From: Paraburkholderia edwinii
GTDB taxonomy: Bacteria; Pseudomonadota; Gammaproteobacteria; Burkholderiales; Burkholderiaceae
Length of the DNA: 64,000 nucleotides
Assembly (NCBI RefSeq): GCF_019428685.1
Contig: NZ_CP080095.1
Location: 3,844,001-3,908,000 of the forward strand
Direction: 5' to 3'
The notes beneath the pieces are model-generated. The model was given only the letters and a program-made list of their open reading frames with translations. It had not been told where the DNA came from and did not search any database. The translations under genes were made by a program, and so were the position numbers. Of the stretch, positions 1 through 64,000 are shown in pieces (the first letter of the stretch is position 1; every line of letters starts with the position of its first letter).

Positions 1-496
1 CGGTGTCGAAGCGGATGATCGCAGCAGTGGAGCGAGCGCCGCGGTTCATGACCGGGTACCGCCTCGTGCACTTCGCATGCGCGCCTGCAGCGTCGCGAGG
101 CCGCAATCGGCAGCACGCGACCCGGTGTCGACCTTCGTAGGACTTGTGCGAAGGGCCGTCCAACGCCTGAGAGCGGCCATCCATGTCGTCTTTCGAGGCC
201 TGCCACTGGCCGGCAAACGACACGCGCGAACCCTTGTAGCACTTTCGTCTGTTTCGCCTTCCCTGGAGCGCCCTACCTTGATCCGGGCTACCGAGTGCTT
301 CCCAAGCCAACGGGCTTTGCGCATGGACATCAGCGCGCGTGATTTAGAACAAGGAAAACTGCCCACGCGAGCGAGACCATCGCGCAGCTCCAGAGAAGGA
401 TCGACGTCAAGGCATCGCGACTGATCTTCGGAATCTTGGGATTCCCGGCAGCCGGGCTATCCTTGATGTTTAAGCCTGCGGTCCTGCGTCGTGCTT
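1..496. other. No intact gene; possible frameshifted coiled-coil/membrane protein remnant
   Basis: No convincing intact coding sequence is visible here. From the ATG at 322 the + strand reads MDISARDLEQGKLPTRA. After a shift of frame near 370-375 it continues as ETIAQLQRRIDVKASRL and then a hydrophobic stretch (IFGILGFPAAGLSLMF) ending near 470. A short basic coiled coil followed by one membrane segment is plausible for a real small protein, so this may be a decayed gene. This is inference from the translation only; the first 300 bases show nothing I recognise. Confidence 0.25.
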
Positions 497-844
497 TCAT
501 GAAATCTCGACCGAGCCATGGTCATCGCAATGATCGCCGTGCGGATGATGCAGGTGGCCGTTGACCAGGTAATCGACATGATCGCCATGCGGTACTGGCT
601 CGTGTCCGCAGCCTGGGCCATGTACATGGCCCGATTCATGGCCACCGCAATCTGATGTACATTGGTCCGGATTTACCGAACTGACCTCGATCTTGTGTTC
701 GTCTACATGATCGCCGTGCGGATGGTGCAAATGACCATCGTGCAGGTAGTCTACGTGGTCGCCATGCTTGATTGCGGTGTGTCCGCAGCCTGGGCCGTGC
801 TGATGTTGATGGTTGGCGTGATGAGGTTCGTTGCATGCACTCAT
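497..844 (-). CDS. Histidine-rich putative metal-binding protein
   Basis: The product is 115 aa and extremely rich in His, Asp and Gly. It is built from two imperfect tandem units, each with a CGH motif followed by HGDHVDYL and GHLHHPHGDH; the second unit ends in a Cys-containing variant (HGDHCDDH). Such clusters are typical of proteins that store or buffer Zn, Ni, Co or Cu, but the metal cannot be told from sequence. The start at 844 is chosen because AAGGAGA lies 6 bases upstream; a longer frame to 949 lacks this and has a different composition. No signal peptide or membrane segment is seen, so it is probably cytoplasmic. No recognisable metal transporter flanks it here. Confidence 0.75.
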   Translation of the reverse strand: MSACNEPHHANHQHQHGPGCGHTAIKHGDHVDYLHDGHLHHPHGDHVDEHKIEVSSVNPDQCTSDCGGHESGHVHGPGCGHEPVPHGDHVDYLVNGHLHHPHGDHCDDHGSVEIS

Positions 845-1520
845 GCTTGTCTCCTTTGTCCGCTTGGCCGCACCACCGGCCACCTGTGTACTCGTCATCG
901 ATGAGGACTTCAACGCGTCGAACCTGCCCGGAGGGCAGTCGCGCGCCACCCGGACAATCGCGTGGCTCGCTTGCCATAAAGATACTCCTAGCCACTACGA
1001 AAATCACATGCAGACTTCCGCGCAGGCAGCGCATACTTTTACGGGTTGTTTACATCCCTTTCTTCGGACTGCAGTCCGGCCGAGAACCGACGCTCGCTGG
1101 TTTTACGTGAATGACTCAGCTTGGCCGCACTCCGTCCGATGCTGAATCGATAAGGCATGCCGCGTATTCAGCGTGCGGCAGTCACAACCTGACCAAATAG
1201 AGACTTCAGGTAAATTTTTGTGAGCGTCCGATGGTCCGCAGAAAGCGGACACCGGCTCGCAGCCAATCACGTCTCGTGGAATCCAACTCGACCGAGCGAG
1301 CGTGTACAGATCGAACATCCTGGCTACGGGTATCGAATAACCAGGTCAGCTTGCGGCTGGAAGTTGAAACTGGTCAGCCAGGTCTCCAAGACTCCAATCA
1401 TGGCCTATTTCATGCTGCACATCCTGGTCCGCTGCCGGTCGCCCGCCCCGCAGTGAATTCGTCCGTAGTCGCCACTTTCTGGCGGCCCGACGCTCGCGCA
1501 ACACCTGAACCAGGCGTCAG
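845..1520. other. Non-coding or unrecognised stretch
   Basis: The short open frames on both strands here have no recognisable domain, no clear ribosome binding site and no consistent codon bias. I see nothing I can name between the histidine-rich gene and kdpE. Confidence 0.4.
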
Positions 1521-2216
1521 CTACGTCACTCCGACGAGACGATAGCCCACGGCGGTTTCCGTCAACATGTACTCGGGTTGCGCTGGATCACGCTCCAGCT
1601 TCTGCCTGAGATGGGCCATGTAAATGCGCAGGTAGTGAAGATTGCTCGCCCGTCCGGGGCCCCATACCTCGATCAGTAGCTGTCTGTGCGTGAGTACCGA
1701 TCCCGCACGTCGCGCAAGCGCGATGAGTAGCCGGAATTCGATTGGAGTCAGATGAACCGGTAGGCCATTCCGCTCGACAGTGCGAGTCTCCAGATCGACC
1801 GCGACATCACCGAACCTTATCCGGCGCGAGTCTGCTGTCACGGACGGGTTCAGCCTGCGCAACTGGACACGGATACGCGCGGCGAGCTCCGCAATGCTGA
1901 AGGGTTTTTCGACATAATCGTCAGCACCGGCGTCCAGTGCTGCGATCTTGTCTTCTTCGCGACGACGCGCGGATAGCACAACGATCGGGATCGAAGACCA
2001 TGCGCGCAATTCGCGAATTACCTCAAGGCCGTCCATGTCAGGAAGACCCAGATCGACTATGAGGATATCCGGTCGCATGCTTGCGGCTGCGGTGATGCCC
2101 TGCCGGCCTGTCTCGACGCCGGTGATGCGCAGAGTTTCATTTTCCAGTGCCGTGCGCAACATGCGTCTGAGGTATTTATCGTCTTCGATCAGCACAACAT
2201 TGACTGCTGGTTCCAT
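1521..2216 (-). CDS. kdpE: KdpE-type response regulator (OmpR/PhoB family), lacking an adjacent kdpD
   Basis: This 231-aa regulator has an N-terminal receiver with the acidic pair E11/D12-D13, phospho-acceptor D55 (IVDLGLPDMDG), S82 and K104 (EKPF). A C-terminal winged helix follows (LTPIEFRLLIALARRAG, then VGYRLVG at the end). In the Kdp system KdpE activates kdpFABC under K+ limitation or osmotic stress after phosphorylation by the sensor kinase KdpD. Here it lies 196 bp downstream of kdpC and no kdpD is present between them or elsewhere in the window. It may be driven by a KdpD encoded elsewhere, by cross-talk, or be non-functional. All receiver and DNA-binding landmarks are intact. Confidence 0.9.
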   Translation of the reverse strand: MEPAVNVVLIEDDKYLRRMLRTALENETLRITGVETGRQGITAAASMRPDILIVDLGLPDMDGLEVIRELRAWSSIPIVVLSARRREEDKIAALDAGADDYVEKPFSIAELAARIRVQLRRLNPSVTADSRRIRFGDVAVDLETRTVERNGLPVHLTPIEFRLLIALARRAGSVLTHRQLLIEVWGPGRASNLHYLRIYMAHLRQKLERDPAQPEYMLTETAVGYRLVGVT

Positions 2217-2412
2217 CGGGCTTGTACTCGTTCGTCGCCGCGCCAGATACGAATGCCGTACGAGGGCCGGCGCAAATGCGCCAGATCGTCGTGTCAGGAA
2301 GACATTGCGGCTCAGCTACCAGCACTCAATAGGGGCGCGACAGGCCCCACGCGCGTCACGCTGTTGCATCACGCGCGCGGGTGCCGTTCTTACCGGAACA
2401 TGGTCCGTGCAG
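2217..2412 (-). other. kdpC-kdpE gap where kdpD would be expected
   Basis: The usual order is kdpFABC-kdpD-kdpE, with kdpD about 2.7 kb long. Here only 196 bp separate the kdpC stop from the kdpE start. Reading this gap on the minus strand in three frames gives stops and no KdpD-like sequence. A GC hairpin (GGGGC, 7-nt loop, GCCCC, around 2332-2348) without a T-tract is the only structure noticed. Confidence 0.6.
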
Positions 2413-2994
2413 TCAATTCACTGGCTTGAGATCGTCGAGTGCGAGGTTAAGCTTCAGCACATTGACACGCCGCTCACCGAAGATGCCGAGCTGGCGACCG
2501 CTCGTGCTCTGTGCGATCAGGCCGTCGATCTGTTCGCGCGACAACCCGCGCGCTTTTGCGACCCGGGCAGCCTGATAGGCTGCCGCAGCGGGACTGATTT
2601 CGGGGTCTAGGCCGCTTGCGGATGACGTTACCAGATCGACAGGAATCGGTGCCGTGTTCGCAGGGTCCGCATCGTGAAGGGCCGAGATGCGCCCCTTGAC
2701 CTCGTCTGCGAGTGCCGGGTTAGTGGGACCCAGGTTCGATCCGCCCGACGACTGTGCGTTGTACGGATTCGGCGTCGTCGCCGAGAGACGGCCCCAGAAA
2801 TAGTAGGGCGCATCAAACTGCTGACCAAGCAGTGTGGAGCCCACAGTTTTTCCGTTTTTCTCAATCAGGCTGCCGTTTGCCTGATTCGGAAACACAGCCT
2901 GACTCACTGCGGTCACGGCAGCGGGAAAGATGAGGCCCGTCAGTACCGTCATGGCAATGAACAGGGTAAACAGCGGACGTAACAGATTTTTCAT
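2413..2994 (-). CDS. kdpC: K+-transporting ATPase subunit KdpC
   Basis: KdpC is the small periplasmically exposed, single-span subunit of the KdpFABC K+ pump and helps couple ATP binding in KdpB to K+ binding in KdpA. The 193-aa product has the N-terminal membrane helix ([20 protein letters not shown]), the family segments YFWGRLSA and [13 protein letters not shown], and the C-terminal [12 protein letters not shown]. Its length is normal. It lies 85 bp downstream of kdpB, a larger gap than elsewhere in the operon. Its codon use is less GC3-biased than that of kdpB. Confidence 0.95.
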
Positions 2995-3079
2995 GATCGT
3001 TAGCTCAAAAATGCGAGTCCATGTGCAGGGTGCCAGGGAGACGGGCTCGCGAGATCCTACTCACAAGGCCGCACACAAC

Positions 3080-5209
3080 TCATGCCCAGCCGCATGCGGC
3101 AATCACCATGTCAATCAGCTTGATGCACGGGAACGGCAGGATGATGCCGCCGAGGCCGTACACCAGCAGGTTGCGGCGCAACAGCGAAGCCGCACCGATC
3201 GCGCGATACTTGACGCCCTTCAATGCCAGCGGAATCAGCATCACGATGATGATCGCGTTGAAGATCACCGCCGACAGGATCGCCGAGGCCGGCGTGGTCA
3301 GATGCATCACGTCGAGCACGCGCAGTTGCGGATAGGTCGAGGCGAACGCCGCGGGAATGATCGCGAAGTACTTCGCGACGTCGTTGGCGATCGAGAACGT
3401 GGTCAGCGAACCGCGCGTCATCAGCATCTGCTTGCCGATCTCGACAATCTCGATCAGCTTCGTCGGATTCGAGTCGAGGTCGACCATGTTGCCCGCTTCC
3501 TTCGCGGCCTGCGTACCGGTGTTCATCGCCACCGCGACGTCGGCCTGCGCGAGCGCCGGTGCGTCGTTGGTGCCGTCGCCGGTCATCGCGACCATGCGGC
3601 CTTCGGACTGGTGCGCGCGGATCGTCGCGAGCTTCGCTTCCGGCGTCGCTTCCGCGAGGAAGTCGTCGACGCCTGCTTCGGCTGCGATCGCCGCGGCGGT
3701 CAGCCGGTTGTCGCCGGTCACCATCACGGTCTTGATGCCCATCTTGCGCAGTTCGGCAAAGCGCTCCTTGATGCCACCCTTCACGACGTCCTTCAGCTCG
3801 ATCACGCCGAGCACGCGCGCGCCATGCTCGCCCTTCTCGGCGACCACGAGCGGCGTGCTGCCGCGCCGCGCGACTTCGGTCACGACGTTGTTCACTTCAG
3901 CCGGGTAACGGCCGCCGCGCGCTTCGACGTAGGCCTTCACGGCATCCGACGCGCCCTTGCGGATCTCGCGGTCCGCGAGGTCGACGCCGCTCATGCGGGT
4001 CTGCGCACTGAAGCCGATAAAGACCGGGTGGAGCGCGGCCATATCGCGCTGGCGAATGTTGAAGCGCTGCTTCGCGAGCACGACGACGCTACGGCCTTCC
4101 GGCGTTTCGTCGGACAGCGACGCGAGTTGCGCGGCGTCCGCGAGTGCTTCCTCGGTGACGCCCGGCGCCGGCACGAAGGCCGAAGCCTGGCGATTACCGA
4201 GCGTGATCGTGCCGGTCTTGTCGAGCAGCAGCACGTCGACGTCGCCGGCCGCTTCAACCGCGCGGCCCGACGTCGCGATCACGTTCGCCTGCATCATGCG
4301 GCTCATGCCGGCCACGCCGATCGCGGACAGCAAACCGCCGATCGTGGTCGGAATCAGGCAGACGAGCAGCGCGACGAGCGCGGTGATCGTCACCACGTGA
4401 CCCGCCTTGACCGCCTCGACCGCAAACATCGAGAACGGCAGCAGCGTGGCGGTGGCCAGCAGCAGCACGATCGACAACGCGACGAGCAGAATGGTCAGCG
4501 CGATTTCGTTCGGCGTTTTCTGACGCTTCGCGCCTTCCACCATCGCGATCATGCGGTCGAGGAACGCTTCGCCCGGGTTCACCGTCACGCGCACGACGAT
4601 CCAGTCCGACAGCACGCGCGTACCGCCGGTCACCGACGAAAAGTCGCCGCCCGACTCGCGGATCACCGGCGCGGATTCACCGGTAATCGCCGATTCGTCG
4701 ACCGATGCGACGCCTTCGATCACTTCGCCGTCGGCCGGAATCGTGTCGCCCGTTTCGACGAGCACGACATCGCCCTTGCGCAGATCGGTAGCCGTCATGA
4801 TGCGGATCGGCGCCTTCGGATGCGGCTCGTTGAGCTTCTTGGCCATCACGTCTTTCTTCGCACTGCGCAGCGACGCGGCCTGGGCCTTTGAACGGCCTTC
4901 GGCAAGCGCCTCCGCGAAGTTGGCGAAGAGCACCGTGAACCACAGCCACAGCGTCACGGCGAGAATGAAGCCCGCCGGCGCCTCGGCCTGTCCGAAGAGC
5001 GCTGCCAACCACAGGATCGTGGTCAGGATGCTGCCGACGTACACGCAGAACATCACCGGGTTGCGGAACTGCGTGCGCGGCGTCAGTTTCCTGAAGGAGT
5101 CCACGATCGCCGGCTTGACGAGTGCAGGGTCGAACATCGAGTGTGCCCTGTTACCGACCGACCCGGACCAGTCGTTATTCTGGACCGGCGTCTTGTTCGC
5201 ATTATTCAT
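3080..5209 (-). CDS. kdpB: K+-transporting P-type ATPase subunit KdpB
   Basis: KdpB is the catalytic P-type ATPase of the KdpFABC complex in the inner membrane. The 709-aa product shows the actuator motif ITGESAPV, the phosphorylation motif [11 protein letters not shown] (Asp near residue 329), the nucleotide-binding domain and the hinge [20 protein letters not shown], with membrane helices on both sides. The start at 5209 is preceded by GAGG and lies 13 bp after the kdpA stop; an upstream in-frame ATG at 5257 would run into kdpA. The body of the gene is clearly more GC-rich and more codon-biased than kdpA or kdpC, while its first ~40 codons resemble kdpA (see findings). Confidence 0.97.
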
Positions 5210-5222
5210 AAATACCTCGAGT

Positions 5223-7031
5223 TCAGTGACCCGCGAGCATCTGCAGATGCTCGGCAATCGGACCCAGGGCGAGCGCCGGCACGAAAGTCAGCGCACCAAT
5301 CAGCATGACCGAGCCGAGCAGCATCACGACGAACAACGGGCCGTGCGTGGGCAGCGTGCCTTCGGTAACCGCGAGCCGCTTTTTTGCGGCAAGCGAGCCA
5401 GCAATGGCAAGCACAGCGACGATCGGCACAAAACGGCCGAACCACATGGCGATCGCAAGCAGCACGTTATAGAACGGAGTATTGACGGAGAGGCCCGCGA
5501 AAGCGCTGCCATTGTTGTTGCCGGCCGACGTAAAGGCATAAAGGATTTCCGAGAATCCATGGGTGCCGGGGTTGGCGATGCCTGCAGTGCCGAGTGGTGA
5601 GATCACACCGATCGACGTACCTACCAGCACGATCATCGGCATCACGAGGATCGCAATGGATGCCATCTTCATGTCGTAGGCTTCAATCTTCTTGCCAATG
5701 TATTCGGGCGTACGACCGATCATGAGGCCGGCGATAAACACCGCAAGCAGCGCAAAGACCAGCATGCCGTACAGGCCAGAACCAACGCCTCCGAAGACGA
5801 CCTCGCCGAGTTGCATCATCAGGATGGGTACCAGACCTCCCAACGGGGTAAGCGAATCGTGCATGTTGTTCACAGCACCACATGACGCAGCGGTCGTCGC
5901 CACAGTGAAGATGCCCGAATCGGCAATGCCAAAGCGAACTTCCTTGCCTTCCTGATTGCCCCCTGCCTGCATAGCGGACGCACTCTGGTCGACATTTAGC
6001 GATGCAAACATCGGGTTGCCCGCCTGCTCTGCCGAAATCTCACTCCAGCAGGCTACAGCGAACGCGATTGTCATCGCGGCAAGCACTGCGTATCCCTGCC
6101 GCCGGTCGCCTACCATGCGACCGAAGACCATGCAAAGCGCCGCGCCGATCGATAGCATCGTGACAAGCTGGACGAAGTTCGAAAGCGGTGTCGGGTTCTC
6201 AAACGGGTGCGCCGAATTCGCGTTGAAGAATCCGCCACCGTTGGTACCAAGCATCTTGATTGCTTCCTGCGACGCGACCGGTCCCATCGCGATCGTCTGC
6301 CGGTCGGCTTTGACGTCCTGCATCACCGGGTTACCCTTGGCGTCCTTCACGGCATTGCCCTGTGCATCCGTTTTCGGAGTCTGGTACGTCGTGACCTGGA
6401 CCGTCGAGACGTCCTGGTATGCCTTGAAATTCTGGATCGCTCCCTGGCTGACGAAGAAGATTGCAAGCAGGAACGAGATAGGCAGCAGGATATAGAGTGT
6501 CGTGCGAGTCATGTCGACCCAGAAATTGCCAATCGTCTTCACCGAGTGACGGGCAAAGCCGCGGATCAAGGCGACAACGACGGCAATCCCGGTCGCTGCA
6601 GACATGAAGTTCTGCACGGTGAACGCAAGCATCTGGGAGAGATAGCTGACAGTCGATTCGCCCGAGTAGTCCTGCCAGTTCGTGTTGGTCACAAAGCTCA
6701 CCGCCGTATTGAACGCTGCATCCGGTGTCATCGGCCCAAAGGCCTGCGGATTGGCGGGGAGCCATTGCTGCACGCGCAGGATCACGTACACAGCGAGTGC
6801 GCCGAGCGCATTGAACAGCAGCACGGCGACCACGTAGTGCTTCCATGACATTTCCGATTCCGGATCAACCCCCGCCACGCGATAAAGCAGATGCTCTAGC
6901 GGGCGACCGATCCGGCGCACGACGACCGAAGAGCCGTCGAGTACTCCTGTCATGTAACGACCGAGCGGAATCGCGATCGCGATCAGCACGACGATAAACA
7001 GGACCATCTGAAACAGGTTGCTGGCATTCAT
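5223..7031 (-). CDS. kdpA: K+-transporting ATPase subunit KdpA (K+-binding channel-like subunit)
   Basis: KdpA binds and translocates K+ through a selectivity filter related to that of the Trk/Ktr/HKT superfamily. The 602-aa product is hydrophobic from the N-terminus ([20 protein letters not shown]). It carries filter-like segments such as [29 protein letters not shown] and [12 protein letters not shown], and ends [10 protein letters not shown]. Length is normal. The start codon overlaps the kdpF stop (ATGA), so translation is probably coupled. GC content is noticeably lower than in kdpB. Confidence 0.97.
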
Positions 7032-7123
7032 TCGAGCACCTCAGCACGAAAGAGCGCGTACGCCAGGTACACGAGAAGCAATCCGGTAGAGCCCCCGGCG
7101 AGCCACAACATCCAGGCGTTCAT
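7028..7123 (-). CDS. kdpF: K+-transporting ATPase small subunit KdpF
   Basis: A 31-aa peptide (MNAWMLWLAGGSTGLLLVYL, then [11 protein letters not shown]) consists of one membrane helix with a short basic/acidic tail, exactly the KdpF plan. KdpF stabilises the KdpFABC complex in the membrane. AGGAGG lies 6 bases before the ATG. Its start overlaps the stop of the preceding 35-aa frame (ATGA) and its stop overlaps the kdpA start (ATGA), making three chained coding regions. Confidence 0.9.
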   Translation of the reverse strand: MNAWMLWLAGGSTGLLLVYLAYALFRAEVLE

Positions 7124-7227
7124 GCCCGACCTCCTGACGTGCGGCGATTCAGTTTTTCGCAGCCGGTGGCCAGTGCCAGGCACAGCGAACAGAACGCGAC
7201 AATGCCGGCGATATAGATAACGTCCAT
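7120..7227 (-). CDS. 35-aa membrane peptide preceding kdpF
   Basis: This reads MDVIYIAGIVAFCSLCLALA and then TGCEKLNRRTSGGRA. It is one hydrophobic segment with a short basic tail. A GGAG-type ribosome binding site precedes the ATG and the stop overlaps the kdpF start. I recall similar small frames heading kdp operons in other proteobacteria, sometimes labelled as K+ transport components, but I cannot assign a function. It could be a leader peptide or an extra small subunit. Confidence 0.7.
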   Translation of the reverse strand: MDVIYIAGIVAFCSLCLALATGCEKLNRRTSGGRA

Positions 7228-7271
7228 GCTTGGAATCTCCAGTAACGGATCAAACGCGGCTAGGAGAGTAA

Positions 7272-7333
7272 GAAAAATGGCGTAAACGCGGCGCATAGCC
7301 GGAGGGGGTTTGGGTAAAAACGGTGTAAACGTG
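7272..7333 (-). promoter_or_regulatory. Two direct repeats upstream of the kdp operon (candidate KdpE operator)
   Basis: Two 19-bp copies, 7272-7290 and 7315-7333, match at 15 of 19 positions and are 43 bp apart, close to four helical turns. On the minus strand they read GTTTACGCCATTTTTC and GTTTACACCGTTTTTA. The second contains TTTACACC, which resembles the TTTACA half of the E. coli KdpE site as I remember it. They lie 45-106 bp before the first frame of the operon, where an activator site would be expected. Confidence 0.5.
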
Positions 7334-7529
7334 AAAATGGCAATCCCGCAACTGTGGGGTTATCTGTGGCGAGCACGGTTTGGGGCGAAACGTCCAACAA
7401 CAATGCCCAGCACTGTCACCACGGTCGCAGGCCGGAGCAATGTCATGTAAGATGCGTGCATGGGTGTCAGCTGCATGTCGCGGCATGACAGGTAAATTGC
7501 GCTGGTCGGGCCACCACGCAGGAGTACCT

Positions 7530-8906
7530 ATGCCCACGCAATCAAACTCATCCACATCCTCCCCGTCAGTTCCACAGCGCATCGCGCACAAGGCCTTCAC
7601 CGCGCTGGAAAACTTCCTGCGAGTTGAAGCGGCCAGTGGCATCGTATTGCTGATCGCTGCTGCGGCCGCACTACTCTGGGCAAATTCACCGCTTTCCGAT
7701 AGCTACCACAGGCTGTGGGAATGGCCGCTTGTGTTTGGCGCCGGTGATCTGGTGTTCGCAAAGCCGCTTCACTTCTGGATCAACGACGCGCTCATGACCA
7801 TCTTTTTCCTGGTGGTTGGCATGGAGATACGTCGGGAAATGCACGAAGGGGCGTTGAGCGACCTGAGACAGGCGGTGCTGCCGCTGGCAGCGGCAATAGG
7901 CGGCGTAGCAGTACCGGCGCTCATTTACGCCACAATGAACCGCACGCCTGATGCCATTCATGGCTGGGCCATCCCGACCGCCACGGATATTGCTTTTGCT
8001 GTTGGGGTACTGGCACTGCTTGGACGCTCGATTCCCGGTAGTGTGCGTGTCTTCCTGCTAACGCTTGCGATTGTCGACGACATCATCGCAGTGCTCGTCA
8101 TCGCTTTTTTTTACTCGTCTGGATTCGACTTCGCTGGACTCGCCGTTGCACTTGCCGGCATTGGACTGGTATTGGCCATGCAGCGCGCGGGAATTGGCAC
8201 TGCCCCAGCCTACATCGTTCCGGGCGCCATTATCTGGGTGGGCCTGCTTGTCAGCGGCGCGCATCCTACCCTCGCTGGCGTCGCACTCGGGTTGCTGACG
8301 CCGGTTGTCCCGACGCACAGACGTGAACGCGCGCTGGTGGAAATTTCGCGTGCGACGAGCGACGTGACGGGGCCAACCATGGCAGCTACCGTCGACATCA
8401 ACCGGTTGGCCAAACCTTTGCAAACCCTGCGCCTGGCGCAACGTGAACTGTTACCCCCGGTTGTTCGCGTCCAGTGGGCACTGCACCCCTGGGTCGCATA
8501 CGGCATCATGCCGCTGTTCGCATTGGCCAACGCCGGGGTGACACTGGGTAGCGTGGATCTATCACGGCCTGAAACTCTCTGGATCGCGGCTGGAATATCG
8601 ACTGCCCTTGTCGTCGGCAAGCCGGTAGGTGTATTTCTTGTCACGTGGTTGCTGGTCAGGCTCAAACTGTGCCGCCTGCCACCAGGGGTGTCATGGAGCG
8701 GACTCGGGCTGATCGCGCTTCTCGCGGGAATCGGCTTCACCATGTCGATCTTCATTGCCACGCTGGCGTTCAATGACGAAGGTGCGTTGAACGTTGCCAA
8801 GCTCGGCGTGCTTGCCGGATCGTTTGTCGCAGGAGCACTAGGGCTTGGGTGGGGCATGATCTGCTCACGCTTGAAAATCGGGGATCGTAACCCGGCCGTC
8901 CAATAG
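7530..8906 (+). CDS. nhaA: Na+/H+ antiporter NhaA
   Basis: NhaA exports Na+ (or Li+) in exchange for protons across the inner membrane and supports pH and salt homeostasis. The 458-aa product has the family start [20 protein letters not shown], the segment [21 protein letters not shown] ([13 protein letters not shown]), and the paired ion-binding aspartates in AIVDDIIAV (about D183/D184). About 11-12 membrane helices are apparent, with [15 protein letters not shown] near the C-terminus. The start at 7530 is supported by AGGAG about 6 bases upstream; the frame extends to 7380 but without homology. It is divergent from kdp, so K+ uptake and Na+ export genes share one intergenic region. Confidence 0.95.
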
Positions 8907-8977
8907 GGCACCCGCGTTGTCCCGTCCTTCAACGAATCAAATAGGGCACCCGGGTTGTCCCGTCCTTCAACGAATCA
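8902..8977. repeat. Tandem 38-bp duplication between convergent nhaA and usp genes
   Basis: Units 8902-8939 and 8940-8977 are identical except for one base (CCCGCG versus CCCGGG). The first unit carries the nhaA stop codon. The second carries the last codons and stop of the universal stress gene on the other strand. Each unit contains an imperfect inverted repeat (GGGCACCC...GTTGTCCC), so it may act as a weak bidirectional terminator. Confidence 0.85.
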
Positions 8978-9383
8978 TCGTGATCGGGACCCCACTCAGA
9001 CGCGACAGCCGGGCGAACAAACCCCACTTCCGGAAAAAACCCAGACCATTCGCATCAAGCACCATGACATCGGCGCCGTGAGATTTCGCATAGGAAGCGA
9101 TGGTTTTTCCCGGCGGGCCGAACACGCGCTTCCACGTGTAGGGCACGCCGGCATCCTCAAGAACGGCGCAGGTTCGTGTCAGTGCGTCGCGCATCAGCAA
9201 CTTCTCATGGCGTCTTAATGCGGCACGCGATTGAAACGCGGCCGCGCGGCCCTCGCCGGTTTCTTCCAGCACCTCAAGCAGTTCGACCTGCGATACGCAT
9301 TTCTCACCAAAGAGAAAGGCTGCGTGACGCGCGGCTTCAAGCGAGCCAGTCCGGCAAACAACGGGAATAAGCAGCTTTAACAT
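8967..9383 (-). CDS. Universal stress protein (UspA family), divergent
   Basis: The 138-aa product starts MLKLLIPVVCRTGSLEAARH, as in UspA domains (strand, loop, helix), and ends RLSGVPITMIR, matching the usual GVPVLLVR-type last strand. The ATP-binding G-2x-G-9x-G-S/T loop before the last strand is degenerate here, so it is probably a non-ATP-binding type. The start at 9383 is chosen by family alignment; no strong ribosome binding site is present, and in-frame starts exist up to 9494. It converges on nhaA. Confidence 0.75.
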   Translation of the reverse strand: MLKLLIPVVCRTGSLEAARHAAFLFGEKCVSQVELLEVLEETGEGRAAAFQSRAALRRHEKLLMRDALTRTCAVLEDAGVPYTWKRVFGPPGKTIASYAKSHGADVMVLDANGLGFFRKWGLFARLSRLSGVPITMIR

Positions 9384-9710
9384 CTTCGGTTTCGCGCAGG
9401 AGGATTCGATACACCTCATTACAGTACGTGGCGCATCAAGAAAACGGAAAGCTCCTGATCGACCGTGTAAAAATTGTGTCAATACGGAAGACACGCGACG
9501 TGGGTTGCGGCCCCGTCACTTTGCTCAAAATGTGCAGATGCGATCGGGCGCCTTACTGCCAGCGTTGCCGCGATAGGCAAACAGCGTTGCGCAGTATTGT
9601 TCAAATGACGCGAACGACCGAGACACACCGAATATTCGCCATATTCCTCGATCGGACGAACGACGCCTCATGGCCGGACAGCGTCCAAGCACGGTCCGGC
9701 CGTTGGCCGC
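9384..9710. other. Intergenic boundary between the ion-homeostasis block and the island
   Basis: No gene is recognised. This gap separates core-like genes on the left from the small integrase on the right and could contain an attachment site, but no tRNA 3' end or direct repeat was identified. Confidence 0.4.
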
Positions 9711-10337
9711 TCACACCTCTGTCTGTTCAGCCATTTCGAGCGCGTCGTCAACTTCGATGCCGAGATATCGAACTGTGCTTTCGAGCTTGGTATGGCCGAG
9801 CAGCATTTGTACGGCCCGAAGATTTTTCGTCCGGCGGTAGATCAGCGATGCTTTGGTACGGCGCATTGTGTGCGTTCCATACGCGGTGTCGTCGAGTCCG
9901 ATCGACCGCACCCATCCGTGCACGAGGCGGGCGTACTGACGCGTCGAAAGATGCGGTGAGTCATGGATCCTCCCGGGAAAAAGGAAGTCCGAAGGCGTCA
10001 GCCCCGCTGTCCTGATCCAGGTTTCCACGCTATCCCGCGTCTGCTCCGTAATCTCGAACTGCACCGGGCGCTGGGTCTTCTGCTGCATGACTGTCGCTCG
10101 AGGCGCCACGCGTGAGCCAAGGCAGACGTCGCTCACCCGTAACCTAGTCAGGTCGCAAGCACGTAGCTTGCTGTCGATCGCGAGATTGAACATCGCAAGA
10201 TCACGCGTTTTCGCCCCCAGTTGCATGCGGATTCGAATCGCCCAGATTTCCCTGAGCTTCAGCGGTGGCTTCTGCCCGGTTAGCTTGTCCTTGTTCCACG
10301 GCACCCGGGGCACGCGGTTGCTCATCGTCGCTTCCAT
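9711..10337 (-). CDS. Small tyrosine recombinase / phage-type integrase
   Basis: The 208-aa product has a compact tyrosine-recombinase catalytic domain. Candidate catalytic residues are R59 (SKLRACDL), K87 (QQKTQRP), H156 and R159 (GTHTMRR), H182 (LLGHTKLES) and Y191 (VRYLGI). The N-terminal arm (RVPRVPWNKDKLTGQKPPLK) is a short basic segment typical of this Burkholderia family, and there is no large core-binding domain. The start at 10337 has AAAGGAGAG upstream. A truncated second copy lies near 22.55-22.67 kb, next to IS3-family and IS21-family DNA. It marks the left side of the accessory region. Confidence 0.9.
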   Translation of the reverse strand: MEATMSNRVPRVPWNKDKLTGQKPPLKLREIWAIRIRMQLGAKTRDLAMFNLAIDSKLRACDLTRLRVSDVCLGSRVAPRATVMQQKTQRPVQFEITEQTRDSVETWIRTAGLTPSDFLFPGRIHDSPHLSTRQYARLVHGWVRSIGLDDTAYGTHTMRRTKASLIYRRTKNLRAVQMLLGHTKLESTVRYLGIEVDDALEMAEQTEV

Positions 10338-10490
10338 GATGACTCTCCTTTCAAAGGAAGGGAGAATCAGTCTGCGCCCCGCGCCAATGGGCGATGCCCG
10401 ACCCTTCTGGGACATCGGGTCGCTGCGAGCGAACGGCGGCTCTCGGTGGTCAACAAGACATTGAAGCTCCGATGCTCTTTCTGTCTCACC

Positions 10491-11255
10491 TCATTTCGTC
10501 AACGACTGAAGCAGTCTGGTCAGATCCTGAGGCTGGACACGAATGATCCCGGCGCGTGGGCTATCAATATCCGCGATGAGTGCCAGCGATAACGCGACCG
10601 TCACAGGCAGGACCGCAATGAGCAAACCTCTGCGCAGCTCGCCCCTTGTACAGTAACCCTGCAGGACGCAGCCAAAAAGGGCGATGAGGATCATGAGAAA
10701 CCACGCGCCAGGCGGGATGTGATTGATCCGCGCGGCCTCGGAATAATCCTGCGAGTTGAGCACGTCATTCATTCCTGCAACAACAAGCGCGCCGATCGGT
10801 GTGGGCTTCTCCTGCGCTACCTGCGTTGCGAGTCGCCATAGCTCGGACTGGAGCGCCGCCGTATCGCGGCGAATGCGTTCGAGTTCTTGCCTGTCTCGCG
10901 TGCGGAAACCGGCCAGTCTCAGTTCAGTGTAGCGGATCAACCCGGCTTTAATCTTCGCACCGACAAGTGCATCGGCCAGATCGGCTCGTGCGTACTCCGT
11001 TCCTATCGCGTTAGCTTCGCCTTCTTCAAGGTTCTTGCGCTGGTCGTAGCGACCTACCGCCATTGAGAGGCAGAAGCCGATCAGCAGCGCGAGCAATGTT
11101 AGCGTGGCCGTCCGGACAATGTTGAAATCCTCGCGGTCGTCCTCCGGCAGCACGGCAACGCGTCGTAGTGCATAGGCGCCGAATGCTACCGCCCCCATGA
11201 ACAGTACGAGAAGCACCATAAACACGACAGCCGGATGAGCGACGAACGCAGCCAT
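10491..11255 (-). CDS. DUF4239-family membrane protein
   Basis: The 254-aa product has two N-terminal hydrophobic segments (AVVFMVLLVLFMGAVAFGAY and TATLTLLALLIGFCLSMAVG). A RYDQRKNLEEGEANAIGTEY motif follows, then a long helical soluble part, and two C-terminal membrane segments. This order fits DUF4239 (bestrophin-like fold) proteins of unknown function. The start at 11255 has GGAGG 5-6 bases before it. An alternative ATG at 11282 overlaps the upstream stop but has no ribosome binding site. It is almost certainly co-transcribed with the 11279-11758 gene. Confidence 0.75.
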   Translation of the reverse strand: MAAFVAHPAVVFMVLLVLFMGAVAFGAYALRRVAVLPEDDREDFNIVRTATLTLLALLIGFCLSMAVGRYDQRKNLEEGEANAIGTEYARADLADALVGAKIKAGLIRYTELRLAGFRTRDRQELERIRRDTAALQSELWRLATQVAQEKPTPIGALVVAGMNDVLNSQDYSEAARINHIPPGAWFLMILIALFGCVLQGYCTRGELRRGLLIAVLPVTVALSLALIADIDSPRAGIIRVQPQDLTRLLQSLTK

Positions 11256-11278
11256 GCAAGCCTCCAGTTGCAGCGGGT

Positions 11279-11758
11279 TCATTTCGACCGCGGCGGAAGC
11301 GGTCCGAAGAACATCGTCTTGAGTTTATGGTGGCCAATTACCCGGGCCAGCTCCGCGATGACGCAGTACACAAAAATCAGGGTGACGAGGAGAATCTGGA
11401 CGGCCCAGAACCGCGGCCAGTTCATAGCGGCTAACAGCTGGTGATTTGCGGCCGAAATGCCAGGCGCCTCTTTCCAGTACTCGTAGAGCCGCTCGAGGTA
11501 ATGCACGACGAGCGCGACGATCGCATAAATCAGTGTCTTCCAGCCGACATTCCAGATCAGCGGTCTTTCCGGAAAGCGGTTGATGAACGGAAGCATGTCC
11601 GACACGAGCACCGACTTGCCGGGCACGAGCGATGCGATCAGCACCGATGCGGTCACCGGAACCGGCGCACCGCAAGCCGCTCTTCTCATTCCGACAACTC
11701 CAACGATCGCGTCGCAAATCCGGCTAGCCTGTCTTAACCGGTTCGAGAAATCCGACAC
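11279..11758 (-). CDS. Conserved membrane protein of unknown function
   Basis: The 159-aa product contains SVLVSDMLPFINRFPERPLI followed by membrane helices (WKTLIYAIVALVVHYLERLY and FWAVQILLVTLIFVYCVIAE) and ends KTMFFGPLPP. I recognise this as a family common in Burkholderia but with no assigned role. It immediately precedes the DUF4239 gene (stop and possible start overlap), so the two probably form one membrane-associated unit. Confidence 0.75.
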   Translation of the reverse strand: MSDFSNRLRQASRICDAIVGVVGMRRAACGAPVPVTASVLIASLVPGKSVLVSDMLPFINRFPERPLIWNVGWKTLIYAIVALVVHYLERLYEYWKEAPGISAANHQLLAAMNWPRFWAVQILLVTLIFVYCVIAELARVIGHHKLKTMFFGPLPPRSK

Positions 11759-12307
11759 GCGTGACCGAACTCGTTGACAAGTCCTTGAATTCTGAGGACG
11801 CGTAGTCTAGCTAATTCCGCTCCCCTGCACTCTTGTCGGGAAACTGATTTTATTGGGCTGGCGCGCAGTTGGCTAGACTCGAAAGGACGGAACTAACTGG
11901 ATTACCGAAAAACGCAAGAGCGCAGGACCGCATCGCGGCGCCAATCCGTGTTCCTAGGGCTTTGCTGATGGAGGGCGAGAGACGCTTGGCGACCCAACTG
12001 AGACATTCGCGATACGCACGGTGTAAGTCCGGTTTTGAGACGACAACGGTCGTCTACTTTCTACGCTAATTGCTGAATTGAGTCGACGATCGTCTAGATA
12101 CAACTCGCCACTCTCAAAGTTCAGCCGGCAAGTTTCCGATCTGCGCGGAGGCTGGCTTCGCATCACGATCTCAACGCGCCATCAAGTCTCACTGACAGGC
12201 TGAAAGTCTGCATCATCTGAACGCCTGTCTGCGACAGTCGTGGACTGCTGTCGCTCGGCGCGCTACATCAAGAATGCGTCGAACCGTTCAGTCGAGCCTC
12301 GTCTACG
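11759..12307. other. Unrecognised stretch
   Basis: Short open frames only; none shows a domain, a convincing start or biased codon use. I see nothing I can name here. Confidence 0.4.
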
Positions 12308-12777
12308 TTACCGTGCCGTACCGACTGCTTCACAACGGTTATGGCCATCAGCGATGGCTTTGTCGGTGTCCATCGCCCGGTCGCCCCGTATTCGAGTGGC
12401 TGCGGCTGTGACGCATCGCGAAGGCCGGTCGGAAATCAACGTGTCGATGCTCTGCACAAGCACCGAGAGCTCCGCTGGTTTGCGAAAAGACGTGGACCAG
12501 CACCGAGCGTGTACAGTCGGCTTCCGCTCCGCCGATAACAGGACGATGGAAAAATCAGGGAATGCCGGCCGGCACCGCAGCCGGCGGCGCAACTCGGCAA
12601 TGCTCATTTCCAGCATCCTGAAGTCCGACAGGATCAGACGCGCAGGTGCACTCGTAAGTTTGTGCGGCGTCTGATGCCCGCTTCCCGCGAGTACGGTGTT
12701 GCGGCCGTGCACTTCCGGTACCAGTTGAATGGACCATCGGTTGTCGGGACTGTCGAGACCAGATGTACAGTTGACAT
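12308..12777 (-). pseudogene. Frameshifted response-regulator receiver gene
   Basis: From the ATG at 12777 the frame reads MSTVHLV and is then lost; one base later in register it continues DSPDNRWSIQLVPEVHG. The body contains RLILSDFRM (phospho-acceptor Asp), IVLLSAERKP (conserved Ser) and SFRKPAELSVL (conserved Lys). These are the landmarks of a CheY-like receiver, so a one-base deletion near 12755-12762 seems to have broken the gene. No output domain follows, as in the single-domain regulator at 17797-18234, to which it is only distantly similar. No strong ribosome binding site is visible. Confidence 0.65.
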
Positions 12778-13086
12778 GGCGCGGAACTCGATCGAGTCGC
12801 GCGTCATGAGTTTATCTGTGAGCGCTGCCCCGTTACGGACCATGCAACGGAATCCCGTGATAAATAACGAAGTGGTGTGCGTTCGCGTGTATAGTGGGAC
12901 GTGCCATCGGCCGGCAGTTTGCTCGTGTCCGGTTTCGGATCGGGTCCGTAGCCAGTCTTTCCGGGCATAGTTCGCCGGACTTCGCGCAGCAGTTGTCCAT
13001 GCCGCAGTAGCCCCCCGACGATGACCTACACCGTCTTTGTTTTCATCAGGCGTGCGTGGATGGAACATCGAGGGATATTTATCGAA

Positions 13087-13341
13087 ATGAAAATGCCTAA
13101 AAGCACGTGGTATCGAATGCCGATGATCGGCAGGTCGCTCGACGACCGCAAGTGCGGCGTTCAGATGCGTAACGATGAGTCAGGTGTGCTTGCCCGGTTT
13201 ATCCCGGACGGCGAGCGTCCTATCCAGCTGGAAGGTTCGTTTGCGGACGAAAGCGCGGCGTATGGAGCAGTGATCGCTGAGGTGGGCCGGTACTTTAACG
13301 GGGACTATCCTCGCATGGAATCTCGCTTGACGCCCGCTTGA
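13087..13341 (+). CDS. Hypothetical protein, 84 aa
   Basis: The product (MKMPKSTWYRMPMIGRSLDD..., ending PRMESRLTPA) is acidic-basic mixed, soluble-looking and has no domain I recognise. Codon use and amino-acid content are protein-like (segment PIQLEGSFADESAAYGAVIA). The start is uncertain: ATGs at 13060, 13087 and 13093 are possible, with GAGGG upstream of the second. A TATAGT-like -10 lies near 12889, about 200 bases upstream. Confidence 0.5.
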   Translation: MKMPKSTWYRMPMIGRSLDDRKCGVQMRNDESGVLARFIPDGERPIQLEGSFADESAAYGAVIAEVGRYFNGDYPRMESRLTPA

Positions 13342-13485
13342 GCCGCACCGGTATGTATCCGGGCCTCCGCGGCCAGAGATTAACGGGTTGCGCAGAACTC
13401 TCGGCGGCTCACATTTTTCGGTCTCGTCGACGTCAACCGAGGTGGCCGACCCGCCTATCCGGATTCGGATTTCTGCCGGCACCGC

Positions 13486-13782
13486 TTACGGCGCAACGCC
13501 AATATCCCACTCGCGGGAATCCGGCCCGTCATCGCCATGTCGAGCGGCAGCGACGAACTGTCTGTAATCTTCCGTATCCTGAATGGCGTCGCACTCGTAT
13601 GGTCTACCGCGTGCATCAAATGAAATAGTATGCACTTCGTAGCATCCGGTAAGCGCGCGGACCATCTGGTCGATAACATATGCCTTGTGTTGCGATGCGT
13701 CTATGCTACCCAGGCGCATCGCAAGAACCAGCGCCCTGCGGATCCTTCTGGTTGCCTCTGTCGCAGTCAGCTCCATCTCCAT
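13486..13782 (-). CDS. Conserved hypothetical protein, 98 aa
   Basis: The product starts MEMELTATEATRRIRRALVL and contains HKAYVIDQMVRALTGCYEVH and FDARGRPYECDAIQ. It looks like a small soluble alpha-helical protein. Similar sequences are, as I recall, frequent in Burkholderia accessory DNA. The start is placed at the ATG pair 13782/13776; the frame is open to 13950 but the extra N-terminus is rich in Cys and Ser and does not look coding. Confidence 0.6.
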   Translation of the reverse strand: MEMELTATEATRRIRRALVLAMRLGSIDASQHKAYVIDQMVRALTGCYEVHTISFDARGRPYECDAIQDTEDYRQFVAAARHGDDGPDSREWDIGVAP

Positions 13783-14629
13783 CTCACTTTTCAGTATCCT
13801 GCGTGAAAAGATACATCGGGATGTCTGTCGCGAATGCAGCAGCTCGGAGGCCTGCATCCAATCGCAACAGACCGTTTCCGCAGACACCAGATGAATGTCG
13901 GAGCAGGCGTTCGAGGCGTCGTCGCCATGGCTCGGCACGTCGCGCGTCAACTATATTTACGACGCCGTCTCGGCACGAGCGGCAACCGGGCCGGCAGCAG
14001 TGGCAGCGGTTGTTCATGTTACTACCCGATGACGGGCATAGGCCCGCACGAAACCGAGCGATCGCGTGTCGCACCTTCAGATTCGCTATCGAATTGATTC
14101 GAGCTAGTCCGGACACGTTTGACGCAACTCTTCAGAACGCTGACACCCCGAACGTTCAAGTGCGGGCCGAACGGGAGATCGCATACGTCTGCGAAACGGC
14201 CCCTTCACCGAACGCGAGCCACACCTCGACGAGGACTAAAGACCGGCCGGCATTCGACGGCGAGGAATTCAGAGCATGGGTAAAACGACGGTGCTGAAGC
14301 GGGTTCGCGCCTGCCAGCGTGGATTTGCGATCCGGATCGGCAAGCGTTTGCACGGCCGACATTCGACTTATGGCTCACGACGCGCCTGCGGCATGCTGGG
14401 CTCATCGCAGGGGCGCCGAAGAGACCCGCGAGTCATTGGAGAAGGTAGGAGGCTGGCGGCCGGTGTCAGATCAACTGAAATGCTGAGAGCTGTGATCCAC
14501 TTTCTGGACTTCGAGGACTACCATACGCTCGCGTGCACCGTCGGTCAATTCAATTCGACCGATTGTGCACCGCCCTGCGTTTCCTGTTCCAGAGTATAGT
14601 GGGCCTCCTCTCCTCGCGGACTGACCAAG
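13783..14629. other. Unrecognised stretch before the 14630 gene
   Basis: A 107-codon frame from the ATG at 14276 (GAGGAA 9 bases upstream) is open but arginine-rich and unlike any family I know, so it is not called. A TATAGT-like -10 at about 14593 (CAGAGTATAGTGGG) may be the promoter of the gene at 14630. The same GTATAGTGGG string occurs near 12887. Confidence 0.35.
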
Positions 14630-14917
14630 ATGACGACACGCGCACTGCTTCTCTATAAGGGGTACGAACTTCATCCTCTCGTATTTCTGCGCACATTCAA
14701 TCGCTTTGACGGGCATTCGCGTTATGCTGAAGGCTACGACATTGCAGTACGGATCTCTCGTCCAGCCGCGATAACCAGCTCCTCCGAAAGCCGCGTTTTC
14801 CGCATCAACGAGCTGCACACGTTCTCCGATCTCGGTATGGCAAGACGCGCCGCCCGGCAGCGGGGAAAAGACATCATCGACGGCAAGGTGGTCGGAGCTT
14901 CAGTCGTCGGCATGTGA
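14630..14917 (+). CDS. Conserved hypothetical protein, 95 aa (DUF6566-like)
   Basis: The product reads MTTRALLLYKGYELHPLVF..., with RYAEGYDIAVRIS in the middle and FRINELHTFSDLGMARRAAR followed by GKDIIDGKV near the C-terminus. This is a small alpha/beta protein family I recognise from Burkholderia with no known role. The DUF number is from memory and is uncertain. The gene is complete, with the start about 30 bases after a promoter-like TATAGT. Confidence 0.65.
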   Translation: MTTRALLLYKGYELHPLVFLRTFNRFDGHSRYAEGYDIAVRISRPAAITSSSESRVFRINELHTFSDLGMARRAARQRGKDIIDGKVVGASVVGM

Positions 14918-15555
14918 AAAGCGCTGCTCGAGCGGGTGGCGGCTGAGCTACTGAGCGGCGTGCTGGTCTCCTTAATCGTACCGGGACACGGACAACGTTC
15001 CGGCACAGAATCCACTTCTCATTCCGTGCTGGCGGGGGCGGGAACTCGTGCGCTGATCCGCGCTACCGAAAGCGGACGCCGGCACGTCCGTCAACCGGCA
15101 TATATGACACCATCTACAATGGCCTTATTTGCGTATCGATGGATAATCACAGCGGGCTCCAAATTGGCGTCTCGCGTTCCGCGACGTGACCGGTGAGGTT
15201 ACTCGATCTCGACCGACTTTCACCGCCTTCAGGCGAACAGGTAAGATCAGTTATTGCCGTTACCATACAGAAGACGCGTCAGGCATGTGCGTCACTGAGA
15301 GCATCTGAACAGGCTTGTGAAGATATACATTCCCAAGGCTTATTGCACCGCGCTCAAAAACGGGGCGGCCGGTCAGCCCATACCTCGTCGCACGAGCGAG
15401 ATAACGGATGCATGTTCTGGATTTGGATCGCTGGTCGGCAACCAGAGGAACTCAATCCGCCGCGGCGAAGCCGATCACAACGGAATAGACGTCGGACACG
15501 TCATCCATTGCGACGCATGACAACGAGTGTAAACCGACAGGAACGGAGGATGACG
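14918..15555. other. Unrecognised stretch
   Basis: No gene could be supported on either strand; the frames present lack starts with ribosome binding sites and show no known motif. Confidence 0.4.
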
Positions 15556-15786
15556 ATGAACACGGTGAAGGTATATCGCTTCGAGAAATATGACGTCAAC
15601 TGCGACGAATGGCAGACGTCGAGACGCTGGGCAACGGAGGAAGCCATCAATGCAGTTGGCGGGCGGCGCAAGGGAGACCCGGTAGAAGTAGACTCCACCA
15701 TGCTTGGCCAGGAGATCGACGGAATGACCGACAGAAGCTTCAATCCTCACGCTTCACACGGATTTCAACGCACGGTGATGCGCTAG
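15556..15786 (+). CDS. Hypothetical protein, 76 aa
   Basis: The product is MNTVKVYRFEKYDVNCDEWQ..., then RWATEEAINAVGG and GDPVEVDSTMLGQEIDG. It is a small soluble protein of unknown role that looks conserved in Burkholderia. The ATG at 15556 is chosen because GGAGG sits 6 bases before it; the ATG at 15550 directly abuts that GGAGG and cannot use it. A hairpin plus T-tract follows 70 bp after the stop. Confidence 0.65.
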   Translation: MNTVKVYRFEKYDVNCDEWQTSRRWATEEAINAVGGRRKGDPVEVDSTMLGQEIDGMTDRSFNPHASHGFQRTVMR

Positions 15787-15858
15787 TTTAGTCTTACTGC
15801 CCACTTCAAGTCCTGTCCAGCGGCGCTGACTCCTGGTGCTAAAGGATTACTCATTTTG

Positions 15859-15885
15859 AGCCTCGTCTCGCGGGCGGGGCTTTTT
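15859..15885 (+). terminator. Hairpin element A: intrinsic-terminator-like
   Basis: The stem is GCCTCGTC / GGCGGGGC (8 pairs including GU) with a TCGCG loop, followed by TTTTT. It could terminate the 15556-15786 transcript. It belongs to the repeated hairpin family described in the findings but lacks the CCATAGG box. Confidence 0.65.
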
Positions 15886-16040
15886 AATGCCGCCTGCATT
15901 GCACCTTCGATCCGCCCTGCGCAAACAGTGGACGTCCTCTAATCGACCAACAGAAAGGAGTGACGCGTTGAAAGTTTTATTTGACTTACATGTTGCATCT
16001 CTATCGTCGACGCCGCATCCAATCATCCAATCGATATCAC

Positions 16041-16462
16041 ATGAAAAAGACAATGCTTGCACTGATTTACCTCGGGACCGCCTCAGCATTTTCGCAAACA
16101 CTTCACGGCGGCTCGCACTTGAATTCCCCGTACGGAAACCCGATCTTGATGTAATGGCAACGACGAAACGATGAACGGTTACACCCGCAGCAATGGCACC
16201 TACGTCCAGCCGCACGACCGCACCGCTCCCGACTCGATTCCAAACAGCAGTTATTCAACGCAAGCAAACCGTCAACCCGTACACCGGTAAGATTGGATAT
16301 AAGCAGTCTGCGTTTAATGGCGCAAGCGTTCCTTCGCCGCGGGCATCAGCGAAAGCGAAGATGTCGTACGTCCTATCGTCGCACGCACATCGATTTCCGA
16401 CGCGGGCCAGCGACGGCAACGACAGCGTTGCAACAGAGATTCGCGGTGAAACGACGCGGTGA
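16041..16462 (+). pseudogene. Frameshifted small exported protein (GYTRSNGTYVQPH family)
   Basis: From the ATG at 16041 the frame gives a signal peptide, MKKTMLALIYLGTASAFSQT, then HGGSHLNSPYGNPILM and a stop. Moving to another frame at 16154 gives NGNDETMNGYTRSNGTYVQP and PHDRTAPDSIPNSSYSTQAN. A further shift near 16268 gives VNPYTGKIGYKQSAF. These three pieces line up with a small secreted Burkholderia protein family (my recollection) whose members carry GYTRSNGTYVQPH and NPYTGK motifs, so the gene seems broken by two one-base indels. The last part after about 16315 does not look like the family. Confidence 0.7.
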
Positions 16463-16659
16463 GGAGACGTCAAGACAAGACATCCAACCTCAAGCGCGCC
16501 GACGCCATTGACGACAGCAGGTAGAGCAGATGCATCAGGTCAATGCAAAGCGCACAACGTCCGGGGCTCGACACCGCAGGAAAGCAGAACTGCCGTTTTG
16601 CCGTGTCGCGGGGTAAGCGCCCGCCGTGTCGTTGCCTTTTGCGAAGCGACGCCTTTTCA

Positions 16660-16860
16660 TCAGTACCGCCGCTTGTAGTGCCCCTCTCGCCAGAGCGTTG
16701 CGCCGACCGAGGTCAGCAGCGCAATTTCCTCTTCGCCCAGCCGGTCCCATGCGCCGGCCAGCCATGCCGCTAGCCCGGCGCACGCGTGATCGAGGTCAAC
16801 CGTTGCACGTCCTTCCAGGTTGAGTTGTTCGAAAACGGCGGTCACGTCAGTTGGCGTCAC
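16660..16860 (-). CDS. Conserved hypothetical protein, 66 aa (copy 1)
   Basis: The start is a GTG with GGGGAG 6 bases upstream. The product contains DVTAVFEQLNLEGRATVDLD, AWLAGAWDRLGEEEIALLT and GATLWREGHYKRRY. It is a small acidic helical protein of unknown function. A paralogue of exactly the same length, but with an internal stop, lies at 19011-19211 on the other strand. The surrounding longer open frame (to 17277) is not supported by composition. Confidence 0.75.
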   Translation of the reverse strand: MTPTDVTAVFEQLNLEGRATVDLDHACAGLAAWLAGAWDRLGEEEIALLTSVGATLWREGHYKRRY

Positions 16861-16910
16861 GGTGGCTCCCCATTGTTCACCTCGGTCTACTAGACCAGCT
16901 TCTGTCGTTG

Positions 16911-17024
16911 CGTACAGATTGTCCATTTGTTGACCGCGCTTCGGGCTATATCGTACCGCTACTCGAGTCGCGACGAGCGCCATTTTCCATAGGTCCAGCC
17001 TCGTCTTCCCGCGGGGCCGTTTTT
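16911..17024 (+). ncRNA. Hairpin element B: candidate small RNA with terminator
   Basis: A promoter-like TTGTTG-N16-TATCGT (about 16927-16954) is followed by a CCATAGG box (16987-16993) and a hairpin (GCCTCG.../GCGGGGC, 16998-17017) with CGTTTTT. The predicted transcript is about 67 nt. It resembles elements C and D in order and spacing. It overlaps the 3' part of a doubtful minus-strand frame (16946-17296). The coordinates include possible upstream promoter sequence. Confidence 0.4.
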
Positions 17025-17296
17025 GATCCGGGTGCCCTGTGTTCGTTACGAAGATTCGACGGCACGCGTAGGTATCCGGCCGGATGTTCGTACAACCAGT
17101 ACTGGCACGCCGCCGCATGCGATGCAAAGTCGTCTCCGCGCCCGCGCAACACCTCCGCCCAATGTCGAACATGATCGACCGGCACGGTGCCGGGCGCGCT
17201 GCTCCATAGCGCAGCCACGAGGAATCGATCAGCTTCTTCAGGGCTATCTGACAGGACTTCCGCAGGTTGTAGCACAAAACGAAAGTGGGACGCCAT
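16946..17296 (-). CDS. Doubtful hypothetical protein, 116 aa
   Basis: The frame starts MASHFRFVLQPAEVLSDSPE and contains DRFLVAALWSSAPGTVPVDH, HAAACQYWLYEHPAGYL and a charged C-terminus. Codon use is protein-like in the first two thirds. The last third is the complement of hairpin element B, so either the true gene is truncated or frameshifted or the frame is fortuitous. No ribosome binding site and no known domain are seen. Confidence 0.35.
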   Translation of the reverse strand: MASHFRFVLQPAEVLSDSPEEADRFLVAALWSSAPGTVPVDHVRHWAEVLRGRGDDFASHAAACQYWLYEHPAGYLRVPSNLRNEHRAPGSKTAPREDEAGPMENGARRDSSSGTI

Positions 17297-17796
17297 CGTC
17301 AGTCAGAAGAAGATTGAAGGTCAGGTAGTGGAGTGTAGCCAGGACGGCGCCGTAACTGTCGCGATTCGACATTTCAATTTCGCCTGCGCTCGCCTTATTC
17401 GATATGCGGTAGCAGGGCGCGCCCCGTTGACCGGATAAACTGGGAGTGCAATGAGTGGAAGCGGCACGGAGCAAGGAACGCGGGGGTCAGTGAACTCCTG
17501 CTACCGCAGCGTTCTCCGGCAGCGAGCGTCGCTGCAACGTCTCGATGCTATGGGGCGCGGACGCCACGCTCGCACTGGAGATACTGGAGCGATTGGAAGT
17601 ACTACCGAGCACTTTCGGACATTCGGGCGACCCGTTTGCATGCGGCCGACGGAAGGTCTTTGCTGCAACGCAAGGTTTTTCGGACATCGGCAGAGGTCGT
17701 ATTGATTGATGCGGGTCGTCAGGCGCCGAAACTCGTTTGTCGCTTGTAAGCAGGAACGAGGAATGCGGGGTTACCCGAAATAACCGGGATCCCCAG
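17297..17796. other. Unrecognised stretch upstream of the response regulator
   Basis: A protein-like stretch without a good start is visible on the + strand around 17545-17710 (LWGADATLALEILERLEVLP, then RRKVFAATQGF) and ends in a stop at 17711. It may be a relic, but no family is recognised, so it is not called as a gene. Confidence 0.3.
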
Positions 17797-18234
17797 ATGT
17801 CATTAATTCTGCTTGTGGGCGACGCCGAAGACAACATACGACCACTTCAACTTGTGATGGGCGCGGCCGGTCATCGTCTTCTCAGCGCTGAAAACGGCGA
17901 GATCGGCTACGGTATCGCTTCCCGGGAGTACCCTGATCTGATCGTTACTGACTGGGACATGCCCGTCCTGGACGGACGTGGGATGTGCGCACGGCTTGCG
18001 CTGCACCCAATCCTCTCGCAAATACCTGTCGTTGTAGTTTCGGCCATGGAGGTTGTCGCTTCGCGTGACATTCGCTGGAACGCCTTCCTTCGTAAACCGG
18101 TGAACCCGCTGCAGCTGATCCGGCTGATCGCGTCACTGCTGACCGGTCGTATACCGGTGTCCACGAAGCTTGTGGACGGCATGAAAACGCTGTCATCGAG
18201 GCGCCCGGCTGTCAATCCAAAGTGCTGGCCATAA
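17797..18234 (+). CDS. Single-domain response regulator (CheY-like receiver)
   Basis: The 145-aa product starts MSLILLVGDAEDNIRPLQLV. It has an acidic pair variant (GDAED), the phospho-acceptor in DLIVTDWDMPVLDGRG, the conserved Ser in VVVVSAM and Lys in AFLRKPVNPLQL. A 35-residue tail without a domain follows. With no output domain it probably acts by protein-protein interaction, or as a phosphate sink. No partner kinase is nearby. The start is chosen at the receiver's first strand; the ribosome binding site is weak. Confidence 0.8.
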   Translation: MSLILLVGDAEDNIRPLQLVMGAAGHRLLSAENGEIGYGIASREYPDLIVTDWDMPVLDGRGMCARLALHPILSQIPVVVVSAMEVVASRDIRWNAFLRKPVNPLQLIRLIASLLTGRIPVSTKLVDGMKTLSSRRPAVNPKCWP

Positions 18235-18252
18235 AGCGGAAGCCGGTTACTC

Positions 18253-18280
18253 AAAAAAACGGCAGCGAGACGAGGCCAGC
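18253..18280 (-). terminator. Hairpin element E: decayed terminator-like element
   Basis: On the minus strand GGCCTCGTCTCG is followed by CTGCCG and a run of seven T. It matches the left arm of elements A and D, but the right arm is lost, leaving only a weak stem. It lies between convergent genes and could end the 18392-18775 transcript. Confidence 0.35.
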
Positions 18281-18391
18281 TAGATCGATCACTTCACGCG
18301 CCTGACCTGAACCGGATTCCCGCCGATGGCGCCGAGCCGTTTTCTGTTCCGGCGTCCGGTCCGACCTTTTGCACTTCGCGGCAACCGACTG

Positions 18392-18775
18392 TCACTTGTC
18401 GGCAAGGCGTTTCCAGATGGAACGGCGCAGCAGCTGCTGGCACACACTGAACATTTCTCCCACGATCGGCGATCGGTAGTCGAGACGTCCGCCGTCAGTG
18501 AACAGTTGCGCGAGTGTCGCTGCGTCGCTCAGCGCTGGTGCGTTCAGAAAGCTGGGCGCGAGTTCCGCAGACACGCGAGCCAGATGTGCCCGCTCAAACC
18601 AGCTGCAATTGGCGCCGTTACTCGCGAGCCAAATTTGCGCTGATTCGACGAGATGGGTGGTTTCGAGCCATACGCCTGTACGCGCCCTGGCGACGAGCTG
18701 TCCGGCCACCAGGTAGGTCAGCAGTTCAGCGCGGGCCTCGTCGTCGAGATGCTCGGGGCGTCTTGCAGGATTCAT
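18392..18775 (-). CDS. Hypothetical protein, 127 aa
   Basis: The product begins MNPARRPEHLDDEARAELLT, followed by YLVAGQLVARARTGVWLETT and SAQIWLASNGANCSWFER, and ends SIWKRLADK. It looks like a soluble, mostly helical protein with good codon bias. I do not recognise a family. The start at 18775 avoids an upstream Cys/His-rich extension; the ribosome binding site is weak. Confidence 0.6.
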   Translation of the reverse strand: MNPARRPEHLDDEARAELLTYLVAGQLVARARTGVWLETTHLVESAQIWLASNGANCSWFERAHLARVSAELAPSFLNAPALSDAATLAQLFTDGGRLDYRSPIVGEMFSVCQQLLRRSIWKRLADK

Positions 18776-18888
18776 TTGGCGGTTACCGTGGCGAGGGTGC
18801 AGAGAGCATACGCTGCAATGCAACATCGCGTGGATATTTTCCAGACGGCTGCGCCTCGCAAAGCTTCTTGTACGCGAAGATGTGTGCG

Positions 18889-18974
18889 CGTACAGTGATT
18901 GTGCTCGCTCTCGTTCCCCGTGGCGAGTAACTCCATAGGCTCCGCCTGCCTTCGCGTACGCGGGGCTGTTTTTT
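18889..18974 (+). ncRNA. Hairpin element C: candidate ~74-nt small RNA
   Basis: A promoter-like TTGTAC-N17-TACAGT ends at about 18896. CCATAGG follows at 18933-18939, partly overlapping a stem GCTCCGC/GCGGGGC (18939-18966), then TTTTTT (18969-18974). The predicted RNA starts near 18901. It ends 36 bp before copy 2 of the 66-aa gene, on the same strand, so it could also be a leader attenuator. Confidence 0.45.
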
Positions 18975-19010
18975 GGCCGCAGTCGTCAGGACGCAAATTC
19001 GGAGCGCACC

Positions 19011-19211
19011 ATGGCGCCAGGTGATGTGATCGCCATGTTCGAACAACTCAACCTCGAAGGGCGCGCCACAGTCGACCTCGATCATGCACGCGCGGGGTTC
19101 GCCGGATGGCTAGCTGGCGCATGGGATCGGTTGGACTAAGAGGAAATTGCGTTGCTGACGTCGGTCGGCGCAACGCTGTGGCGCGAGGGCCACTACAAGC
19201 GGCGGCACTGA
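19011..19211 (+). pseudogene. 66-aa hypothetical protein (copy 2) with internal stop codon
   Basis: This reads MAPGDVIAMFEQLNLEGRAT, then DRLD, a TAA at codon 43, then EEIALLTSVGATLWREGHYK and a TGA at 19211. Apart from the nonsense codon it has the same 67-codon length as copy 1 at 16660-16860. Codon 43 is GAA in copy 1 and TAA here, a single G-to-T change. GGAG precedes the ATG. A truncated 42-aa product could still be made. Confidence 0.8.
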
Positions 19212-19267
19212 CGCTTGCGCACAAAGGTTCCCGGCAACGATGTGGGGCCAAATACTGTGCGCGCGTA

Positions 19268-19540
19268 TCAGCTAGGGCCGGGATCGGCCCACGTGCCCAT
19301 CGGATCCTGCTTGTCATTGTTCTCCGCACGGTCCTGCCCGGCCGATGTCACGCGTACGTAACCGTTCGCCTGGATTTCGACGAGGCCCACGGGCTGTAAT
19401 AACTGGACGTGGTAGTAGACCTCGGAATCAGAGCATTTTTCTTCAAGCTTGGCGGTCAGCGTATTGATACTCATCGTCCCGCTTTTGTCGTGCACCAGCG
19501 TCCGCAGAATCTCTATCGCCAGTTTTTTGTCGCGGCGCAT
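19268..19540 (-). CDS. Small winged-helix-like protein (DUF2513-like)
   Basis: The 90-aa product reads MRRDKKLAIEILRTLVHDKS..., then EVYYHVQLLQPVGLVEIQA and NGYVRVTSAGQDRAENN. The pattern (MRRD start, helical repeat, YHVxLLxxxGLV, then a beta wing) resembles DUF2513/phage-type small winged-helix regulators. GGAGG-type sequence (GCGGAGGCCCTCC) precedes the ATG. DNA binding is plausible but not shown. Element D lies just upstream on the same strand. Confidence 0.6.
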   Translation of the reverse strand: MRRDKKLAIEILRTLVHDKSGTMSINTLTAKLEEKCSDSEVYYHVQLLQPVGLVEIQANGYVRVTSAGQDRAENNDKQDPMGTWADPGPS

Positions 19541-19599
19541 GGAGGGCCTCCGCGTAATTCGAGGACCTCAACGATAGCAGTGTTTTTGCGATCTGATCG

Positions 19600-19676
19600 A
19601 AAAAAAGCCCCGCCGCGAGGCGAGGCCGAACCTATGGACAACTGTTGCGCTCGCATGGTCGGCGAACAACTGTACG
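19600..19676 (-). ncRNA. Hairpin element D: candidate ~70-nt small RNA
   Basis: On the minus strand a promoter-like TTGCCG-N17-TATCGT ends near 19674. CCATAGG follows (19637-19631), then the best stem of the family, GCCTCGCC-TCGC-GGCGGGGC (19626-19607), and seven T (19606-19600). It precedes the 19268-19540 gene, so it may be an independent small RNA or a leader. Confidence 0.45.
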
Positions 19677-19737
19677 ATAGGACGCCAAGGGCGGCGCGGC
19701 AAGGTTAGCTATCGCCAGACGTGAGGCGCTTGCGCGA

Positions 19738-19952
19738 CTACATAATCCGCTGTGCAAGCGGAGGTCGGATACTGCGGTCCGCAAACGTCGCACCCTCTTC
19801 GACGTAGTAGGGCCGGCCCACTTTGACCGGCGGCGGATAGATTTCCCTTGATTGATCCACAGGCGTGCCGTGCGAATTGCCGGCGGTGGATCGAACTCGC
19901 GCTTCAGCCATTCATCAAGACGGATCTTCGTATGAAATTTGCCTTGGTCCGA
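19738..19952 (-). pseudogene. Frameshifted excisionase-like gene
   Basis: On the minus strand KIRLDEWLKREFDPPPAIRT and ARLWINQGK read in one frame. After a one-base deletion near 19847, IYPPPVKVGRPYYVEEGATF and ADRSIRPPLAQRIM continue to a stop at 19738. The order (FDPPP, then R-W-x-G-KIYPPP-KVGR-YYV) fits small phage excisionases. No start codon is seen in frame before the IS21 end at about 20035, so the 5' end may also be lost. Confidence 0.6.
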
Positions 19953-20034
19953 GAGTTAGCTGATGTTCGCGAAGAAACTAGCCGCTGCGCGCTTCACCAG
20001 ATAGCTTTGCAATGCGGCCGCATCGACCTCAGGC

Positions 20035-20904
20035 TGCGGATTCCGGCGAACGTGATCACGCTTTCCGCCGGATCGTGATCACGGATTCCGAATGATCGTG
20101 ATCAGCGGTTCCGGTTGATCGTGATCGTCGATCACAGGTTTCCGAAACGCGTGATCACGATGCCGGAATGAGCGATCACGGGACCGAAACGGGTGATCAC
20201 GTAACCGGAACGTAATCCGGGTTTGAGTCTGGCGGTGGCGTTGCGCATGTATTCACCGGCGGCGTTAGCCTGCTCCCTTTTTTGCGGGAGAGGCGCTGAT
20301 GCCGACACCTCGGATGAGCATGCGCAAATTGAAGGAAGTCCTGCGACTGAAGTGGGCGTGTGGCCTGACGCATCGTCAGATCAGCCGGGCCATCGGCATC
20401 AGCGTCGGGGCCGTGTCGAAGTTCGCAGCGCAGGCCAACCAGGCGGGACTCGACTGGGCCGCAGCCGAAGCGCTGTCCGACGATGAACTGAACGCGCGCC
20501 TGAGGCCTGCGGCAGCCGATGCCACGGCGACAGCGTTGCGACGCATCGAGCCCGACTACGCGGCATTGCATCGCGAACTGCGACGCAAGGGCGTGACGCT
20601 GCAACTGCTGTGGGAAGAATACGCTGAAGCGAACCCCGGCCAGCGGACCTACCGCTACACGCAGTTCTGCCAGAAGTACAAGGACTGGGCGAAGTCGATC
20701 AAGCGCTCAATGCGCCAGCAGCACCGCGCCGGCGAGAAGCTGTTCGCCGACTTCGCGGGCGCCACCGTGCCGATCCTCGCGCGCAATGGCGGCGTCGAGT
20801 TCGAGGCGCACGTGTTCGTTGCCGTGCTCGGCGCATCGAACTACACATTCGCGTGCGCGACGCGCACGGAGACGATGGCGGACTGGATCGGCAGCCTGTG
20901 CGAC
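20035..20904 (+). mobile_element. Truncated IS21-family insertion sequence
   Basis: The left end starts TGCGGATTCCGGCG at about 20035 and carries several short repeats of the type CGTGATCACG between 20050 and 20200, as in the multiple terminal repeats of IS21 elements. The istA gene follows. The right part of istA, istB and the right end are missing; the element is cut by the IS3-family element at about 20905. Confidence 0.8.
20040..20205. repeat. IS21 multiple terminal repeats (GATCGTGATCA type)
   Basis: At least six copies of a GTGATCAC or CGATCAC core with TTCCG/CCGGA spacers occur at irregular 15-30 bp intervals. This is typical of IstA binding sites at IS21 ends and is not a CRISPR array: units are short, spacing is irregular and copies are imperfect. 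Confidence 0.75.
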
Positions 20905-20919
20905 GGGGGGTGCGGCTAA
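20299..20919 (+). pseudogene. istA: IS21-family transposase IstA, 3'-truncated
   Basis: The product begins MPTPRMSMRKLKEVLRLKWA and has the N-terminal helix-turn-helix (HRQISRAIGISVGAVSKFA) and the start of the DDE domain (GEKLFADFAGATVPI, first catalytic Asp). After about 200 of an expected ~500 residues (ETMADWIGSLCD) it runs into the IS3-family terminus and ends. It is therefore inactive. No istB remains. Confidence 0.85.
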
Positions 20920-22515
20920 AATCTTGGACTGGTTATGCCAAGATTCCAAGAGTTTCCCGGTATTCAAGTGGGCTGAGAGAGCCGAGCGAGACCTTGATCC
21001 GGGTTGCGTTGTACCAGCGGATGTACGAGTCGAGGACTTCAATGAAGTGATCAACGGTCGTAGCCCGCCAGTCGCGAGAATAGAACAGTTCCGTTTTGAG
21101 CCGTCCGAAGAAGCCTTCGCAGGCCGCGTTATCAGGTGAACATCCTTTGCGTGACATCGAGCGAACAAGCCTGGCATCGCGCATACGGGATAGCCATCCC
21201 GGCCAACGATAGTGCGCACCGCGATCGGAGTGGACCACCGGCCGATCACCGCTATCAGCCACCGCCTCGATGGCCGAATCCAGCATGGCATTGACGAGTT
21301 CAGCATCTGGCCGTGTGCCGATTGCCCAGCTCACAACGAGCCCGTCGAAGCAGTCTATTACCGGCGACAGATACACCTTGCCGGCAGGGATCTGGAATTC
21401 GGTGATGTCGGTGAGCCATTTCTGATTCGGGGCGACTGCACGGAAATCGCGATTGATGAGATTCTCCGGAGCGGGGCTGATTTCTCCACGATAGGAGCCG
21501 TAGCGACGTCGTTTCGTTGTGGCAGCGGCCAAGCCTTCCTGTCGCATCAAACGTCGCACGACCTTCTCTGAGATAAATACCTGCTGCCTGCTCAAGGCTG
21601 CCCGGATTCGACGATAGCCGTAGCAGCGGTAATTGCATTCGAAAATGTCTGCAATGACGCGACGCGCGCCAGCATGCCTGTCAGCGACAAGCAGACGTGC
21701 ACGGTGATAGAAGTAGGAACTGCGGGCTAGCCTCAGGACGGATAACAGATCTGGCAACGGATAGGTTTGCTTCAGGGCATCAACCAGCATCGTCTTCTCC
21801 CGGTTGCTCAGGAGCTGCGGGTCGATGCCCATCCCTTTTTTTACCAGTTCGTTCGCTTTCTTGAGGATGTCGCGCTCAAGCTCCAGCTTCCGGATGTCGC
21901 GTCGAAGCGACTCGACCTGCTGCTCCAGTTCCGCAATCTCAAGGTTCGGAGCTGGCTTCTTCTGGCGTCTCATGGATGCTGGAGCCTCCCGACCGAGGAG
22001 CTGGTTCTTCCAGTTGTACAGCAGAGGCCTGCTCACGCCTGCTCTCTGGGCAACCACGCTTGCGCTTTCATCCCTGGTGCACAGATCAATGACCGCTGCC
22101 TGCCTGGCCTCGCGCGATTTCGGAACGCTGCCGGCTACTCTGCCCACCATACGCTTTCCGATCTCGGGACACAATTCTTCGATCCATTTGGCAAACGTTC
22201 CGCGACACGGATAGCCTAAAGCCTTCAAGGTCGCAGCAGCACATCGGTCATGGCTCAGGAAGTGATCGACGGCAGTCTGTTTCTGTTCAGCCGAATACCT
22301 TGGCGCAGCGCGAATATAGCCGGTTCGCAAACCATGACACTGCTCGTATTCGCGATGCCAGGCCTTCAGAGAATTCTTTGTCGGGTAACCCAGCTGTCTG
22401 ATGGTCGCCCTGATGCGCTTGCCCAACTTCAAATAAAGCTGAACTGCTCGAATGCGGTCTTCGTACGAGTACATGGACTACCTCCAGGTAGTCCAGGATT
22501 TTGTCCGCACCCCCC
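20905..22515 (-). mobile_element. IS3-family insertion sequence, apparently intact
   Basis: Inverted ends 20911-20930 and 22490-22509 match at 17 of 20 positions (TGCGG...AAAATC.TGGACT). The match extends into a G6 run on the left and a C7 run on the right, so the ends may be at 20905 and 22515. One transposase gene fills the element. Flanking DNA differs in kind (istA on the left, integrase on the right) and no target duplication is visible. Confidence 0.85.
20933..22474 (-). CDS. IS3-family transposase, single continuous frame
   Basis: The 513-aa product begins MYSYEDRIRAVQLYLKLGKR with two helix-turn-helix segments (second: SASVVAQRAGVSRPLLYNWK). A leucine-rich coiled coil follows (ELEQQVESLRRDIRKLELER), then the DDE catalytic core: Asp in KWLTDITEF, Asp in VVHSDRGAHY and Glu in NAACEGFFGRLK. 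Most IS3 elements split this into orfA and orfB joined by -1 frameshifting. Here both parts are one frame, so the protein needs no recoding. No inactivating change is seen. Confidence 0.9.
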   Translation of the reverse strand: MYSYEDRIRAVQLYLKLGKRIRATIRQLGYPTKNSLKAWHREYEQCHGLRTGYIRAAPRYSAEQKQTAVDHFLSHDRCAAATLKALGYPCRGTFAKWIEELCPEIGKRMVGRVAGSVPKSREARQAAVIDLCTRDESASVVAQRAGVSRPLLYNWKNQLLGREAPASMRRQKKPAPNLEIAELEQQVESLRRDIRKLELERDILKKANELVKKGMGIDPQLLSNREKTMLVDALKQTYPLPDLLSVLRLARSSYFYHRARLLVADRHAGARRVIADIFECNYRCYGYRRIRAALSRQQVFISEKVVRRLMRQEGLAAATTKRRRYGSYRGEISPAPENLINRDFRAVAPNQKWLTDITEFQIPAGKVYLSPVIDCFDGLVVSWAIGTRPDAELVNAMLDSAIEAVADSGDRPVVHSDRGAHYRWPGWLSRMRDARLVRSMSRKGCSPDNAACEGFFGRLKTELFYSRDWRATTVDHFIEVLDSYIRWYNATRIKVSLGSLSPLEYRETLGILA

Positions 22516-22544
22516 CTGGGTCCGGATTCCGTGCAAAACAACAT

Positions 22545-22673
22545 CGATGACATCTGAAGCCTCGTCCGGATCGCCCAGATTTCGCGCAGCTTCAACGGGG
22601 GCTTCTGGCCAGTCAGCCTTCCTTTGTTCCAAGGTACCCGGCGAGTGCTGGAGGAAGAATTACGCGTTTCCAT
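22545..22673 (-). pseudogene. Truncated integrase (second copy, N-terminal 43 codons)
   Basis: From the ATG at 22673 (GGAGG upstream) the frame reads METRNSSSSTRRVPWNKGRL, then TGQKPPLKLREIWAIRTRLQ. It is clearly homologous to residues 5-40 of the integrase at 9711-10337. Homology stops about 30 bp before the IS3-family end. The catalytic domain is missing, so the gene is dead. Confidence 0.85.
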
Positions 22674-22883
22674 GTCGACCTCCTCTTCAATGAAGGGAGA
22701 TCGATTCTGCGCGCTGCGCAGCGGTCGCTCCTCGACCTTTCTCCAGCACATCGGGCATAGGTAGCTGCGCCTCCAGCGCCCCCCCGCGACGGAATGGCTA
22801 CCATCGCCGGTGGGATCGATCACGACCAGTGCTACGCACGAGACGCCGGTGATGTTCATAAGCTGCTTCACCACATCGTTCAC
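22674..22883 (-). CDS. Doubtful short frame in phase with the truncated integrase
   Basis: A GTG at 22883 starts NDVVKQLMNITGVSCVALVV and IDPTGDGSHSVAGG and runs in frame, without a stop, into the truncated integrase. The first 35 codons look protein-like. The rest (CPMCWRKVEERPLRS) could be a C-x-x-C relic. No family is recognised and it may be a remnant of the gene that preceded the second integrase. Confidence 0.25.
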
Positions 22884-22935
22884 CGTCTCGCGGCCCGGAG
22901 CGGTTGCGACGGCCCTTTCGCAGGGACGACAGGCG

Positions 22936-25900
22936 TTACCAGCTGAACCGGTAGCCCGCCTGTCCAAACACATTGCGGCGATATTCCCCGCCCCAGCTGT
23001 GTTCGTATTTCACATTCGCGTACGCCTCGGAGTGCTTGCCGATGCTGCCCGTGATCCCAATGCCGATGTCATACCAGGTCTTCTCGAGTTCATTGCCGAA
23101 TGACGTGCCGCCAACGGTAGTCTGTCCCGGCGAGAAGAAGTCATGCAGTACGTCGGCCGTGAAATACGGCGTGACGCTCGATGTCTTCGAGTCGTTGCCC
23201 AGGTTTGCCTTGAACAACCTGAATCCCAGACGTCCACGCAAGCCGTTCGTCGTATTCGAGCTGATCGGCGAGACGCCGTCATCGAAGCTGTTCAGATGCA
23301 GGTATTGGTAGAGCAGTTGAGCTTGCGGCTCGATCGCCACGCCGGTCGAGCCGAGTGCGAACGGCTTGCCGATTTCGCCTGACACACCCGCGCCAAAGCC
23401 GTTCTGGCTGCTGCTGTCGCCGAAGATGTCGCCGTAGCGGTTCTGGTAATGCGTCAGTTGTCCGACGCCGTCGAAGTAGCTGCCGTCGGGCAGATACCTG
23501 GTCCAGTAACCGCCGATCGATTGCCCCTGCGTTTCAACGGTGCCCGTTGAATCGGATGTGCCGGGTATGTTTCGCGCGCTGTCGCTGAAGTTCGCGGACG
23601 TGGAGCCGAATGCCAGCGTCGCACCCGCATGCGTGCTGCCGCCGCTCGCGTCGTGCGACAGCGTCCAGTCCTTGCCGAACTGCGCGAAGAACGTGTGTTC
23701 GTCGGCCGAGAACCGGTCGTTCGCGTCGGCGCTGAGATTCTGTCCGCCAATGCGGCCCCACACGCCGTTGTTGTGCGCCGGTTGCGTGGAATCCGCGTTC
23801 GGAATATCGCCGACGCGCTCGTGCAGGCGGCCGAGGAGGCTAAAGCCGTAGTCCGCGTTGAGCAGCGGCGTGACGGAATAGCCGACCACCGCCGGGCGAT
23901 AGGCAATGGGTCCCGTCGCCGCTGCACTGGCCGGTGGCGGAGCCGTCGGGTCGGACGTGTCGCCAGGCGCTGTCTGGGCCGCGAGTTGCGAGCGCAGGTA
24001 CCAGTCGTTCACGTCCGTCGCACCGCCCTGGAATAGCATGTACTGGAAGGCGCCGGCCTGGACCGGACCTGCCAGATGGAAACTGTTCGCGGCCGAAGTG
24101 CCGTTCACCTGCACGAGCTGGATACCATCGCCAACGGTCTGCGCGCCCGCACCCGACTGATTGAGCTTGATGGTCGTCGTGCCGCTTACGTTACCACCGA
24201 CCACGAGCCTGTCGCTTTGCGATGCCGGGCCGCCTTCGTTGAGCAGCGTGTTGAGCACGACCTGGCCGTTCGTGCCGGTGTAGTTGCCGGCGACGTTCAG
24301 CACGTTGCCGATGCGGCCCGACGCGGCTGCGAGATTCACGATACCAGCGTTATTCAGATTGCCGCCGATACTGAAAGCGCCAGTGTTGCCCGATGCAAAC
24401 GGCGACAGCGCATTCGCTGCCGCAATCGTGCCGCTGTTGTTCACCGAACCCGACACGGTGCCATAGCCACCCAGCGTCGCGCCCGCAGCGACCGTCGTCA
24501 GGCCCGAGCCGATGGTTGCATTGGCATGCGCTGCATCGCCGACAGCGAGCGTGCCGGCCAGCACGTTCGTGCCGCCCGAATACGTGTTCGCAGCGGTGAG
24601 AACAGTGATGCCTGTGCCCACCTGATTCACCGAACCTGTGCCGCTTACCAGATTGCCGAACGTGAATGCATCGCTACGATTGAAGGCGAGCGTGGCGTTA
24701 TCGGTGATGGCGCCGAGAACGCTGCCGCTCGTGCCGCCATTGCCGATCTGCAGCGTGCCCTGCTGGATGAACCATGGGGTTGCGGCGGTGCCGGTGCCCG
24801 TCAGCGCCCAGGTGCTCGTGCCGGTTTTCTGGAAGACGTTGAAGTTCCGATACTGGGCGGCAGAGCCGATCGAAGAAACATCGAAGACATCATTTGCGGT
24901 GCCACCGAGCGTCAATGTGTTGGCGCTTGACGCAGTGTTGGCAATGACGTTGCCGACGATCGTCGAACCTGCCTGTAGTTCGAGCGAGAGTGCACCCGTC
25001 CCACCCGTGAACTGGATCGCGTTGGCCTGGCCGGCGCCCGCCTGGAGGGTCCCGCTGTTGATGAGGCTGATGGCCGCATTCCCGCTGACTGCGGCGGCGC
25101 CGTTGCCGCCCACGATCGTGCCCGTGTTGACGACCGGCGACGCACCTGCCCGGAGGAAGATCCCTGCGCCGCCCACGTTCGCGCCTGTCAGATCAGAGCC
25201 GCCGCGGATCGTGCCGTGATTGATCAATGTCCCGCCGCCCGGCCCCCACGTCACGCCGATGCCGACCGCACCAACGCCTCCGTTGGTGTTCCCACCGAGG
25301 ATCGTGCCGCTATTGGTTAGCGCTGCGCCATTTTCTACCTCTACACCGGGTCCAGGAGCTCCGGTAGTTAAAGAGCTTCCCCCGCTGATCGTGCCGTTGT
25401 TCGTTAGTGTCACCCGGGTCCCGTTCAGCAAGATGCCGATCCCTCCCGTTTGGCCTGCGCCAGCGCCGCCACCGGTCAGAGACCCATTGTTGACGAACGG
25501 CGTGCTGCCTGACGGGCTAGTCAGCTGAAAGCTGGCTCCGCCAACGTTGTTCGTCCCTGAACTGACCACTGTTCCGACAATGGTTACCGGCCCCGACCAT
25601 ACGTCGCCGGAGGTCGTTAAAGTGAAGCCCTGCGTATCAAGCGTGATGGGCTTGTTGGGCGTCGTCAGGTTACCGGTGACCTGGAAGCCGCTGCCGAACC
25701 GGATGGTCGAACTGGCGTCGGTGGATGAGTTGATCGCGGCAATCGCGTTGGCCAGATCCGTCTGGTTGTTCACCGTGATATCCAGCGCCCACGCCGATTT
25801 TGAACGCGTGCCGACAAACGCCAACACGACGCTGAAAGCAGTGAGGAGTACGGCTCGCCTCGCACGCCCGGCAGCGCCCGCCCCGTGTTTCCTTCGTGTG

Positions 25901-25983
25901 CCGCTGGTTGTCGACGCCGCTCCATCGGCCACCAACAAGTTGGGAAGGCTCCTGCTTACCAGCCGATTTGCTCGATCATTCAT
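22936..25983 (-). CDS. Autotransporter (type Va secretion) with C-terminal beta-barrel
   Basis: The 1015-aa product has an extended N-terminus (about 40 basic residues, then VLLTAFSVVLAFVGTRSKSA and a likely cleavage after AWA). A passenger of roughly 650 residues follows, rich in G, N, S and T with short beta-solenoid repeats (LINHGTIRGGS, LTNSGTILGGN) and an autotransporter-associated strand repeat (TAANTYSGGTNVLAGTLAVG). The C-terminal barrel begins near residue 730, starts around NNGVWGRIGGQNL and ends GQAGYRFSW, a classic terminal outer-membrane signature. It would be surface-exposed, as an adhesin or similar. No protease or lipase motif is evident. IS elements lie on both sides. Confidence 0.9.
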   Translation of the reverse strand: MNDRANRLVSRSLPNLLVADGAASTTSGTRRKHGAGAAGRARRAVLLTAFSVVLAFVGTRSKSAWALDITVNNQTDLANAIAAINSSTDASSTIRFGSGFQVTGNLTTPNKPITLDTQGFTLTTSGDVWSGPVTIVGTVVSSGTNNVGGASFQLTSPSGSTPFVNNGSLTGGGAGAGQTGGIGILLNGTRVTLTNNGTISGGSSLTTGAPGPGVEVENGAALTNSGTILGGNTNGGVGAVGIGVTWGPGGGTLINHGTIRGGSDLTGANVGGAGIFLRAGASPVVNTGTIVGGNGAAAVSGNAAISLINSGTLQAGAGQANAIQFTGGTGALSLELQAGSTIVGNVIANTASSANTLTLGGTANDVFDVSSIGSAAQYRNFNVFQKTGTSTWALTGTGTAATPWFIQQGTLQIGNGGTSGSVLGAITDNATLAFNRSDAFTFGNLVSGTGSVNQVGTGITVLTAANTYSGGTNVLAGTLAVGDAAHANATIGSGLTTVAAGATLGGYGTVSGSVNNSGTIAAANALSPFASGNTGAFSIGGNLNNAGIVNLAAASGRIGNVLNVAGNYTGTNGQVVLNTLLNEGGPASQSDRLVVGGNVSGTTTIKLNQSGAGAQTVGDGIQLVQVNGTSAANSFHLAGPVQAGAFQYMLFQGGATDVNDWYLRSQLAAQTAPGDTSDPTAPPPASAAATGPIAYRPAVVGYSVTPLLNADYGFSLLGRLHERVGDIPNADSTQPAHNNGVWGRIGGQNLSADANDRFSADEHTFFAQFGKDWTLSHDASGGSTHAGATLAFGSTSANFSDSARNIPGTSDSTGTVETQGQSIGGYWTRYLPDGSYFDGVGQLTHYQNRYGDIFGDSSSQNGFGAGVSGEIGKPFALGSTGVAIEPQAQLLYQYLHLNSFDDGVSPISSNTTNGLRGRLGFRLFKANLGNDSKTSSVTPYFTADVLHDFFSPGQTTVGGTSFGNELEKTWYDIGIGITGSIGKHSEAYANVKYEHSWGGEYRRNVFGQAGYRFSW

Positions 25984-26003
25984 TCTTATTTTCTGACGTG
26001 TCC

Positions 26004-26023
26004 GGTACCGCGCGGACGGTACC
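26004..26023. promoter_or_regulatory. Perfect inverted repeat upstream of the autotransporter
   Basis: GGTACCG (26004-26010), a 6-bp spacer CGCGGA, and CGGTACC (26017-26023) lie 21-40 bp before the autotransporter start codon. It could be a repressor operator or a hairpin in the mRNA leader. No T-tract follows. Confidence 0.4.
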
Positions 26024-26145
26024 AGAACTACGCATCTGGATTGTTAGCAAATGTGAATTGCGGCGGGGAAACAACGATCGACGCGCGATGACCCGTTAGC
26101 GTCATAAAGCGGTCGTCACCGGCGGATTGACGAACGTCGGAAATT

Positions 26146-27760
26146 GGCCGATAGTGTTGAAAAACCCTGCTCGGATGGCGATCGTAGTGCCCGTCAGCGC
26201 GCGGAGAGGCATGATCGTGTTTCGGAGCATTCAGACATCGAGGGGCTTTCGCCCCTCGCTTCAAGCTAGACAATCATCGCAGCTCTTTCTGTTTCGAGCG
26301 GTGCCAACCGCCTGGCCATTCGTCGCAGGTTCTGGGCTGTTGCTGCCAGCAGGAATTCGTCCCGCGCACCACTTAGGCCCCGCAATCGAAGTCGATCGAG
26401 CTTCAGAATTCGCTTGAGATGTGCGAACAGCATCTCGACCTTCTTCCGCTCTCGACGCGAGCGTCTGTACTCTGGCGTTGTCGATATCTTTCGCGCCACA
26501 TCTCGCGCATCTTCATGAATGCTGCGGGCAATCTTGCGGAACGGCATGTTAGGGCAACACTGTTCCTTCATCGAGCAGCCGGTGCAATTGCGCTGGCTCG
26601 ATCTATAGATGATGGTGTCGGCCTTTGTAATGTGGGTTCGCGGGTTTGCGTATGCTCGCCAATCGCTGCGCATTGCGTGTCCAGCGGGGCATCGATACTC
26701 GTTGCGTTGTTCGTCCCAGTGGAACTTGTCTCTCTCGAACGTGCCATCGCGCCGGGTCTTCTCCCAAACCGGAACGTGAGGCGCGATCTTCTTCTGCCCG
26801 ACCATCCACGCAAGCATCGGTGCCGTGCCATAGGCCGTGTCGCCTACCAGACGGCGAGGCTTTATCGCCAGACGCTGTTCAACCCGGTCCACCATGGTCT
26901 TTGTCGATTCCACTTCTTCCGCCCGATTCGCCGGTGTGGCCTCCACATCCATAATGATCCCGGCGTGCAGGTCAATCAGATAGTTGGTCGAATAAGCAAA
27001 GAAGGCTGGACCGCCAGGTGCTGCAGTCCAGCGCGCTGCAGGGATCGGTCAGTGAAATGCTCTTTGGCGGAGGTACTGCTTCGACCCCGGTCAAAGCATT
27101 ACCGCAGGATTGATTGGCCTCGTCCAACGCGGCCAGGTACTCACGTACAGCGCGACTCGGGCCATCACCTTTGCTCCAGTCGACAGTCTGACTTCCCGGT
27201 ACTGCACGGCTTCGATTCGCGTCGGCTCTGATGACGCTTGCATCAATGGCAAAGCCTTCGCCTTGCACAAGTCCCTCCGCCATGCAGCGCCGCAGGACTG
27301 TCTCGAATACGTGGCGCAACACTTCACTGTCACGAAAGCGACCGTGTCGATTCTTGGAGAAAGTCGAGTGATCCGGAATCGGGTCTTCAAGGCCGAGGCG
27401 GCAAAACCAGCGATAGGCCAGATTGAGATGGATCTCTTCGCACAAACGTCGTTCAGAACGAATACCAAAGCAATACCCGACGATGAGCATGCGAACCATC
27501 AACTCGGGATCGATCGACGGCCGGCCCGTGTTGCTGTAATACGGCGCCAGGTGTTGGCGCAATTCGCTGAGGTCGAAAAACGGATCGATACGGCGCAGCA
27601 GATGATCTGAAGGCACATGATCATCGAGGTTGAACGAGTAGAAGAGCTTCTCCTGCGAACCACCTCGTTGACCCATCATGGCTGGCGCCCTCGTTGATTG
27701 CTCACATCCCAGGATAGGCGCTCACCACCAGATTTGCAGGGTTTTTCAACACTATCGGCC
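26146..27760 (-). mobile_element. IS1182-type (IS5-like) insertion sequence
   Basis: Perfect 25-bp inverted ends at 26146-26170 and 27736-27760 (GGCCGATAGTGTTGAAAAAC...) bound a 1615-bp element. It contains one transposase gene interrupted by a frameshift. No obvious target-site duplication is present. It sits about 160 bp upstream of the autotransporter and may have separated that gene from its original upstream region. Confidence 0.85.
26266..27679 (-). pseudogene. IS1182-family transposase, frameshifted
   Basis: The N-terminal part, from 27679, reads MMGQRGGSQEKLFYSFNLDD with GRPSIDPELMVRMLIVGYCF and DHSTFSKNRHGRF. At the CCC run (27041-27043, GGG on the + strand) one extra C shifts the frame. 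The continuation in the next frame is AARWTAAPGGPAFFAYSTNY, then DLHAGI and MDVEATPANRAEEVE through GDTAYGT and HLKRILKLDRLRLRG. Both parts together give a normal-length DDE transposase, so the single indel is likely the only lesion. Confidence 0.85.
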
Positions 27761-27841
27761 GACTACTGCCTGATGTCGTCGGCCGTAGCCGCCCCATAAG
27801 GGATCGTCGGCTTTCCGCGAAGCGGACATCCGGAGGTCCTG

Positions 27842-28561
27842 CTAAACCGCGTAGAAACAGTAAAACTGCTCGATTGGGGCTTCTACCGCGAGCGCCTGAA
27901 GCGGGAAGCCGCACACCAAGTCTTGAAAATCCGCTGCGTACGATAGCTGTTGCATGAAATATTCCGCGGCACCAACTCTGACGGCGCCATGGCGATCCAG
28001 AAATTGCCCCCACAGAGGCATGTTGCGGAATCGCGATTCCGCGACCTTGGCGCTCGCCACGTATCCATCAGGAACACACCGTTGATAAGCGCGTAGGTTA
28101 TAGAGCCACGAAGTCCCTGCAACGCACGTCGCTTCTTGATGGTTGTGCCTCATGTGATCGAAAAGCGAGCGGAGTTCCGCAAGCCGTACAGGTAAGCGGT
28201 CGATGCCCAACGGAGAGGTCGTGGCTGGCTCAATATTCTCGAAGTGAATGCGTACGCATCTCGCATCCTGCATCGCATATGAAAAGCAACCGACCGTCGC
28301 GAGCTTGGACTGCGTCTTGGGAACTTCCGTTCTCGCGAGATAGAACCGATATGTCCAATCGCACAAATCGACCGATTTCCTTAAGCCGTCTGTATAGCAC
28401 CGCCAGATCGGATGGTGTTGGTCAAAGGCACGACCGAGCGCGAAGCGGACGTAGATATTCGTATAGTCGAGCAACGCCTTCTCGATCGGTATGTCAATCA
28501 GAGCGGCGACGGTTTGTGCAAACCGGATTTGCAGGTCGAAAAACTCCTTGCTGTATCGCAT
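27842..28561 (-). CDS. Hypothetical protein, 239 aa
   Basis: The product begins MRYSKEFFDLQIRFAQTVAA and contains EKALLDYTNIYVRFALGRAF, WTYRFYLARTEVPK and a C-terminal EAPIEQFYCFYAV. It looks like a soluble, intact protein of a family seen in several proteobacteria with no known role (my recollection). Composition is less GC-biased than in the core region, consistent with the island. The start at 28561 is supported by the typical M-x-Y-S-x-EFF opening. Confidence 0.65.
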   Translation of the reverse strand: MRYSKEFFDLQIRFAQTVAALIDIPIEKALLDYTNIYVRFALGRAFDQHHPIWRCYTDGLRKSVDLCDWTYRFYLARTEVPKTQSKLATVGCFSYAMQDARCVRIHFENIEPATTSPLGIDRLPVRLAELRSLFDHMRHNHQEATCVAGTSWLYNLRAYQRCVPDGYVASAKVAESRFRNMPLWGQFLDRHGAVRVGAAEYFMQQLSYAADFQDLVCGFPLQALAVEAPIEQFYCFYAV

Positions 28562-28635
28562 CCTGGTAGCCTCTTGAGGCGACGATTGTCAGCGAGCCAG
28601 CCTGCTATGCGAATCGTCTGCGCTTGGCCCGATCG

Positions 28636-29098
28636 TTACCAGGCCAGTTTTTCGTAGAGCGACCAGACATAGCCGCTGGCTTCGGACTCTGCATGCTGCC
28701 TAACGCGGATAAATGCAAGCGACTCATAATAGGTGCATAGCTTTACGTTGTGGACAGCGCAATCAAGTCGGATAAACGCCGATCCAGGATGCTAAGCTTG
28801 TCGCCACACCAATCCAGCATAAAGCTGCCAAGTCCGCGTCTGTGGAAGCCTTTCCGCACGCAAAGCGCATGCACGTACCCGGCTATCGGTTCTTGCGGCC
28901 CCGTGCTTTTCATCATCGAGATCGAGCACAAGTGCCGACCGGGTCGCCGTCCAAGTCGACGACATACACGGTTTTTTCAGAGACGTTGTTTCGCACCCAC
29001 CTCTCAGAGAATCCATCTCCTTCTTTTCCCCAAGCGTAGTCGCGGTGAGTCAGCTTCGTTTCATGTGCATCGTTGCGAATCTGTGTGAGTAAAGACAC
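28636..29098 (-). pseudogene. GNAT acetyltransferase broken by at least two frameshifts
   Basis: On the minus strand three pieces fit one GNAT fold. DYAWGKEGDGFSERWVRNNV and VYVVDLDGDPVGTC read in the first frame. After a shift near 28920 comes GPQEPIAGYVHALCVRKGFH and RRGLGSFMLDWCGDK, which includes the R/Q-x-x-G-x-G/A acetyl-CoA loop. After a second shift near 28785 comes FIRLDCAVHNVKLCTYYESL, ending SGYVWSLYEKLAW and a stop at 28636. A third small shift between 28900 and 28925 is possible. Confidence 0.8.
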
Positions 29099-29282
29099 CT
29101 ATCTGGAAAATTTTCACGCCTGCAGCCAACTTTTTTGCGACCTTTAGTAAAGGCTTGCCAGATAAGATCGACAATGCTTTGCGAGGGGTGCTCGGTCAAG
29201 TATTTTAAGAACTCACAGGGAGCGCGGTGGATCTTCAGTCGATCCTCAGCGGTTCAACAAACAGCAGCGCTGTGCAAGAAAC

Positions 29283-29744
29283 TCAGCTTGACGCAATCGG
29301 TTTGGCCATCTCCGTCGTGCCGCTCCACCCGAGGTTCGCGTAAAGATCGCGGCCCGCATCGGTCGCATGAAGAATCGCGTACTGCACGCCACGTCTCGCG
29401 AATTCCGTTTCAGCCCGTTGCATCAGATCGCGTGCGAGCCCGCGTCGGCGATACGCGGGCTCGACGAAGACGTTGAGCACATAACCGCGCCGGTCCGATA
29501 CCGGATGAGACGGATGCGGCGGCCAGTCGATCAGCATCAGGCCGATGCCCGCAACCGGTTCACCCGCTGCGCACAGCAGATAACCGAAATACGTACGGTC
29601 GTGGAGACGCGGCCGCAGCCACTCGCGAAAATGCGCGGTCATGGTTTGCAACACGGCTTCGTCGCGGCCGGCCTCGCGAAACATCTGCTCGCGATGACGG
29701 CACACGAGTTCGAGATCCGCTTCTTCAAGCGCACGCACGTCCAT
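29283..29744 (-). CDS. GNAT family N-acetyltransferase
   Basis: The 153-aa product starts MDVRALEEADLELVCRHREQ. It carries the acetyl-CoA-binding segment GYVLNVFVEPAYRRRGLARD (V-x-x-x-x-R-x-x-G-x-A) and ends LYANLGWSGTTEMAKPI, a complete GNAT fold. The acceptor substrate is unknown. The start at 29744 has GGGAGAAG about 8 bases upstream. It lies 36 bp downstream of the LysR gene on the same strand and may be its target or co-transcribed with it. From here on, codon use becomes strongly GC3-rich. Confidence 0.85.
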   Translation of the reverse strand: MDVRALEEADLELVCRHREQMFREAGRDEAVLQTMTAHFREWLRPRLHDRTYFGYLLCAAGEPVAGIGLMLIDWPPHPSHPVSDRRGYVLNVFVEPAYRRRGLARDLMQRAETEFARRGVQYAILHATDAGRDLYANLGWSGTTEMAKPIASS

Positions 29745-29780
29745 TCGATGGCTTCTCCCCGATCCCGGCATTCAGAAGGT

Positions 29781-30677
29781 TCACGCTTCGCGCGGCGTCG
29801 CGCTTTCGATCAGTTGTTCCGCGAGCAGATGCGCATGCGGCGTGAGCGCGGCGAAATCGCGCGCGCACAGATGCAGCCGCCGCGCGGTCCACGGCTCCGA
29901 TAACGGCACGATCGACAGACCGGGCCGGCGCAGCGTGTCGGCCGACGCGAGCGACAGGATCGCGATGCCGATGCCCGCTTCGATCAGCATGCCGATATCG
30001 TCGAGACCGCGCATCTGAATGCGGTATTGCAGTTGTTTGCCGAGACGCGATGCGCGTTCGGCCAGATGCGTTTCGAGCGCCGCGTCGGAGAGGCCAACAA
30101 ACGGTTCGTCGAGAATCTCCGCGAATGCAACCGATTCGGCGCTGCCGATACGATGCGACCGGCTCGCGACGACCACAAGCTGATCCTGCATCAGAAGATG
30201 CGTCTGCAACGAACCGAGGTCCGCGATGTCCGCGCCGATGCCGAGATCGGCGCGCCCTTCCGCGAGCGCGGGCACCATCTCCGAAGTCGGCCGTTCGTCG
30301 ATATCGATCGACAGATCGGGAAAACGCGCGAGAAAACGGCATAGATGCGGCGGCAAAAACGTCGCGAGCGCCGCCGTATTCGACATCAGCCGGATACGGC
30401 CTTTGAGGCCGGTCGCATACGGGCGCATTTCGCCGCGCATCTGTTCGACCTGGTCGAGAATCGCGCGCGCATGCCGCATCAGGACGACACCGGCCGGCGT
30501 GGCCTGCACGCCGCGGCGATTGCGTTCGAGCAGCGGCGCGCCGAGCGCGGCCTCCATGCCGGCGATACGCTCGCTGACCGATGCGAGCGCCAGGTGCATG
30601 GCCTGTGCGCCTTGCGTGAGGCTGCCGCGTTCGACAACCGTCAGGAAAAGCCGCATATCGGTCAGGTCAAAACGCAT
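29781..30677 (-). CDS. LysR-family transcriptional regulator
   Basis: The 298-aa product has the N-terminal winged helix (MRFDLTDMRLFLTVVERGSL, then SERIAGMEAALGAPLLERNR) and a periplasmic-binding-like effector domain (GRIRLMSNTAALATFLPPHL and later VASRSHRIG). LysR proteins respond to small-molecule ligands and commonly regulate a divergent gene. Here the divergent side has only a 31-aa frame at 30870, while the GNAT gene follows downstream. A palindromic T-N11-A site lies 50 bp before the start, consistent with autoregulation. Confidence 0.9.
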   Translation of the reverse strand: MRFDLTDMRLFLTVVERGSLTQGAQAMHLALASVSERIAGMEAALGAPLLERNRRGVQATPAGVVLMRHARAILDQVEQMRGEMRPYATGLKGRIRLMSNTAALATFLPPHLCRFLARFPDLSIDIDERPTSEMVPALAEGRADLGIGADIADLGSLQTHLLMQDQLVVVASRSHRIGSAESVAFAEILDEPFVGLSDAALETHLAERASRLGKQLQYRIQMRGLDDIGMLIEAGIGIAILSLASADTLRRPGLSIVPLSEPWTARRLHLCARDFAALTPHAHLLAEQLIESATPREA

Positions 30678-30724
30678 GCGTTAGCTCTCCTGTGATTGCG
30701 GGCGCAGCCATGCCGCGTGCCCGC

Positions 30725-30741
30725 TTCGGTTTTGCCGAAGT
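30725..30741. promoter_or_regulatory. Palindromic LysR-type operator candidate
   Basis: CTTCGG-TTTTG-CCGAAG is a perfect inverted repeat and contains TCGGTTTTGCCGA, the T-N11-A pattern used by LysR regulators. It lies 48-64 bp upstream of the LysR start codon. Confidence 0.5.
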
Positions 30742-30869
30742 CTAGCATTGGAAATGCCAGATTGTGAGGGCGTCACTTCGTCGTTAGGATCGCGTTCATG
30801 GATTCGCGCCGCCTGCTGCAACGCTGAGCGGCGCGGTCGCTCGACCTTTCTCTACGTGAGGAGACCAGG

Positions 30870-30965
30870 ATGTCGGTCCTGCTCGATACGATCGGCTCGC
30901 TTGCCATTCTTGTCAGTGTTGCGATGCATCTGACAACGGTGCTGCGCGGGTCGCGCCGCGGTTAG
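30870..30965 (+). CDS. 31-aa putative membrane peptide
   Basis: The frame MSVLLDTIGSLAILVSVAMH, then LTTVLRGSRRG, has one hydrophobic segment and a basic C-terminal tail. GAGGAG lies 6-7 bases before the ATG, a strong ribosome binding site. It is divergent from the LysR gene. Such short membrane peptides are often missed by annotation; the function is unknown. Confidence 0.55.
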   Translation: MSVLLDTIGSLAILVSVAMHLTTVLRGSRRG

Positions 30966-31189
30966 CCAAGCCGGTTTCAAGTTTCGCCGTCGCGCGCCGA
31001 TATAGGTGTTTAACGTGGCCCGCCGCTTTAGAATCTTCGCGAACTTTCGTGCTGCTTTCGCGAATGGTTCACAGCGAGCGCCACGACTAAACCCGCACCC
31101 GACCGCGCATGATGCAACCCACGCATGCACCCCGCGCGTTGCAGCCTGCGCATTGAAATCGGTAACGAAACCCGCGTTCGACCCGGCAC

Positions 31190-32647
31190 TTGAACCCGCG
31201 CCCGACTCCAGCCAACACCGCGACGCGTCGCCCGATCGCGCGAGCGCTCGACACCCTGCTTCTGTGCGCGGCGCTTTTCATCGCACTTTGCGCGCCCGCC
31301 GCATCGGCTAGCGACGCACACGACGTTCCGCCCGCGCCGCTCAACGAAACCGTCCTGACGGTGCCGGTCGACACGTCGCCGCCGGTGCGCCTGAAAGTTA
31401 CGCTCTATATGCCGTCGCGCGGCGGACCGTTCCCGCTCGCGCTCGTCAATCACGGCGCCTCGCACGACCCCGCGAATGCGCCGCGCGTCGCCGACGAATT
31501 CATTCCCTACTACTTCCTCTCGCGCGGCTACGCGGTCGCGATGCCGATGATGCGCGGCTATGCCGGCTCGGGCGGCCATCTGCGGCCGCATGGGTGCGAC
31601 GTGACCGCGATCGGACTCGACGCCGCGCGCGATATCCGCAAGGTGCTCGATGTCGTCAAGCAGCAGCCGGGCATCGACGCATCGCGTATCGTCGTGGCGG
31701 GCAAAAGCATGGGCGGCTGGAACACGCTCGCGTTCGGCTCGATGAACCCGACCGACGTAAGCGACGTGAAGGGGCTGCTCGATTTCGCGGGCGGCGTGAA
31801 GGAAGGCGACTGCCAGACGCCCGATGCGAGTCTCATCAGCGCAGCCGGACAGTTGGGCGCGCGCACGCGCTTGCGCTCGATCTGGTTCTACGGCGAAAAC
31901 GACCAGATCTTCTCGACCGCGACGTGGCGCCAGATGTACGCGCAATACACCGCCGCGGGCGGCCGCGCGGAACTCGTCGACTACGGCGCGTTCCAGAAGG
32001 ACGCGCATGCGATGACGGCATCGGGCGCCGGCTTGCCGCTGTGGGTGCAGAAAGCCGATGCATTCCTGCGCGGCATCGGCATGCCGGGCAGCGAGACGTA
32101 CCCCGAGTATCTGCCCGGCAACGCGCCGAAGTCGACCACCTTTGCGGCGCTGAACGACCTCGCTGCCATTCCGTATCTGACCGACGACCAGAAGGAAAAA
32201 CTCTATCGCGGCTTTCTGGCCGCGCCGCTGCCGCGCGCGATCGCCATCGGCATGTCGAACGGATCATGGGCGTCCGGCGGCTTCGATCCGGCGAGCGCCG
32301 CGCTCAAACGGTGCTGGCAGACCGCGCAGTATTGTCAGTTGTATGCCGTCGACAACACGGTGGTCTGGCCGCGGCTCGCCGATGCGCCGCCGGCCACGGC
32401 ATTCGCGACGCTCGCTAACGCGTCGGCGGTGCCGTATCTGAGCGCCCAGGGCCGGCTCGCCTACTCGAAATTCCTGACGATGCCCCGGCCGCGCGCCTTC
32501 GCGATCGCGCCGGACGGCGCGTGGGGCGCGTCCTCGGGCGTCGATCCGATCAGCGACGCGCTCGTTCAATGCGCGAACGGACACACGAATTGCCGGCTCT
32601 ATGCGGTGGATGGCGACGTCGTGTGGAGCGGAGCGGACGGCAGATAA
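31190..32647 (+). CDS. Secreted alpha/beta hydrolase with C-terminal tandem repeats
   Basis: The 485-aa product has a signal peptide (LLLCAALFIALCAPAASA, cleavage near residue 42) and an alpha/beta-hydrolase domain of dienelactone-hydrolase/BAAT type. Its nucleophile Ser173 lies in VAGKSMGGWN; an oxyanion segment is LVNHGASHD and an acid candidate lies in WFYGENDQIF. After about residue 310 two ~80-residue repeats follow, each with YL-x-x-x-x-x-x-x-Y and WASGG or WGASSG, and ending C-x-LYAVD-x-VVW. Export to the periplasm or outside is expected. The start is probably TTG at 31190, since no in-frame ATG precedes the signal peptide. The substrate is unknown. Confidence 0.8.
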   Translation: MNPRPTPANTATRRPIARALDTLLLCAALFIALCAPAASASDAHDVPPAPLNETVLTVPVDTSPPVRLKVTLYMPSRGGPFPLALVNHGASHDPANAPRVADEFIPYYFLSRGYAVAMPMMRGYAGSGGHLRPHGCDVTAIGLDAARDIRKVLDVVKQQPGIDASRIVVAGKSMGGWNTLAFGSMNPTDVSDVKGLLDFAGGVKEGDCQTPDASLISAAGQLGARTRLRSIWFYGENDQIFSTATWRQMYAQYTAAGGRAELVDYGAFQKDAHAMTASGAGLPLWVQKADAFLRGIGMPGSETYPEYLPGNAPKSTTFAALNDLAAIPYLTDDQKEKLYRGFLAAPLPRAIAIGMSNGSWASGGFDPASAALKRCWQTAQYCQLYAVDNTVVWPRLADAPPATAFATLANASAVPYLSAQGRLAYSKFLTMPRPRAFAIAPDGAWGASSGVDPISDALVQCANGHTNCRLYAVDGDVVWSGADGR

Positions 32648-32859
32648 AGCGCCGTGTGCGCAAAAAAGACGAAATCGAGCGCTGTGTTTAGTGGATTTCG
32701 CGCAAACCGCAGCGCGGTGCGCGCCATCGCCAGCGATTTTTATCGAGGCACTTGACCTTCCGTCATAGGAATGATCGACACTTAGCGTTGAGGCGGCCGC
32801 GCTCGACCACGCAGTGGACATGTTCGCGTGCCGCAATCTTTACTCAGCCGAGTACCTCG

Positions 32860-33240
32860 ATGAAATCTGGCTTTTTCCGTCGATTCAGCGTCTGTGCAGT
32901 CACGCTGGCATTGACGTTCGCCATGGCGGACGCAGCCGCCGGCTCGACGAGCCGGCCCGCGGCCGATGGCGCAAACAGCACATTCATGTCGTCGTTCAGA
33001 TGGCACATGCACCGGGTCATGCTGGCCATCAGCAACGCGCCGTACGTCGGCGATATCGACGCCGGCTTTGTTGCTCACCTGGTAGCGCATTTCGAGGCAA
33101 GAAACCGATCGGCGCACGATCACGACGCACGCCTGCGGCACATTGCCGAGCAGATTGCCGACGGACGAACGAATGAAATCGATGCGATCAAAAAAGTGTC
33201 GGTTCCACCGTACGAGGCGGCGAAAGCACCTGTTCGATAG
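32860..33240 (+). CDS. Exported DUF305-like protein without the usual HH motif
   Basis: The 126-aa product has a signal peptide (MKSGFFRRFSVCAVTLALTF, cleavage after ADAAA). A helical domain follows: FMSSFRWHMHRVMLAISNAP, DIDAGFVAHLVAHFEARN, DARLRHIAEQIADGRTNEID. The order and spacing recall DUF305 (ferritin-like, periplasmic, often metal-associated), in which M-x-x-HH-x-x-A-x-x-M is conserved; here the HH position reads VAHFEA. It may be a degenerate member. The start at 32860 is chosen by the signal peptide. Confidence 0.55.
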   Translation: MKSGFFRRFSVCAVTLALTFAMADAAAGSTSRPAADGANSTFMSSFRWHMHRVMLAISNAPYVGDIDAGFVAHLVAHFEARNRSAHDHDARLRHIAEQIADGRTNEIDAIKKVSVPPYEAAKAPVR

Positions 33241-33273
33241 ATGACGGGCAACCGCAATACGACGAGGCGCCGC

Positions 33274-33540
33274 TCAATCGACGTCGACGTCGGCGTTGTC
33301 GATTTCCTTGCGCTCGCGCCGCTCTTCATTGCCGCGACGCGCGCGCAGACGCTGCCGCGACAACCGGGCGATGACTTCGCCGGTGCTCGCGCCCGCGGGG
33401 ATCTCATTGCGAATGACTTTCGGGACCATCGGTAAGCCCTGGCGTTGCCTGCGCAGTGCCTTCGCGATTGCCGCGCGGCACTCCGAGCCATGGCAGTCCC
33501 ATTCGTCACGAATTTTTTCGCAGTAAGGGCACTTGTTCAT
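33274..33540 (-). CDS. Conserved hypothetical protein, 88 aa, Cys-rich N-terminus
   Basis: The product starts MNKCPYCEKIRDEWDCHGSE and continues CRAAIAKALRRQRQGLPMV, with a charged, Arg-rich C-terminus. C-x-x-C plus later Cys/His suggests a small zinc ribbon. GGTGGG precedes the ATG at 33540. I recall it as a short protein conserved in Burkholderia; the role is unknown. Confidence 0.65.
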   Translation of the reverse strand: MNKCPYCEKIRDEWDCHGSECRAAIAKALRRQRQGLPMVPKVIRNEIPAGASTGEVIARLSRQRLRARRGNEERRERKEIDNADVDVD

Positions 33541-33878
33541 AGCCCACCAGTTTACCCGTAAACCAGGATCGCTTTCTGGTGCGCCGCCGCGGGCGCGCGC
33601 GTGCATTCGCCGGTTGAAAGCCGGTGCATGCGCACCGTCGCATCCGATATATGCCGTACTGAACAAATCACTGTTTGTGCGTTCCGCATCAATTCCCCGC
33701 GGCCGGCGCGGCAACACCTGTTGCCGCGGGCCAGCGCTGCAATCACGCTACCTGCATCAGCCCGTCAGCCCCACAAAATCATTCTTGTCACGCTTGTCAA
33801 TGATTGACTATAGTACTGCATCGCACGGCGCTGCAATCTCGCGCCGGCGCTTCCGATACCGATCAAGGAGATGGCAGC
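33541..33878. other. Intergenic region with cupin-operon promoter
   Basis: No gene. The right half contains the promoter listed separately (33785-33814). The left half serves the divergent 88-aa gene; nothing else was seen. Confidence 0.5.
33785..33814 (+). promoter_or_regulatory. Sigma70-like promoter for the cupin/hydrolase operon
   Basis: TTGTCA (33785-33790), an 18-bp spacer, and TATAGT (33809-33814) lie about 65 bp upstream of the cupin start codon. TTGTCA is repeated at 33794-33799 within the spacer (as cTTGTCAa), which could be a regulator half-site. Confidence 0.55.
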
Positions 33879-34421
33879 ATGACCCCCCAACCCATAAACC
33901 GGCCCGACCAGAGCGCGGTTCCGTATCAACTCCCGCAACCGCCTTTCATGTCGGGCGATCTCGTGCACAACGGCGCAATCAAGGACTGGCTCGAAGACGA
34001 CAAGCTGTGGGTGCCGAGCACGCCGACCGTATCGTTCAAGCCTTTGATGTTCAATACGAGCCAGGGCTACTTCATCAATCTGCTGCGCGTGCGCAAGTCC
34101 GGCATCGTGTCGCGGCACCGCCATGCAGGCGCGGTTCATGCCATCGTGCTGAAAGGCCGCTGGTACTACCTCGAGCACGACTGGGTCGCCGAGCAGAATT
34201 CGTACGCGTTCGAGCCGCCCGGCGAAACGCATACGCTGTACGTCCCCGAGGATGTCGACGAGATGATCACGTGGTTCCATGTCACGGGCGGCTACGTATT
34301 TGTTGATCCGCAAGGCGTCGCGCTCGGTTATGAGGATGTCTTCACCAAGCTCGAAACGGCACGCCGCCATTACGAAGCCATCGGGCTCGGCGCCGATTAC
34401 GTCGAACAGTTCGTCCGTTAA
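33879..34421 (+). CDS. Cupin dioxygenase, 2,4'-dihydroxyacetophenone dioxygenase family
   Basis: The 180-aa product is a single cupin. The metal-binding strand is SRHRHAGAVHAIVLKG (H80, H82, possibly H87), with the partner His in PPGETHTLYVP (H118). Proteins of this family cleave a C-C bond in aryl ketones or beta-diketones, giving carboxylates, using Fe(II). The exact substrate is not shown. AAGGAG lies ahead of the ATG at 33879. The next gene, 31 bp downstream, encodes a dehalogenase-like hydrolase, so the two probably form a small catabolic operon. Confidence 0.75.
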   Translation: MTPQPINRPDQSAVPYQLPQPPFMSGDLVHNGAIKDWLEDDKLWVPSTPTVSFKPLMFNTSQGYFINLLRVRKSGIVSRHRHAGAVHAIVLKGRWYYLEHDWVAEQNSYAFEPPGETHTLYVPEDVDEMITWFHVTGGYVFVDPQGVALGYEDVFTKLETARRHYEAIGLGADYVEQFVR

Positions 34422-34452
34422 ACGCCGCACCATTCAGTAGGAGAGTTGAACG

Positions 34453-35280
34453 ATGACGATTGAACGGAAATCTGTCGACGTCGATGGCGTCGCGGCAAGC
34501 TATCTGACCGCCGTCACGCGCAGCGAAGCGGCGCCCGTGGTCCTGCTGCTGCACGGCACGTACTGGAGCCGCGTCTGGCAACCGGTGCTCGAAGACCTCG
34601 CCGCCGCGGGCCTGCGGCCGATCGCGGTGGACCTGCCCGGGCTCGGCCGCTCGGCCGGCGAACTCGACGTCGACCATGCGTCGGTGCCGGCGCTCGCCGC
34701 ATGGGTCGTGCGCTTCGCACAGGCGCTTGGAATCAGCGGCCCCGTGTATCTTGCCGGGCACGACATCGGCGGCGGCATCGCGCAGCAACTGCTCGTCGAC
34801 GGCCAGCTCGAAGTGAGCCGGCTCGCGCTCGTCAACGGCGTGATGCTCGATTCATGGCCGGCGCCGGCCGTCGCGCGGTATGGCGACCCGGCCGTGGCGG
34901 CCGTGACGACACCTGCCGATATCCTCGCCGCGCGCCGCATCTCGGTCATCGCGGCACTCGCGCGCCCGGCATCGGAAGAGGAAATCGCTAAGTATCTGAA
35001 CCCGTGGACCGACCCGCGCGTCGGGCGCTCGTGGCTCTCGCTGGCCCGCGCGGCCGACGCGCGTTACACGCTCGACCTCGTACCGGCGCTGCGCGCATCG
35101 GCGGTGCCGAAGCTGCTCGTATGGGGCGAAGACGATGCATTTCAGCGCGTCGAGTTTGCGGAGCGCTTCGCCAGGGAGATTCCGCATACGGTACTCGTGC
35201 GCATCGCCGCGGCCGGCCACATCCCGATGGAAAACAACCCGCAAGCGGTCGCGCGTGCGCTGATCGGCTTCTTCACCTGA
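34453..35280 (+). CDS. Alpha/beta hydrolase with Asp nucleophile (dehalogenase/epoxide-hydrolase-like)
   Basis: The 275-aa product has the oxyanion segment LLLHGTYWSRVW, the nucleophile elbow LAGHDIGGGIA (Asp104 instead of Ser), an acid candidate in LLVWGEDDAF and the catalytic His in AAAGHIPMENNP. An Asp at the elbow is typical of haloalkane/haloacetate dehalogenases and epoxide hydrolases. Together with the cupin gene upstream this suggests breakdown of a small ketone or halogenated compound, but the substrate is unknown. TAGGAGAG precedes the ATG. Confidence 0.8.
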   Translation: MTIERKSVDVDGVAASYLTAVTRSEAAPVVLLLHGTYWSRVWQPVLEDLAAAGLRPIAVDLPGLGRSAGELDVDHASVPALAAWVVRFAQALGISGPVYLAGHDIGGGIAQQLLVDGQLEVSRLALVNGVMLDSWPAPAVARYGDPAVAAVTTPADILAARRISVIAALARPASEEEIAKYLNPWTDPRVGRSWLSLARAADARYTLDLVPALRASAVPKLLVWGEDDAFQRVEFAERFAREIPHTVLVRIAAAGHIPMENNPQAVARALIGFFT

Positions 35281-35436
35281 GGTCGGGCCGCATCGATACC
35301 GCCTGCGCGGGCATCCGCGGACAGGCTCCATCTCTCTACCCCGCTATCGGGATGCGCTATGATCTTCGCCGCAGGCATGAGAACGCGGCACACCGTGACG
35401 CATTAGCAGCGCATAAGCCGATAACGGGGAGTGAGA

Positions 35437-36798
35437 ATGACAAAACGCAACCCCGCGTTGCACCGCATTCAGTCCGCAGAACGAATGACGCCCGCGCGCC
35501 GGTGGACGCTGATCGCCGTCGTGCTGATCGTGCTCGTGGCGCTGATCTGGGCGGCGTGGTCGTTTGCCGAGCCCGCGGTCCGCAGCCGGATTGTCATCAC
35601 GACCGGCGCGGACGGCGGCATTTATCGCGGCTTTGCCGAACAGTACGCGCCTCTGCTCAAACGCAAAGGCATCACGCTCGATATCCGACCGTCGTCGGGC
35701 TCCGTCCAAAACTATCAGCGCCTCGTCGATCCGGATAGCGAATACGAGATCGGCTTTATCCAGTCCGGCACGATCCACCCTAAGGACACCGACAATCTGC
35801 AGACGATCGCCGCGGTTTCGTATGAACCGATCTGGGTGTTCTATCGTGGCGCCGAAACGGTCGACCGGCTGATGCAACTGCGCGGCAAGCGCATTTCGAT
35901 CGGCGTGCCGGGCAGCGGGTTGCTTAACGTGTCGCAAACGCTGCTCGGCCTCGCCGAAGTGACGCGCGAAAATTCGACGCTCGTCGAACTGGCTGCGGAC
36001 GACGCGTATCACAGCCTCGAAAACGGCACGCTCGACGCCTCGTTCTTTATCGGCCGCCCCGATGCGCCGATGCAGCAAAAGCTGCTGAACAGCGACCTGA
36101 AGCTGATGAGCTTCGCGCTCGCCGACGCGTACGTGCAGAAATTCCCGGCGCTCGCAAAGATCACCTATCCGCGCGGCGCGACGAGCATCGCCCAGGATCG
36201 TCCATCCGAAGACGTCACGCTGCTTGCCGCGACCGCGCAACTTGTCGCGAAAGATTCGCTGCATCCGGCACTCGCCTTCGTGTTGCTCGAAGTCGCGAAA
36301 ACCGTGCATGGCGGCGAAGACTACTTCACGACAGTCGGCGCATTTCCCAATCTGAACACGGCCGAATTTCCGGTTTCCGACGAAAGCGCGCGCTACTTCA
36401 AATCGGGCCCGCCGTTCCTGCAGCGCTATCTGCCGTTCTGGCTCGCGAGCTTTATCGAACGGCGCCTGCTGATACTCGTGCCGTTTCTCGCGGTGCTCGT
36501 CGGTCTGCTGCAGGCCTTGCCACGCATGCTCGAGGCGCGCGTCAAACTGCGCCTCGTCGTCTGGTACCGCGAGCTCAAGTCGCTCGAAGACGAGATCTGG
36601 CGAACCGCCCAGCCGACGTCGGACCAGATCGAACTATGGCGCGAGGAAATCGAAGAGATCGATGCGTACGCCGGGCAAATCCGCATGCCGCAACGTTACT
36701 TTCAGGACGTTTACGCATTGAAGCAGGCGATCGCCGTGGTGCGTAGCCGGATTGTGCAGATTGCCGCGCATACCTCACACGCCAACATACCCGACTGA
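35437..36798 (+). CDS. TAXI-family solute-binding protein with two membrane anchors
   Basis: The 453-aa product has an N-terminal membrane helix (WTLIAVVLIVLVALIWAAWS) and a TAXI-type binding domain (RIVITTGADGGIYRGFAEQY, LVDPDSEYEIGFIQSGT, GKRISIGVPGSGLLNVSQTL). A second membrane helix follows near residue 350 (LLILVPFLAVLVGLLQALPR), then a ~90-residue cytoplasmic helical tail. TAXI proteins normally feed TRAP transporters; no TRAP membrane subunits lie nearby. The double-anchored form with a cytoplasmic tail could be a sensor or a binding protein working with a distant permease. GGGGAG precedes the ATG at 35437; a GTG at 35431 is less likely. Confidence 0.85.
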   Translation: MTKRNPALHRIQSAERMTPARRWTLIAVVLIVLVALIWAAWSFAEPAVRSRIVITTGADGGIYRGFAEQYAPLLKRKGITLDIRPSSGSVQNYQRLVDPDSEYEIGFIQSGTIHPKDTDNLQTIAAVSYEPIWVFYRGAETVDRLMQLRGKRISIGVPGSGLLNVSQTLLGLAEVTRENSTLVELAADDAYHSLENGTLDASFFIGRPDAPMQQKLLNSDLKLMSFALADAYVQKFPALAKITYPRGATSIAQDRPSEDVTLLAATAQLVAKDSLHPALAFVLLEVAKTVHGGEDYFTTVGAFPNLNTAEFPVSDESARYFKSGPPFLQRYLPFWLASFIERRLLILVPFLAVLVGLLQALPRMLEARVKLRLVVWYRELKSLEDEIWRTAQPTSDQIELWREEIEEIDAYAGQIRMPQRYFQDVYALKQAIAVVRSRIVQIAAHTSHANIPD

Positions 36799-36973
36799 TC
36801 GTTTGGATAGTTTGACACCATTGTTCACAAATCGGCGATTGTGATTTGCGAACTACCGAGTTTCGTCACCACCCTGAACTGGCCTACATTGAATCCAACG
36901 CCGCCGCGCCCGCTAACCAGCGCCGCGAGGCTGGTAAGGATCGTAGGGATCAACAGGAAGAAGAGGTGATGCA

Positions 36974-37345
36974 ATGGTCAAATATGTCGAAGCGATCGGG
37001 CTGATCGGCGCAGTCGTGGTGTACCTCGTGCCATCGCTCGAAGCAGATGCGCGCGAACATCGTCACGCGTTCGCCATCACGATGATCAATGTTTTTCTTG
37101 GCTGGACCGTGATCGGCTGGTTCGCCGCGTTGCGTGCGGCACGGTCCCCGGACGGCGGCGCACGGCTTGCGCAGATCGCGCGTTCGGCCCGTATCGCGAT
37201 CGCGCGCGGCACCATCGACAAGCTTGTCAGTCACGCCCAGCATTGCGCACCGTTCAGGCCGCGGCTTGCTGAAGCGAGAATCGTCGAAGTGCATTGCGTG
37301 AATCACCATCACCACGTGAAGAAGAGTCACCGCACGCTGCGGTAA
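36974..37345 (+). CDS. Superinfection immunity family membrane protein
   Basis: The 123-aa product begins MVKYVEAIGLIGAVVVYLVP and has a second membrane segment in HAFAITMINVFLGWTVIGWF, the hallmark of the superinfection-immunity family first seen in phages. The C-terminal ~50 residues are basic and His-rich (NHHHHVKKSHR). In bacteria such genes are often chromosomal orphans with unknown roles; no prophage surrounds it. A GAGG ribosome binding site lies 8 bases upstream and a strong terminator follows. Confidence 0.75.
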   Translation: MVKYVEAIGLIGAVVVYLVPSLEADAREHRHAFAITMINVFLGWTVIGWFAALRAARSPDGGARLAQIARSARIAIARGTIDKLVSHAQHCAPFRPRLAEARIVEVHCVNHHHHVKKSHRTLR

Positions 37346-37404
37346 GCAAGCTTCGCGTGCCACGCAACGCAGTATTGCGGAGATTGCGCGGAGGAGACAA
37401 GCGA

Positions 37405-37437
37405 CGGCCGAGGAGTCATTTCTCCCGGCCGCTTTTT
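37405..37437 (+). terminator. Intrinsic terminator after the superinfection immunity gene
   Basis: CGGCCG-A-GGAG, a short loop TCATTT, and CTCC-CGGCCG form a ~10-bp GC-rich stem followed by CTTTTTC, 60 bp after the stop codon. Confidence 0.85.
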
Positions 37438-37545
37438 CGTGCGCAGCTTTCTTGAAGCTTGCAAGGTTCCTGTACGGCAATCAGCAGAGAATCCGTGCAT
37501 TGACGATAATCGGGTGCCTTGTCTTCCCCCGCCGCCCGATATTCG

Positions 37546-38763
37546 ATGCAACCGTCCTCCGGCACGCCGCGCACGTCCGCCGCATTTTTACTGCTCGCGC
37601 TCGCGTTCGTCATCAACATGATGGGCACGACGCTTCCCACCGCCGTCTACCGCTACTACCGCATCGCGTACGGCTTCACGCCGGCCACCATCACGGTGAT
37701 CTACGCGTGCTATGCATTCGGTGTGCTGGCCGCGCTGCTGATGGTCGGCAACTGGTCCGACCAACTGGGCCGCAAGCGGATGCTGACCTATGGGCTCTGC
37801 GCATCGGCCGCGTCGGGCGTGGTGTTTCTCACGAGCACGAGCCTCGCGGGCCTGATGGCGGCGCGCCTGATATCGGGCGTGTCCGCCGGCATTTTCACCG
37901 GCACCGCGACCGTCGCGGTCATCGAAGCCGCACCGGCGAAGTGGCGCAATGCCGCGACGCTGGCAGCCACCGCATCGAACATGCTGGGCCTCGGCTGCGG
38001 ACCGGTGCTCGGCGGTCTTATCGTCGAATATCTGCCGGCGCCGATGCGCGCGCCTTTCGCGGTGCATCTCGTGCTTGTCGTCATCGCGCTCTGCGCCGTG
38101 CGCAGCGTGCCGGAGACGGCGCGCATCGCCGCCCAGGCAAAGTTGCGCATGCAACGGATTGCGTTGCCGCGGGCCGTGCGCGGCGCCTTCGTGCCCGCCG
38201 CGCTGTCGGGCTTCGCCGGTTTCGTCGTGGTCGGATTTTTCGCGGCAGTCTCGCCGCAGTTGATGCGCAGCGAGCTCGGCTTCCATAGCGACCTCGCGAT
38301 CGGACTTGTCGTATTTCTGCTGTTCGGCTCGTCGGCATGCGGACAGGCCTTGCAAGGCCGGTTCGCGCCGCGCTGGAGACAACCGGCCGGATGCATCGGC
38401 CTGATCGCGGGCCTTGCGCTCGTGGCGCTCAGCAGCGTGTGGGACGCAAAGAGCGCGCTGCTCGCGGGCACCGTGCTCGCTGGCCTCGGCCAGGGCGCGA
38501 GCTTTCGCGCCGGGCTCGGCGAACTGACCGCGCGCAGCCCGGGGGATGTGCGCGCCGCCATGACGTCCGCCTATTTCGTCGTGCTCTATGTCGCGATCTC
38601 GCTGCCTGTTATCGGACTCGGCATCGCGACACAACGAACCGATATCCGTCACGCGACGCTGCTGTTCGCGGCGGTCACGATCGTCGTCGTGATCGCGGCG
38701 CTCGCCTTTCTCGTCGGCGGCAAGCGCGATGCGCAGCCCGAGGCCCATGCAGCCGGCGAATAA
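37546..38763 (+). CDS. Major facilitator superfamily transporter
   Basis: The 405-aa product has twelve apparent membrane helices. The loop motif GNWSDQLGRKRMLTYGL is the MFS motif A (G-x-x-x-D-x-x-G-R-K), and the second half has less conserved loops. The overall layout matches drug/sugar exporters of the DHA type, but the substrate cannot be read from sequence. The start at 37546 (ATG) is preferred to a TTG 27 bases upstream; neither has a strong ribosome binding site. Confidence 0.85.
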   Translation: MQPSSGTPRTSAAFLLLALAFVINMMGTTLPTAVYRYYRIAYGFTPATITVIYACYAFGVLAALLMVGNWSDQLGRKRMLTYGLCASAASGVVFLTSTSLAGLMAARLISGVSAGIFTGTATVAVIEAAPAKWRNAATLAATASNMLGLGCGPVLGGLIVEYLPAPMRAPFAVHLVLVVIALCAVRSVPETARIAAQAKLRMQRIALPRAVRGAFVPAALSGFAGFVVVGFFAAVSPQLMRSELGFHSDLAIGLVVFLLFGSSACGQALQGRFAPRWRQPAGCIGLIAGLALVALSSVWDAKSALLAGTVLAGLGQGASFRAGLGELTARSPGDVRAAMTSAYFVVLYVAISLPVIGLGIATQRTDIRHATLLFAAVTIVVVIAALAFLVGGKRDAQPEAHAAGE

Positions 38764-38945
38764 GAATCGGCGGCGCACGTCGGCACATATAGCGCAAAAC
38801 GGCCCGATCTCACCGCGCCGAGGGAATAGCGCGCGCATTCGAACGTTCTCGTGAGCATCGGCGGACCATCGCACGGCGCGGCGCCCCGCGCCGGCGCAAC
38901 GCGATGGTCCGTCATCTGCCCTTGCAACCGTTACCGAGCATTCCT

Positions 38946-40142
38946 ATGAACCTCGCCGACTTCGCCACGCCTTCGTTTCTCGCGAACCCGTACCCCGTCT
39001 ACGACGCCCTGCGCGAAGAAGGTCCGCTCGTTCCGGTCGGTCCGAACCAGTTCGTCTCGGGGCACTACGACATCGTCGACAAGCTGCTGCACGATCGTCG
39101 CATGATTCACAACTTCGAGTCATCAGTGCGCAAACGCTACGGCGAGGAAGGCGCGCAGCAACCGGTCCTGCTCGGCTATAGCCGCATGTTCCTGCTGATG
39201 AATCCGCCGGTGCACACGCGGCTGCGCGGCCTGATGATGAAGGCCTTCAACGCGCGGCAGGTCGAATCGATGCGCGATATCGCCCGCACCAGCGCCGATC
39301 GTCTGATCGACAGTTTCGAAAGCGACGGCAGCGTCGACATCATGGCCGCGTATGCGATGCCGTTTCCGATCGAGATCATTTGCCGGATGCTGGACGTGCC
39401 TGTCGAACATGCGCAGAAGCTCGCCGATGCGATCCAGCACGTGGCGAAAATGCTCGACATGACGCCGGTCGATGACGCGCAGCTCGCCGTGTCGAACGAC
39501 GCATATCGCACGCTCGACACGTATTTCTCCGAAGTGATCGAAGCACGCCGCAGGCAGCCCGGCACCGATCTGATCTCGATGCTGCTCAAGGTCGAGGAAC
39601 AAGGCGAAACGCTCACGCACGACGAGATCGTCGCGAACGTGGTCCTGCTTTACCTGGGCGGCCACGAGACTACATCGCACATGATCGGCAATGCGCTGAT
39701 CTCCCTGCAGCGCCACCCGCAGCAATTCGATGCGCTGCGCAAGGATAGAGCGAAGCTGCCGAACGCGATCATGGAATGTCTGCGTTACGAGGGCTCCGCG
39801 CAGCTTTCGGGCCGCACCGCGAGCGAAGACATGGACATTGCCGGCGTGCCGGTGGCGCGTAACTCGATCGTCTATCTGTCGCTCGGCGCGGCCAACCGCG
39901 ACCCGGCGAAGTTCGATCATCCGGACCAGCTCGATATCGGCCGCGACCTGCCGCGCGTGCTCACGTTCGGCGGCGGCGTGCATCACTGCCTCGGCTATCG
40001 GCTCGCCCTGCTCGAACTCGAGACCGCGCTCGGCGCGCTGCTGACACGCCTGCCCAAACTCACGGTCGACGGGCTCGACAATCTGCACTGGAACGGCCGC
40101 AGCAGCCTGCGCGGCGTCGAGACGCTGCGGGTGCACTGGTAA
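38946..40142 (+). CDS. Cytochrome P450
   Basis: The 398-aa product is a soluble class I bacterial P450: I-helix LYLGGHETTSHMIGN, ExxR in ECLRYEGSA, and heme loop LTFGGGVHHCLGYRLA with the axial Cys348. It would hydroxylate or otherwise oxidise a small hydrophobic substrate using electrons from ferredoxin and a reductase. No redox partner gene lies next to it. The start at 38946 fits the family's short N-terminus (MNLADFATPSFLANPYPVYD). Confidence 0.93.
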   Translation: MNLADFATPSFLANPYPVYDALREEGPLVPVGPNQFVSGHYDIVDKLLHDRRMIHNFESSVRKRYGEEGAQQPVLLGYSRMFLLMNPPVHTRLRGLMMKAFNARQVESMRDIARTSADRLIDSFESDGSVDIMAAYAMPFPIEIICRMLDVPVEHAQKLADAIQHVAKMLDMTPVDDAQLAVSNDAYRTLDTYFSEVIEARRRQPGTDLISMLLKVEEQGETLTHDEIVANVVLLYLGGHETTSHMIGNALISLQRHPQQFDALRKDRAKLPNAIMECLRYEGSAQLSGRTASEDMDIAGVPVARNSIVYLSLGAANRDPAKFDHPDQLDIGRDLPRVLTFGGGVHHCLGYRLALLELETALGALLTRLPKLTVDGLDNLHWNGRSSLRGVETLRVHW

Positions 40143-40273
40143 CCGTTAAAAGCCGGCCAGCGGCGAGCGGAAGGCATCAGAAAGGCAGCCGGGCGATAAT
40201 CCGTCGTTCATGACCTTGATGGACCTTCACAGCCCTTTCGGGGGCCCTTCCTTCGCGCCCGTTCCGCTCGCCC

Positions 40274-42178
40274 ATGACGTCATCCGATTCGCCGCGCAAC
40301 GATGCGCAACTGCTGCAGGCCGCCGTCCTGCTCTATACGAACAAGCGCTTCGCCGACGCGCTGACGGCCCTGCAACCGATCCTGCAGCAGCGCACAGCAA
40401 GCGCGACGCGCGCGGCGGCGTTCAATCTCGCAGGCGTCTGCGCGCAAAATCTCGAGCGGCTCGCCGATGCCGAACAATTCTGGCAGCGCGCGATCGAGGA
40501 CAAACCCGACTACGCCGAACCGCATTGCAATCTCGGTAGCCTGTTCAAGCGGCTCGACCGGTTGCCCGACGCCGAAGCGAGCTTTCGCGCGGCCATCGCG
40601 TGCCGGGCGGACTACGTCGAAGCGCACTACAACCTCGGTCTGCTGCTGCATCGCGCAGGGCGTCCGCGCGACGCGGAGGCGGCCTATCGCAAGGCCATCG
40701 AGCTGCGCCCGAATCTCGCGGCCGCGCACAACAATCTCGGCGTGCTGCTGCACGACGAAAAGCGGCTCGACGAAGCGCAGGCCGCGTACGTGCAGGCGCT
40801 GGCCGGCAACCCCGAGTACGGCGAAGCATATTTCAATCTCGGCAAACTGCAGGTCGACCGCGACAAGCTGCGCGAGGCGGAAGTCATGTATCGCGCGGCG
40901 CTCGTCGCCGAACCGAACCTCGTGCAGGCGCATCATCATCTCGGCTCGCTGCTGAATCTGCTCAAACGCTTCGATGAATCCGAGGCGTCGCTGCGTCACG
41001 CGCTGACGCTCGCGCCGCATCTGCCCGACATTCATACGAGTCTCGGCAGCACGCTGATCGAAACCGATCGTTACGTCGACGCCGAAGCGGCATGCCGCAC
41101 CGCGCTCGCGTTTCAGGACGACAGCGCAAACGCGTTGCATACGCTCGGCATTGCGCTGTACCGGCAGGGCCGCACCGACGAAGCCGAAGCGGCGTACCGC
41201 CGCGCGCTCGAGATCCATCCGGACCTGACATCGGCGAAATTCGGGCTTGCCGCGCTATTGTTGCAGGCGCAACGTTATGACGAAGGCTGGCCGCTGTACG
41301 AAGCGCGCCACGAACGCGGCGACGGCCAGAAGCGCGCGCAGGCGCCCGATGTGAGCTGCCCGCGCTGGCAGGGCGAGCCGCTCGCCGGCAAGTCGCTGCT
41401 GATCTGGCGCGAGCAGGGTTTCGGCGACGCGCTGCAGTTCGGCCGCTATATCGCGACGCTGAAGGCGCAGGGCGTCGCGCGTCTCACGTTCGCGTGCCCG
41501 CCGGCGTTGAGCCGGCTATTCAGGAGCGTCGAAGGCGTCGACGAGGTGTTCGATACGCTCGCGGCCGTTTCGCAAGGCCAGTACGACTACTGGACCTTTC
41601 TGCTCAGCGTGCCGGGCCTGCTCGACGACAAGACGCTGCCGCCCGCGCAATTCATCACGCCCGACCCGGGTCTCGTCGATGCATGGCGCGGCCGGCTGGC
41701 GGGACTTGCGGGCCGCAAGATCGGACTCGTCTGGAAAGGCAACCCGAAGCATGTGAACGACCACAAGCGCTCGCTGCCGTCGCTCGATACGCTGGCGCCC
41801 TTGTGGGACGCGCCGAATGTGAGCTTCGTGAGCCTGCAAAAAGGCGCCGACGAAGACGAAGTGAGCTACGCGCCGGACGAGCGGCCGATTCTGCCGCTCG
41901 GCGCGGACCTCACGGATTTCGCCGATGCCGCGGCCGTCGTCGCGCAACTCGATCTCGTGATCAGCGTCGATACGGCGATCGCGCATCTGTCCGGCGCGCT
42001 CGGCAAGCCGTGCTGGGTCATGCTGCCCGCCACCGATAACGAATGGCGCTGGACGCATGCGCGCACCGGGCCCGCGTCGCCGTGGTACGCGGACACGATG
42101 CGCGCGTTCCGGCAAACGGAGCCCGGCGACTGGGCGCGGGTGGTTCAGGCAATGCGGGCGGAGCTGGACGGGCGCTGA
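40274..42178 (+). CDS. TPR-repeat protein with C-terminal glycosyltransferase-9-like domain
   Basis: The 634-aa product has about nine to ten tetratricopeptide repeats in residues 1-345 (units such as AEPHCNLGSLFKRLDRLPDA and VEAHYNLGLLLHRAGRPRDA). A glycosyltransferase-like domain follows (SLLIWREQGFGDALQFGRYI, KIGLVWKGNPKHVNDHKRSL, DLVISVDTAIAHLSGALGKP), as in GT9/GT41-type enzymes. It may glycosylate proteins or envelope components, with the TPRs choosing the acceptor. No neighbouring glycosylation genes are visible. The first ATG at 40274 starts directly in the repeat region, with a poor ribosome binding site. Confidence 0.85.
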   Translation: MTSSDSPRNDAQLLQAAVLLYTNKRFADALTALQPILQQRTASATRAAAFNLAGVCAQNLERLADAEQFWQRAIEDKPDYAEPHCNLGSLFKRLDRLPDAEASFRAAIACRADYVEAHYNLGLLLHRAGRPRDAEAAYRKAIELRPNLAAAHNNLGVLLHDEKRLDEAQAAYVQALAGNPEYGEAYFNLGKLQVDRDKLREAEVMYRAALVAEPNLVQAHHHLGSLLNLLKRFDESEASLRHALTLAPHLPDIHTSLGSTLIETDRYVDAEAACRTALAFQDDSANALHTLGIALYRQGRTDEAEAAYRRALEIHPDLTSAKFGLAALLLQAQRYDEGWPLYEARHERGDGQKRAQAPDVSCPRWQGEPLAGKSLLIWREQGFGDALQFGRYIATLKAQGVARLTFACPPALSRLFRSVEGVDEVFDTLAAVSQGQYDYWTFLLSVPGLLDDKTLPPAQFITPDPGLVDAWRGRLAGLAGRKIGLVWKGNPKHVNDHKRSLPSLDTLAPLWDAPNVSFVSLQKGADEDEVSYAPDERPILPLGADLTDFADAAAVVAQLDLVISVDTAIAHLSGALGKPCWVMLPATDNEWRWTHARTGPASPWYADTMRAFRQTEPGDWARVVQAMRAELDGR

Positions 42179-42336
42179 GACGATGCGTGCCGGCATCCTG
42201 GATGCTGCGCCGCCGTGGCCTCCTGGAGGCGCGCGGCGCGCATCGTGCCACGACAGGTGGCCGCTGCGCACGTGCTCCGGCCACCGGTGCCGTCTAGTGC
42301 ACGCGACGCGTCCGCCCTCCTCGTCCGACCCGCCAA

Positions 42337-42792
42337 TCACCCGCCTGACTGACCGCCGCGCCCGCCACCCACATTGCGCTCCATCTCGTCGCGCAGACGC
42401 GCTTGCCGGTCGTGCAACTCGGGCGTGAACGTGTCACCGAAATCGGACATCTCGTAGAGCGGGCGTATTTCGATGTCCGAGTCGCTATTCATCGGGTTCG
42501 GGCAGCGCTTGACCCATTGCACCGCTTCGTCCATCGATGCGACCTGCCAGAGCCAGAACCCGGCAACGAGCTCGCCGACCTGCGGAAACGGCCCGTCGCT
42601 GACGGTGCGCGAACTGCCCGCGAAGCGCACGCGCTTGCCGCGCGAGCTCGGCTGCAGGCCGTCGGCGGCGAGCAACACGCCGGCCTTGGCGAGTTCCTCG
42701 TTGAAACGGCCCATGGCCGCGAACATTTCGGTGTCCGGTAGTTGGCCGGCTTCCGATTCGGGCGACGCTTTGACGATCACCATGACACGCAT
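42337..42792 (-). CDS. YciI family protein
   Basis: The 151-aa product reads MRVMVIVKASPESEAGQLPD, with RFNEELAKAGVLLAADGLQP and FWLWQVASMDEAVQWVKRCP, the ferredoxin-like dimeric fold of YciI/DGPF proteins. In Burkholderia such genes are often next to ECF sigma-factor genes; one lies divergently 270 bp away at 43061. The C-terminus ends in a Gly-rich tail. AAGGAG precedes the ATG. No enzymatic activity can be claimed. Confidence 0.85.
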   Translation of the reverse strand: MRVMVIVKASPESEAGQLPDTEMFAAMGRFNEELAKAGVLLAADGLQPSSRGKRVRFAGSSRTVSDGPFPQVGELVAGFWLWQVASMDEAVQWVKRCPNPMNSDSDIEIRPLYEMSDFGDTFTPELHDRQARLRDEMERNVGGGRGGQSGG

Positions 42793-43060
42793 CTTCGTTC
42801 TCCTTGACGGGTTGGGGCAGACCGAGGCGCCGGCGCCCGATCCGGCGCGTGCACTGCGGCTTCATCTACGCGACGAATCGACGTGGCCGAAATCGACATC
42901 GCGCGCGACAATTCTGCGGGACGTAGGCTGAGCGACGGATTTCGACGGGCCGCGCGTTAAAGGGTAAACGAGCCGATACCCGCCCATACCAACAGGGAGC
43001 GAACAGGATGCGCAGCGCGCAGCACACGATCACCCGGCACATCGAACAGGACGCCGCGCA

Positions 43061-43759
43061 TTGAACGACGCCGAACGCGGCCCTGATGCGGGCTCTGACG
43101 CGGACCCTGATGCGGGCTCTGATGCGGGCTCTAAAGTGCCCTCTGAAGCAGACCCCGACGCGGCCCTCCTCGCACGAGTCGCCCGCGCCGAGCCTGCCGC
43201 GGTGCGCGCGCTCGTCGCGCGCAAGCTGCCGCGGCTGCTCGCGCTTGCGACACGGATGCTCGGAGACCGTATGGAAGCCGAAGATATCGCGCAGGAAGCG
43301 TTCGTGCGGATCTGGAAGCACGCGCCGCGCTGGCGCGAAGGCGAGGCGCGCTTCGACACGTGGCTGCACCGCGTCGCGCTGAACCTCTGCTACGACCGCT
43401 TGCGCGCGAGCCGCGACGAACCCGTCGACGAACTGCCCGACAGCGTCGATCCGGGCCCGCTGCCCGATGCGCGCCTCGAAGCGCACGCGCGCGACGCAAA
43501 TGTGCGCGCCGCGCTCGCGGCCCTGCCCGCGCGGCAGCGCGAGGCGATCGTGCTGCAGTACTACCAGGAACTGTCGAATCTCGACGCGGCCGCCGTGATG
43601 GGCATCACGGTCGAAGCGCTCGAGAGTTTGCTGTCGCGGGCGCGGCGCAATTTGCGCGCGTCTCTGGCCGCGGCGCCCGCTTCGATGCCGGCATCGCCGG
43701 CACAACCGGCCGCGCCACACCTACCCAACACACGCCCAAGGACATCCGATGACACCTGA
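43061..43759 (+). CDS. ECF-type RNA polymerase sigma factor
   Basis: The 232-aa product has a low-complexity acidic N-terminus (PDAGSDADPDAGSDAGS, encoded by tandem 12-18 bp repeats at 43084-43135). Sigma region 2 follows (DRMEAEDIAQEAFVRIWKHA, FDTWLHRVALNLCYDRLR) and region 4 (LPARQREAIVLQYYQELSNL, with TVEALESLLSRARRNL). A Pro/Ala-rich tail ends the protein. The start appears to be TTG at 43061 with a weak AGGA. It overlaps the next gene by 11 bp, so it heads a five-gene operon and probably controls it. Confidence 0.88.
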   Translation: MNDAERGPDAGSDADPDAGSDAGSKVPSEADPDAALLARVARAEPAAVRALVARKLPRLLALATRMLGDRMEAEDIAQEAFVRIWKHAPRWREGEARFDTWLHRVALNLCYDRLRASRDEPVDELPDSVDPGPLPDARLEAHARDANVRAALAALPARQREAIVLQYYQELSNLDAAAVMGITVEALESLLSRARRNLRASLAAAPASMPASPAQPAAPHLPNTRPRTSDDT

Positions 43760-44222
43760 CCGATTCCGCGCGATCGTCGATGCATACGGCGCCGATGCGC
43801 GCCACTGGCCAGCCGGCGAGCGCGCGGCCGCGCTCGCGTGGGCCGACGCGCATCAAGACGAAGCGCACGCGCTGCTCAGCGCTTCCGCGCAACTCGACGC
43901 ATGGCTCGCCACCGACGCGCCGCCGCAACCGGACGCCGCGTTGACACGCCGCATCATCGCCTCCGCCCCGGCATGGGCGCCGGCGCCGCGCGGCCTCGTA
44001 TCACGCGGTGTGGCGGCGCGCTCGCCGCGCGCACGCGTCTGGTGGTCCGGCGCCGCCTTGATCGGCGCGGGCCTCGCGGGCGTACTGGCCGGCGCGTTCG
44101 TCGTCTCGTTCGCGCTGCTCGCGGGCGGCCCGCCGCACGGCACGACGCCCGCTACGGCGTCGGACGCACCGTCGCTCGCTACGAGCTTCGACGGCACCAC
44201 CGCCGATTGGAGTGGAGAATGA
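43749..44222 (+). CDS. Putative anti-sigma factor / single-span membrane protein
   Basis: The 157-aa product has a cytoplasmic helical N-domain (MTPDRFRAIVDAYGADARHW PAGERAA), a Pro/Ala linker, one membrane helix (ALIGAGLAGVLAGAFVVSFA, residues ~100-125) and a short periplasmic tail. This layout and its position directly after an ECF sigma gene suggest an anti-sigma factor, although no ZAS zinc motif (H-x3-C-x2-C) is present. It overlaps the next gene by 4 bp (ATGA). Confidence 0.65.
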   Translation: MTPDRFRAIVDAYGADARHWPAGERAAALAWADAHQDEAHALLSASAQLDAWLATDAPPQPDAALTRRIIASAPAWAPAPRGLVSRGVAARSPRARVWWSGAALIGAGLAGVLAGAFVVSFALLAGGPPHGTTPATASDAPSLATSFDGTTADWSGE

Positions 44223-44734
44223 ACGGACATTCACTGAAATGGACGCTTATCGCGTCGCTCGTGCTCAACATCTTTCTGCTCGGCGCGATAGCGGGCGGCA
44301 CCTATCAATGGTTCGCGAGCCGTCCTCACGCCGCCGCGGGCGCCGTCCAAACGCAGGTGCAGACGCAGCAACACGCATTGCGCTTCGCCGCCGCCCAGCT
44401 CTCCGACGAACGCCGCCAGCAATTCGCGCAGGACTTGCAGCAGGCGCGCCGCGACGGCCGCACCTATGTGCGCTCCGGCCGCGAAGGACGCCGCGATGTG
44501 CTGCGTCTGCTCGGCGAGCCGGAGCTCAACCGCCCCGCGCTCGACGCCGCGCTGGCCCGCACGCGCAATGCCGATGAAGCACTGCGTGCGCGCGTCGAGC
44601 AAGGCGTGGCCGATTTCGCCGCCTCGTTGTCGCCGCAAGAGCGCGCGCAGTTCGCGGATAGCCTGCGCGAATACGGTCAATGGCGGCAACCTGCGCCGAA
44701 ACAACAACCGGCGTCGAACGCGGCCAGCCGATAA
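44219..44734 (+). CDS. Periplasmic heavy-metal-sensor/CpxP-like protein
   Basis: The 171-aa product has an N-terminal membrane anchor or signal (LKWTLIASLVLNIFLLGAIA). A helical, Gln/Arg-rich periplasmic domain follows with LRFAAAQLSDERRQQFAQDL and FAASLSPQERAQFADSLREY, the LTxxQ/LSxxER pattern of CpxP/Spy/CnrX-type proteins. It is probably the sensory or chaperone arm of the sigma/anti-sigma system. It is translationally coupled to the gene before it. Confidence 0.75.
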   Translation: MNGHSLKWTLIASLVLNIFLLGAIAGGTYQWFASRPHAAAGAVQTQVQTQQHALRFAAAQLSDERRQQFAQDLQQARRDGRTYVRSGREGRRDVLRLLGEPELNRPALDAALARTRNADEALRARVEQGVADFAASLSPQERAQFADSLREYGQWRQPAPKQQPASNAASR

Positions 44735-44809
44735 ATTGTCGAGCGCGGCGACGGATCGGCGCGCGGCTCCCGTTTAACGGACATAGTCGACGCTTCCAGA
44801 GGATTGCCG

Positions 44810-46372
44810 ATGAACGATTCAGCTGACGCACACGCCGCTGCCATCGCGCTGAACCGCTTCGGGCTCGGCGCAAAGGCCAACGAGCCCGTGCCGCCCGACC
44901 CGAAAGCGTGGCTGCTCGCGCAGTTCGACCACTACGATCCACGGCCGCCGGCATGGTCGCGCGAACCCGATTCGGCAGCGCTGATCGTCGACTACGTGCA
45001 GCGGCGTCGCGAAGTGCGCGACATGCGCAGAACCGGAAAGGACGCGGCGGCCTCGGGCGCGATCAGTATGGCGAACAATATGGGAGGCGGCGCGCAGACA
45101 GCACAAACAGCGCAATCCACGCAGTCAACGCAAGCGCCACAATCAGCATCCGCGAACGCCGGTGCACCGACCACCGAGGCCCAACAAGCGCGCAAAGCCC
45201 TGCGCACCGACATCGTTACCACCTACCGCGACGCGGTCAACGCACGCGTACTAAGCGCGCTAAACACGCAAACGCCGTTCGTCGAACGCCTCGTTCACTT
45301 CTGGGCGAACCACTTCGCGATCTCGACGGAAAAGCCGCAAGTCGCCGTGCTGGCCGGCGCATTCGAAGCCGAAGCGATCCGCCCGCATGTGCTCGGCCGC
45401 TTCGAAGACATGCTGGTCGCCGTCGAACGCCATCCGGCGATGCAGTTTTTTCTCGACCAGACCAACTCGGTCGGTCCCGACAGCATCGCGGCAATGCGTG
45501 CCGCCGAGCGTAATCCGACGCGCCCGCGCGGACTCAATGAAAATCTCGCGCGCGAGATCATGGAACTGCATACGCTCGGTGCGCGCAGCGGCTACACGCA
45601 GCAGGACGTCACCGAATTCGCGCGCGCGATGACGGGCTGGAGCGTTGCGTTGCCGCCGGTACGCACAGGCGGCGCAAATGGCGCGGGCGGCCGCGCCAAC
45701 GCAGCCGAACCGGGCCGCTTCGTGTTCCGTATCGCCCAGCACGAGCCCGGTACGCGCACCATCATCGGCCGCCAGTACGATCAGACCGGCGAAGCACAGC
45801 CGCTCGCTGTTCTGCACGACTTCGCATCGTCGCCGGCAACGGCGCATCACGTCGCCGACAAACTCGCGCGCCACTTCATCTCGGACACGCCGCCGCCCGA
45901 CGTCGTCTCGCGCGTCGCGAACGCGTTCACGCAAAGCGGCGGCGATCTGCCGACCGTCTATCGCGCGTTGATCGAGTCTCCACAAGCATGGTCGCCGGCG
46001 TCCGCCAAATTCAAATCGCCGTGGGAGTGGACGATTTCGGCGATGCGCGGTCTCGGCTGGCAGGACCTCGGCGATCTGCAAACTGCGCCGCTCTTCACGC
46101 AGCTGGGCCAGCCGATCTGGCGGCCGGGCTCCCCCGCCGGCTACGACGACGTCGCGGCAAGCTGGGCATCGCCCGATGCGCTGCTGCGTCGTGTCGAGCT
46201 CGCGCAGCGGCTCGCGTCGCGCGTCGGCGACCGGCTCGATGCGCGCACGCTCGGCGACCATCTGTTCGCGGGCTCGCTCAGCATGCCGACGGCGACGGCC
46301 GTGTCGCGCGCCGAAAGCGCATCGACGGCGTTTGCGTTGCTATTCGTGTCACCCGATTTCCAGCGGAGGTAA
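44810..46372 (+). CDS. DUF1800 domain protein
   Basis: The 520-aa product begins MNDSADAHAAAIALNRFGLG, the standard DUF1800 opening (L-x-R-F-G), and contains FVERLVHFWANHFAISTEKP, LNENLAREIMELHTLGARSG YTQ and FTQSGGDLPTVYRALIESP. An insert of Gln/Thr/Ser/Ala repeats (residues ~88-125) is low-complexity. There is no signal peptide, yet its partner DUF1501 has a Tat signal; the two families nearly always occur together. The biochemical role is unknown. AGAGGA precedes the ATG at 44810. Confidence 0.9.
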   Translation: MNDSADAHAAAIALNRFGLGAKANEPVPPDPKAWLLAQFDHYDPRPPAWSREPDSAALIVDYVQRRREVRDMRRTGKDAAASGAISMANNMGGGAQTAQTAQSTQSTQAPQSASANAGAPTTEAQQARKALRTDIVTTYRDAVNARVLSALNTQTPFVERLVHFWANHFAISTEKPQVAVLAGAFEAEAIRPHVLGRFEDMLVAVERHPAMQFFLDQTNSVGPDSIAAMRAAERNPTRPRGLNENLAREIMELHTLGARSGYTQQDVTEFARAMTGWSVALPPVRTGGANGAGGRANAAEPGRFVFRIAQHEPGTRTIIGRQYDQTGEAQPLAVLHDFASSPATAHHVADKLARHFISDTPPPDVVSRVANAFTQSGGDLPTVYRALIESPQAWSPASAKFKSPWEWTISAMRGLGWQDLGDLQTAPLFTQLGQPIWRPGSPAGYDDVAASWASPDALLRRVELAQRLASRVGDRLDARTLGDHLFAGSLSMPTATAVSRAESASTAFALLFVSPDFQRR

Positions 46373-46374
46373 GC

Positions 46375-47541
46375 ATGGCGATTTCCCGCCGACGTTTTAT
46401 TCACGTTGCGGCCACCGGCGCGGGCGCGTTGCTGATCTCGCCGCTTTCGATACCGAATGTCGCCTTCGCGCGCGCCGATACCGAACGCCGCTTCGTGTTC
46501 GTGATCCAGCGCGGCGCGGCCGATGGACTCAATATCGTGATGCCGTACGGCGACCCCGCGTATGTGCCGCTGCGCGGTTCGCTCGCAATGGATCAGGCGA
46601 ACACGGTGAAGCTTGACGGCATGTTTGCGCTGCATCCGTCGCTCGCCGAGACCGCAAAGATGTATGCGGCACGCGAAGCTTTATTCGTGCACGCAGTCGC
46701 GTCGCCGTATCGCGATCGCTCGCATTTCGACGGACAGAACGTGCTCGAAACCGGCGGCACAACGCCGTATCAGGTGAAGGACGGCTGGCTGAACCGGCTC
46801 GCCGGACTGCTGCCGCATGGTCCCGATGCGATCGCCTTCGCGCCGTCGGTGCCGATGGCGCTGCGTGGCAGAACGGCGGTCACGTCATACGCACCCTCCG
46901 CATTGCCGCCCGCGCAGGACGACCTGATGATGCGCGTCACCCAGCTCTATCAGCACGACGCGCAATTAAAACCCCTATGGGAAGCGGCGACGGCGACGCG
47001 CGCGATGGTCGGCGATTCGGGCACGCGCGCGCGTCAGGACGCCGGCACGCTCGGTAAATTCGCCGCGACGCTGCTCGCACGCGACGACGGGCCGCGCATC
47101 GCGATGATCGAAACCGCCGGCTGGGACACGCATAGCGCGCAAACGCAACGTCTCGCGACCACGCTAAAAGGCCTCGATGCGCTGCTCGCCGCACTGCGCG
47201 ACGGGCTCGGCCCGCAATGGGCGCACACAACCGTGCTGGTCGCCACCGAGTTCGGACGCACCGCGGCCGAAAACGGCACGGGCGGCACCGATCACGGCAC
47301 CGCATCGGCAGCGATGCTGGTTGGCGGCGCCGTGGCGGGCGGCCGCGTGATCGCGGACTGGCCGGGGCTGCGCAAAGCGGATCTGTACGAAGGACGCGAT
47401 CTGAAGCCGACGGCCGCGCTCGATACGTTAATTGCGGGCGTGGCCGCGGATAGTTTGCGGCTCGATCCGCAACGCACGGCGGCGGCGCTGTTCGGACAAA
47501 CGGTCGCGCAGCGGCCGATCGCGGGGCTCGTGCGCGCGTAA
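46375..47541 (+). CDS. DUF1501 domain protein with Tat signal
   Basis: The 388-aa product begins MAISRRRFIHVAATGAGALL, a twin-arginine signal (S-R-R-R-F). It has the DUF1501 core: FVFVIQRGAADGLNIVMPYG, SHFDGQNVLETGG, ETAGWDTHSAQTQRLATTLK and VLVATEFGRTAAENGTGGTD HG. The fold belongs to the alkaline phosphatase/sulfatase superfamily, but its activity is unknown. It starts 2 bases after the DUF1800 stop with GGAGG upstream, so the two proteins are made together. Confidence 0.9.
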   Translation: MAISRRRFIHVAATGAGALLISPLSIPNVAFARADTERRFVFVIQRGAADGLNIVMPYGDPAYVPLRGSLAMDQANTVKLDGMFALHPSLAETAKMYAAREALFVHAVASPYRDRSHFDGQNVLETGGTTPYQVKDGWLNRLAGLLPHGPDAIAFAPSVPMALRGRTAVTSYAPSALPPAQDDLMMRVTQLYQHDAQLKPLWEAATATRAMVGDSGTRARQDAGTLGKFAATLLARDDGPRIAMIETAGWDTHSAQTQRLATTLKGLDALLAALRDGLGPQWAHTTVLVATEFGRTAAENGTGGTDHGTASAAMLVGGAVAGGRVIADWPGLRKADLYEGRDLKPTAALDTLIAGVAADSLRLDPQRTAAALFGQTVAQRPIAGLVRA

Positions 47542-47690
47542 CAGGCGGCCGCCATCGCATTGCCTGGTGTCGCGCCGCGGCTTTTTCTGGCTGGTTAGAA
47601 TCGGGCACACCGAATTTGCCCGCACGACCCGCGCCCATGAGGCGCGACCGTGTTACCCGAACCGCGCCCCCCCAACCAGAGCCCCCGCCG

Positions 47691-49187
47691 ATGAGCACCT
47701 CGTTCGACTGCAGCTGGCTACTCGCCGACCCTGGAACCGTGCCCGCGCAAGCCGACATGCGCATGACCGTCGAAGCCGGCCGCATTGCCGCGATTACGCC
47801 GGCTCCCGACCCGTCCGCATACGCGCAGACACGGCGCGTGGCGCTGCCCGCGCTCAGCAATGCGCACGATCACGGCCGCTATCTGCGCAGCGCGAGCGTC
47901 GGCGCATTCGACAAGCCGCTCGAAAGCTGGCTGCCGTTCATGGGTCTCGCACCGGGCGCCGATCCGTATCTGAGCGCCGCGGCCGCATTCGCCCGATCGG
48001 TGCGTCACGGCGTAGCGAATCTGATGGTGCATTACACACGCGTGCAGGGCGGCATGCCCTATCTCGACGAAGCACGCGCGGTCGCGCGCGCTGCCCGCGA
48101 TATCGGCAATCGCATCGGCTTCGCCGTAGCGATGCGCGACCGGCAAGGCATCGCCTATTGCGACGACGCGACCGCGCTTGCCGCGTTGCGCCCCTCCATT
48201 CGCAGCGCGGTGGCCGCACAGCTCTCCGTGAAGCCGGTGTCCGTCCAGCAGCAGCTCGCGCTCGTCGACGACCTCGCGCACCTGATCGACAGCGAAGGCT
48301 ACGGCGAGCATGTGACGGTCCAATACGGTCCGACCGGCGTCCAGTGGTGCTCGACGCCGCTGCTCGAGGCGATCGCGCGCGCGTCGGCCGACCATGACCG
48401 CCCGATCCATTTGCATCTGCTCGAAACACGCTATCAGCGCGAATGGGCCGACCGCGCGCATCCGGAAGGTATCGTTCGCTATCTCGACGAACTCGGCCTG
48501 CTGAGTCCGCGGCTCACGCTCGCGCATTGCGTCCACGCGCGTCCCGACGAACTCGCGCAGCTCGCCGAGCGCGGCGTGACGATCGCCGTCAACACCAGTT
48601 CGAATCTGTATCTGAAATCCGGCATCGCGCCGGTGCCCGACATGGTGCGGCACGCTTGCCAGATCGCGCTCGGCCTCGACTGCACGGGCGTCGACGAAGA
48701 CAACGACGCGCTGCGCGAGCTGCGCCTCGCTTACCAGCTGCACCGCGGCTGGGGCTTCGACGTGACCATGACGCGCGCGCAGCTGTGGGCGTTCGCCGCG
48801 CAAAACGGCCGGCGCAGCGTGCTCGGCGCGCGTGCCGGCGCGCTGCCCGGCGGGCGGCTCGAGCCCGGCGCGGCCGCCGATTTCGTGCTCGTCGACTGGG
48901 ACGCGCTCGACGACGACGCGCTGTTCCCGGTCGAGCCGTTCGAGCTGTTGCTCGCGCGCGGCAGCGGCGCGCATATCGATACAGTGGTGATCGGCGGGCG
49001 CACCGTGGTCGCCGGCGGCCGCCTGCAAGGTATCGACGAGGCGGCGTTGCGCGCCGAACTCGTCGGTCAGTTACGCGCGCGCATCGCCGCGCAACCGTCG
49101 GTGCATGCATGGCGCGAGACGCTCGACGCGCTGTCCGAGGATCTCGGCCCGTTCTATCGAACGAGCGCCTGGTTCGGCTGCTGCTGA
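47691..49187 (+). CDS. Amidohydrolase (cytosine/guanine deaminase-like)
   Basis: The 498-aa product is a metal-dependent amidohydrolase with a TIM barrel. Metal ligands are visible in ALSNAHDHGRYL (HxH), HLHLLETRYQ (His), LAHCVHARPDE (His) and LGLDCTGVDEDND (Asp). The C-terminal GALPGGRLEPGAAADFVLVD WD closes the beta-sandwich domain. The order is that of nucleobase or S-adenosylhomocysteine/chlorohydrolase deaminases. It converges with a BmpA-type nucleoside importer, which supports a nucleobase or related heterocycle as substrate. The start at 47691 (MSTSFDCSWLLADPG) removes a Pro/Arg-rich N-terminal extension. Confidence 0.82.
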   Translation: MSTSFDCSWLLADPGTVPAQADMRMTVEAGRIAAITPAPDPSAYAQTRRVALPALSNAHDHGRYLRSASVGAFDKPLESWLPFMGLAPGADPYLSAAAAFARSVRHGVANLMVHYTRVQGGMPYLDEARAVARAARDIGNRIGFAVAMRDRQGIAYCDDATALAALRPSIRSAVAAQLSVKPVSVQQQLALVDDLAHLIDSEGYGEHVTVQYGPTGVQWCSTPLLEAIARASADHDRPIHLHLLETRYQREWADRAHPEGIVRYLDELGLLSPRLTLAHCVHARPDELAQLAERGVTIAVNTSSNLYLKSGIAPVPDMVRHACQIALGLDCTGVDEDNDALRELRLAYQLHRGWGFDVTMTRAQLWAFAAQNGRRSVLGARAGALPGGRLEPGAAADFVLVDWDALDDDALFPVEPFELLLARGSGAHIDTVVIGGRTVVAGGRLQGIDEAALRAELVGQLRARIAAQPSVHAWRETLDALSEDLGPFYRTSAWFGCC

Positions 49188-49268
49188 CCGGCAAGGCGCC
49201 CGGCCCAGCGGCGCGCAGGCATTGTGCACGGCGCGCGGCGTTCACCGGCACACCCGTAAAACGACGAT

Positions 49269-50855
49269 TTACGCGCGCCGGGCTAGTGCCTCGCCGGCCA
49301 TCGCGCGCGCGATCGTCGGCTGATCGGTCTCGCGCGCGGGCGCGTCGTACACGATGCGTCCTTCGCTCATGACTGCAATGCGGTCCGCGAGTTCGAGAAT
49401 CTCGTCGAGGTCTTCCGAGATCAGCAGTACGGCCGCGCCGCGGTTGCGCTGCTCGACGATGCGCGCGCGAATCTCCGCCGCGGACGCGAAGTCGAGACCG
49501 AAACACGGATTCGCGACGATCAGCACGTCGACCTCACCGGACAGCTCGCGCGAGAGGATCGCGCGCTGCACATTGCCGCCCGACAGATTGCCGATCGGTT
49601 CGTCGGGCGACGCCGTCTTCACGCGATACGCGGCGATCCGGCTCAGCGCATGCCGGCGGATGCGCGCGGGCGACAGCCAGCCGCAAAAGCCGCGCAAACC
49701 GGGCTCGTCGAACACGCGAAACGCGATGTTCTCGGCCACCGTCATATGCGCGACCGCGGCATTGCGCAACGGCTCCTCAGGCAGGCAAAACACCTTGCCG
49801 GCACGCATCTGCGCGCGGCGCGGCCGATACGCCTTGCCGTCGACGAAAATCCGGCCGCCGCTTGCCGCACGCTGCCCCGACAGCACTTCGACGAGCTGCG
49901 CCTGGCCGTTGCCCGACACGCCGGCAACACCGACCACTTCGCCGGCATGCACGGACAGATCCACATCGCGTACCGCGGGTCGGCCGTCGTCGTCAGCCGC
50001 GCTCACGCCCTCGAGTTCGAGCGCGACCGCATGCTGCGCGACATCCCACGCGCGCCGCGGCGCGGCTTCGCGCAGCACCGCGTCGCCGACCATCATGCGG
50101 CTCATCGCATCGACCGACAATGCGCCGACCGTGCCGGCGCCCGCCAGCTTGCCGCGCCGAAGCACGCTGACTTCGTCCGCGTATTGCGTCACCTCGCGAA
50201 ACTTGTGGCTGATCATGATGACCGTGAGCCCGTCGCTGCGCGTGAGCGAGCGCAATAGCGCAAGCACCTCGTCGGCCTCGCCGGGCGTCAGCGCCGAAGT
50301 CGGCTCGTCGAGTATCAGCAGGCGCCGCGCGAGATAGAGCTGCTTCAGGATTTCGAGCTTTTGCCGCTCGCCCGCCGAAAAGCTCGCGACGCTGCGCTCG
50401 AGCGGCAGGCGAAACGGCATGCGTTCGAGAAAGGCGAGCAGATCGCGCTTTTCCGCGCGCCAGTCGATCAGCGATGGCACGTCGGAGCGCGCCATCACCA
50501 GATTCTCCGCGGCGCTCAGCGAAGGCACGAGCGTAAAGTGCTGATAGACCATGCCCATGCCGCGCCGGTGGGCGTCGCGGATGCCGTCGATCGACACCTC
50601 GCGGTTATCGAGCAGAATCTGTCCGCGCGTCGCTTTATGCTCGCCCATGATGCACTTGACGAGCGTCGACTTGCCCGCGCCGTTCTCGCCGAGCAGCGCG
50701 TGAATCGTGCCCGCGCGCACCTTGATCGATACATCGTCGAGCGCGACGTGCGCGCCGAAATGCTTCGCGATGCCGACCGTTTCGAGCACGATCCCGGAAC
50801 GGCCGGGCGAGTCGCCGGCGAGCGGCGCAGTGGATGCGGCGGAAGATTGCGTCAT
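49269..50855 (-). CDS. ABC transporter ATP-binding protein, duplicated (nucleoside/BmpA type)
   Basis: The 528-aa product has two ATPase halves. The first has Walker A LLGENGAGKSTL, signature FSAGERQK and Walker B LLILDEPTSAL. The second has a degenerate Walker A (GVAGVSGNGQAQLV), signature LSGGNVQRAIL and a Walker B variant LIVANPCFGLD. This is the RbsA/YufO layout of importers using BMP-family binding proteins. It energises uptake through the two permeases encoded upstream. The start at 50855 (MTQSSAAST) is preferred to a GTG at 50864. Confidence 0.92.
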   Translation of the reverse strand: MTQSSAASTAPLAGDSPGRSGIVLETVGIAKHFGAHVALDDVSIKVRAGTIHALLGENGAGKSTLVKCIMGEHKATRGQILLDNREVSIDGIRDAHRRGMGMVYQHFTLVPSLSAAENLVMARSDVPSLIDWRAEKRDLLAFLERMPFRLPLERSVASFSAGERQKLEILKQLYLARRLLILDEPTSALTPGEADEVLALLRSLTRSDGLTVIMISHKFREVTQYADEVSVLRRGKLAGAGTVGALSVDAMSRMMVGDAVLREAAPRRAWDVAQHAVALELEGVSAADDDGRPAVRDVDLSVHAGEVVGVAGVSGNGQAQLVEVLSGQRAASGGRIFVDGKAYRPRRAQMRAGKVFCLPEEPLRNAAVAHMTVAENIAFRVFDEPGLRGFCGWLSPARIRRHALSRIAAYRVKTASPDEPIGNLSGGNVQRAILSRELSGEVDVLIVANPCFGLDFASAAEIRARIVEQRNRGAAVLLISEDLDEILELADRIAVMSEGRIVYDAPARETDQPTIARAMAGEALARRA

Positions 50856-50916
50856 GGTCGACACCTGGAAAACTCAACGGTATTTCGGAGCGCGGGCGCG
50901 TCGGCGCCAGTCCGTT

Positions 50917-51849
50917 TCATCGGCGCGTAATCGACAGTTCGGCCGGCGCGCCCTTGAGATTGCGGCGCGGCGACGACGAGACGATGAGCACGACGAGCGT
51001 CAGCAGATAAGGCGCCGCGTTGAAAAAGTAGTAACCCGACGTCACGCCGATGCTTTGCAACGCGGGGCCGAGCGCGCCCGCCGCGCCGAACAGCAGCGCG
51101 GCACCGACACAGCCGAGCGGATGCCAGCGCGCGAAGATCACGAGCGCGACCGCCATCATCCCCTGCCCCGACGACAGTCCCTCGCTCCAGCTGCCCGGAT
51201 ACGACAGCGAGAGAAACGCGCCGCCCACACCGGCCATAAACCCGCCCAGTGCGGTCACCGCGAGCCGCACACTGTCGACCCGATAACCGGCCGCCCGCGC
51301 CGCGCTCGCCGAATCGCCGCACATGCGCACGACGAGTCCCCAGCGAGTGCGCCGCAGCGCCCATGTGAACCCGAATGCCAGCGCAATGCCGATCGGAAAC
51401 AACGGATTGATCTGCAGCGCCGCCCGCACCTGCGGCAGCGCCGACCAGGCGCCAAACGCGAGCGACGGCAGATGCGGCGCATCGGGCTGGATATACGGCT
51501 TGCCGAAAAAGAACGCGAGGCCCGTGCCGAACAGCATCATCGCAATGCCGATCGCGATGTCGCTCACGCGCGGCAACCGGCATATCGCGCCGTGCAAAGC
51601 GCCGAATGCCGCGCCGGCAAAGCCGGCGCATAGCGTGCCGAGCCATGGAGAATGCGTGTGGAAGCTCACGGCATAGGCCGCCATCGCACCGAACACGAGC
51701 GTGCCCTCGAGACCCAGATTGATACGGCCGGACTTCTCGGTCAGACATTCGCCAAGGCTGACGAACAGGAATGGCGTCGAGACGCGGATCGCGCCGGCAA
51801 GCATGGCGAGCGGCACCGCCCAGATGCCGATATCGGTCGTGACCATCAT
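50917..51849 (-). CDS. ABC transporter permease (second of pair)
   Basis: The 310-aa product begins MMVTTDIGIWAVPLAMLAGA and has the family opening TPFLFVSLGECLTEKSGRIN LGLEG, then eight to ten membrane segments and the coupling-helix region RMCGDSASAARAAGYRVDSV R. This matches the YufQ/branched-chain-type permeases of BmpA importers. Its start overlaps the stop of the first permease (ATGA). A 61-bp gap separates it from the ATPase gene downstream. Confidence 0.92.
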   Translation of the reverse strand: MMVTTDIGIWAVPLAMLAGAIRVSTPFLFVSLGECLTEKSGRINLGLEGTLVFGAMAAYAVSFHTHSPWLGTLCAGFAGAAFGALHGAICRLPRVSDIAIGIAMMLFGTGLAFFFGKPYIQPDAPHLPSLAFGAWSALPQVRAALQINPLFPIGIALAFGFTWALRRTRWGLVVRMCGDSASAARAAGYRVDSVRLAVTALGGFMAGVGGAFLSLSYPGSWSEGLSSGQGMMAVALVIFARWHPLGCVGAALLFGAAGALGPALQSIGVTSGYYFFNAAPYLLTLVVLIVSSSPRRNLKGAPAELSITRR

Positions 51850-52994
51850 GGCTTTCCATCGATGTCGGGCACGCCGCGCGCGGCAGCCCGGAAAATCGCG
51901 AAACGCCCATAAAGCGTTTCGCTGACGAGCAGCACCACGAACAGCGTGCCTTGCAGCAGCAGCACGGTCGCATCGGGCAGATCCAGCCGCCGCTGGATCA
52001 AGCCGCCCGACGCCGAAATGCCGCCGACCAGGATCGCAACCGGCACGATCGCAAGCGCATGATGGCGTGCGAGAAACGAGACGAGAATGCCGGAAAAGCC
52101 GTAGCCCGCCGCAAGCGATGCATTCGCACGGCCCTGCACTGCCGCGACCTCGAAATAACCGGCGAGCCCCGCGCACGCGCCGGCCAGTGCGCAAGCCGCG
52201 ACGATCAGCCGTCCGACCGGCAGCCCCTGCGCGCGTGCGGCACGCAGGTTGCCGCCGGTGAGCCGCGCCGCGAAGCCGAACGTCGTGCGGCGCATCAGCA
52301 CCCAGGCGGCAATCGCGAGCACGACGCTTGCCGCCAACCCCCAATGCACGCTCGTGCCGGGAATATTGCCGACCATGTTCGCGTCGCCGATCGGCCGCGT
52401 CGACGATTTGATCGGACTGGCCGGATCGCGCAACGGTCCTTCGACGAAGAAGTTCAGGATTGCGATCGCGAGATACGACATCAGCAGGCTCGAGATGGTC
52501 TCGTTCACGCCGCGGAAATGCCGGAGTGCGCCAACCGCGCCGATCCACGCGGCGCCACTCGCGAGCGCGGCGGCAACCATCGCGATCGTGACGAGCGCGG
52601 GCGCACCGCCGCCGCCGAACGGTAAGGCCGCGCACGCAGCCGCAAAGCCGCCGAGCACGAGTGCGCCCTCGCCGCCAATTACGACCAGACCGAGCTGGGC
52701 CGGTATCGCGACGGCCAACGCGGTGAACACGAGCGGCGCAGCCCGCACGAGCGTGTTCTGCAGCGAGAACCACGTGCCGAAGCCGCCACGCCACAACAGT
52801 TCGAAGAATTCGCCGGGCGCCACGCCGAGTGCGAGCAGCAGCACGGAAAAGATCGCCGCGGCGCCGCCCACCGCGAGCGCCGAAATCGCCAGCATTTCGG
52901 CGCTCTGGCGCACCGGCATGAACCGGTCGCCACGGTCGTGAAGGCCGGCGGCAGTCGCCGGCGACGTAATGGATTGGGTCGACTCGCTCGCCAT
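51846..52994 (-). CDS. ABC transporter permease (first of pair)
   Basis: The 382-aa product has a non-hydrophobic N-terminus and then membrane helices (LAISALAVGGAAAIFSVLLL). It carries the family motif IPAQLGLVVIGGEGALVLGG, NETISSLLMSYLAIAILNFF and the coupling region LTGGNLRAARAQGLPVGRLI. This is the YufP-type permease. The start at 52994 (MASESTQSIT) is chosen over an internal ATG 25 codons on. It lies 35 bp downstream of the binding-protein gene. Confidence 0.92.
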   Translation of the reverse strand: MASESTQSITSPATAAGLHDRGDRFMPVRQSAEMLAISALAVGGAAAIFSVLLLALGVAPGEFFELLWRGGFGTWFSLQNTLVRAAPLVFTALAVAIPAQLGLVVIGGEGALVLGGFAAACAALPFGGGGAPALVTIAMVAAALASGAAWIGAVGALRHFRGVNETISSLLMSYLAIAILNFFVEGPLRDPASPIKSSTRPIGDANMVGNIPGTSVHWGLAASVVLAIAAWVLMRRTTFGFAARLTGGNLRAARAQGLPVGRLIVAACALAGACAGLAGYFEVAAVQGRANASLAAGYGFSGILVSFLARHHALAIVPVAILVGGISASGGLIQRRLDLPDATVLLLQGTLFVVLLVSETLYGRFAIFRAAARGVPDIDGKP

Positions 52995-53029
52995 AACCGG
53001 TTGCACAGTGAATGAGAAGCGGGCGTCGA

Positions 53030-54139
53030 TCAGGCGATCGAACCGACCACACCTTCGACGAGGTAGTTGGTCTGGTCGAGGAACGGATCGTAATTGCCGT
53101 ACGTCCTGTCGATCACGATCTTGCCCGTGTTGCTGCGGATCGGACCGACATAGATCGGCTTGCCCGCTTTCAGATCGGCGATTGCCGCGAGCGCCGCGTT
53201 GCGCGCCGCCGGCGTCGCGCCCGCGCCGAACGGCGTGCTCGCGACCAGATCCTTGTCGTATCCCCCGTACAGCGCATTCGGCAGCTTGCGGCCCGCGGCA
53301 ATATCGGCCGCATAGCCCTTGTACGCGGTGTCCCACTTCGCCTCGGCGCCGGTGATGAAACCTTTCGGCGCGAGCGCCGCCTGCGACGTGTTGTGGCCGC
53401 AGCTCTTCACGCCATGCTGCTCCGCCGTTTCGACGACCACCTTCGGACTGTCGACATGGCACGCGATCACATCGCAGCCGCCGGCAATCAGCGCATTGGT
53501 CGCTTCGGCTTCGCGCACCGGCAGCGTCCAGTCTCCGGTGAAGATCAATTTGACCGATGCATGCGGATTCACCTTGCGTACGCCAAGCATGAACGAGTTG
53601 ATCGTGCGCAACACGATGCCGATCGGCTTCGCCGCGACATAGCCGATCTGATTGGTTTTCGTCGACAGGCCAGCAGCCACGCCGTTCACGTAGTGCCCCT
53701 GGTCGCGATAGGCGAAATAGCCGCCGAGGTTGTTCGGATGCTTCGCCGGATCCCAGAGCCTGCTCGCGTGGCGGAACTGTACGTCGGGATAGGCGCGCGC
53801 GAGCTCCACCATGTAGGGATCGAAGTAGCCGAACGACGTGCCGAGAATCAGCGACGCGCCGTCGAGCTGAACCATCGACTCCATGCTTTTGCGCACGGCG
53901 ATCGTTTCGGGCACGTTCTCTTCTTCGACCACGTTGACGTTCGGCAGCGACCGCAGCGCTTGCGCCGCAAGCGCATGCGACTGGTTCCAGCCGAAATCGT
54001 CGCGCGGCCCGACGTATACGATGCCGATCGTCAGTTTGTCCTTCGCGGCCGCGAGTCGCGGCATCATGCCGGTGGCAAGGCCGACCGCCCCTGCGCCGGA
54101 CAGCGCGAGAAATTGTCGTCGATTGATCTGCTGCTTCAT
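53030..54139 (-). CDS. BMP-family ABC transporter substrate-binding protein
   Basis: The 369-aa product has a Tat-like signal (MKQQINRRQFLALSGAGAVG, then LAAA). The BMP domain follows with GIVYVGPRDDFGWNQSHALA, ILGTSFGYFDPYMVELARAY and GGYFAYRDQGHYVNGVAAGL. Members bind nucleosides, purine derivatives or related compounds. It is the first gene of the transporter operon, which continues with two permeases and the ATPase. With the GntR regulator just upstream, expression is probably substrate-induced. Confidence 0.93.
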   Translation of the reverse strand: MKQQINRRQFLALSGAGAVGLATGMMPRLAAAKDKLTIGIVYVGPRDDFGWNQSHALAAQALRSLPNVNVVEEENVPETIAVRKSMESMVQLDGASLILGTSFGYFDPYMVELARAYPDVQFRHASRLWDPAKHPNNLGGYFAYRDQGHYVNGVAAGLSTKTNQIGYVAAKPIGIVLRTINSFMLGVRKVNPHASVKLIFTGDWTLPVREAEATNALIAGGCDVIACHVDSPKVVVETAEQHGVKSCGHNTSQAALAPKGFITGAEAKWDTAYKGYAADIAAGRKLPNALYGGYDKDLVASTPFGAGATPAARNAALAAIADLKAGKPIYVGPIRSNTGKIVIDRTYGNYDPFLDQTNYLVEGVVGSIA

Positions 54140-54234
54140 CTGCGTTCGCTCCAGGCGTTTATCCGATTGGCTCGGTGAGTGTGTTCAGGCGTGTGTGAAA
54201 GTAAGGTTGCGTCGCGTAAGACCGGCGCACGGCC

Positions 54235-55014
54235 TCATGCGCTTCCGGCTCGCTTCGCGGACCGCTCGCGCGCCGCGCGCGGCTTGCGGGCGCCGGCCCC
54301 CGCGCGTGCCGGCGACTGGTCGGCGGGCGCAAAAGCGGCTGAATAGCGCCCGAGAATGTCGACGATGTCGGGCCGCGCCGCCTCTGCGCGATCGACCAGC
54401 GAACGCGCTTCGAGCGCTTGCAGATGGTCGCTCATCAATTGCTGCGCAAGCGCGACGTCGCGCTTGCGCAGCGCCGCGATCAGCGTGCGGTGCTCGCGCA
54501 TGCCGCACTCCTGCGACGGCTCGTGCCCATGCACCGCGAGAATCAGCGAGCAACGCGACACGACCTCCGATACGTAGCGCTCCATCAACGCGTTGCCGCT
54601 CAGTTGCGCGAGCAGCATGTGGAATTCGCTCGCGACGCGCAGTTCGAGCTTTGCGCCCGCGCCGCGCGCCGCCTCTTCGCGGCGCACATGTTCATCGAGT
54701 AACGCGACGAAGGCGGGCTGCCAGTTCTGGGCCACGAGACGCACGACCTCGACCTCGAGGCAGCGGCGCACCTCGAACACCGCCTTCGCTTCCTCGCGGC
54801 TGGGCCGCGCCACGGTCGCGCTGCGCTTGTTGCCGGTATCGATCAAGCCTTCGTTCGCGAGCCGCGCGAGCGCCGCGCGAATCAGCGTACGGCTCACGCC
54901 GAAATGCGCCGCGAGCGCATCCTCCGGCAGCTTCGTGCCCGGCACGAGCGCCTGCTCGACGATGGCTTGCCGCATCGACAGATAGGCGACATCGGCTCGG
55001 CTGACTGACGTCAT
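54235..55014 (-). CDS. GntR-family transcriptional regulator (FCD subfamily)
   Basis: The 259-aa product has an N-terminal winged helix (SMRQAIVEQALVPGTKLPED ALAAHFGVSRTLIRAALARL) and an FCD effector domain with EVRRCLEVEVVRLVAQNW, SEFHMLLAQLSGN and MREHRTLIAALRKRDVALAQ, where the His residues would bind a metal and a carboxylate ligand. A basic Ala/Arg-rich tail follows. It is followed by the BMP importer operon (95 bp away, same strand) and faces the deacetylase gene, so it likely controls both. Confidence 0.88.
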   Translation of the reverse strand: MTSVSRADVAYLSMRQAIVEQALVPGTKLPEDALAAHFGVSRTLIRAALARLANEGLIDTGNKRSATVARPSREEAKAVFEVRRCLEVEVVRLVAQNWQPAFVALLDEHVRREEAARGAGAKLELRVASEFHMLLAQLSGNALMERYVSEVVSRCSLILAVHGHEPSQECGMREHRTLIAALRKRDVALAQQLMSDHLQALEARSLVDRAEAARPDIVDILGRYSAAFAPADQSPARAGAGARKPRAARERSAKRAGSA

Positions 55015-55403
55015 GAAAGAGATCGGTGAGAGAGACGGGACCGGCCGCGCATTGCGTTGCGCCGGAAAATGGACGCGAAGGATCGCAACATGTATGCCAG
55101 ATCGATGCGTTTCGTATGCAAGACGTTCTGCAGCCTGATGCGCTCTGCGCGTGCCGTGTACGTCGCATCGGCTTGATCGACGCCGCGATTGCGCCGTATC
55201 GGTCGCATCGCGCCCGCTGTTAGCGCGTGAATGCGCCAATTCGGCGAATCTTCACCCCGTTTTGGACCACCTTTTTGACTGCTTGATGGATACGATAAAG
55301 CGACGTATTGTCGACAGCGTTTTTCGGGCAAACGCTCAGGACAACCGATCCCGGCGCGGGCGATTTCTTGCGCCGCACGATCCTTGTCACAATCGTCAAA
55401 AAC
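55015..55403. other. Divergent intergenic region between gntR and the deacetylase gene
   Basis: No gene is supported here. Promoters for both divergent genes and the GntR operator should lie in this region, but I could not single out a convincing palindrome. Confidence 0.4.
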
Positions 55404-56375
55404 ATGAAAGAAACCTTCGACGTCCCCACCGCCGGCACGGCTGAGATCGGTCCGCTTGCGACACACGGCCGCTTTTCCTATCGCGCGATCACCGATACCG
55501 ACACGTTCAGCTGGCCCGGCGACAAACGGCTCGCCGTCTATCTGGGCTTCAATATCGAGCACTTCGCATTCGGCGGCGGTCTGGGCGCCGCGCTCGGGCC
55601 GGTATCCCCGGAGCCCGACGTGCTCAATTACAGTTGGCGCGAGTATGGCAACCGGGTCGGCGTGTGGCGCTGCCTCGAGCTGTTCGATCAGCTCGACATG
55701 CCGGCCGGCGTGCTGATCAACACCGCGCTGTACGACCATTGTCCCGAAGTGATCGACGCATGCATTGCACGCGGTGACGAACTGATCGGCCACGGCCATA
55801 CGAATTCACAACGCCAGGGCACGCTTGCGGAAGCCGACGAGCGGGCGCTGCTCGCGCATTGCCGGGACCGGATCGCCGCGCATGCGGGCACGCCGCCGGC
55901 CGGCTGGCTGTCGCCATGGATTTCGGAGTCCCACGCAACACCCGATCTGCTTGCCGAGACCGGCTACCGCTATACGCTGAACTGGTGTCACGACGATCGC
56001 CCGGTGCGCATGGCCACGCGCAGCGGCCCGCTCTGGTCGATTCCTTATCCGCAGGAACTCAACGATCTGCCGATGATGATCGGCCGCCATCTGGACGGCT
56101 GCGCGTTCGCCGACATGATCATCGATCAGTTCGACGAAATGCGCGAGCAGGTGCAGGCGAGCCGGCACCCGCAGGCGCTCGTCATGGGTATTGCGCTGCA
56201 TCCGTACCTGGTCGGCCAGCCCTACCGGCTGCGGCACCTGCGGCGAGCGCTAAAACATATCGCGGCAGCCCGCGCGCAAGGCGACGTATGGATCACGACG
56301 CCCGGCGCGATCGCGCGCCATATGGATGCAATGGAAAGCGCCGGTCTCGTGCGGACAGACGTCAGGCCACGCTAA
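55404..56375 (+). CDS. Polysaccharide deacetylase family protein (PuuE/allantoinase-like)
   Basis: The 323-aa product has an NodB-type barrel with LGFNIEHFAFGGG, LINTALYDHCPEVIDACIAR, ELIGHGHTNSQRQGTL and GWLSPWISESHATPDLLAET. The sequence LWSIPYPQELNDLPMMIGR is characteristic of the PuuE-like subgroup, which acts on small amides such as allantoin or ureidoacrylate-type compounds rather than on polysaccharides. Together with the nucleobase-type importer and amidohydrolase nearby, a role in heterocycle catabolism is plausible. Its stop overlaps the stop of the convergent dioxygenase gene by 4 bp. Confidence 0.82.
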   Translation: MKETFDVPTAGTAEIGPLATHGRFSYRAITDTDTFSWPGDKRLAVYLGFNIEHFAFGGGLGAALGPVSPEPDVLNYSWREYGNRVGVWRCLELFDQLDMPAGVLINTALYDHCPEVIDACIARGDELIGHGHTNSQRQGTLAEADERALLAHCRDRIAAHAGTPPAGWLSPWISESHATPDLLAETGYRYTLNWCHDDRPVRMATRSGPLWSIPYPQELNDLPMMIGRHLDGCAFADMIIDQFDEMREQVQASRHPQALVMGIALHPYLVGQPYRLRHLRRALKHIAAARAQGDVWITTPGAIARHMDAMESAGLVRTDVRPR

Positions 56376-57238
56376 AGCGCTGCGCGATTCAGCACGAAAT
56401 CGAACTCGAGCGTGTAAAACGGCGTTGCCATCCGCGTCCCATCCGGCGCCACGCCTGCCTCATGCTGCAACCACGGCGCGATCAGCGACGACCGCACGCC
56501 GAACACCGCATCCGAGTCCAGATACGGGTCGCCTTCGCGGAACACATGCGTGACGAGCCGTTCATAACCGGGCGCCGTGATCATGAAATGCAGATGCGCG
56601 GGCCGCCACGGATGGCGGCCCAGCGCATCGAGCATGCGGCCGACCGGCCCGTCGTGCGGAATAGGGTACGGCTCGCCGACAATCGAGCGGAAGTGGTAGC
56701 TGCCGTCCGCGCGGCTGTGCAGCACGCCGCGGCCGCGATGCTCGCCGTCGTCGGGATATTGAACGTCGTAGAGACCATCGGCGTCGGCCTGCCACACTTC
56801 GATGCGCGCATTCGGCACAGGCTCGCCGTAGAGGCCCCTGATTTTCCCCGACACGAAACACGGCACACCCGTTGCGCCGTTCGCGACATCGGCGCCGTTT
56901 TCATACTCGGGTGCGCCTTCGACAAAGAACGGGCCGAACACGGTTGCCTCCGTGCAGCCGGCAGGTTTGCGGTTCGCCATCGCGACCACCAGCGTCGACA
57001 GGCCGAGCGTGTCCGAGAGCAGGATAAATTCCTGGCGCTTCTCATCGGTCATGTGACCGACGTCGGTGAGAAAGCGAATACCCTGTTCCCATTCGCTTTC
57101 GGTGAGGTTCACTTCGCGTGCGAATGCATGCAAGTGACGTACAAGGCTGCCGGCAATCTCCGTCAGCCTCGCGTTGCCCACGTGTTCATGCCTTGCGAGC
57201 ACGGCATCGGTGATCGTGTTTTCGTCCAGATTACGCAT
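56372..57238 (-). CDS. Intradiol ring-cleavage dioxygenase (hydroxyquinol/catechol 1,2-dioxygenase-like)
   Basis: The 288-aa product has the helical N-terminal dimer domain (MRNLDENTITDAVLARHEHV; GIRFLTDVGHMTDEKRQEFI). The beta-sandwich Fe(III) domain has candidate ligands Tyr in GLYDVQYPDD, Tyr in GSYHFRSI and two His in RPAHLHFMI. PIPHDGPVGRMLDALGRHPW RP is typical of hydroxyquinol 1,2-dioxygenases, which open the ring to maleylacetate. No maleylacetate reductase lies in the window. The start at 57238 has GGGGC upstream. Confidence 0.87.
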   Translation of the reverse strand: MRNLDENTITDAVLARHEHVGNARLTEIAGSLVRHLHAFAREVNLTESEWEQGIRFLTDVGHMTDEKRQEFILLSDTLGLSTLVVAMANRKPAGCTEATVFGPFFVEGAPEYENGADVANGATGVPCFVSGKIRGLYGEPVPNARIEVWQADADGLYDVQYPDDGEHRGRGVLHSRADGSYHFRSIVGEPYPIPHDGPVGRMLDALGRHPWRPAHLHFMITAPGYERLVTHVFREGDPYLDSDAVFGVRSSLIAPWLQHEAGVAPDGTRMATPFYTLEFDFVLNRAAL

Positions 57239-57419
57239 GATGCGTGCCCCTGTGTGAGAAGTGCTTGAGCGCGAACTCAGTGTGGATTGAGCGTCAACCC
57301 AGCGTAATCCGATCATGACACAGGCATGGAAGCGCTGCCGGCAACCTGAAACTCCGGTATGCGAAGCAATGTAGCGCCGACGCGAAGTGCTCGCGCCGGC
57401 GGCTACGTATCACGTCGAC

Positions 57420-59159
57420 TTAAAAGCGGCCGCGATCGAACTGCGGCAGCACCGGCGTGCCTTCGAGCGCGACCGAATGCAGCAGTTCAGGCTCGAGGCC
57501 GAGCACGCGAAGAATGGTCGGCGCAACCTGGGTGGTCAGTACCGGCGCGTCGATCGTGCGGCCCGCATTGTGCGCGCCGTGCGTACCGTGCGCATCAGGC
57601 ACGTAGACCACCAGACCGAGGTGGCTGTCGTCGGGCGCATTGCCGCCGTGCTCTTCGTCCTTCGACGTGCTCGACGTATAAATCACGCCAGGATTCGGCT
57701 GCACGATGATGTCCGGCGTACGGCCAAGCGCCGGATTGCCGAAGCGCGCGGCCAGTTGCGGACCCGACAGGATATAAGCCTGCGGCCCGTCCGCGCAGAT
57801 GCCCGGCGCGTTGCAGCTGAGGTTGTCCTTCAGCGTCTTCACGACTGCTGCGCGCTGGCTCTGATCGCGCAGCCAGATCAGGCCGACGTCGTCGGTTTGC
57901 ACGAAGCCGGTATCGACAAGACCGGTACCGTCGTTCAGATTGCCGCTCTTCGTCGCGGCCTGGCCGAAGTTGCCGTTCGGGTCGAGAAAGTTATTCGCTT
58001 CGAGCAGCTTCGTCAGCGTGTCGCCGTTTTTCACGAGCTTCGTGTGATCGGTCGGCGACTGGCCGTGCTTCGACGTCACGATGATCGCCGTCGAGGCATA
58101 CAGGTCGCGCTGTTTGAGTTCGGCCACGACGCGGCCCAGCGAATTATCAATGTAGGTGATCGCCGCGCTCACTTGCGGTCCCGGCGTGAAATCGGCATCG
58201 AGATATCCGCCTCCGCTCGCGACCGTCGCCTTCTGCGCCACGCTCAGGGTCTGGAAGTCGGCGCCGAACACGGTGGGCACGGCTGCGCCCGTCTGCCCCG
58301 TCGAATCCTTGCCGTCGATCTCGTTGAGCATCTCCTGCACGTGGAAATTATCGAAGGTTTCGGTGTGCGTGAAGACGTCCGTGTAGTCGCTCTTCGTGGC
58401 CGGATCGATCGAGTTGATCTCGGTGCGCGCGAGATCGTCGACGCCCCTGCCCGACGGCCCGTTGAGCCAGTCATAACCAAACGCGTGTTTGTCGGACCAC
58501 GCGGTACGCGCGCCGCGCATGTTTTCTTTGACCACCTCGAAAAGCGTATTCGTCTTCACGTAATTGTGCGGAAACACTTGCACACAGGCGCCATTCACGC
58601 GCGCGTGCGGAATCGCCTGCGGGTTGAACGCACCGCCGCCGTCGAGGTGAATCAGCGCCCCGCCGTTTTCCGCGTCGATACCCGTGGTCTCGTCGAACAC
58701 GACGTTCCACCCCTGCTTGCCCGTGCACTGCGTGTCCGACGGCGCATACAGCGTGCGGTCGTACGACACGTCGTAAAAGAGCCCGGCCGTTTTCGGCGAA
58801 CCGCCGGTCACCAGCGCGGCAAGACCCGGAAACGAGTCCGACAAACCGGGCGTGTGCGCGTTCGTGTAGGTGGTGCCGTCTTTTGCGAGCAGCGCGAGAT
58901 TCGGGCAGGCATTCGCGGCGACACAGCGTGCGACGTCCTGTTCGTGCAAGCCGTCGAAGCTGATCAGCAGCACGTGCTTTACCGCCGCGCCATGATGGCC
59001 GTTGCCTTCGCTGCCTTCGTTGTGTCCGTTGTGATCCTGTCCGTTGCCCATCATCATCGCAGTACCGGCCGCCGCACCGGCCGTATGCATCGCCGCAAGC
59101 GAGACTGCAATCGCGCCAACCATGTACCGCACACGCATCGATTTCCTGATCGTCTTCAT
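57420..59159 (-). CDS. Secreted alkaline-phosphatase-superfamily protein (phosphodiesterase-like)
   Basis: The 579-aa product has a signal peptide (RYMVGAIAVSLAAMHTAGAA) and an Asn/His/Gly-rich linker (GQDHNGHNEGSEGNGHHG). The catalytic domain of the nucleotide pyrophosphatase/phosphodiesterase type follows: metal Asp in LLISFDGLHEQD, nucleophile region HTPGLSDSFPGLAALVTGGS P, and VTSKHGQSPTDHTKL as variant of the usual SDHGM. It acts in the periplasm or outside the cell, probably on phosphate diesters. The Lys in place of Asp in SKHG seems characteristic of one subgroup. Substrate unknown. Confidence 0.82.
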   Translation of the reverse strand: MKTIRKSMRVRYMVGAIAVSLAAMHTAGAAAGTAMMMGNGQDHNGHNEGSEGNGHHGAAVKHVLLISFDGLHEQDVARCVAANACPNLALLAKDGTTYTNAHTPGLSDSFPGLAALVTGGSPKTAGLFYDVSYDRTLYAPSDTQCTGKQGWNVVFDETTGIDAENGGALIHLDGGGAFNPQAIPHARVNGACVQVFPHNYVKTNTLFEVVKENMRGARTAWSDKHAFGYDWLNGPSGRGVDDLARTEINSIDPATKSDYTDVFTHTETFDNFHVQEMLNEIDGKDSTGQTGAAVPTVFGADFQTLSVAQKATVASGGGYLDADFTPGPQVSAAITYIDNSLGRVVAELKQRDLYASTAIIVTSKHGQSPTDHTKLVKNGDTLTKLLEANNFLDPNGNFGQAATKSGNLNDGTGLVDTGFVQTDDVGLIWLRDQSQRAAVVKTLKDNLSCNAPGICADGPQAYILSGPQLAARFGNPALGRTPDIIVQPNPGVIYTSSTSKDEEHGGNAPDDSHLGLVVYVPDAHGTHGAHNAGRTIDAPVLTTQVAPTILRVLGLEPELLHSVALEGTPVLPQFDRGRF

Positions 59160-59433
59160 GTCTTCGTCCTTTCAGGTGGTGAAGTAATACTTGGTAATCG
59201 ATGGCGAATGTGAAGGCCGATCAAGTCGTTTCCGTGATTTATCGCTTTCATCTCGCTGAATTGCGCCAATGCACTCGAATATCGAAGCATTTGCGCAACA
59301 GCATTTTTTGCTTAAGGTTCTGTTAACCGACAGGCGCGATGCATCGCCTGCCTCTCATGTGCAGTCGCATTGCTGTCGAGGAATTCGCACCTCGTCGAAG
59401 CGTTATCCGTATATGTGACAGCGAGGACAACTT

Positions 59434-61272
59434 ATGTGCGGTATTGCAGGATGGGTTGATTACGGACGCAACCTGAAAGACGAGCAGCCCATCGTTCAAA
59501 CGATGACGGACACGATGGCCTTACGCGGCCCCGACGCACGCGGCATCTGGATCGACGCGCATGCGGCGCTCGGCCATCGCAGGCTGTCGGTGATCGATCT
59601 CGAAGGCGGCGCGCAGCCGATGCGCGCCGTCGAAGACAGCAAGACCATTGCGTGCCTCACGTACAGCGGCGAGGTCTACAACTACGTCGAACTGCGCGAG
59701 ACGCTGAAACGGCATGGACACACGTTTCGAACGAAAAGCGACACCGAAGTCGTGTTACGCGCGTATCTCGAATGGGGCGAAGCGTGCGCCGAGCGATTGG
59801 TCGGCATGTTCGCGTTTGCAATCTGGGACGTACGCAAAGAGCAGTTGCTGCTTGTGCGCGACCGGCTCGGCGTCAAGCCGCTGTTTTACCAGCCGTTCGG
59901 CCGCGGCGTGCTGTTCGGCTCCGAGCCTAAGGCGATTCTTGCGCATCCGCAGATGCGCCCGCACGTCGGGCTCGACGGGTTGCGGCGCGCGCTCAGCGTG
60001 ACCCGTATGCCCGGCGACGCGATTTACGACGGCATGCGTGAAGTGAAACCCGGCCATATCGTGCGCGTATCGCGTGATGGCTTGAACGAGCGCTGCTACT
60101 GGAAACTGGAAGCACGCGAGCATACCGATTCGCTCGACGTCACGATCGACACCGTGCGCGCGCATCTCGAACGGATCATCGAGCAGCAAACCGTGACGGA
60201 TGTGCCGCTATGCAGCCTGCTGTCGGGCGGCCTCGATTCATCGGCGGTCACGGCGCTTGCCGATAAGCGCCTGAGGCAGCGCGATGGCCACGCCTTGCGC
60301 ACCTACTCGGTCGATTTCCCCGAGCGTGGCGTGCCGTTCGGCGCGGATCACTCGCGCGATTCGCGCGATACGCCGTTCGTGCGCGCGTTTGTCGAACAAT
60401 TGCGCACGCAACATACGGAAATCGTGCTCGATACGGCGCAGATCGCCGCGCCTGAAGTACGGCGCGCAGTCGTCGACGCCTACGATGCGAACTGGAAAAT
60501 CGGCAGCGATATGTGTCCGTCGGCGTATCTGCTGTTTAACACGGTGCGCCGCGACTCGACGGTTGCGCTTTCAGGCGAAGCGGCCGACGAAGTGTTCGGC
60601 GGCTATCGCTGGCACCATCAGCCGCAATTTCTCGAGGCAAAGACGCTGCCCTGGAAAATGGGCCTCGCAGACCCGGCGCGTGTGCTGACGCCCGAGCTTT
60701 GCAATGCGCTACGTGTGCCCGAATACTGGGCCGATACGCACGATCAGGTCTGCCACGCAACACCCACGCTGCCGGGCGAAACGGCTCTTGCCCAACGCAG
60801 ACGCGAGCTTTCTTTTCTCGGCCTGACCTGCTGGCTGCCGAACCTGCTCGATCGCAAGGATCGCCTGAGCATGGCAGTCGGCCTCGAAGTGCGCGTGCCG
60901 TACTGCGATCACGAACTCGTGCAGTACCTGTTCAACGTGCCGTGGGAAATGAAAAGCTTCGACGGACGCGAGAAGAGCCTGTTGCGCGCCGCCTGTCGGG
61001 ACCTGCTGCCCGACGCGATTCTGCAGCGCAAAAAAAGCGCGTATCCGGCGACGCAGGATCCGGCTTATGAACGGATGCTGCAGCAGAGAATGGCCGATCT
61101 GCTCGCGAATCCTTCGCCTCGCGTGCAGCAGCAATTCGACCGCGATGCCATGCGCAGCCTGATCGATAAACCGGTGGGGGAATCCAGTATCAACTGGCAC
61201 AGAGTCGACGTCGATCACACGCTTGCGCTTGTGGATTGGCTCGAGCGCCACGACGTCGAAATCATCGTGTGA
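59434..61272 (+). CDS. asnB: Asparagine synthetase B (glutamine-hydrolysing)
   Basis: The 612-aa product starts MCGIAGWVDYGRNLKDEQPI; Cys2 is the N-terminal nucleophile of the class II glutamine amidotransferase domain, and RGPDARG and YSGEVYNYVELRE complete that site. The C-terminal synthetase has the PP-loop LLSGGLDSSAVTAL (about residue 263), SGEAADEVFGGYRWH and VGLEVRVPYCDHELVQY. It makes Asn from Asp, Gln and ATP, or amidates a special metabolite, since orphan AsnB enzymes do this in secondary metabolism. GAGGA precedes the ATG. No biosynthetic neighbours are seen. Confidence 0.9.
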   Translation: MCGIAGWVDYGRNLKDEQPIVQTMTDTMALRGPDARGIWIDAHAALGHRRLSVIDLEGGAQPMRAVEDSKTIACLTYSGEVYNYVELRETLKRHGHTFRTKSDTEVVLRAYLEWGEACAERLVGMFAFAIWDVRKEQLLLVRDRLGVKPLFYQPFGRGVLFGSEPKAILAHPQMRPHVGLDGLRRALSVTRMPGDAIYDGMREVKPGHIVRVSRDGLNERCYWKLEAREHTDSLDVTIDTVRAHLERIIEQQTVTDVPLCSLLSGGLDSSAVTALADKRLRQRDGHALRTYSVDFPERGVPFGADHSRDSRDTPFVRAFVEQLRTQHTEIVLDTAQIAAPEVRRAVVDAYDANWKIGSDMCPSAYLLFNTVRRDSTVALSGEAADEVFGGYRWHHQPQFLEAKTLPWKMGLADPARVLTPELCNALRVPEYWADTHDQVCHATPTLPGETALAQRRRELSFLGLTCWLPNLLDRKDRLSMAVGLEVRVPYCDHELVQYLFNVPWEMKSFDGREKSLLRAACRDLLPDAILQRKKSAYPATQDPAYERMLQQRMADLLANPSPRVQQQFDRDAMRSLIDKPVGESSINWHRVDVDHTLALVDWLERHDVEIIV

Positions 61273-61415
61273 GCTTGTCGGGGACACTCGCGTGCGCCGC
61301 TCACCGGCGCGGGCCACGCCGGCCGGTGAGCGGATTCGCGGATCAAACTACACGCAACGCGGGGGAGCGAGCGTGTCTACTTCAGCGTACCTAAGTGCGT
61401 ACCTGAGCGTGTGCC

Positions 61416-63596
61416 TCAGGCCTTCGCCTTCAGCTCGAGACGGAACTTGTGCAGCAGCGGTTCCGTATACCCGCTCGGCTGCTCACGCCCTTCGAACACA
61501 AGCGCGCATGCGGCCTTGAATGCAAGCGACGCATCGTAGTTCGGCGCCATCGGCTGGTAGTGCGAATCGCCGGCATTCTGCTGATCGACCATCTTCGCCA
61601 TGCGGCGGAACGTCTCTTCGACCTGCTCGCGCGTCACGACGCCGTGATGCAGCCAGTTCGCGATGTGCTGGCTCGAGATACGCAGCGTCGCGCGGTCTTC
61701 CATCAGGCCGACGTTATGAATGTCCGGCACCTTCGAGCAGCCGACGCCCTGGTCGATCCAGCGCACCACGTAGCCGAGAATGCCCTGCGCATTGTTCTCG
61801 ATCTCCTGGCGGATCTCGTCGGCGCTCCACTGCGCTTTCTCGACCACCGGCACCGTCAGCAGGCCGCCCAGCAGTTCGTCGCGCACGCTCGCGTAGTCGG
61901 TGCGCTCGAGCTGCTGCTGGACCGCCTGCACGTCGACCTGGTGATAGTGCAGCGCATGCAGCGTCGCTGCGGTCGGCGACGGCACCCACGCCGTGTTCGC
62001 GCCGGCCTTCGGATGCACGATCTTCTGTTCGAGCATCGCGGCCATCAGGTCCGGCATGGCCCACATGCCCTTGCCGATCTGCGCGCGGCCGCGCAGGCCC
62101 GCCGCCAGACCGACCAGCACGTTGCTGCGCTCGTACGCGGCAATCCATGCGGTCGACTTCATATCGCCCTTGCGCAGCATCGGGCCCGCCTCCATCGACG
62201 TATGCATCTCGTCGCCGGTGCGATCGAGGAAGCCCGTGTTGATGAACGCGACACGCGCCGACGCCTGGCCGATACACGCGAGCAGGTTCACGCTCGTGCG
62301 GCGCTCCTCGTCCATGATGCCCATTTTCATGGTGTTGCGCGCCAGACCGAGCACGTCTTCGACGCGGCCGAACAGCTCATTGGCGAATGCGACTTCATCG
62401 GGGCCGTGCATCTTCGGCTTCACGATATAGATCGAGCCCGTGCGCGAATTCAGCTTGTGCTTGCGATCGTGCAGCGCGCACAGCGTCGTAATCACGCCGT
62501 CGAGTATGCCTTCCGGAATCTCGTTGCCGTCGCGATCGACCACGGACGGGTTCGTCATCAGATGGCCGACGTTGCGGATAAACAGCAGCGAGCGGCCGTG
62601 CAGCGTGAGCTTCGAGCCGTCCGCACGCTGGTATTCGCGATCCGCGTTCAGGCGCCGCGTAAACGTCTTGCCGCCCTTCGTCACTTCTTCGGTCAGCGTA
62701 CCGTTCATCAGGCCGAGCCAGTTGCGATAGAGCTCGACCTTGTCGTCGGCATCGACGGCCGCTACCGAGTCTTCGCAATCGATGATCGTCGTCACGGCTG
62801 CTTCGACGAGCACATCTTTGACATGTGCGGCATCGGTCTTGCCGATCGAATCGGCTGCATCGATCTGGATTTCGAAATGCAGGCCGTTATGCTTGAGCAG
62901 CACTGCGGTCGGCGCCGCCGCGTCGCCCTGGAAGCCCGCGAATTGCGCCGTATCGCGCAGCGCGCTGCTGCCGCTCTTCAGCGTGACGACAAGCTTGCCG
63001 CCTTCGACCGCATAGCGCGTCGCATCGGCGTGCGAACCGTTCGCGAGCGGCGCCGCCTGATCGAGGAACGCGCGCGCGTAAGCAATCACGCGTGCGCCGC
63101 GCGCCGGGTTGAAGCCGGCCTTGCGTTCGGCGCCGTCGGTATCGGGAATCGCATCGGTGCCGTAGAGCGCGTCATAAAGACTGCCCCAGCGCGCATTCGC
63201 GGCGTTCAGCGCATAGCGCGCATTCGACAACGGGACGACGAGCTGCGGGCCCGCCTGTTCGGCGATTTCGGTGTCGACATGGTCGGTCGTGGCCTGCACG
63301 CGCGCCGGCGACGGCACGATATAACCGATGTCTTCGAGGAACGTGCGGTACGCCTTCGCGTCGCGCACCGGTCCCGGATGCGCGCGGTGCCACGTGTCGA
63401 GCTCGCGCTGCAGGCGCTCGCGCTCGGCGAGCAACGCGCGGTTTTTCGGCGCGAGGTCGTGCACGAGCTTGTCGAAGCCGGCCCAGAACGCGGCGCTTTC
63501 GACGCCGGTGCCTGGCAGCGCTTCCTTTTCGATGAACTGGTCGAGATTGGCGGCCACTTGCAGGCCGCCGCGCTGAATCATCTTTGGCTGAGTCAT
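61416..63596 (-). CDS. glcB: Malate synthase G
   Basis: The 726-aa product is full-length: [20 protein letters not shown] at the start, [43 protein letters not shown] in the barrel, and [29 protein letters not shown] with the catalytic Asp in MEDR. It condenses glyoxylate and acetyl-CoA to malate, used in the glyoxylate/glycolate pathway. Malate synthase G is a monomer distinct from malate synthase A. The upstream GlcG-like gene on the same strand recalls the glc operon. Confidence 0.96.
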
Positions 63597-63731
63597 TATC
63601 GCTACTTCCTGTCTGCTGTTTCGTTGGGGCGAGTGGGATACCGCTTGTTTACGGCTTTGCTTCCGCTTTATTCCGCTTTGATACCACTGAATTACGCTAA
63701 CTGACCGCGCGCGGGCTGGGCGCGCGATCCG

Positions 63732-64000
63732 TCAGCCGGCAACGCTCTGTACGCCGGCGCGGGCGATCTGCGCGTCTTCGGGCGCCTTCACGCCGGACAC
63801 GCCGACGGCGCCGACCACCTGGCCGTCGACCACGATCGGCACGCCGCCTTCGAGCGCGCCGGCGAGCGGCGCGGACAGAAACGCGGTGCGGCCGCCGTTG
63901 ATCATGTCCTCGTACTGCTTCGATTCGCGGCGTCCGAGCGCTGCCGTGCGGGCCTTTTCAGTCGCGATATAGGCGCCGATCGGCGCGCAGCCGTCGAGGC
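63732..64000 (-). CDS. GlcG/HbpS-family heme-binding-like protein, 5' part beyond the window
   Basis: The last ~89 codons are present: LDGCAPIGAYIATEKARTAA, SKQYEDMINGGRTAFLSAPL and VVDGQVVGAVGVSGVKAPED, ending AGVQSVAG and a stop at 63732. This is the GlcG/HbpS (DUF336) fold, often coded next to glycolate or small-molecule oxidation genes. It lies 135 bp upstream of glcB on the same strand and may be in one operon with it. The start codon is outside the window. Confidence 0.88.
   Translation of the reverse strand, partial: LDGCAPIGAYIATEKARTAALGRRESKQYEDMINGGRTAFLSAPLAGALEGGVPIVVDGQVVGAVGVSGVKAPEDAQIARAGVQSVAG

What the first reader, a model, noticed from the sequence alone, without database searches (positions are those of the whole stretch)
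16911..19676. A cluster of related promoter-hairpin elements: candidate multicopy small-RNA family
Seen: five hairpin/T-tract elements lie within 4 kb (A 15859-15885 +, B 16911-17024 +, E 18253-18280 -, C 18889-18974 +, D 19600-19676 -). A, B and D share the left arm GCCTCGYC; all except E share a right arm of GCGGGGC type followed by T5-T7. B, C and D also share CCATAGG just before the stem and a plausible -35/-10 pair at fixed distance (TTGTTG-N16-TATCGT, TTGTAC-N17-TACAGT, TTGCCG-N17-TATCGT). Each predicts a transcript of about 67-74 nt. Flanking genes are unrelated small hypotheticals, so simple gene-associated terminators do not explain the shared box and promoter. Inference: either a dispersed small-RNA gene family or a mobile leader/attenuator.
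Basis: partly seen in the sequence, partly recalled or inferred. Interest (0 to 1): 0.72.

Follow-up and report, generated by a model that had tools for sequence, protein, structure and literature searches.

The report
Three look-alike tiny RNA-gene candidates
Three short stretches within 2.8 kb share a promoter-like start, a TCCATAGG box and a transcription-stop hairpin, and look like a private trio of very small RNA genes; no further copies were found, so this is a modest local novelty, not a widespread family.

Summary
The core observation holds. Elements B, C and D carry TCCATAGG at one fixed distance before a strong terminator, with a weak promoter-like pair about 40 nt upstream (predicted RNAs about 64-70 nt). 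B and D are clearly related; C is more distant. A looks like an ordinary terminator after a small ORF, of the same local stem type; E is not a convincing terminator.

The "dispersed family" reading fails. In the 8.3-Mb genome the box-plus-terminator pattern occurs only at B, C and D. A covariance model drops from 81-92 bits (self) to at most 25 bits in 141 genus genomes and 34 bits in 299 family genomes; the best outside group is a gene terminator in the locus read. The strict pattern hits three Bacteroidota contigs among 84,980 species.

The leader reading fails for B and D; C cannot be excluded.

Closest known kind: Burkholderia "double-hairpin" sRNAs (RF02278), with three true copies elsewhere in this genome. 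B, C and D miss that family's cut-off, yet TTG-N20-TAYAGTGATT occurs three times in the genome: at two RF02278 genes and at C. I read the trio as lineage-restricted, two-hairpin sRNA-like transcription units; transcription and targets are untested.

The parts
16927..17024 (+). Element B: TTGTTG-N16-TATCGT, short hairpin, TCCATAGG at 16986-16993, terminator 16998-17024; predicted RNA about 16961-17024 (64 nt)
   Evidence: start site inferred
18868..18974 (+). Element C: TTGTAC-N17-TACAGTGATT (same promoter motif as two RF02278 sRNA genes), hairpin with CU-rich loop, TCCATAGG at 18932-18939, terminator with T-tract to 18974; predicted RNA about 18903-18972 (70 nt)
   Evidence: start site inferred
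19600..19702 (-). Element D: TTGCCG-N17-TATCGT, hairpin, TCCATAGG at 19638-19631, terminator 19627-19600; predicted RNA about 19667-19600 (68 nt)
   Evidence: start site inferred
15859..15885 (+). Element A: intrinsic terminator 74 nt after a small ORF; same stem sequence type as B and D, no box, not a member
18253..18280 (-). Element E: T-rich tract with no proper terminator hairpin, about 110 nt after ORF 18392-18826(-); not a member
16946..17296 (-). ORF (116 aa) whose extended C-terminal tail is antisense to B
16660..16860 (-). Small hypothetical gene copy 1 (66 aa), beside B and divergent from it
19011..19211 (+). Second copy of that gene, 83% identical, starting 36 nt after C's T-tract; interrupted by a stop
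19268..19540 (-). Small HTH-like ORF downstream of D (Pfam HTH_20 below its cut-off); has its own TGCTATCGTT promoter-like box after D's terminator, kept in a 59% identical homologue that lacks D

Best explanation
B, C and D are three locally multiplied, diverged, self-contained short transcription units. Each would give an RNA of about 64-70 nt: a 5' hairpin, a short linker with TCCATAGG, and a terminator hairpin with a U-tail. They would act as a private set of sibling trans-acting sRNAs, with the box as the likely pairing seed. Shown: the sequence anatomy, the relatedness, the restriction to this locus in everything searched, and that C carries the promoter motif of two of the genome's double-hairpin sRNA genes. 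Inferred: transcription, start sites, Hfq use, seed role and targets.
For: Exactly three genome-wide hits of box plus terminator; whole-element similarity above resampled sequence; TCCATAGG 8/8 in all three pairings against 41/66, 38/76 and 38/73 identical columns upstream of it and 27/37, 30/42 and 29/41 after it; a hairpin arm pair YTCG(C)...(G)CGAG kept with different loop lengths (read from sequence; folds C and D with it and a CUCG/CGAG form of it in B); TTG-N20-TAYAGTGATT has 3 hits in 8.3 Mb, two at RF02278 genes and one at C, control 0; TATCGT also appears in a conserved promoter-like box before the HTH gene here and in a distant homologue; no supported same-strand gene for B or C to terminate.
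Against: Promoters weak. B-C and C-D upstream similarity not significant. Fold z-scores ordinary. No conservation in any searched species; the 74% homologue P0002 of the ORF antisense to B has residues that cannot encode an intact box there if the ungapped alignment is right. Putative start-codon targets GGAGN{3,9}CCTATGG are not enriched (3 against 10 in the control). The C promoter pattern was defined after seeing the match. In the fold ensembles five of seven box bases are mostly unpaired in B and C, but six of seven are mostly paired in D, which weakens the seed idea. B and D do not have the RF02278 promoter motif.
Confidence: 0.45

Rival explanations
1. Locally copied or converted terminators: stretches of an accessory region in which one terminator type (also seen in A), with some flanking sequence, has been multiplied and serves only to stop or insulate transcription; the box is inherited sequence.
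For: GCCTCGN{4,12}GGGGCN{0,2}TTTTT has only three sites in 8.3 Mb, at A, B and D; A aligns to D better than 500/500 resamples; four of the six strong terminators my detector found in 64 kb lie in this 4 kb, although a looser scan of 10-22 kb shows little excess (13 found, 9.3 expected, sd 2.9); the region has a duplicated, interrupted gene, IS genes and an integrase; D could end the excisionase-like reading frame about 110 nt upstream (label recalled).
Against: B and C have no supported same-strand gene to terminate; the box is kept while the part upstream diverges; C has the double-hairpin sRNA promoter motif.
Confidence: 0.35
2. 5' leaders/attenuators: a short leader ends at the hairpin unless the downstream small gene is to be read.
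For: C ends 36 nt before a gene copy on the same strand, leaving little room for another promoter; D lies about 60 nt before the HTH ORF.
Against: B has no supported same-strand gene before the response-regulator ORF (17737-18234), some 700 nt away (mechanical ORFs in between were not tested); the HTH gene has its own conserved promoter-like box after D; fetched homologue loci of the small gene (5) and of the HTH gene (13) lack the element; the gene copy after C is interrupted; no shared leader peptide seen.
Confidence: 0.1
3. Diverged members of the RF02278 double-hairpin sRNA family.
For: Same size and two-hairpin plan; C shares the promoter motif with two RF02278 genes of this genome.
Against: D scores 15.8 bits against a cut-off of 50, and B and C are not listed up to E 10 (13 of 14 control genomes also give sub-cut-off hits, so 15.8 means nothing); alignment of the non-terminator part to the three host copies is mostly at chance level (best p 0.0075 among nine comparisons of B, C and D); no CU-rich 5' end in B or D.
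Confidence: 0.1

Closest known systems
RF02278 Betaproteobacteria toxic small RNA ('double-hairpin RNAs' ncS03/ncS05/ncS27/ncS62 of Burkholderia cenocepacia; PMC5688073, section 6 and passages read)
   Same: Very short (57-92 nt there), two hairpins with an intrinsic terminator, 3-5 homologues per genome, own promoter; C shares the promoter motif of two host copies
   Different: B, C and D miss the family cut-off, lack the CU-rich 5' end (C has a CU-rich loop only), carry TCCATAGG between the hairpins, and sit in one 2.8-kb cluster; the paper says the double-hairpin RNAs are distributed throughout Burkholderia genomes
Neisseria NmsR tandem sRNAs (as described in the discussion passage of PMC5688073; not read separately)
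   Same: Neighbouring homologous short sRNAs
   Different: CU-rich seeds there, TCCATAGG here; no sequence comparison was made
Sibling sRNAs in general (PMC4211561, abstract and outline seen)
   Same: Several related sRNAs in one genome
   Different: Here expression is unproven and the trio was found in one genome only
RF02837 anti-hemB
   Same: Best weak Rfam match of D (22 bits)
   Different: Far below its cut-off of 49.5; similarity is mainly the terminator

Membership tests
RF02278 double-hairpin sRNA | Covariance-model score at or above the gathering cut-off (50 bits) | tested here: not met
   D 15.8 bits; B and C not listed up to E 10; three true copies elsewhere at 74.1-77.9 bits. No RF02278 hit in the window at the gathering cut-off; with relaxed settings only A appears, 18.0 bits, E 3.3
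RF02278 double-hairpin sRNA | Two hairpins in about 57-92 nt, second one the terminator | tested here: met
   Predicted folds, (start sites inferred)
RF02278 double-hairpin sRNA | CU-rich unpaired stretches complementary to ribosome binding sites | tested here: not met
   Not seen in B and D; C has a CU-rich loop only (read from sequence)
RF02278 double-hairpin sRNA | Common upstream (promoter) motif, reported for three of the four homologues in the paper; the paper's figure was not seen, so the motif tested is the one shared by two host copies | tested here: inconclusive
   C has TTG-N20-TAYAGTGATT; B, D and the third host copy do not
sRNA gene (general) | Discrete transcript with own start and intrinsic terminator | not testable with these tools
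sRNA gene (general) | Conservation above flanks in related genomes | tested here: not met
   P0002 tail. P0001, 98% identical, keeps the residues over the box
Attenuator/leader | Element kept upstream of the homologous gene | tested here: not met
   (HTH gene and small gene; other neighbours only through)

The most novel reading that the evidence does not exclude
A trio of sibling sRNAs that arose recently inside one lineage's accessory region, at least one of them using the promoter of the conserved double-hairpin sRNAs and all carrying a new TCCATAGG seed: a freshly made sRNA family caught before it spread.
Probability: 0.2. Interest if true: 0.55.

Novelty: new member of a known kind. Interest (0 to 1): 0.3.

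Why it matters
If expressed, the trio would be a small, recent, lineage-restricted sRNA set in a Burkholderiaceae accessory region, useful for asking how sRNA genes are born and multiply and whether a conserved sRNA promoter is re-used. If not expressed, it is a case of locally multiplied terminators, ordinary but worth knowing when predicting sRNAs from sequence.

Tried and rejected
Tried and rejected: (1) Further copies by covariance model. In 141 genus genomes (host included; stricter filters, which lose some weak matches) 90 have a hit at E <= 1, the best outside one 25.1 bits. I read the letters of 29 outside loci and rescored 15 of them, with ten alignments printed: generic terminators or partial, box-less likeness in most; the nearest (L053, CCATAAG) has no T-tract. 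In 299 family genomes 29 others hit at E <= 0.01: 16 of one other genus (25-34 bits) and 13 scattered ones at 28.6 bits or less, of which only one (G058, L056) was read. Of the 16, seven loci were aligned and look alike; in the one read in full (L085) the hit is a gene terminator preceded by CATAGG right after a stop codon. (2) Strict pattern in 84,980 species: three contigs, all Bacteroidota by name, about what I expect by chance (own estimate, about 2); the host and very near records may be left out of that collection. (3) Box pattern in 144 genus genomes: seven outside matches, one per genome, none followed by a T-tract, against 29 matches of the reversed control in the same call. (4) Viral contigs and phages: no match; plasmids: two records match only the small gene copy; relatives of two neighbour proteins in viral contigs: none confirmed; the HTH protein in plasmids: none. 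(5) Start-codon targets of the box: not enriched. (6) Direct homology to RF02278 outside the terminator: not significant overall. (7) Model R1 was dropped because its predicted structure did not use the terminator stem of B and D. (8) My first translation of the second gene copy began one base off and was redone. Literature searches listed no description of this trio; of the 143 papers holding CCATAGG and sRNA only 10 were listed and none read, so absence from print is not claimed.
Full report
What is there. The window lies at G000:C1:3844001-3908000 of an unnamed 8.3-Mb genome, Burkholderiaceae by its relatives (named protein hits are Paraburkholderia, Pararobbsia and Trinickia). Elements B (+), C (+) and D (-) were read directly. 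Each has a promoter-like pair, then about 25-30 nt that can form a small hairpin (left arm YTCG(C), right arm (G)CGAG, loops of different length), then TCCATAGG, four bases, GCCT and a terminator ending GCGGGGC plus a T-tract. Predicted RNAs, counting the start 7 nt after the -10 as in the RF02278 models, are 64, 70 and 68 nt.

Is it more than chance? CCATAGG occurs 6 times in the window against 2.28 expected. CCATAGGN{2,6}GCCTN{8,20}GGGGC occurs three times in the whole genome, at B, C and D, and its reversed control never. Alignments over 230 nt reach scores matched by 0/1000 (B-D), 0/1000 (C-D) and 3/1000 (B-C) Markov resamples. In the 75 nt upstream of the box alone the figures are 14/1000, 127/1000 and 610/1000. 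A against D gives 0/500 although A has no box, so the terminator carries part of the score (all). In a control, 51 non-redundant terminators from fetched loci of other genomes share an 8-mer at a like offset in 23 of 1275 pairs. So B and D are paralogues over the whole element, and C joins them mainly through the box, the terminator and their spacing.

What does not belong. A is a terminator 74 nt after a small ORF and has no box. It is however of the same stem type: GCCTCGN{4,12}GGGGCN{0,2}TTTTT has only three sites in the genome, A, B and D. Of 141 genus genomes, 54 (host included) hold that pattern, each other one at one to three scattered sites. E shows no terminator hairpin by folding or by two detectors.

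Further copies. The box pattern hits 8 of 144 genus genomes including the host; the other seven have one match each, none with a T-tract, against 29 reversed-control matches. Model R2, built from B, C and D with the terminator stem only, scores them 81-92 bits. It finds nothing above 25.1 bits elsewhere in 141 genus genomes. In 299 family genomes the best is 34.4 bits; the best hits form one group in another genus, and in the one read in full the hit follows a stop codon and is a gene terminator. Of 13 weaker, scattered hits there, twelve were not read. The strict pattern in 84,980 species gives three Bacteroidota contigs, and none in viral contigs. A DNA search with 15800-19900 matched pieces of the neighbouring genes in 66 of 141 genomes including the host; no listed match from another genome overlaps B, C or D.

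Surroundings. GC is 57-60% across 6-22 kb and 57% at 26-30 kb, against 61-70% beyond 30 kb. There is a phage-type integrase (9711-10415), an integrase-core transposase (20933-22474) and another transposase domain, and a 205-nt inverted duplication of a small gene, one copy beside B and one beside C. C lies on the strand of its gene copy and B opposite to its copy, so element and gene were not simply copied together.

Leader or sRNA? C ends 36 nt before the interrupted gene copy and could be a leader. D lies before an HTH-like ORF, but that gene has TGCTATCGTT between D's terminator and its start. The same box precedes a 59% identical homologue in another genus, which has no D-like element. B faces no supported same-strand gene before the response-regulator ORF at 17737 (three mechanical ORFs in between, 17023-17328, 17187-17438 and 17451-17705, were not tested) and runs antisense to the tail of ORF 16946-17296. 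Model R2 finds no element in the five fetched loci of small-gene homologues or the 13 fetched loci of HTH homologues. A shared leader role is therefore unlikely.

Link to a known sRNA type. B. cenocepacia has four homologous double-hairpin RNAs of 57-92 nt (RF02278), three of which share an upstream motif; other Burkholderia genomes hold three to five (PMC5688073, section 6 and passages read). This genome has three RF02278 genes over the cut-off, all outside the window; D scores 15.8 bits and B and C are not listed. Two of the three have TTGCGT-N17-TATAGTGATT ahead of them. TTG-N20-TAYAGTGATT has three matches in 8.3 Mb: those two genes and C (reversed control 0). I chose the pattern after seeing the likeness, so its weight is moderate; by itself TAYAGTGATT occurs once in the window, at C, against 0.05 expected. 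Outside the terminator, B, C and D do not align to the RF02278 genes better than resamples, apart from one of nine comparisons (B-L113, p 0.0075). They work like double-hairpin sRNAs on paper but are not members.

Evidence against function. The promoters are weak; fold energies are ordinary. The box is mostly open in B and C but mostly paired in D. The 74% identical homologue P0002 of the ORF antisense to B carries Glu-Ser-Val-Glu where the host has Gly-Pro-Met-Glu, so the box cannot be intact there; P0001 (98%) keeps Gly-Pro-Met-Glu. Complementary start-codon sites are not enriched (3 against 10).

Verdict. A real, local trio, restricted to one genome in everything searched, best read as sRNA-like units (0.45), closely followed by locally multiplied terminators (0.35). 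Only RNA data can decide.

Noticed in passing
window 7462-7518 (+): nhaA-I RNA motif (RF03057, 41.6 bits) at the start of the ORF 7380-8906 that encodes a Na+/H+ antiporter (PF06965), so the true start is probably further in.
   Followed up: no
window 9711-10415 (-): Phage-type integrase (PF00589; phrog_216) within the lower-GC region.
   Followed up: partly
window 20038-20202: Repeats with GTGATCAC cores, three of them spaced 23 nt, next to a 206-aa ORF with a weak sigma-70 region 4-like match (20299-20919) that ends where a transposase ORF lies (20933-22474); looks like the end of another insertion sequence (IS21 type is recalled, not tested).
   Followed up: no
window 16884-16896: Near-perfect palindrome GGTCTACTAGACC (odd centre) between B's promoter and the start of gene copy 1; possible operator.
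   Followed up: no
window about 19738-19990 (-): Frame-broken stretch containing VGRPYYVEEGATF, excisionase-like from memory only; a piece of it (19795-19900) matches many genus genomes.
   Followed up: no
L085-L091, around 1501-1587: In another genus of the family a terminator is preceded by CATAGG in many species (16 genomes, 25-34 bits with model R2; seven loci seen); in L085 it follows a stop codon; chance likeness.
   Followed up: partly
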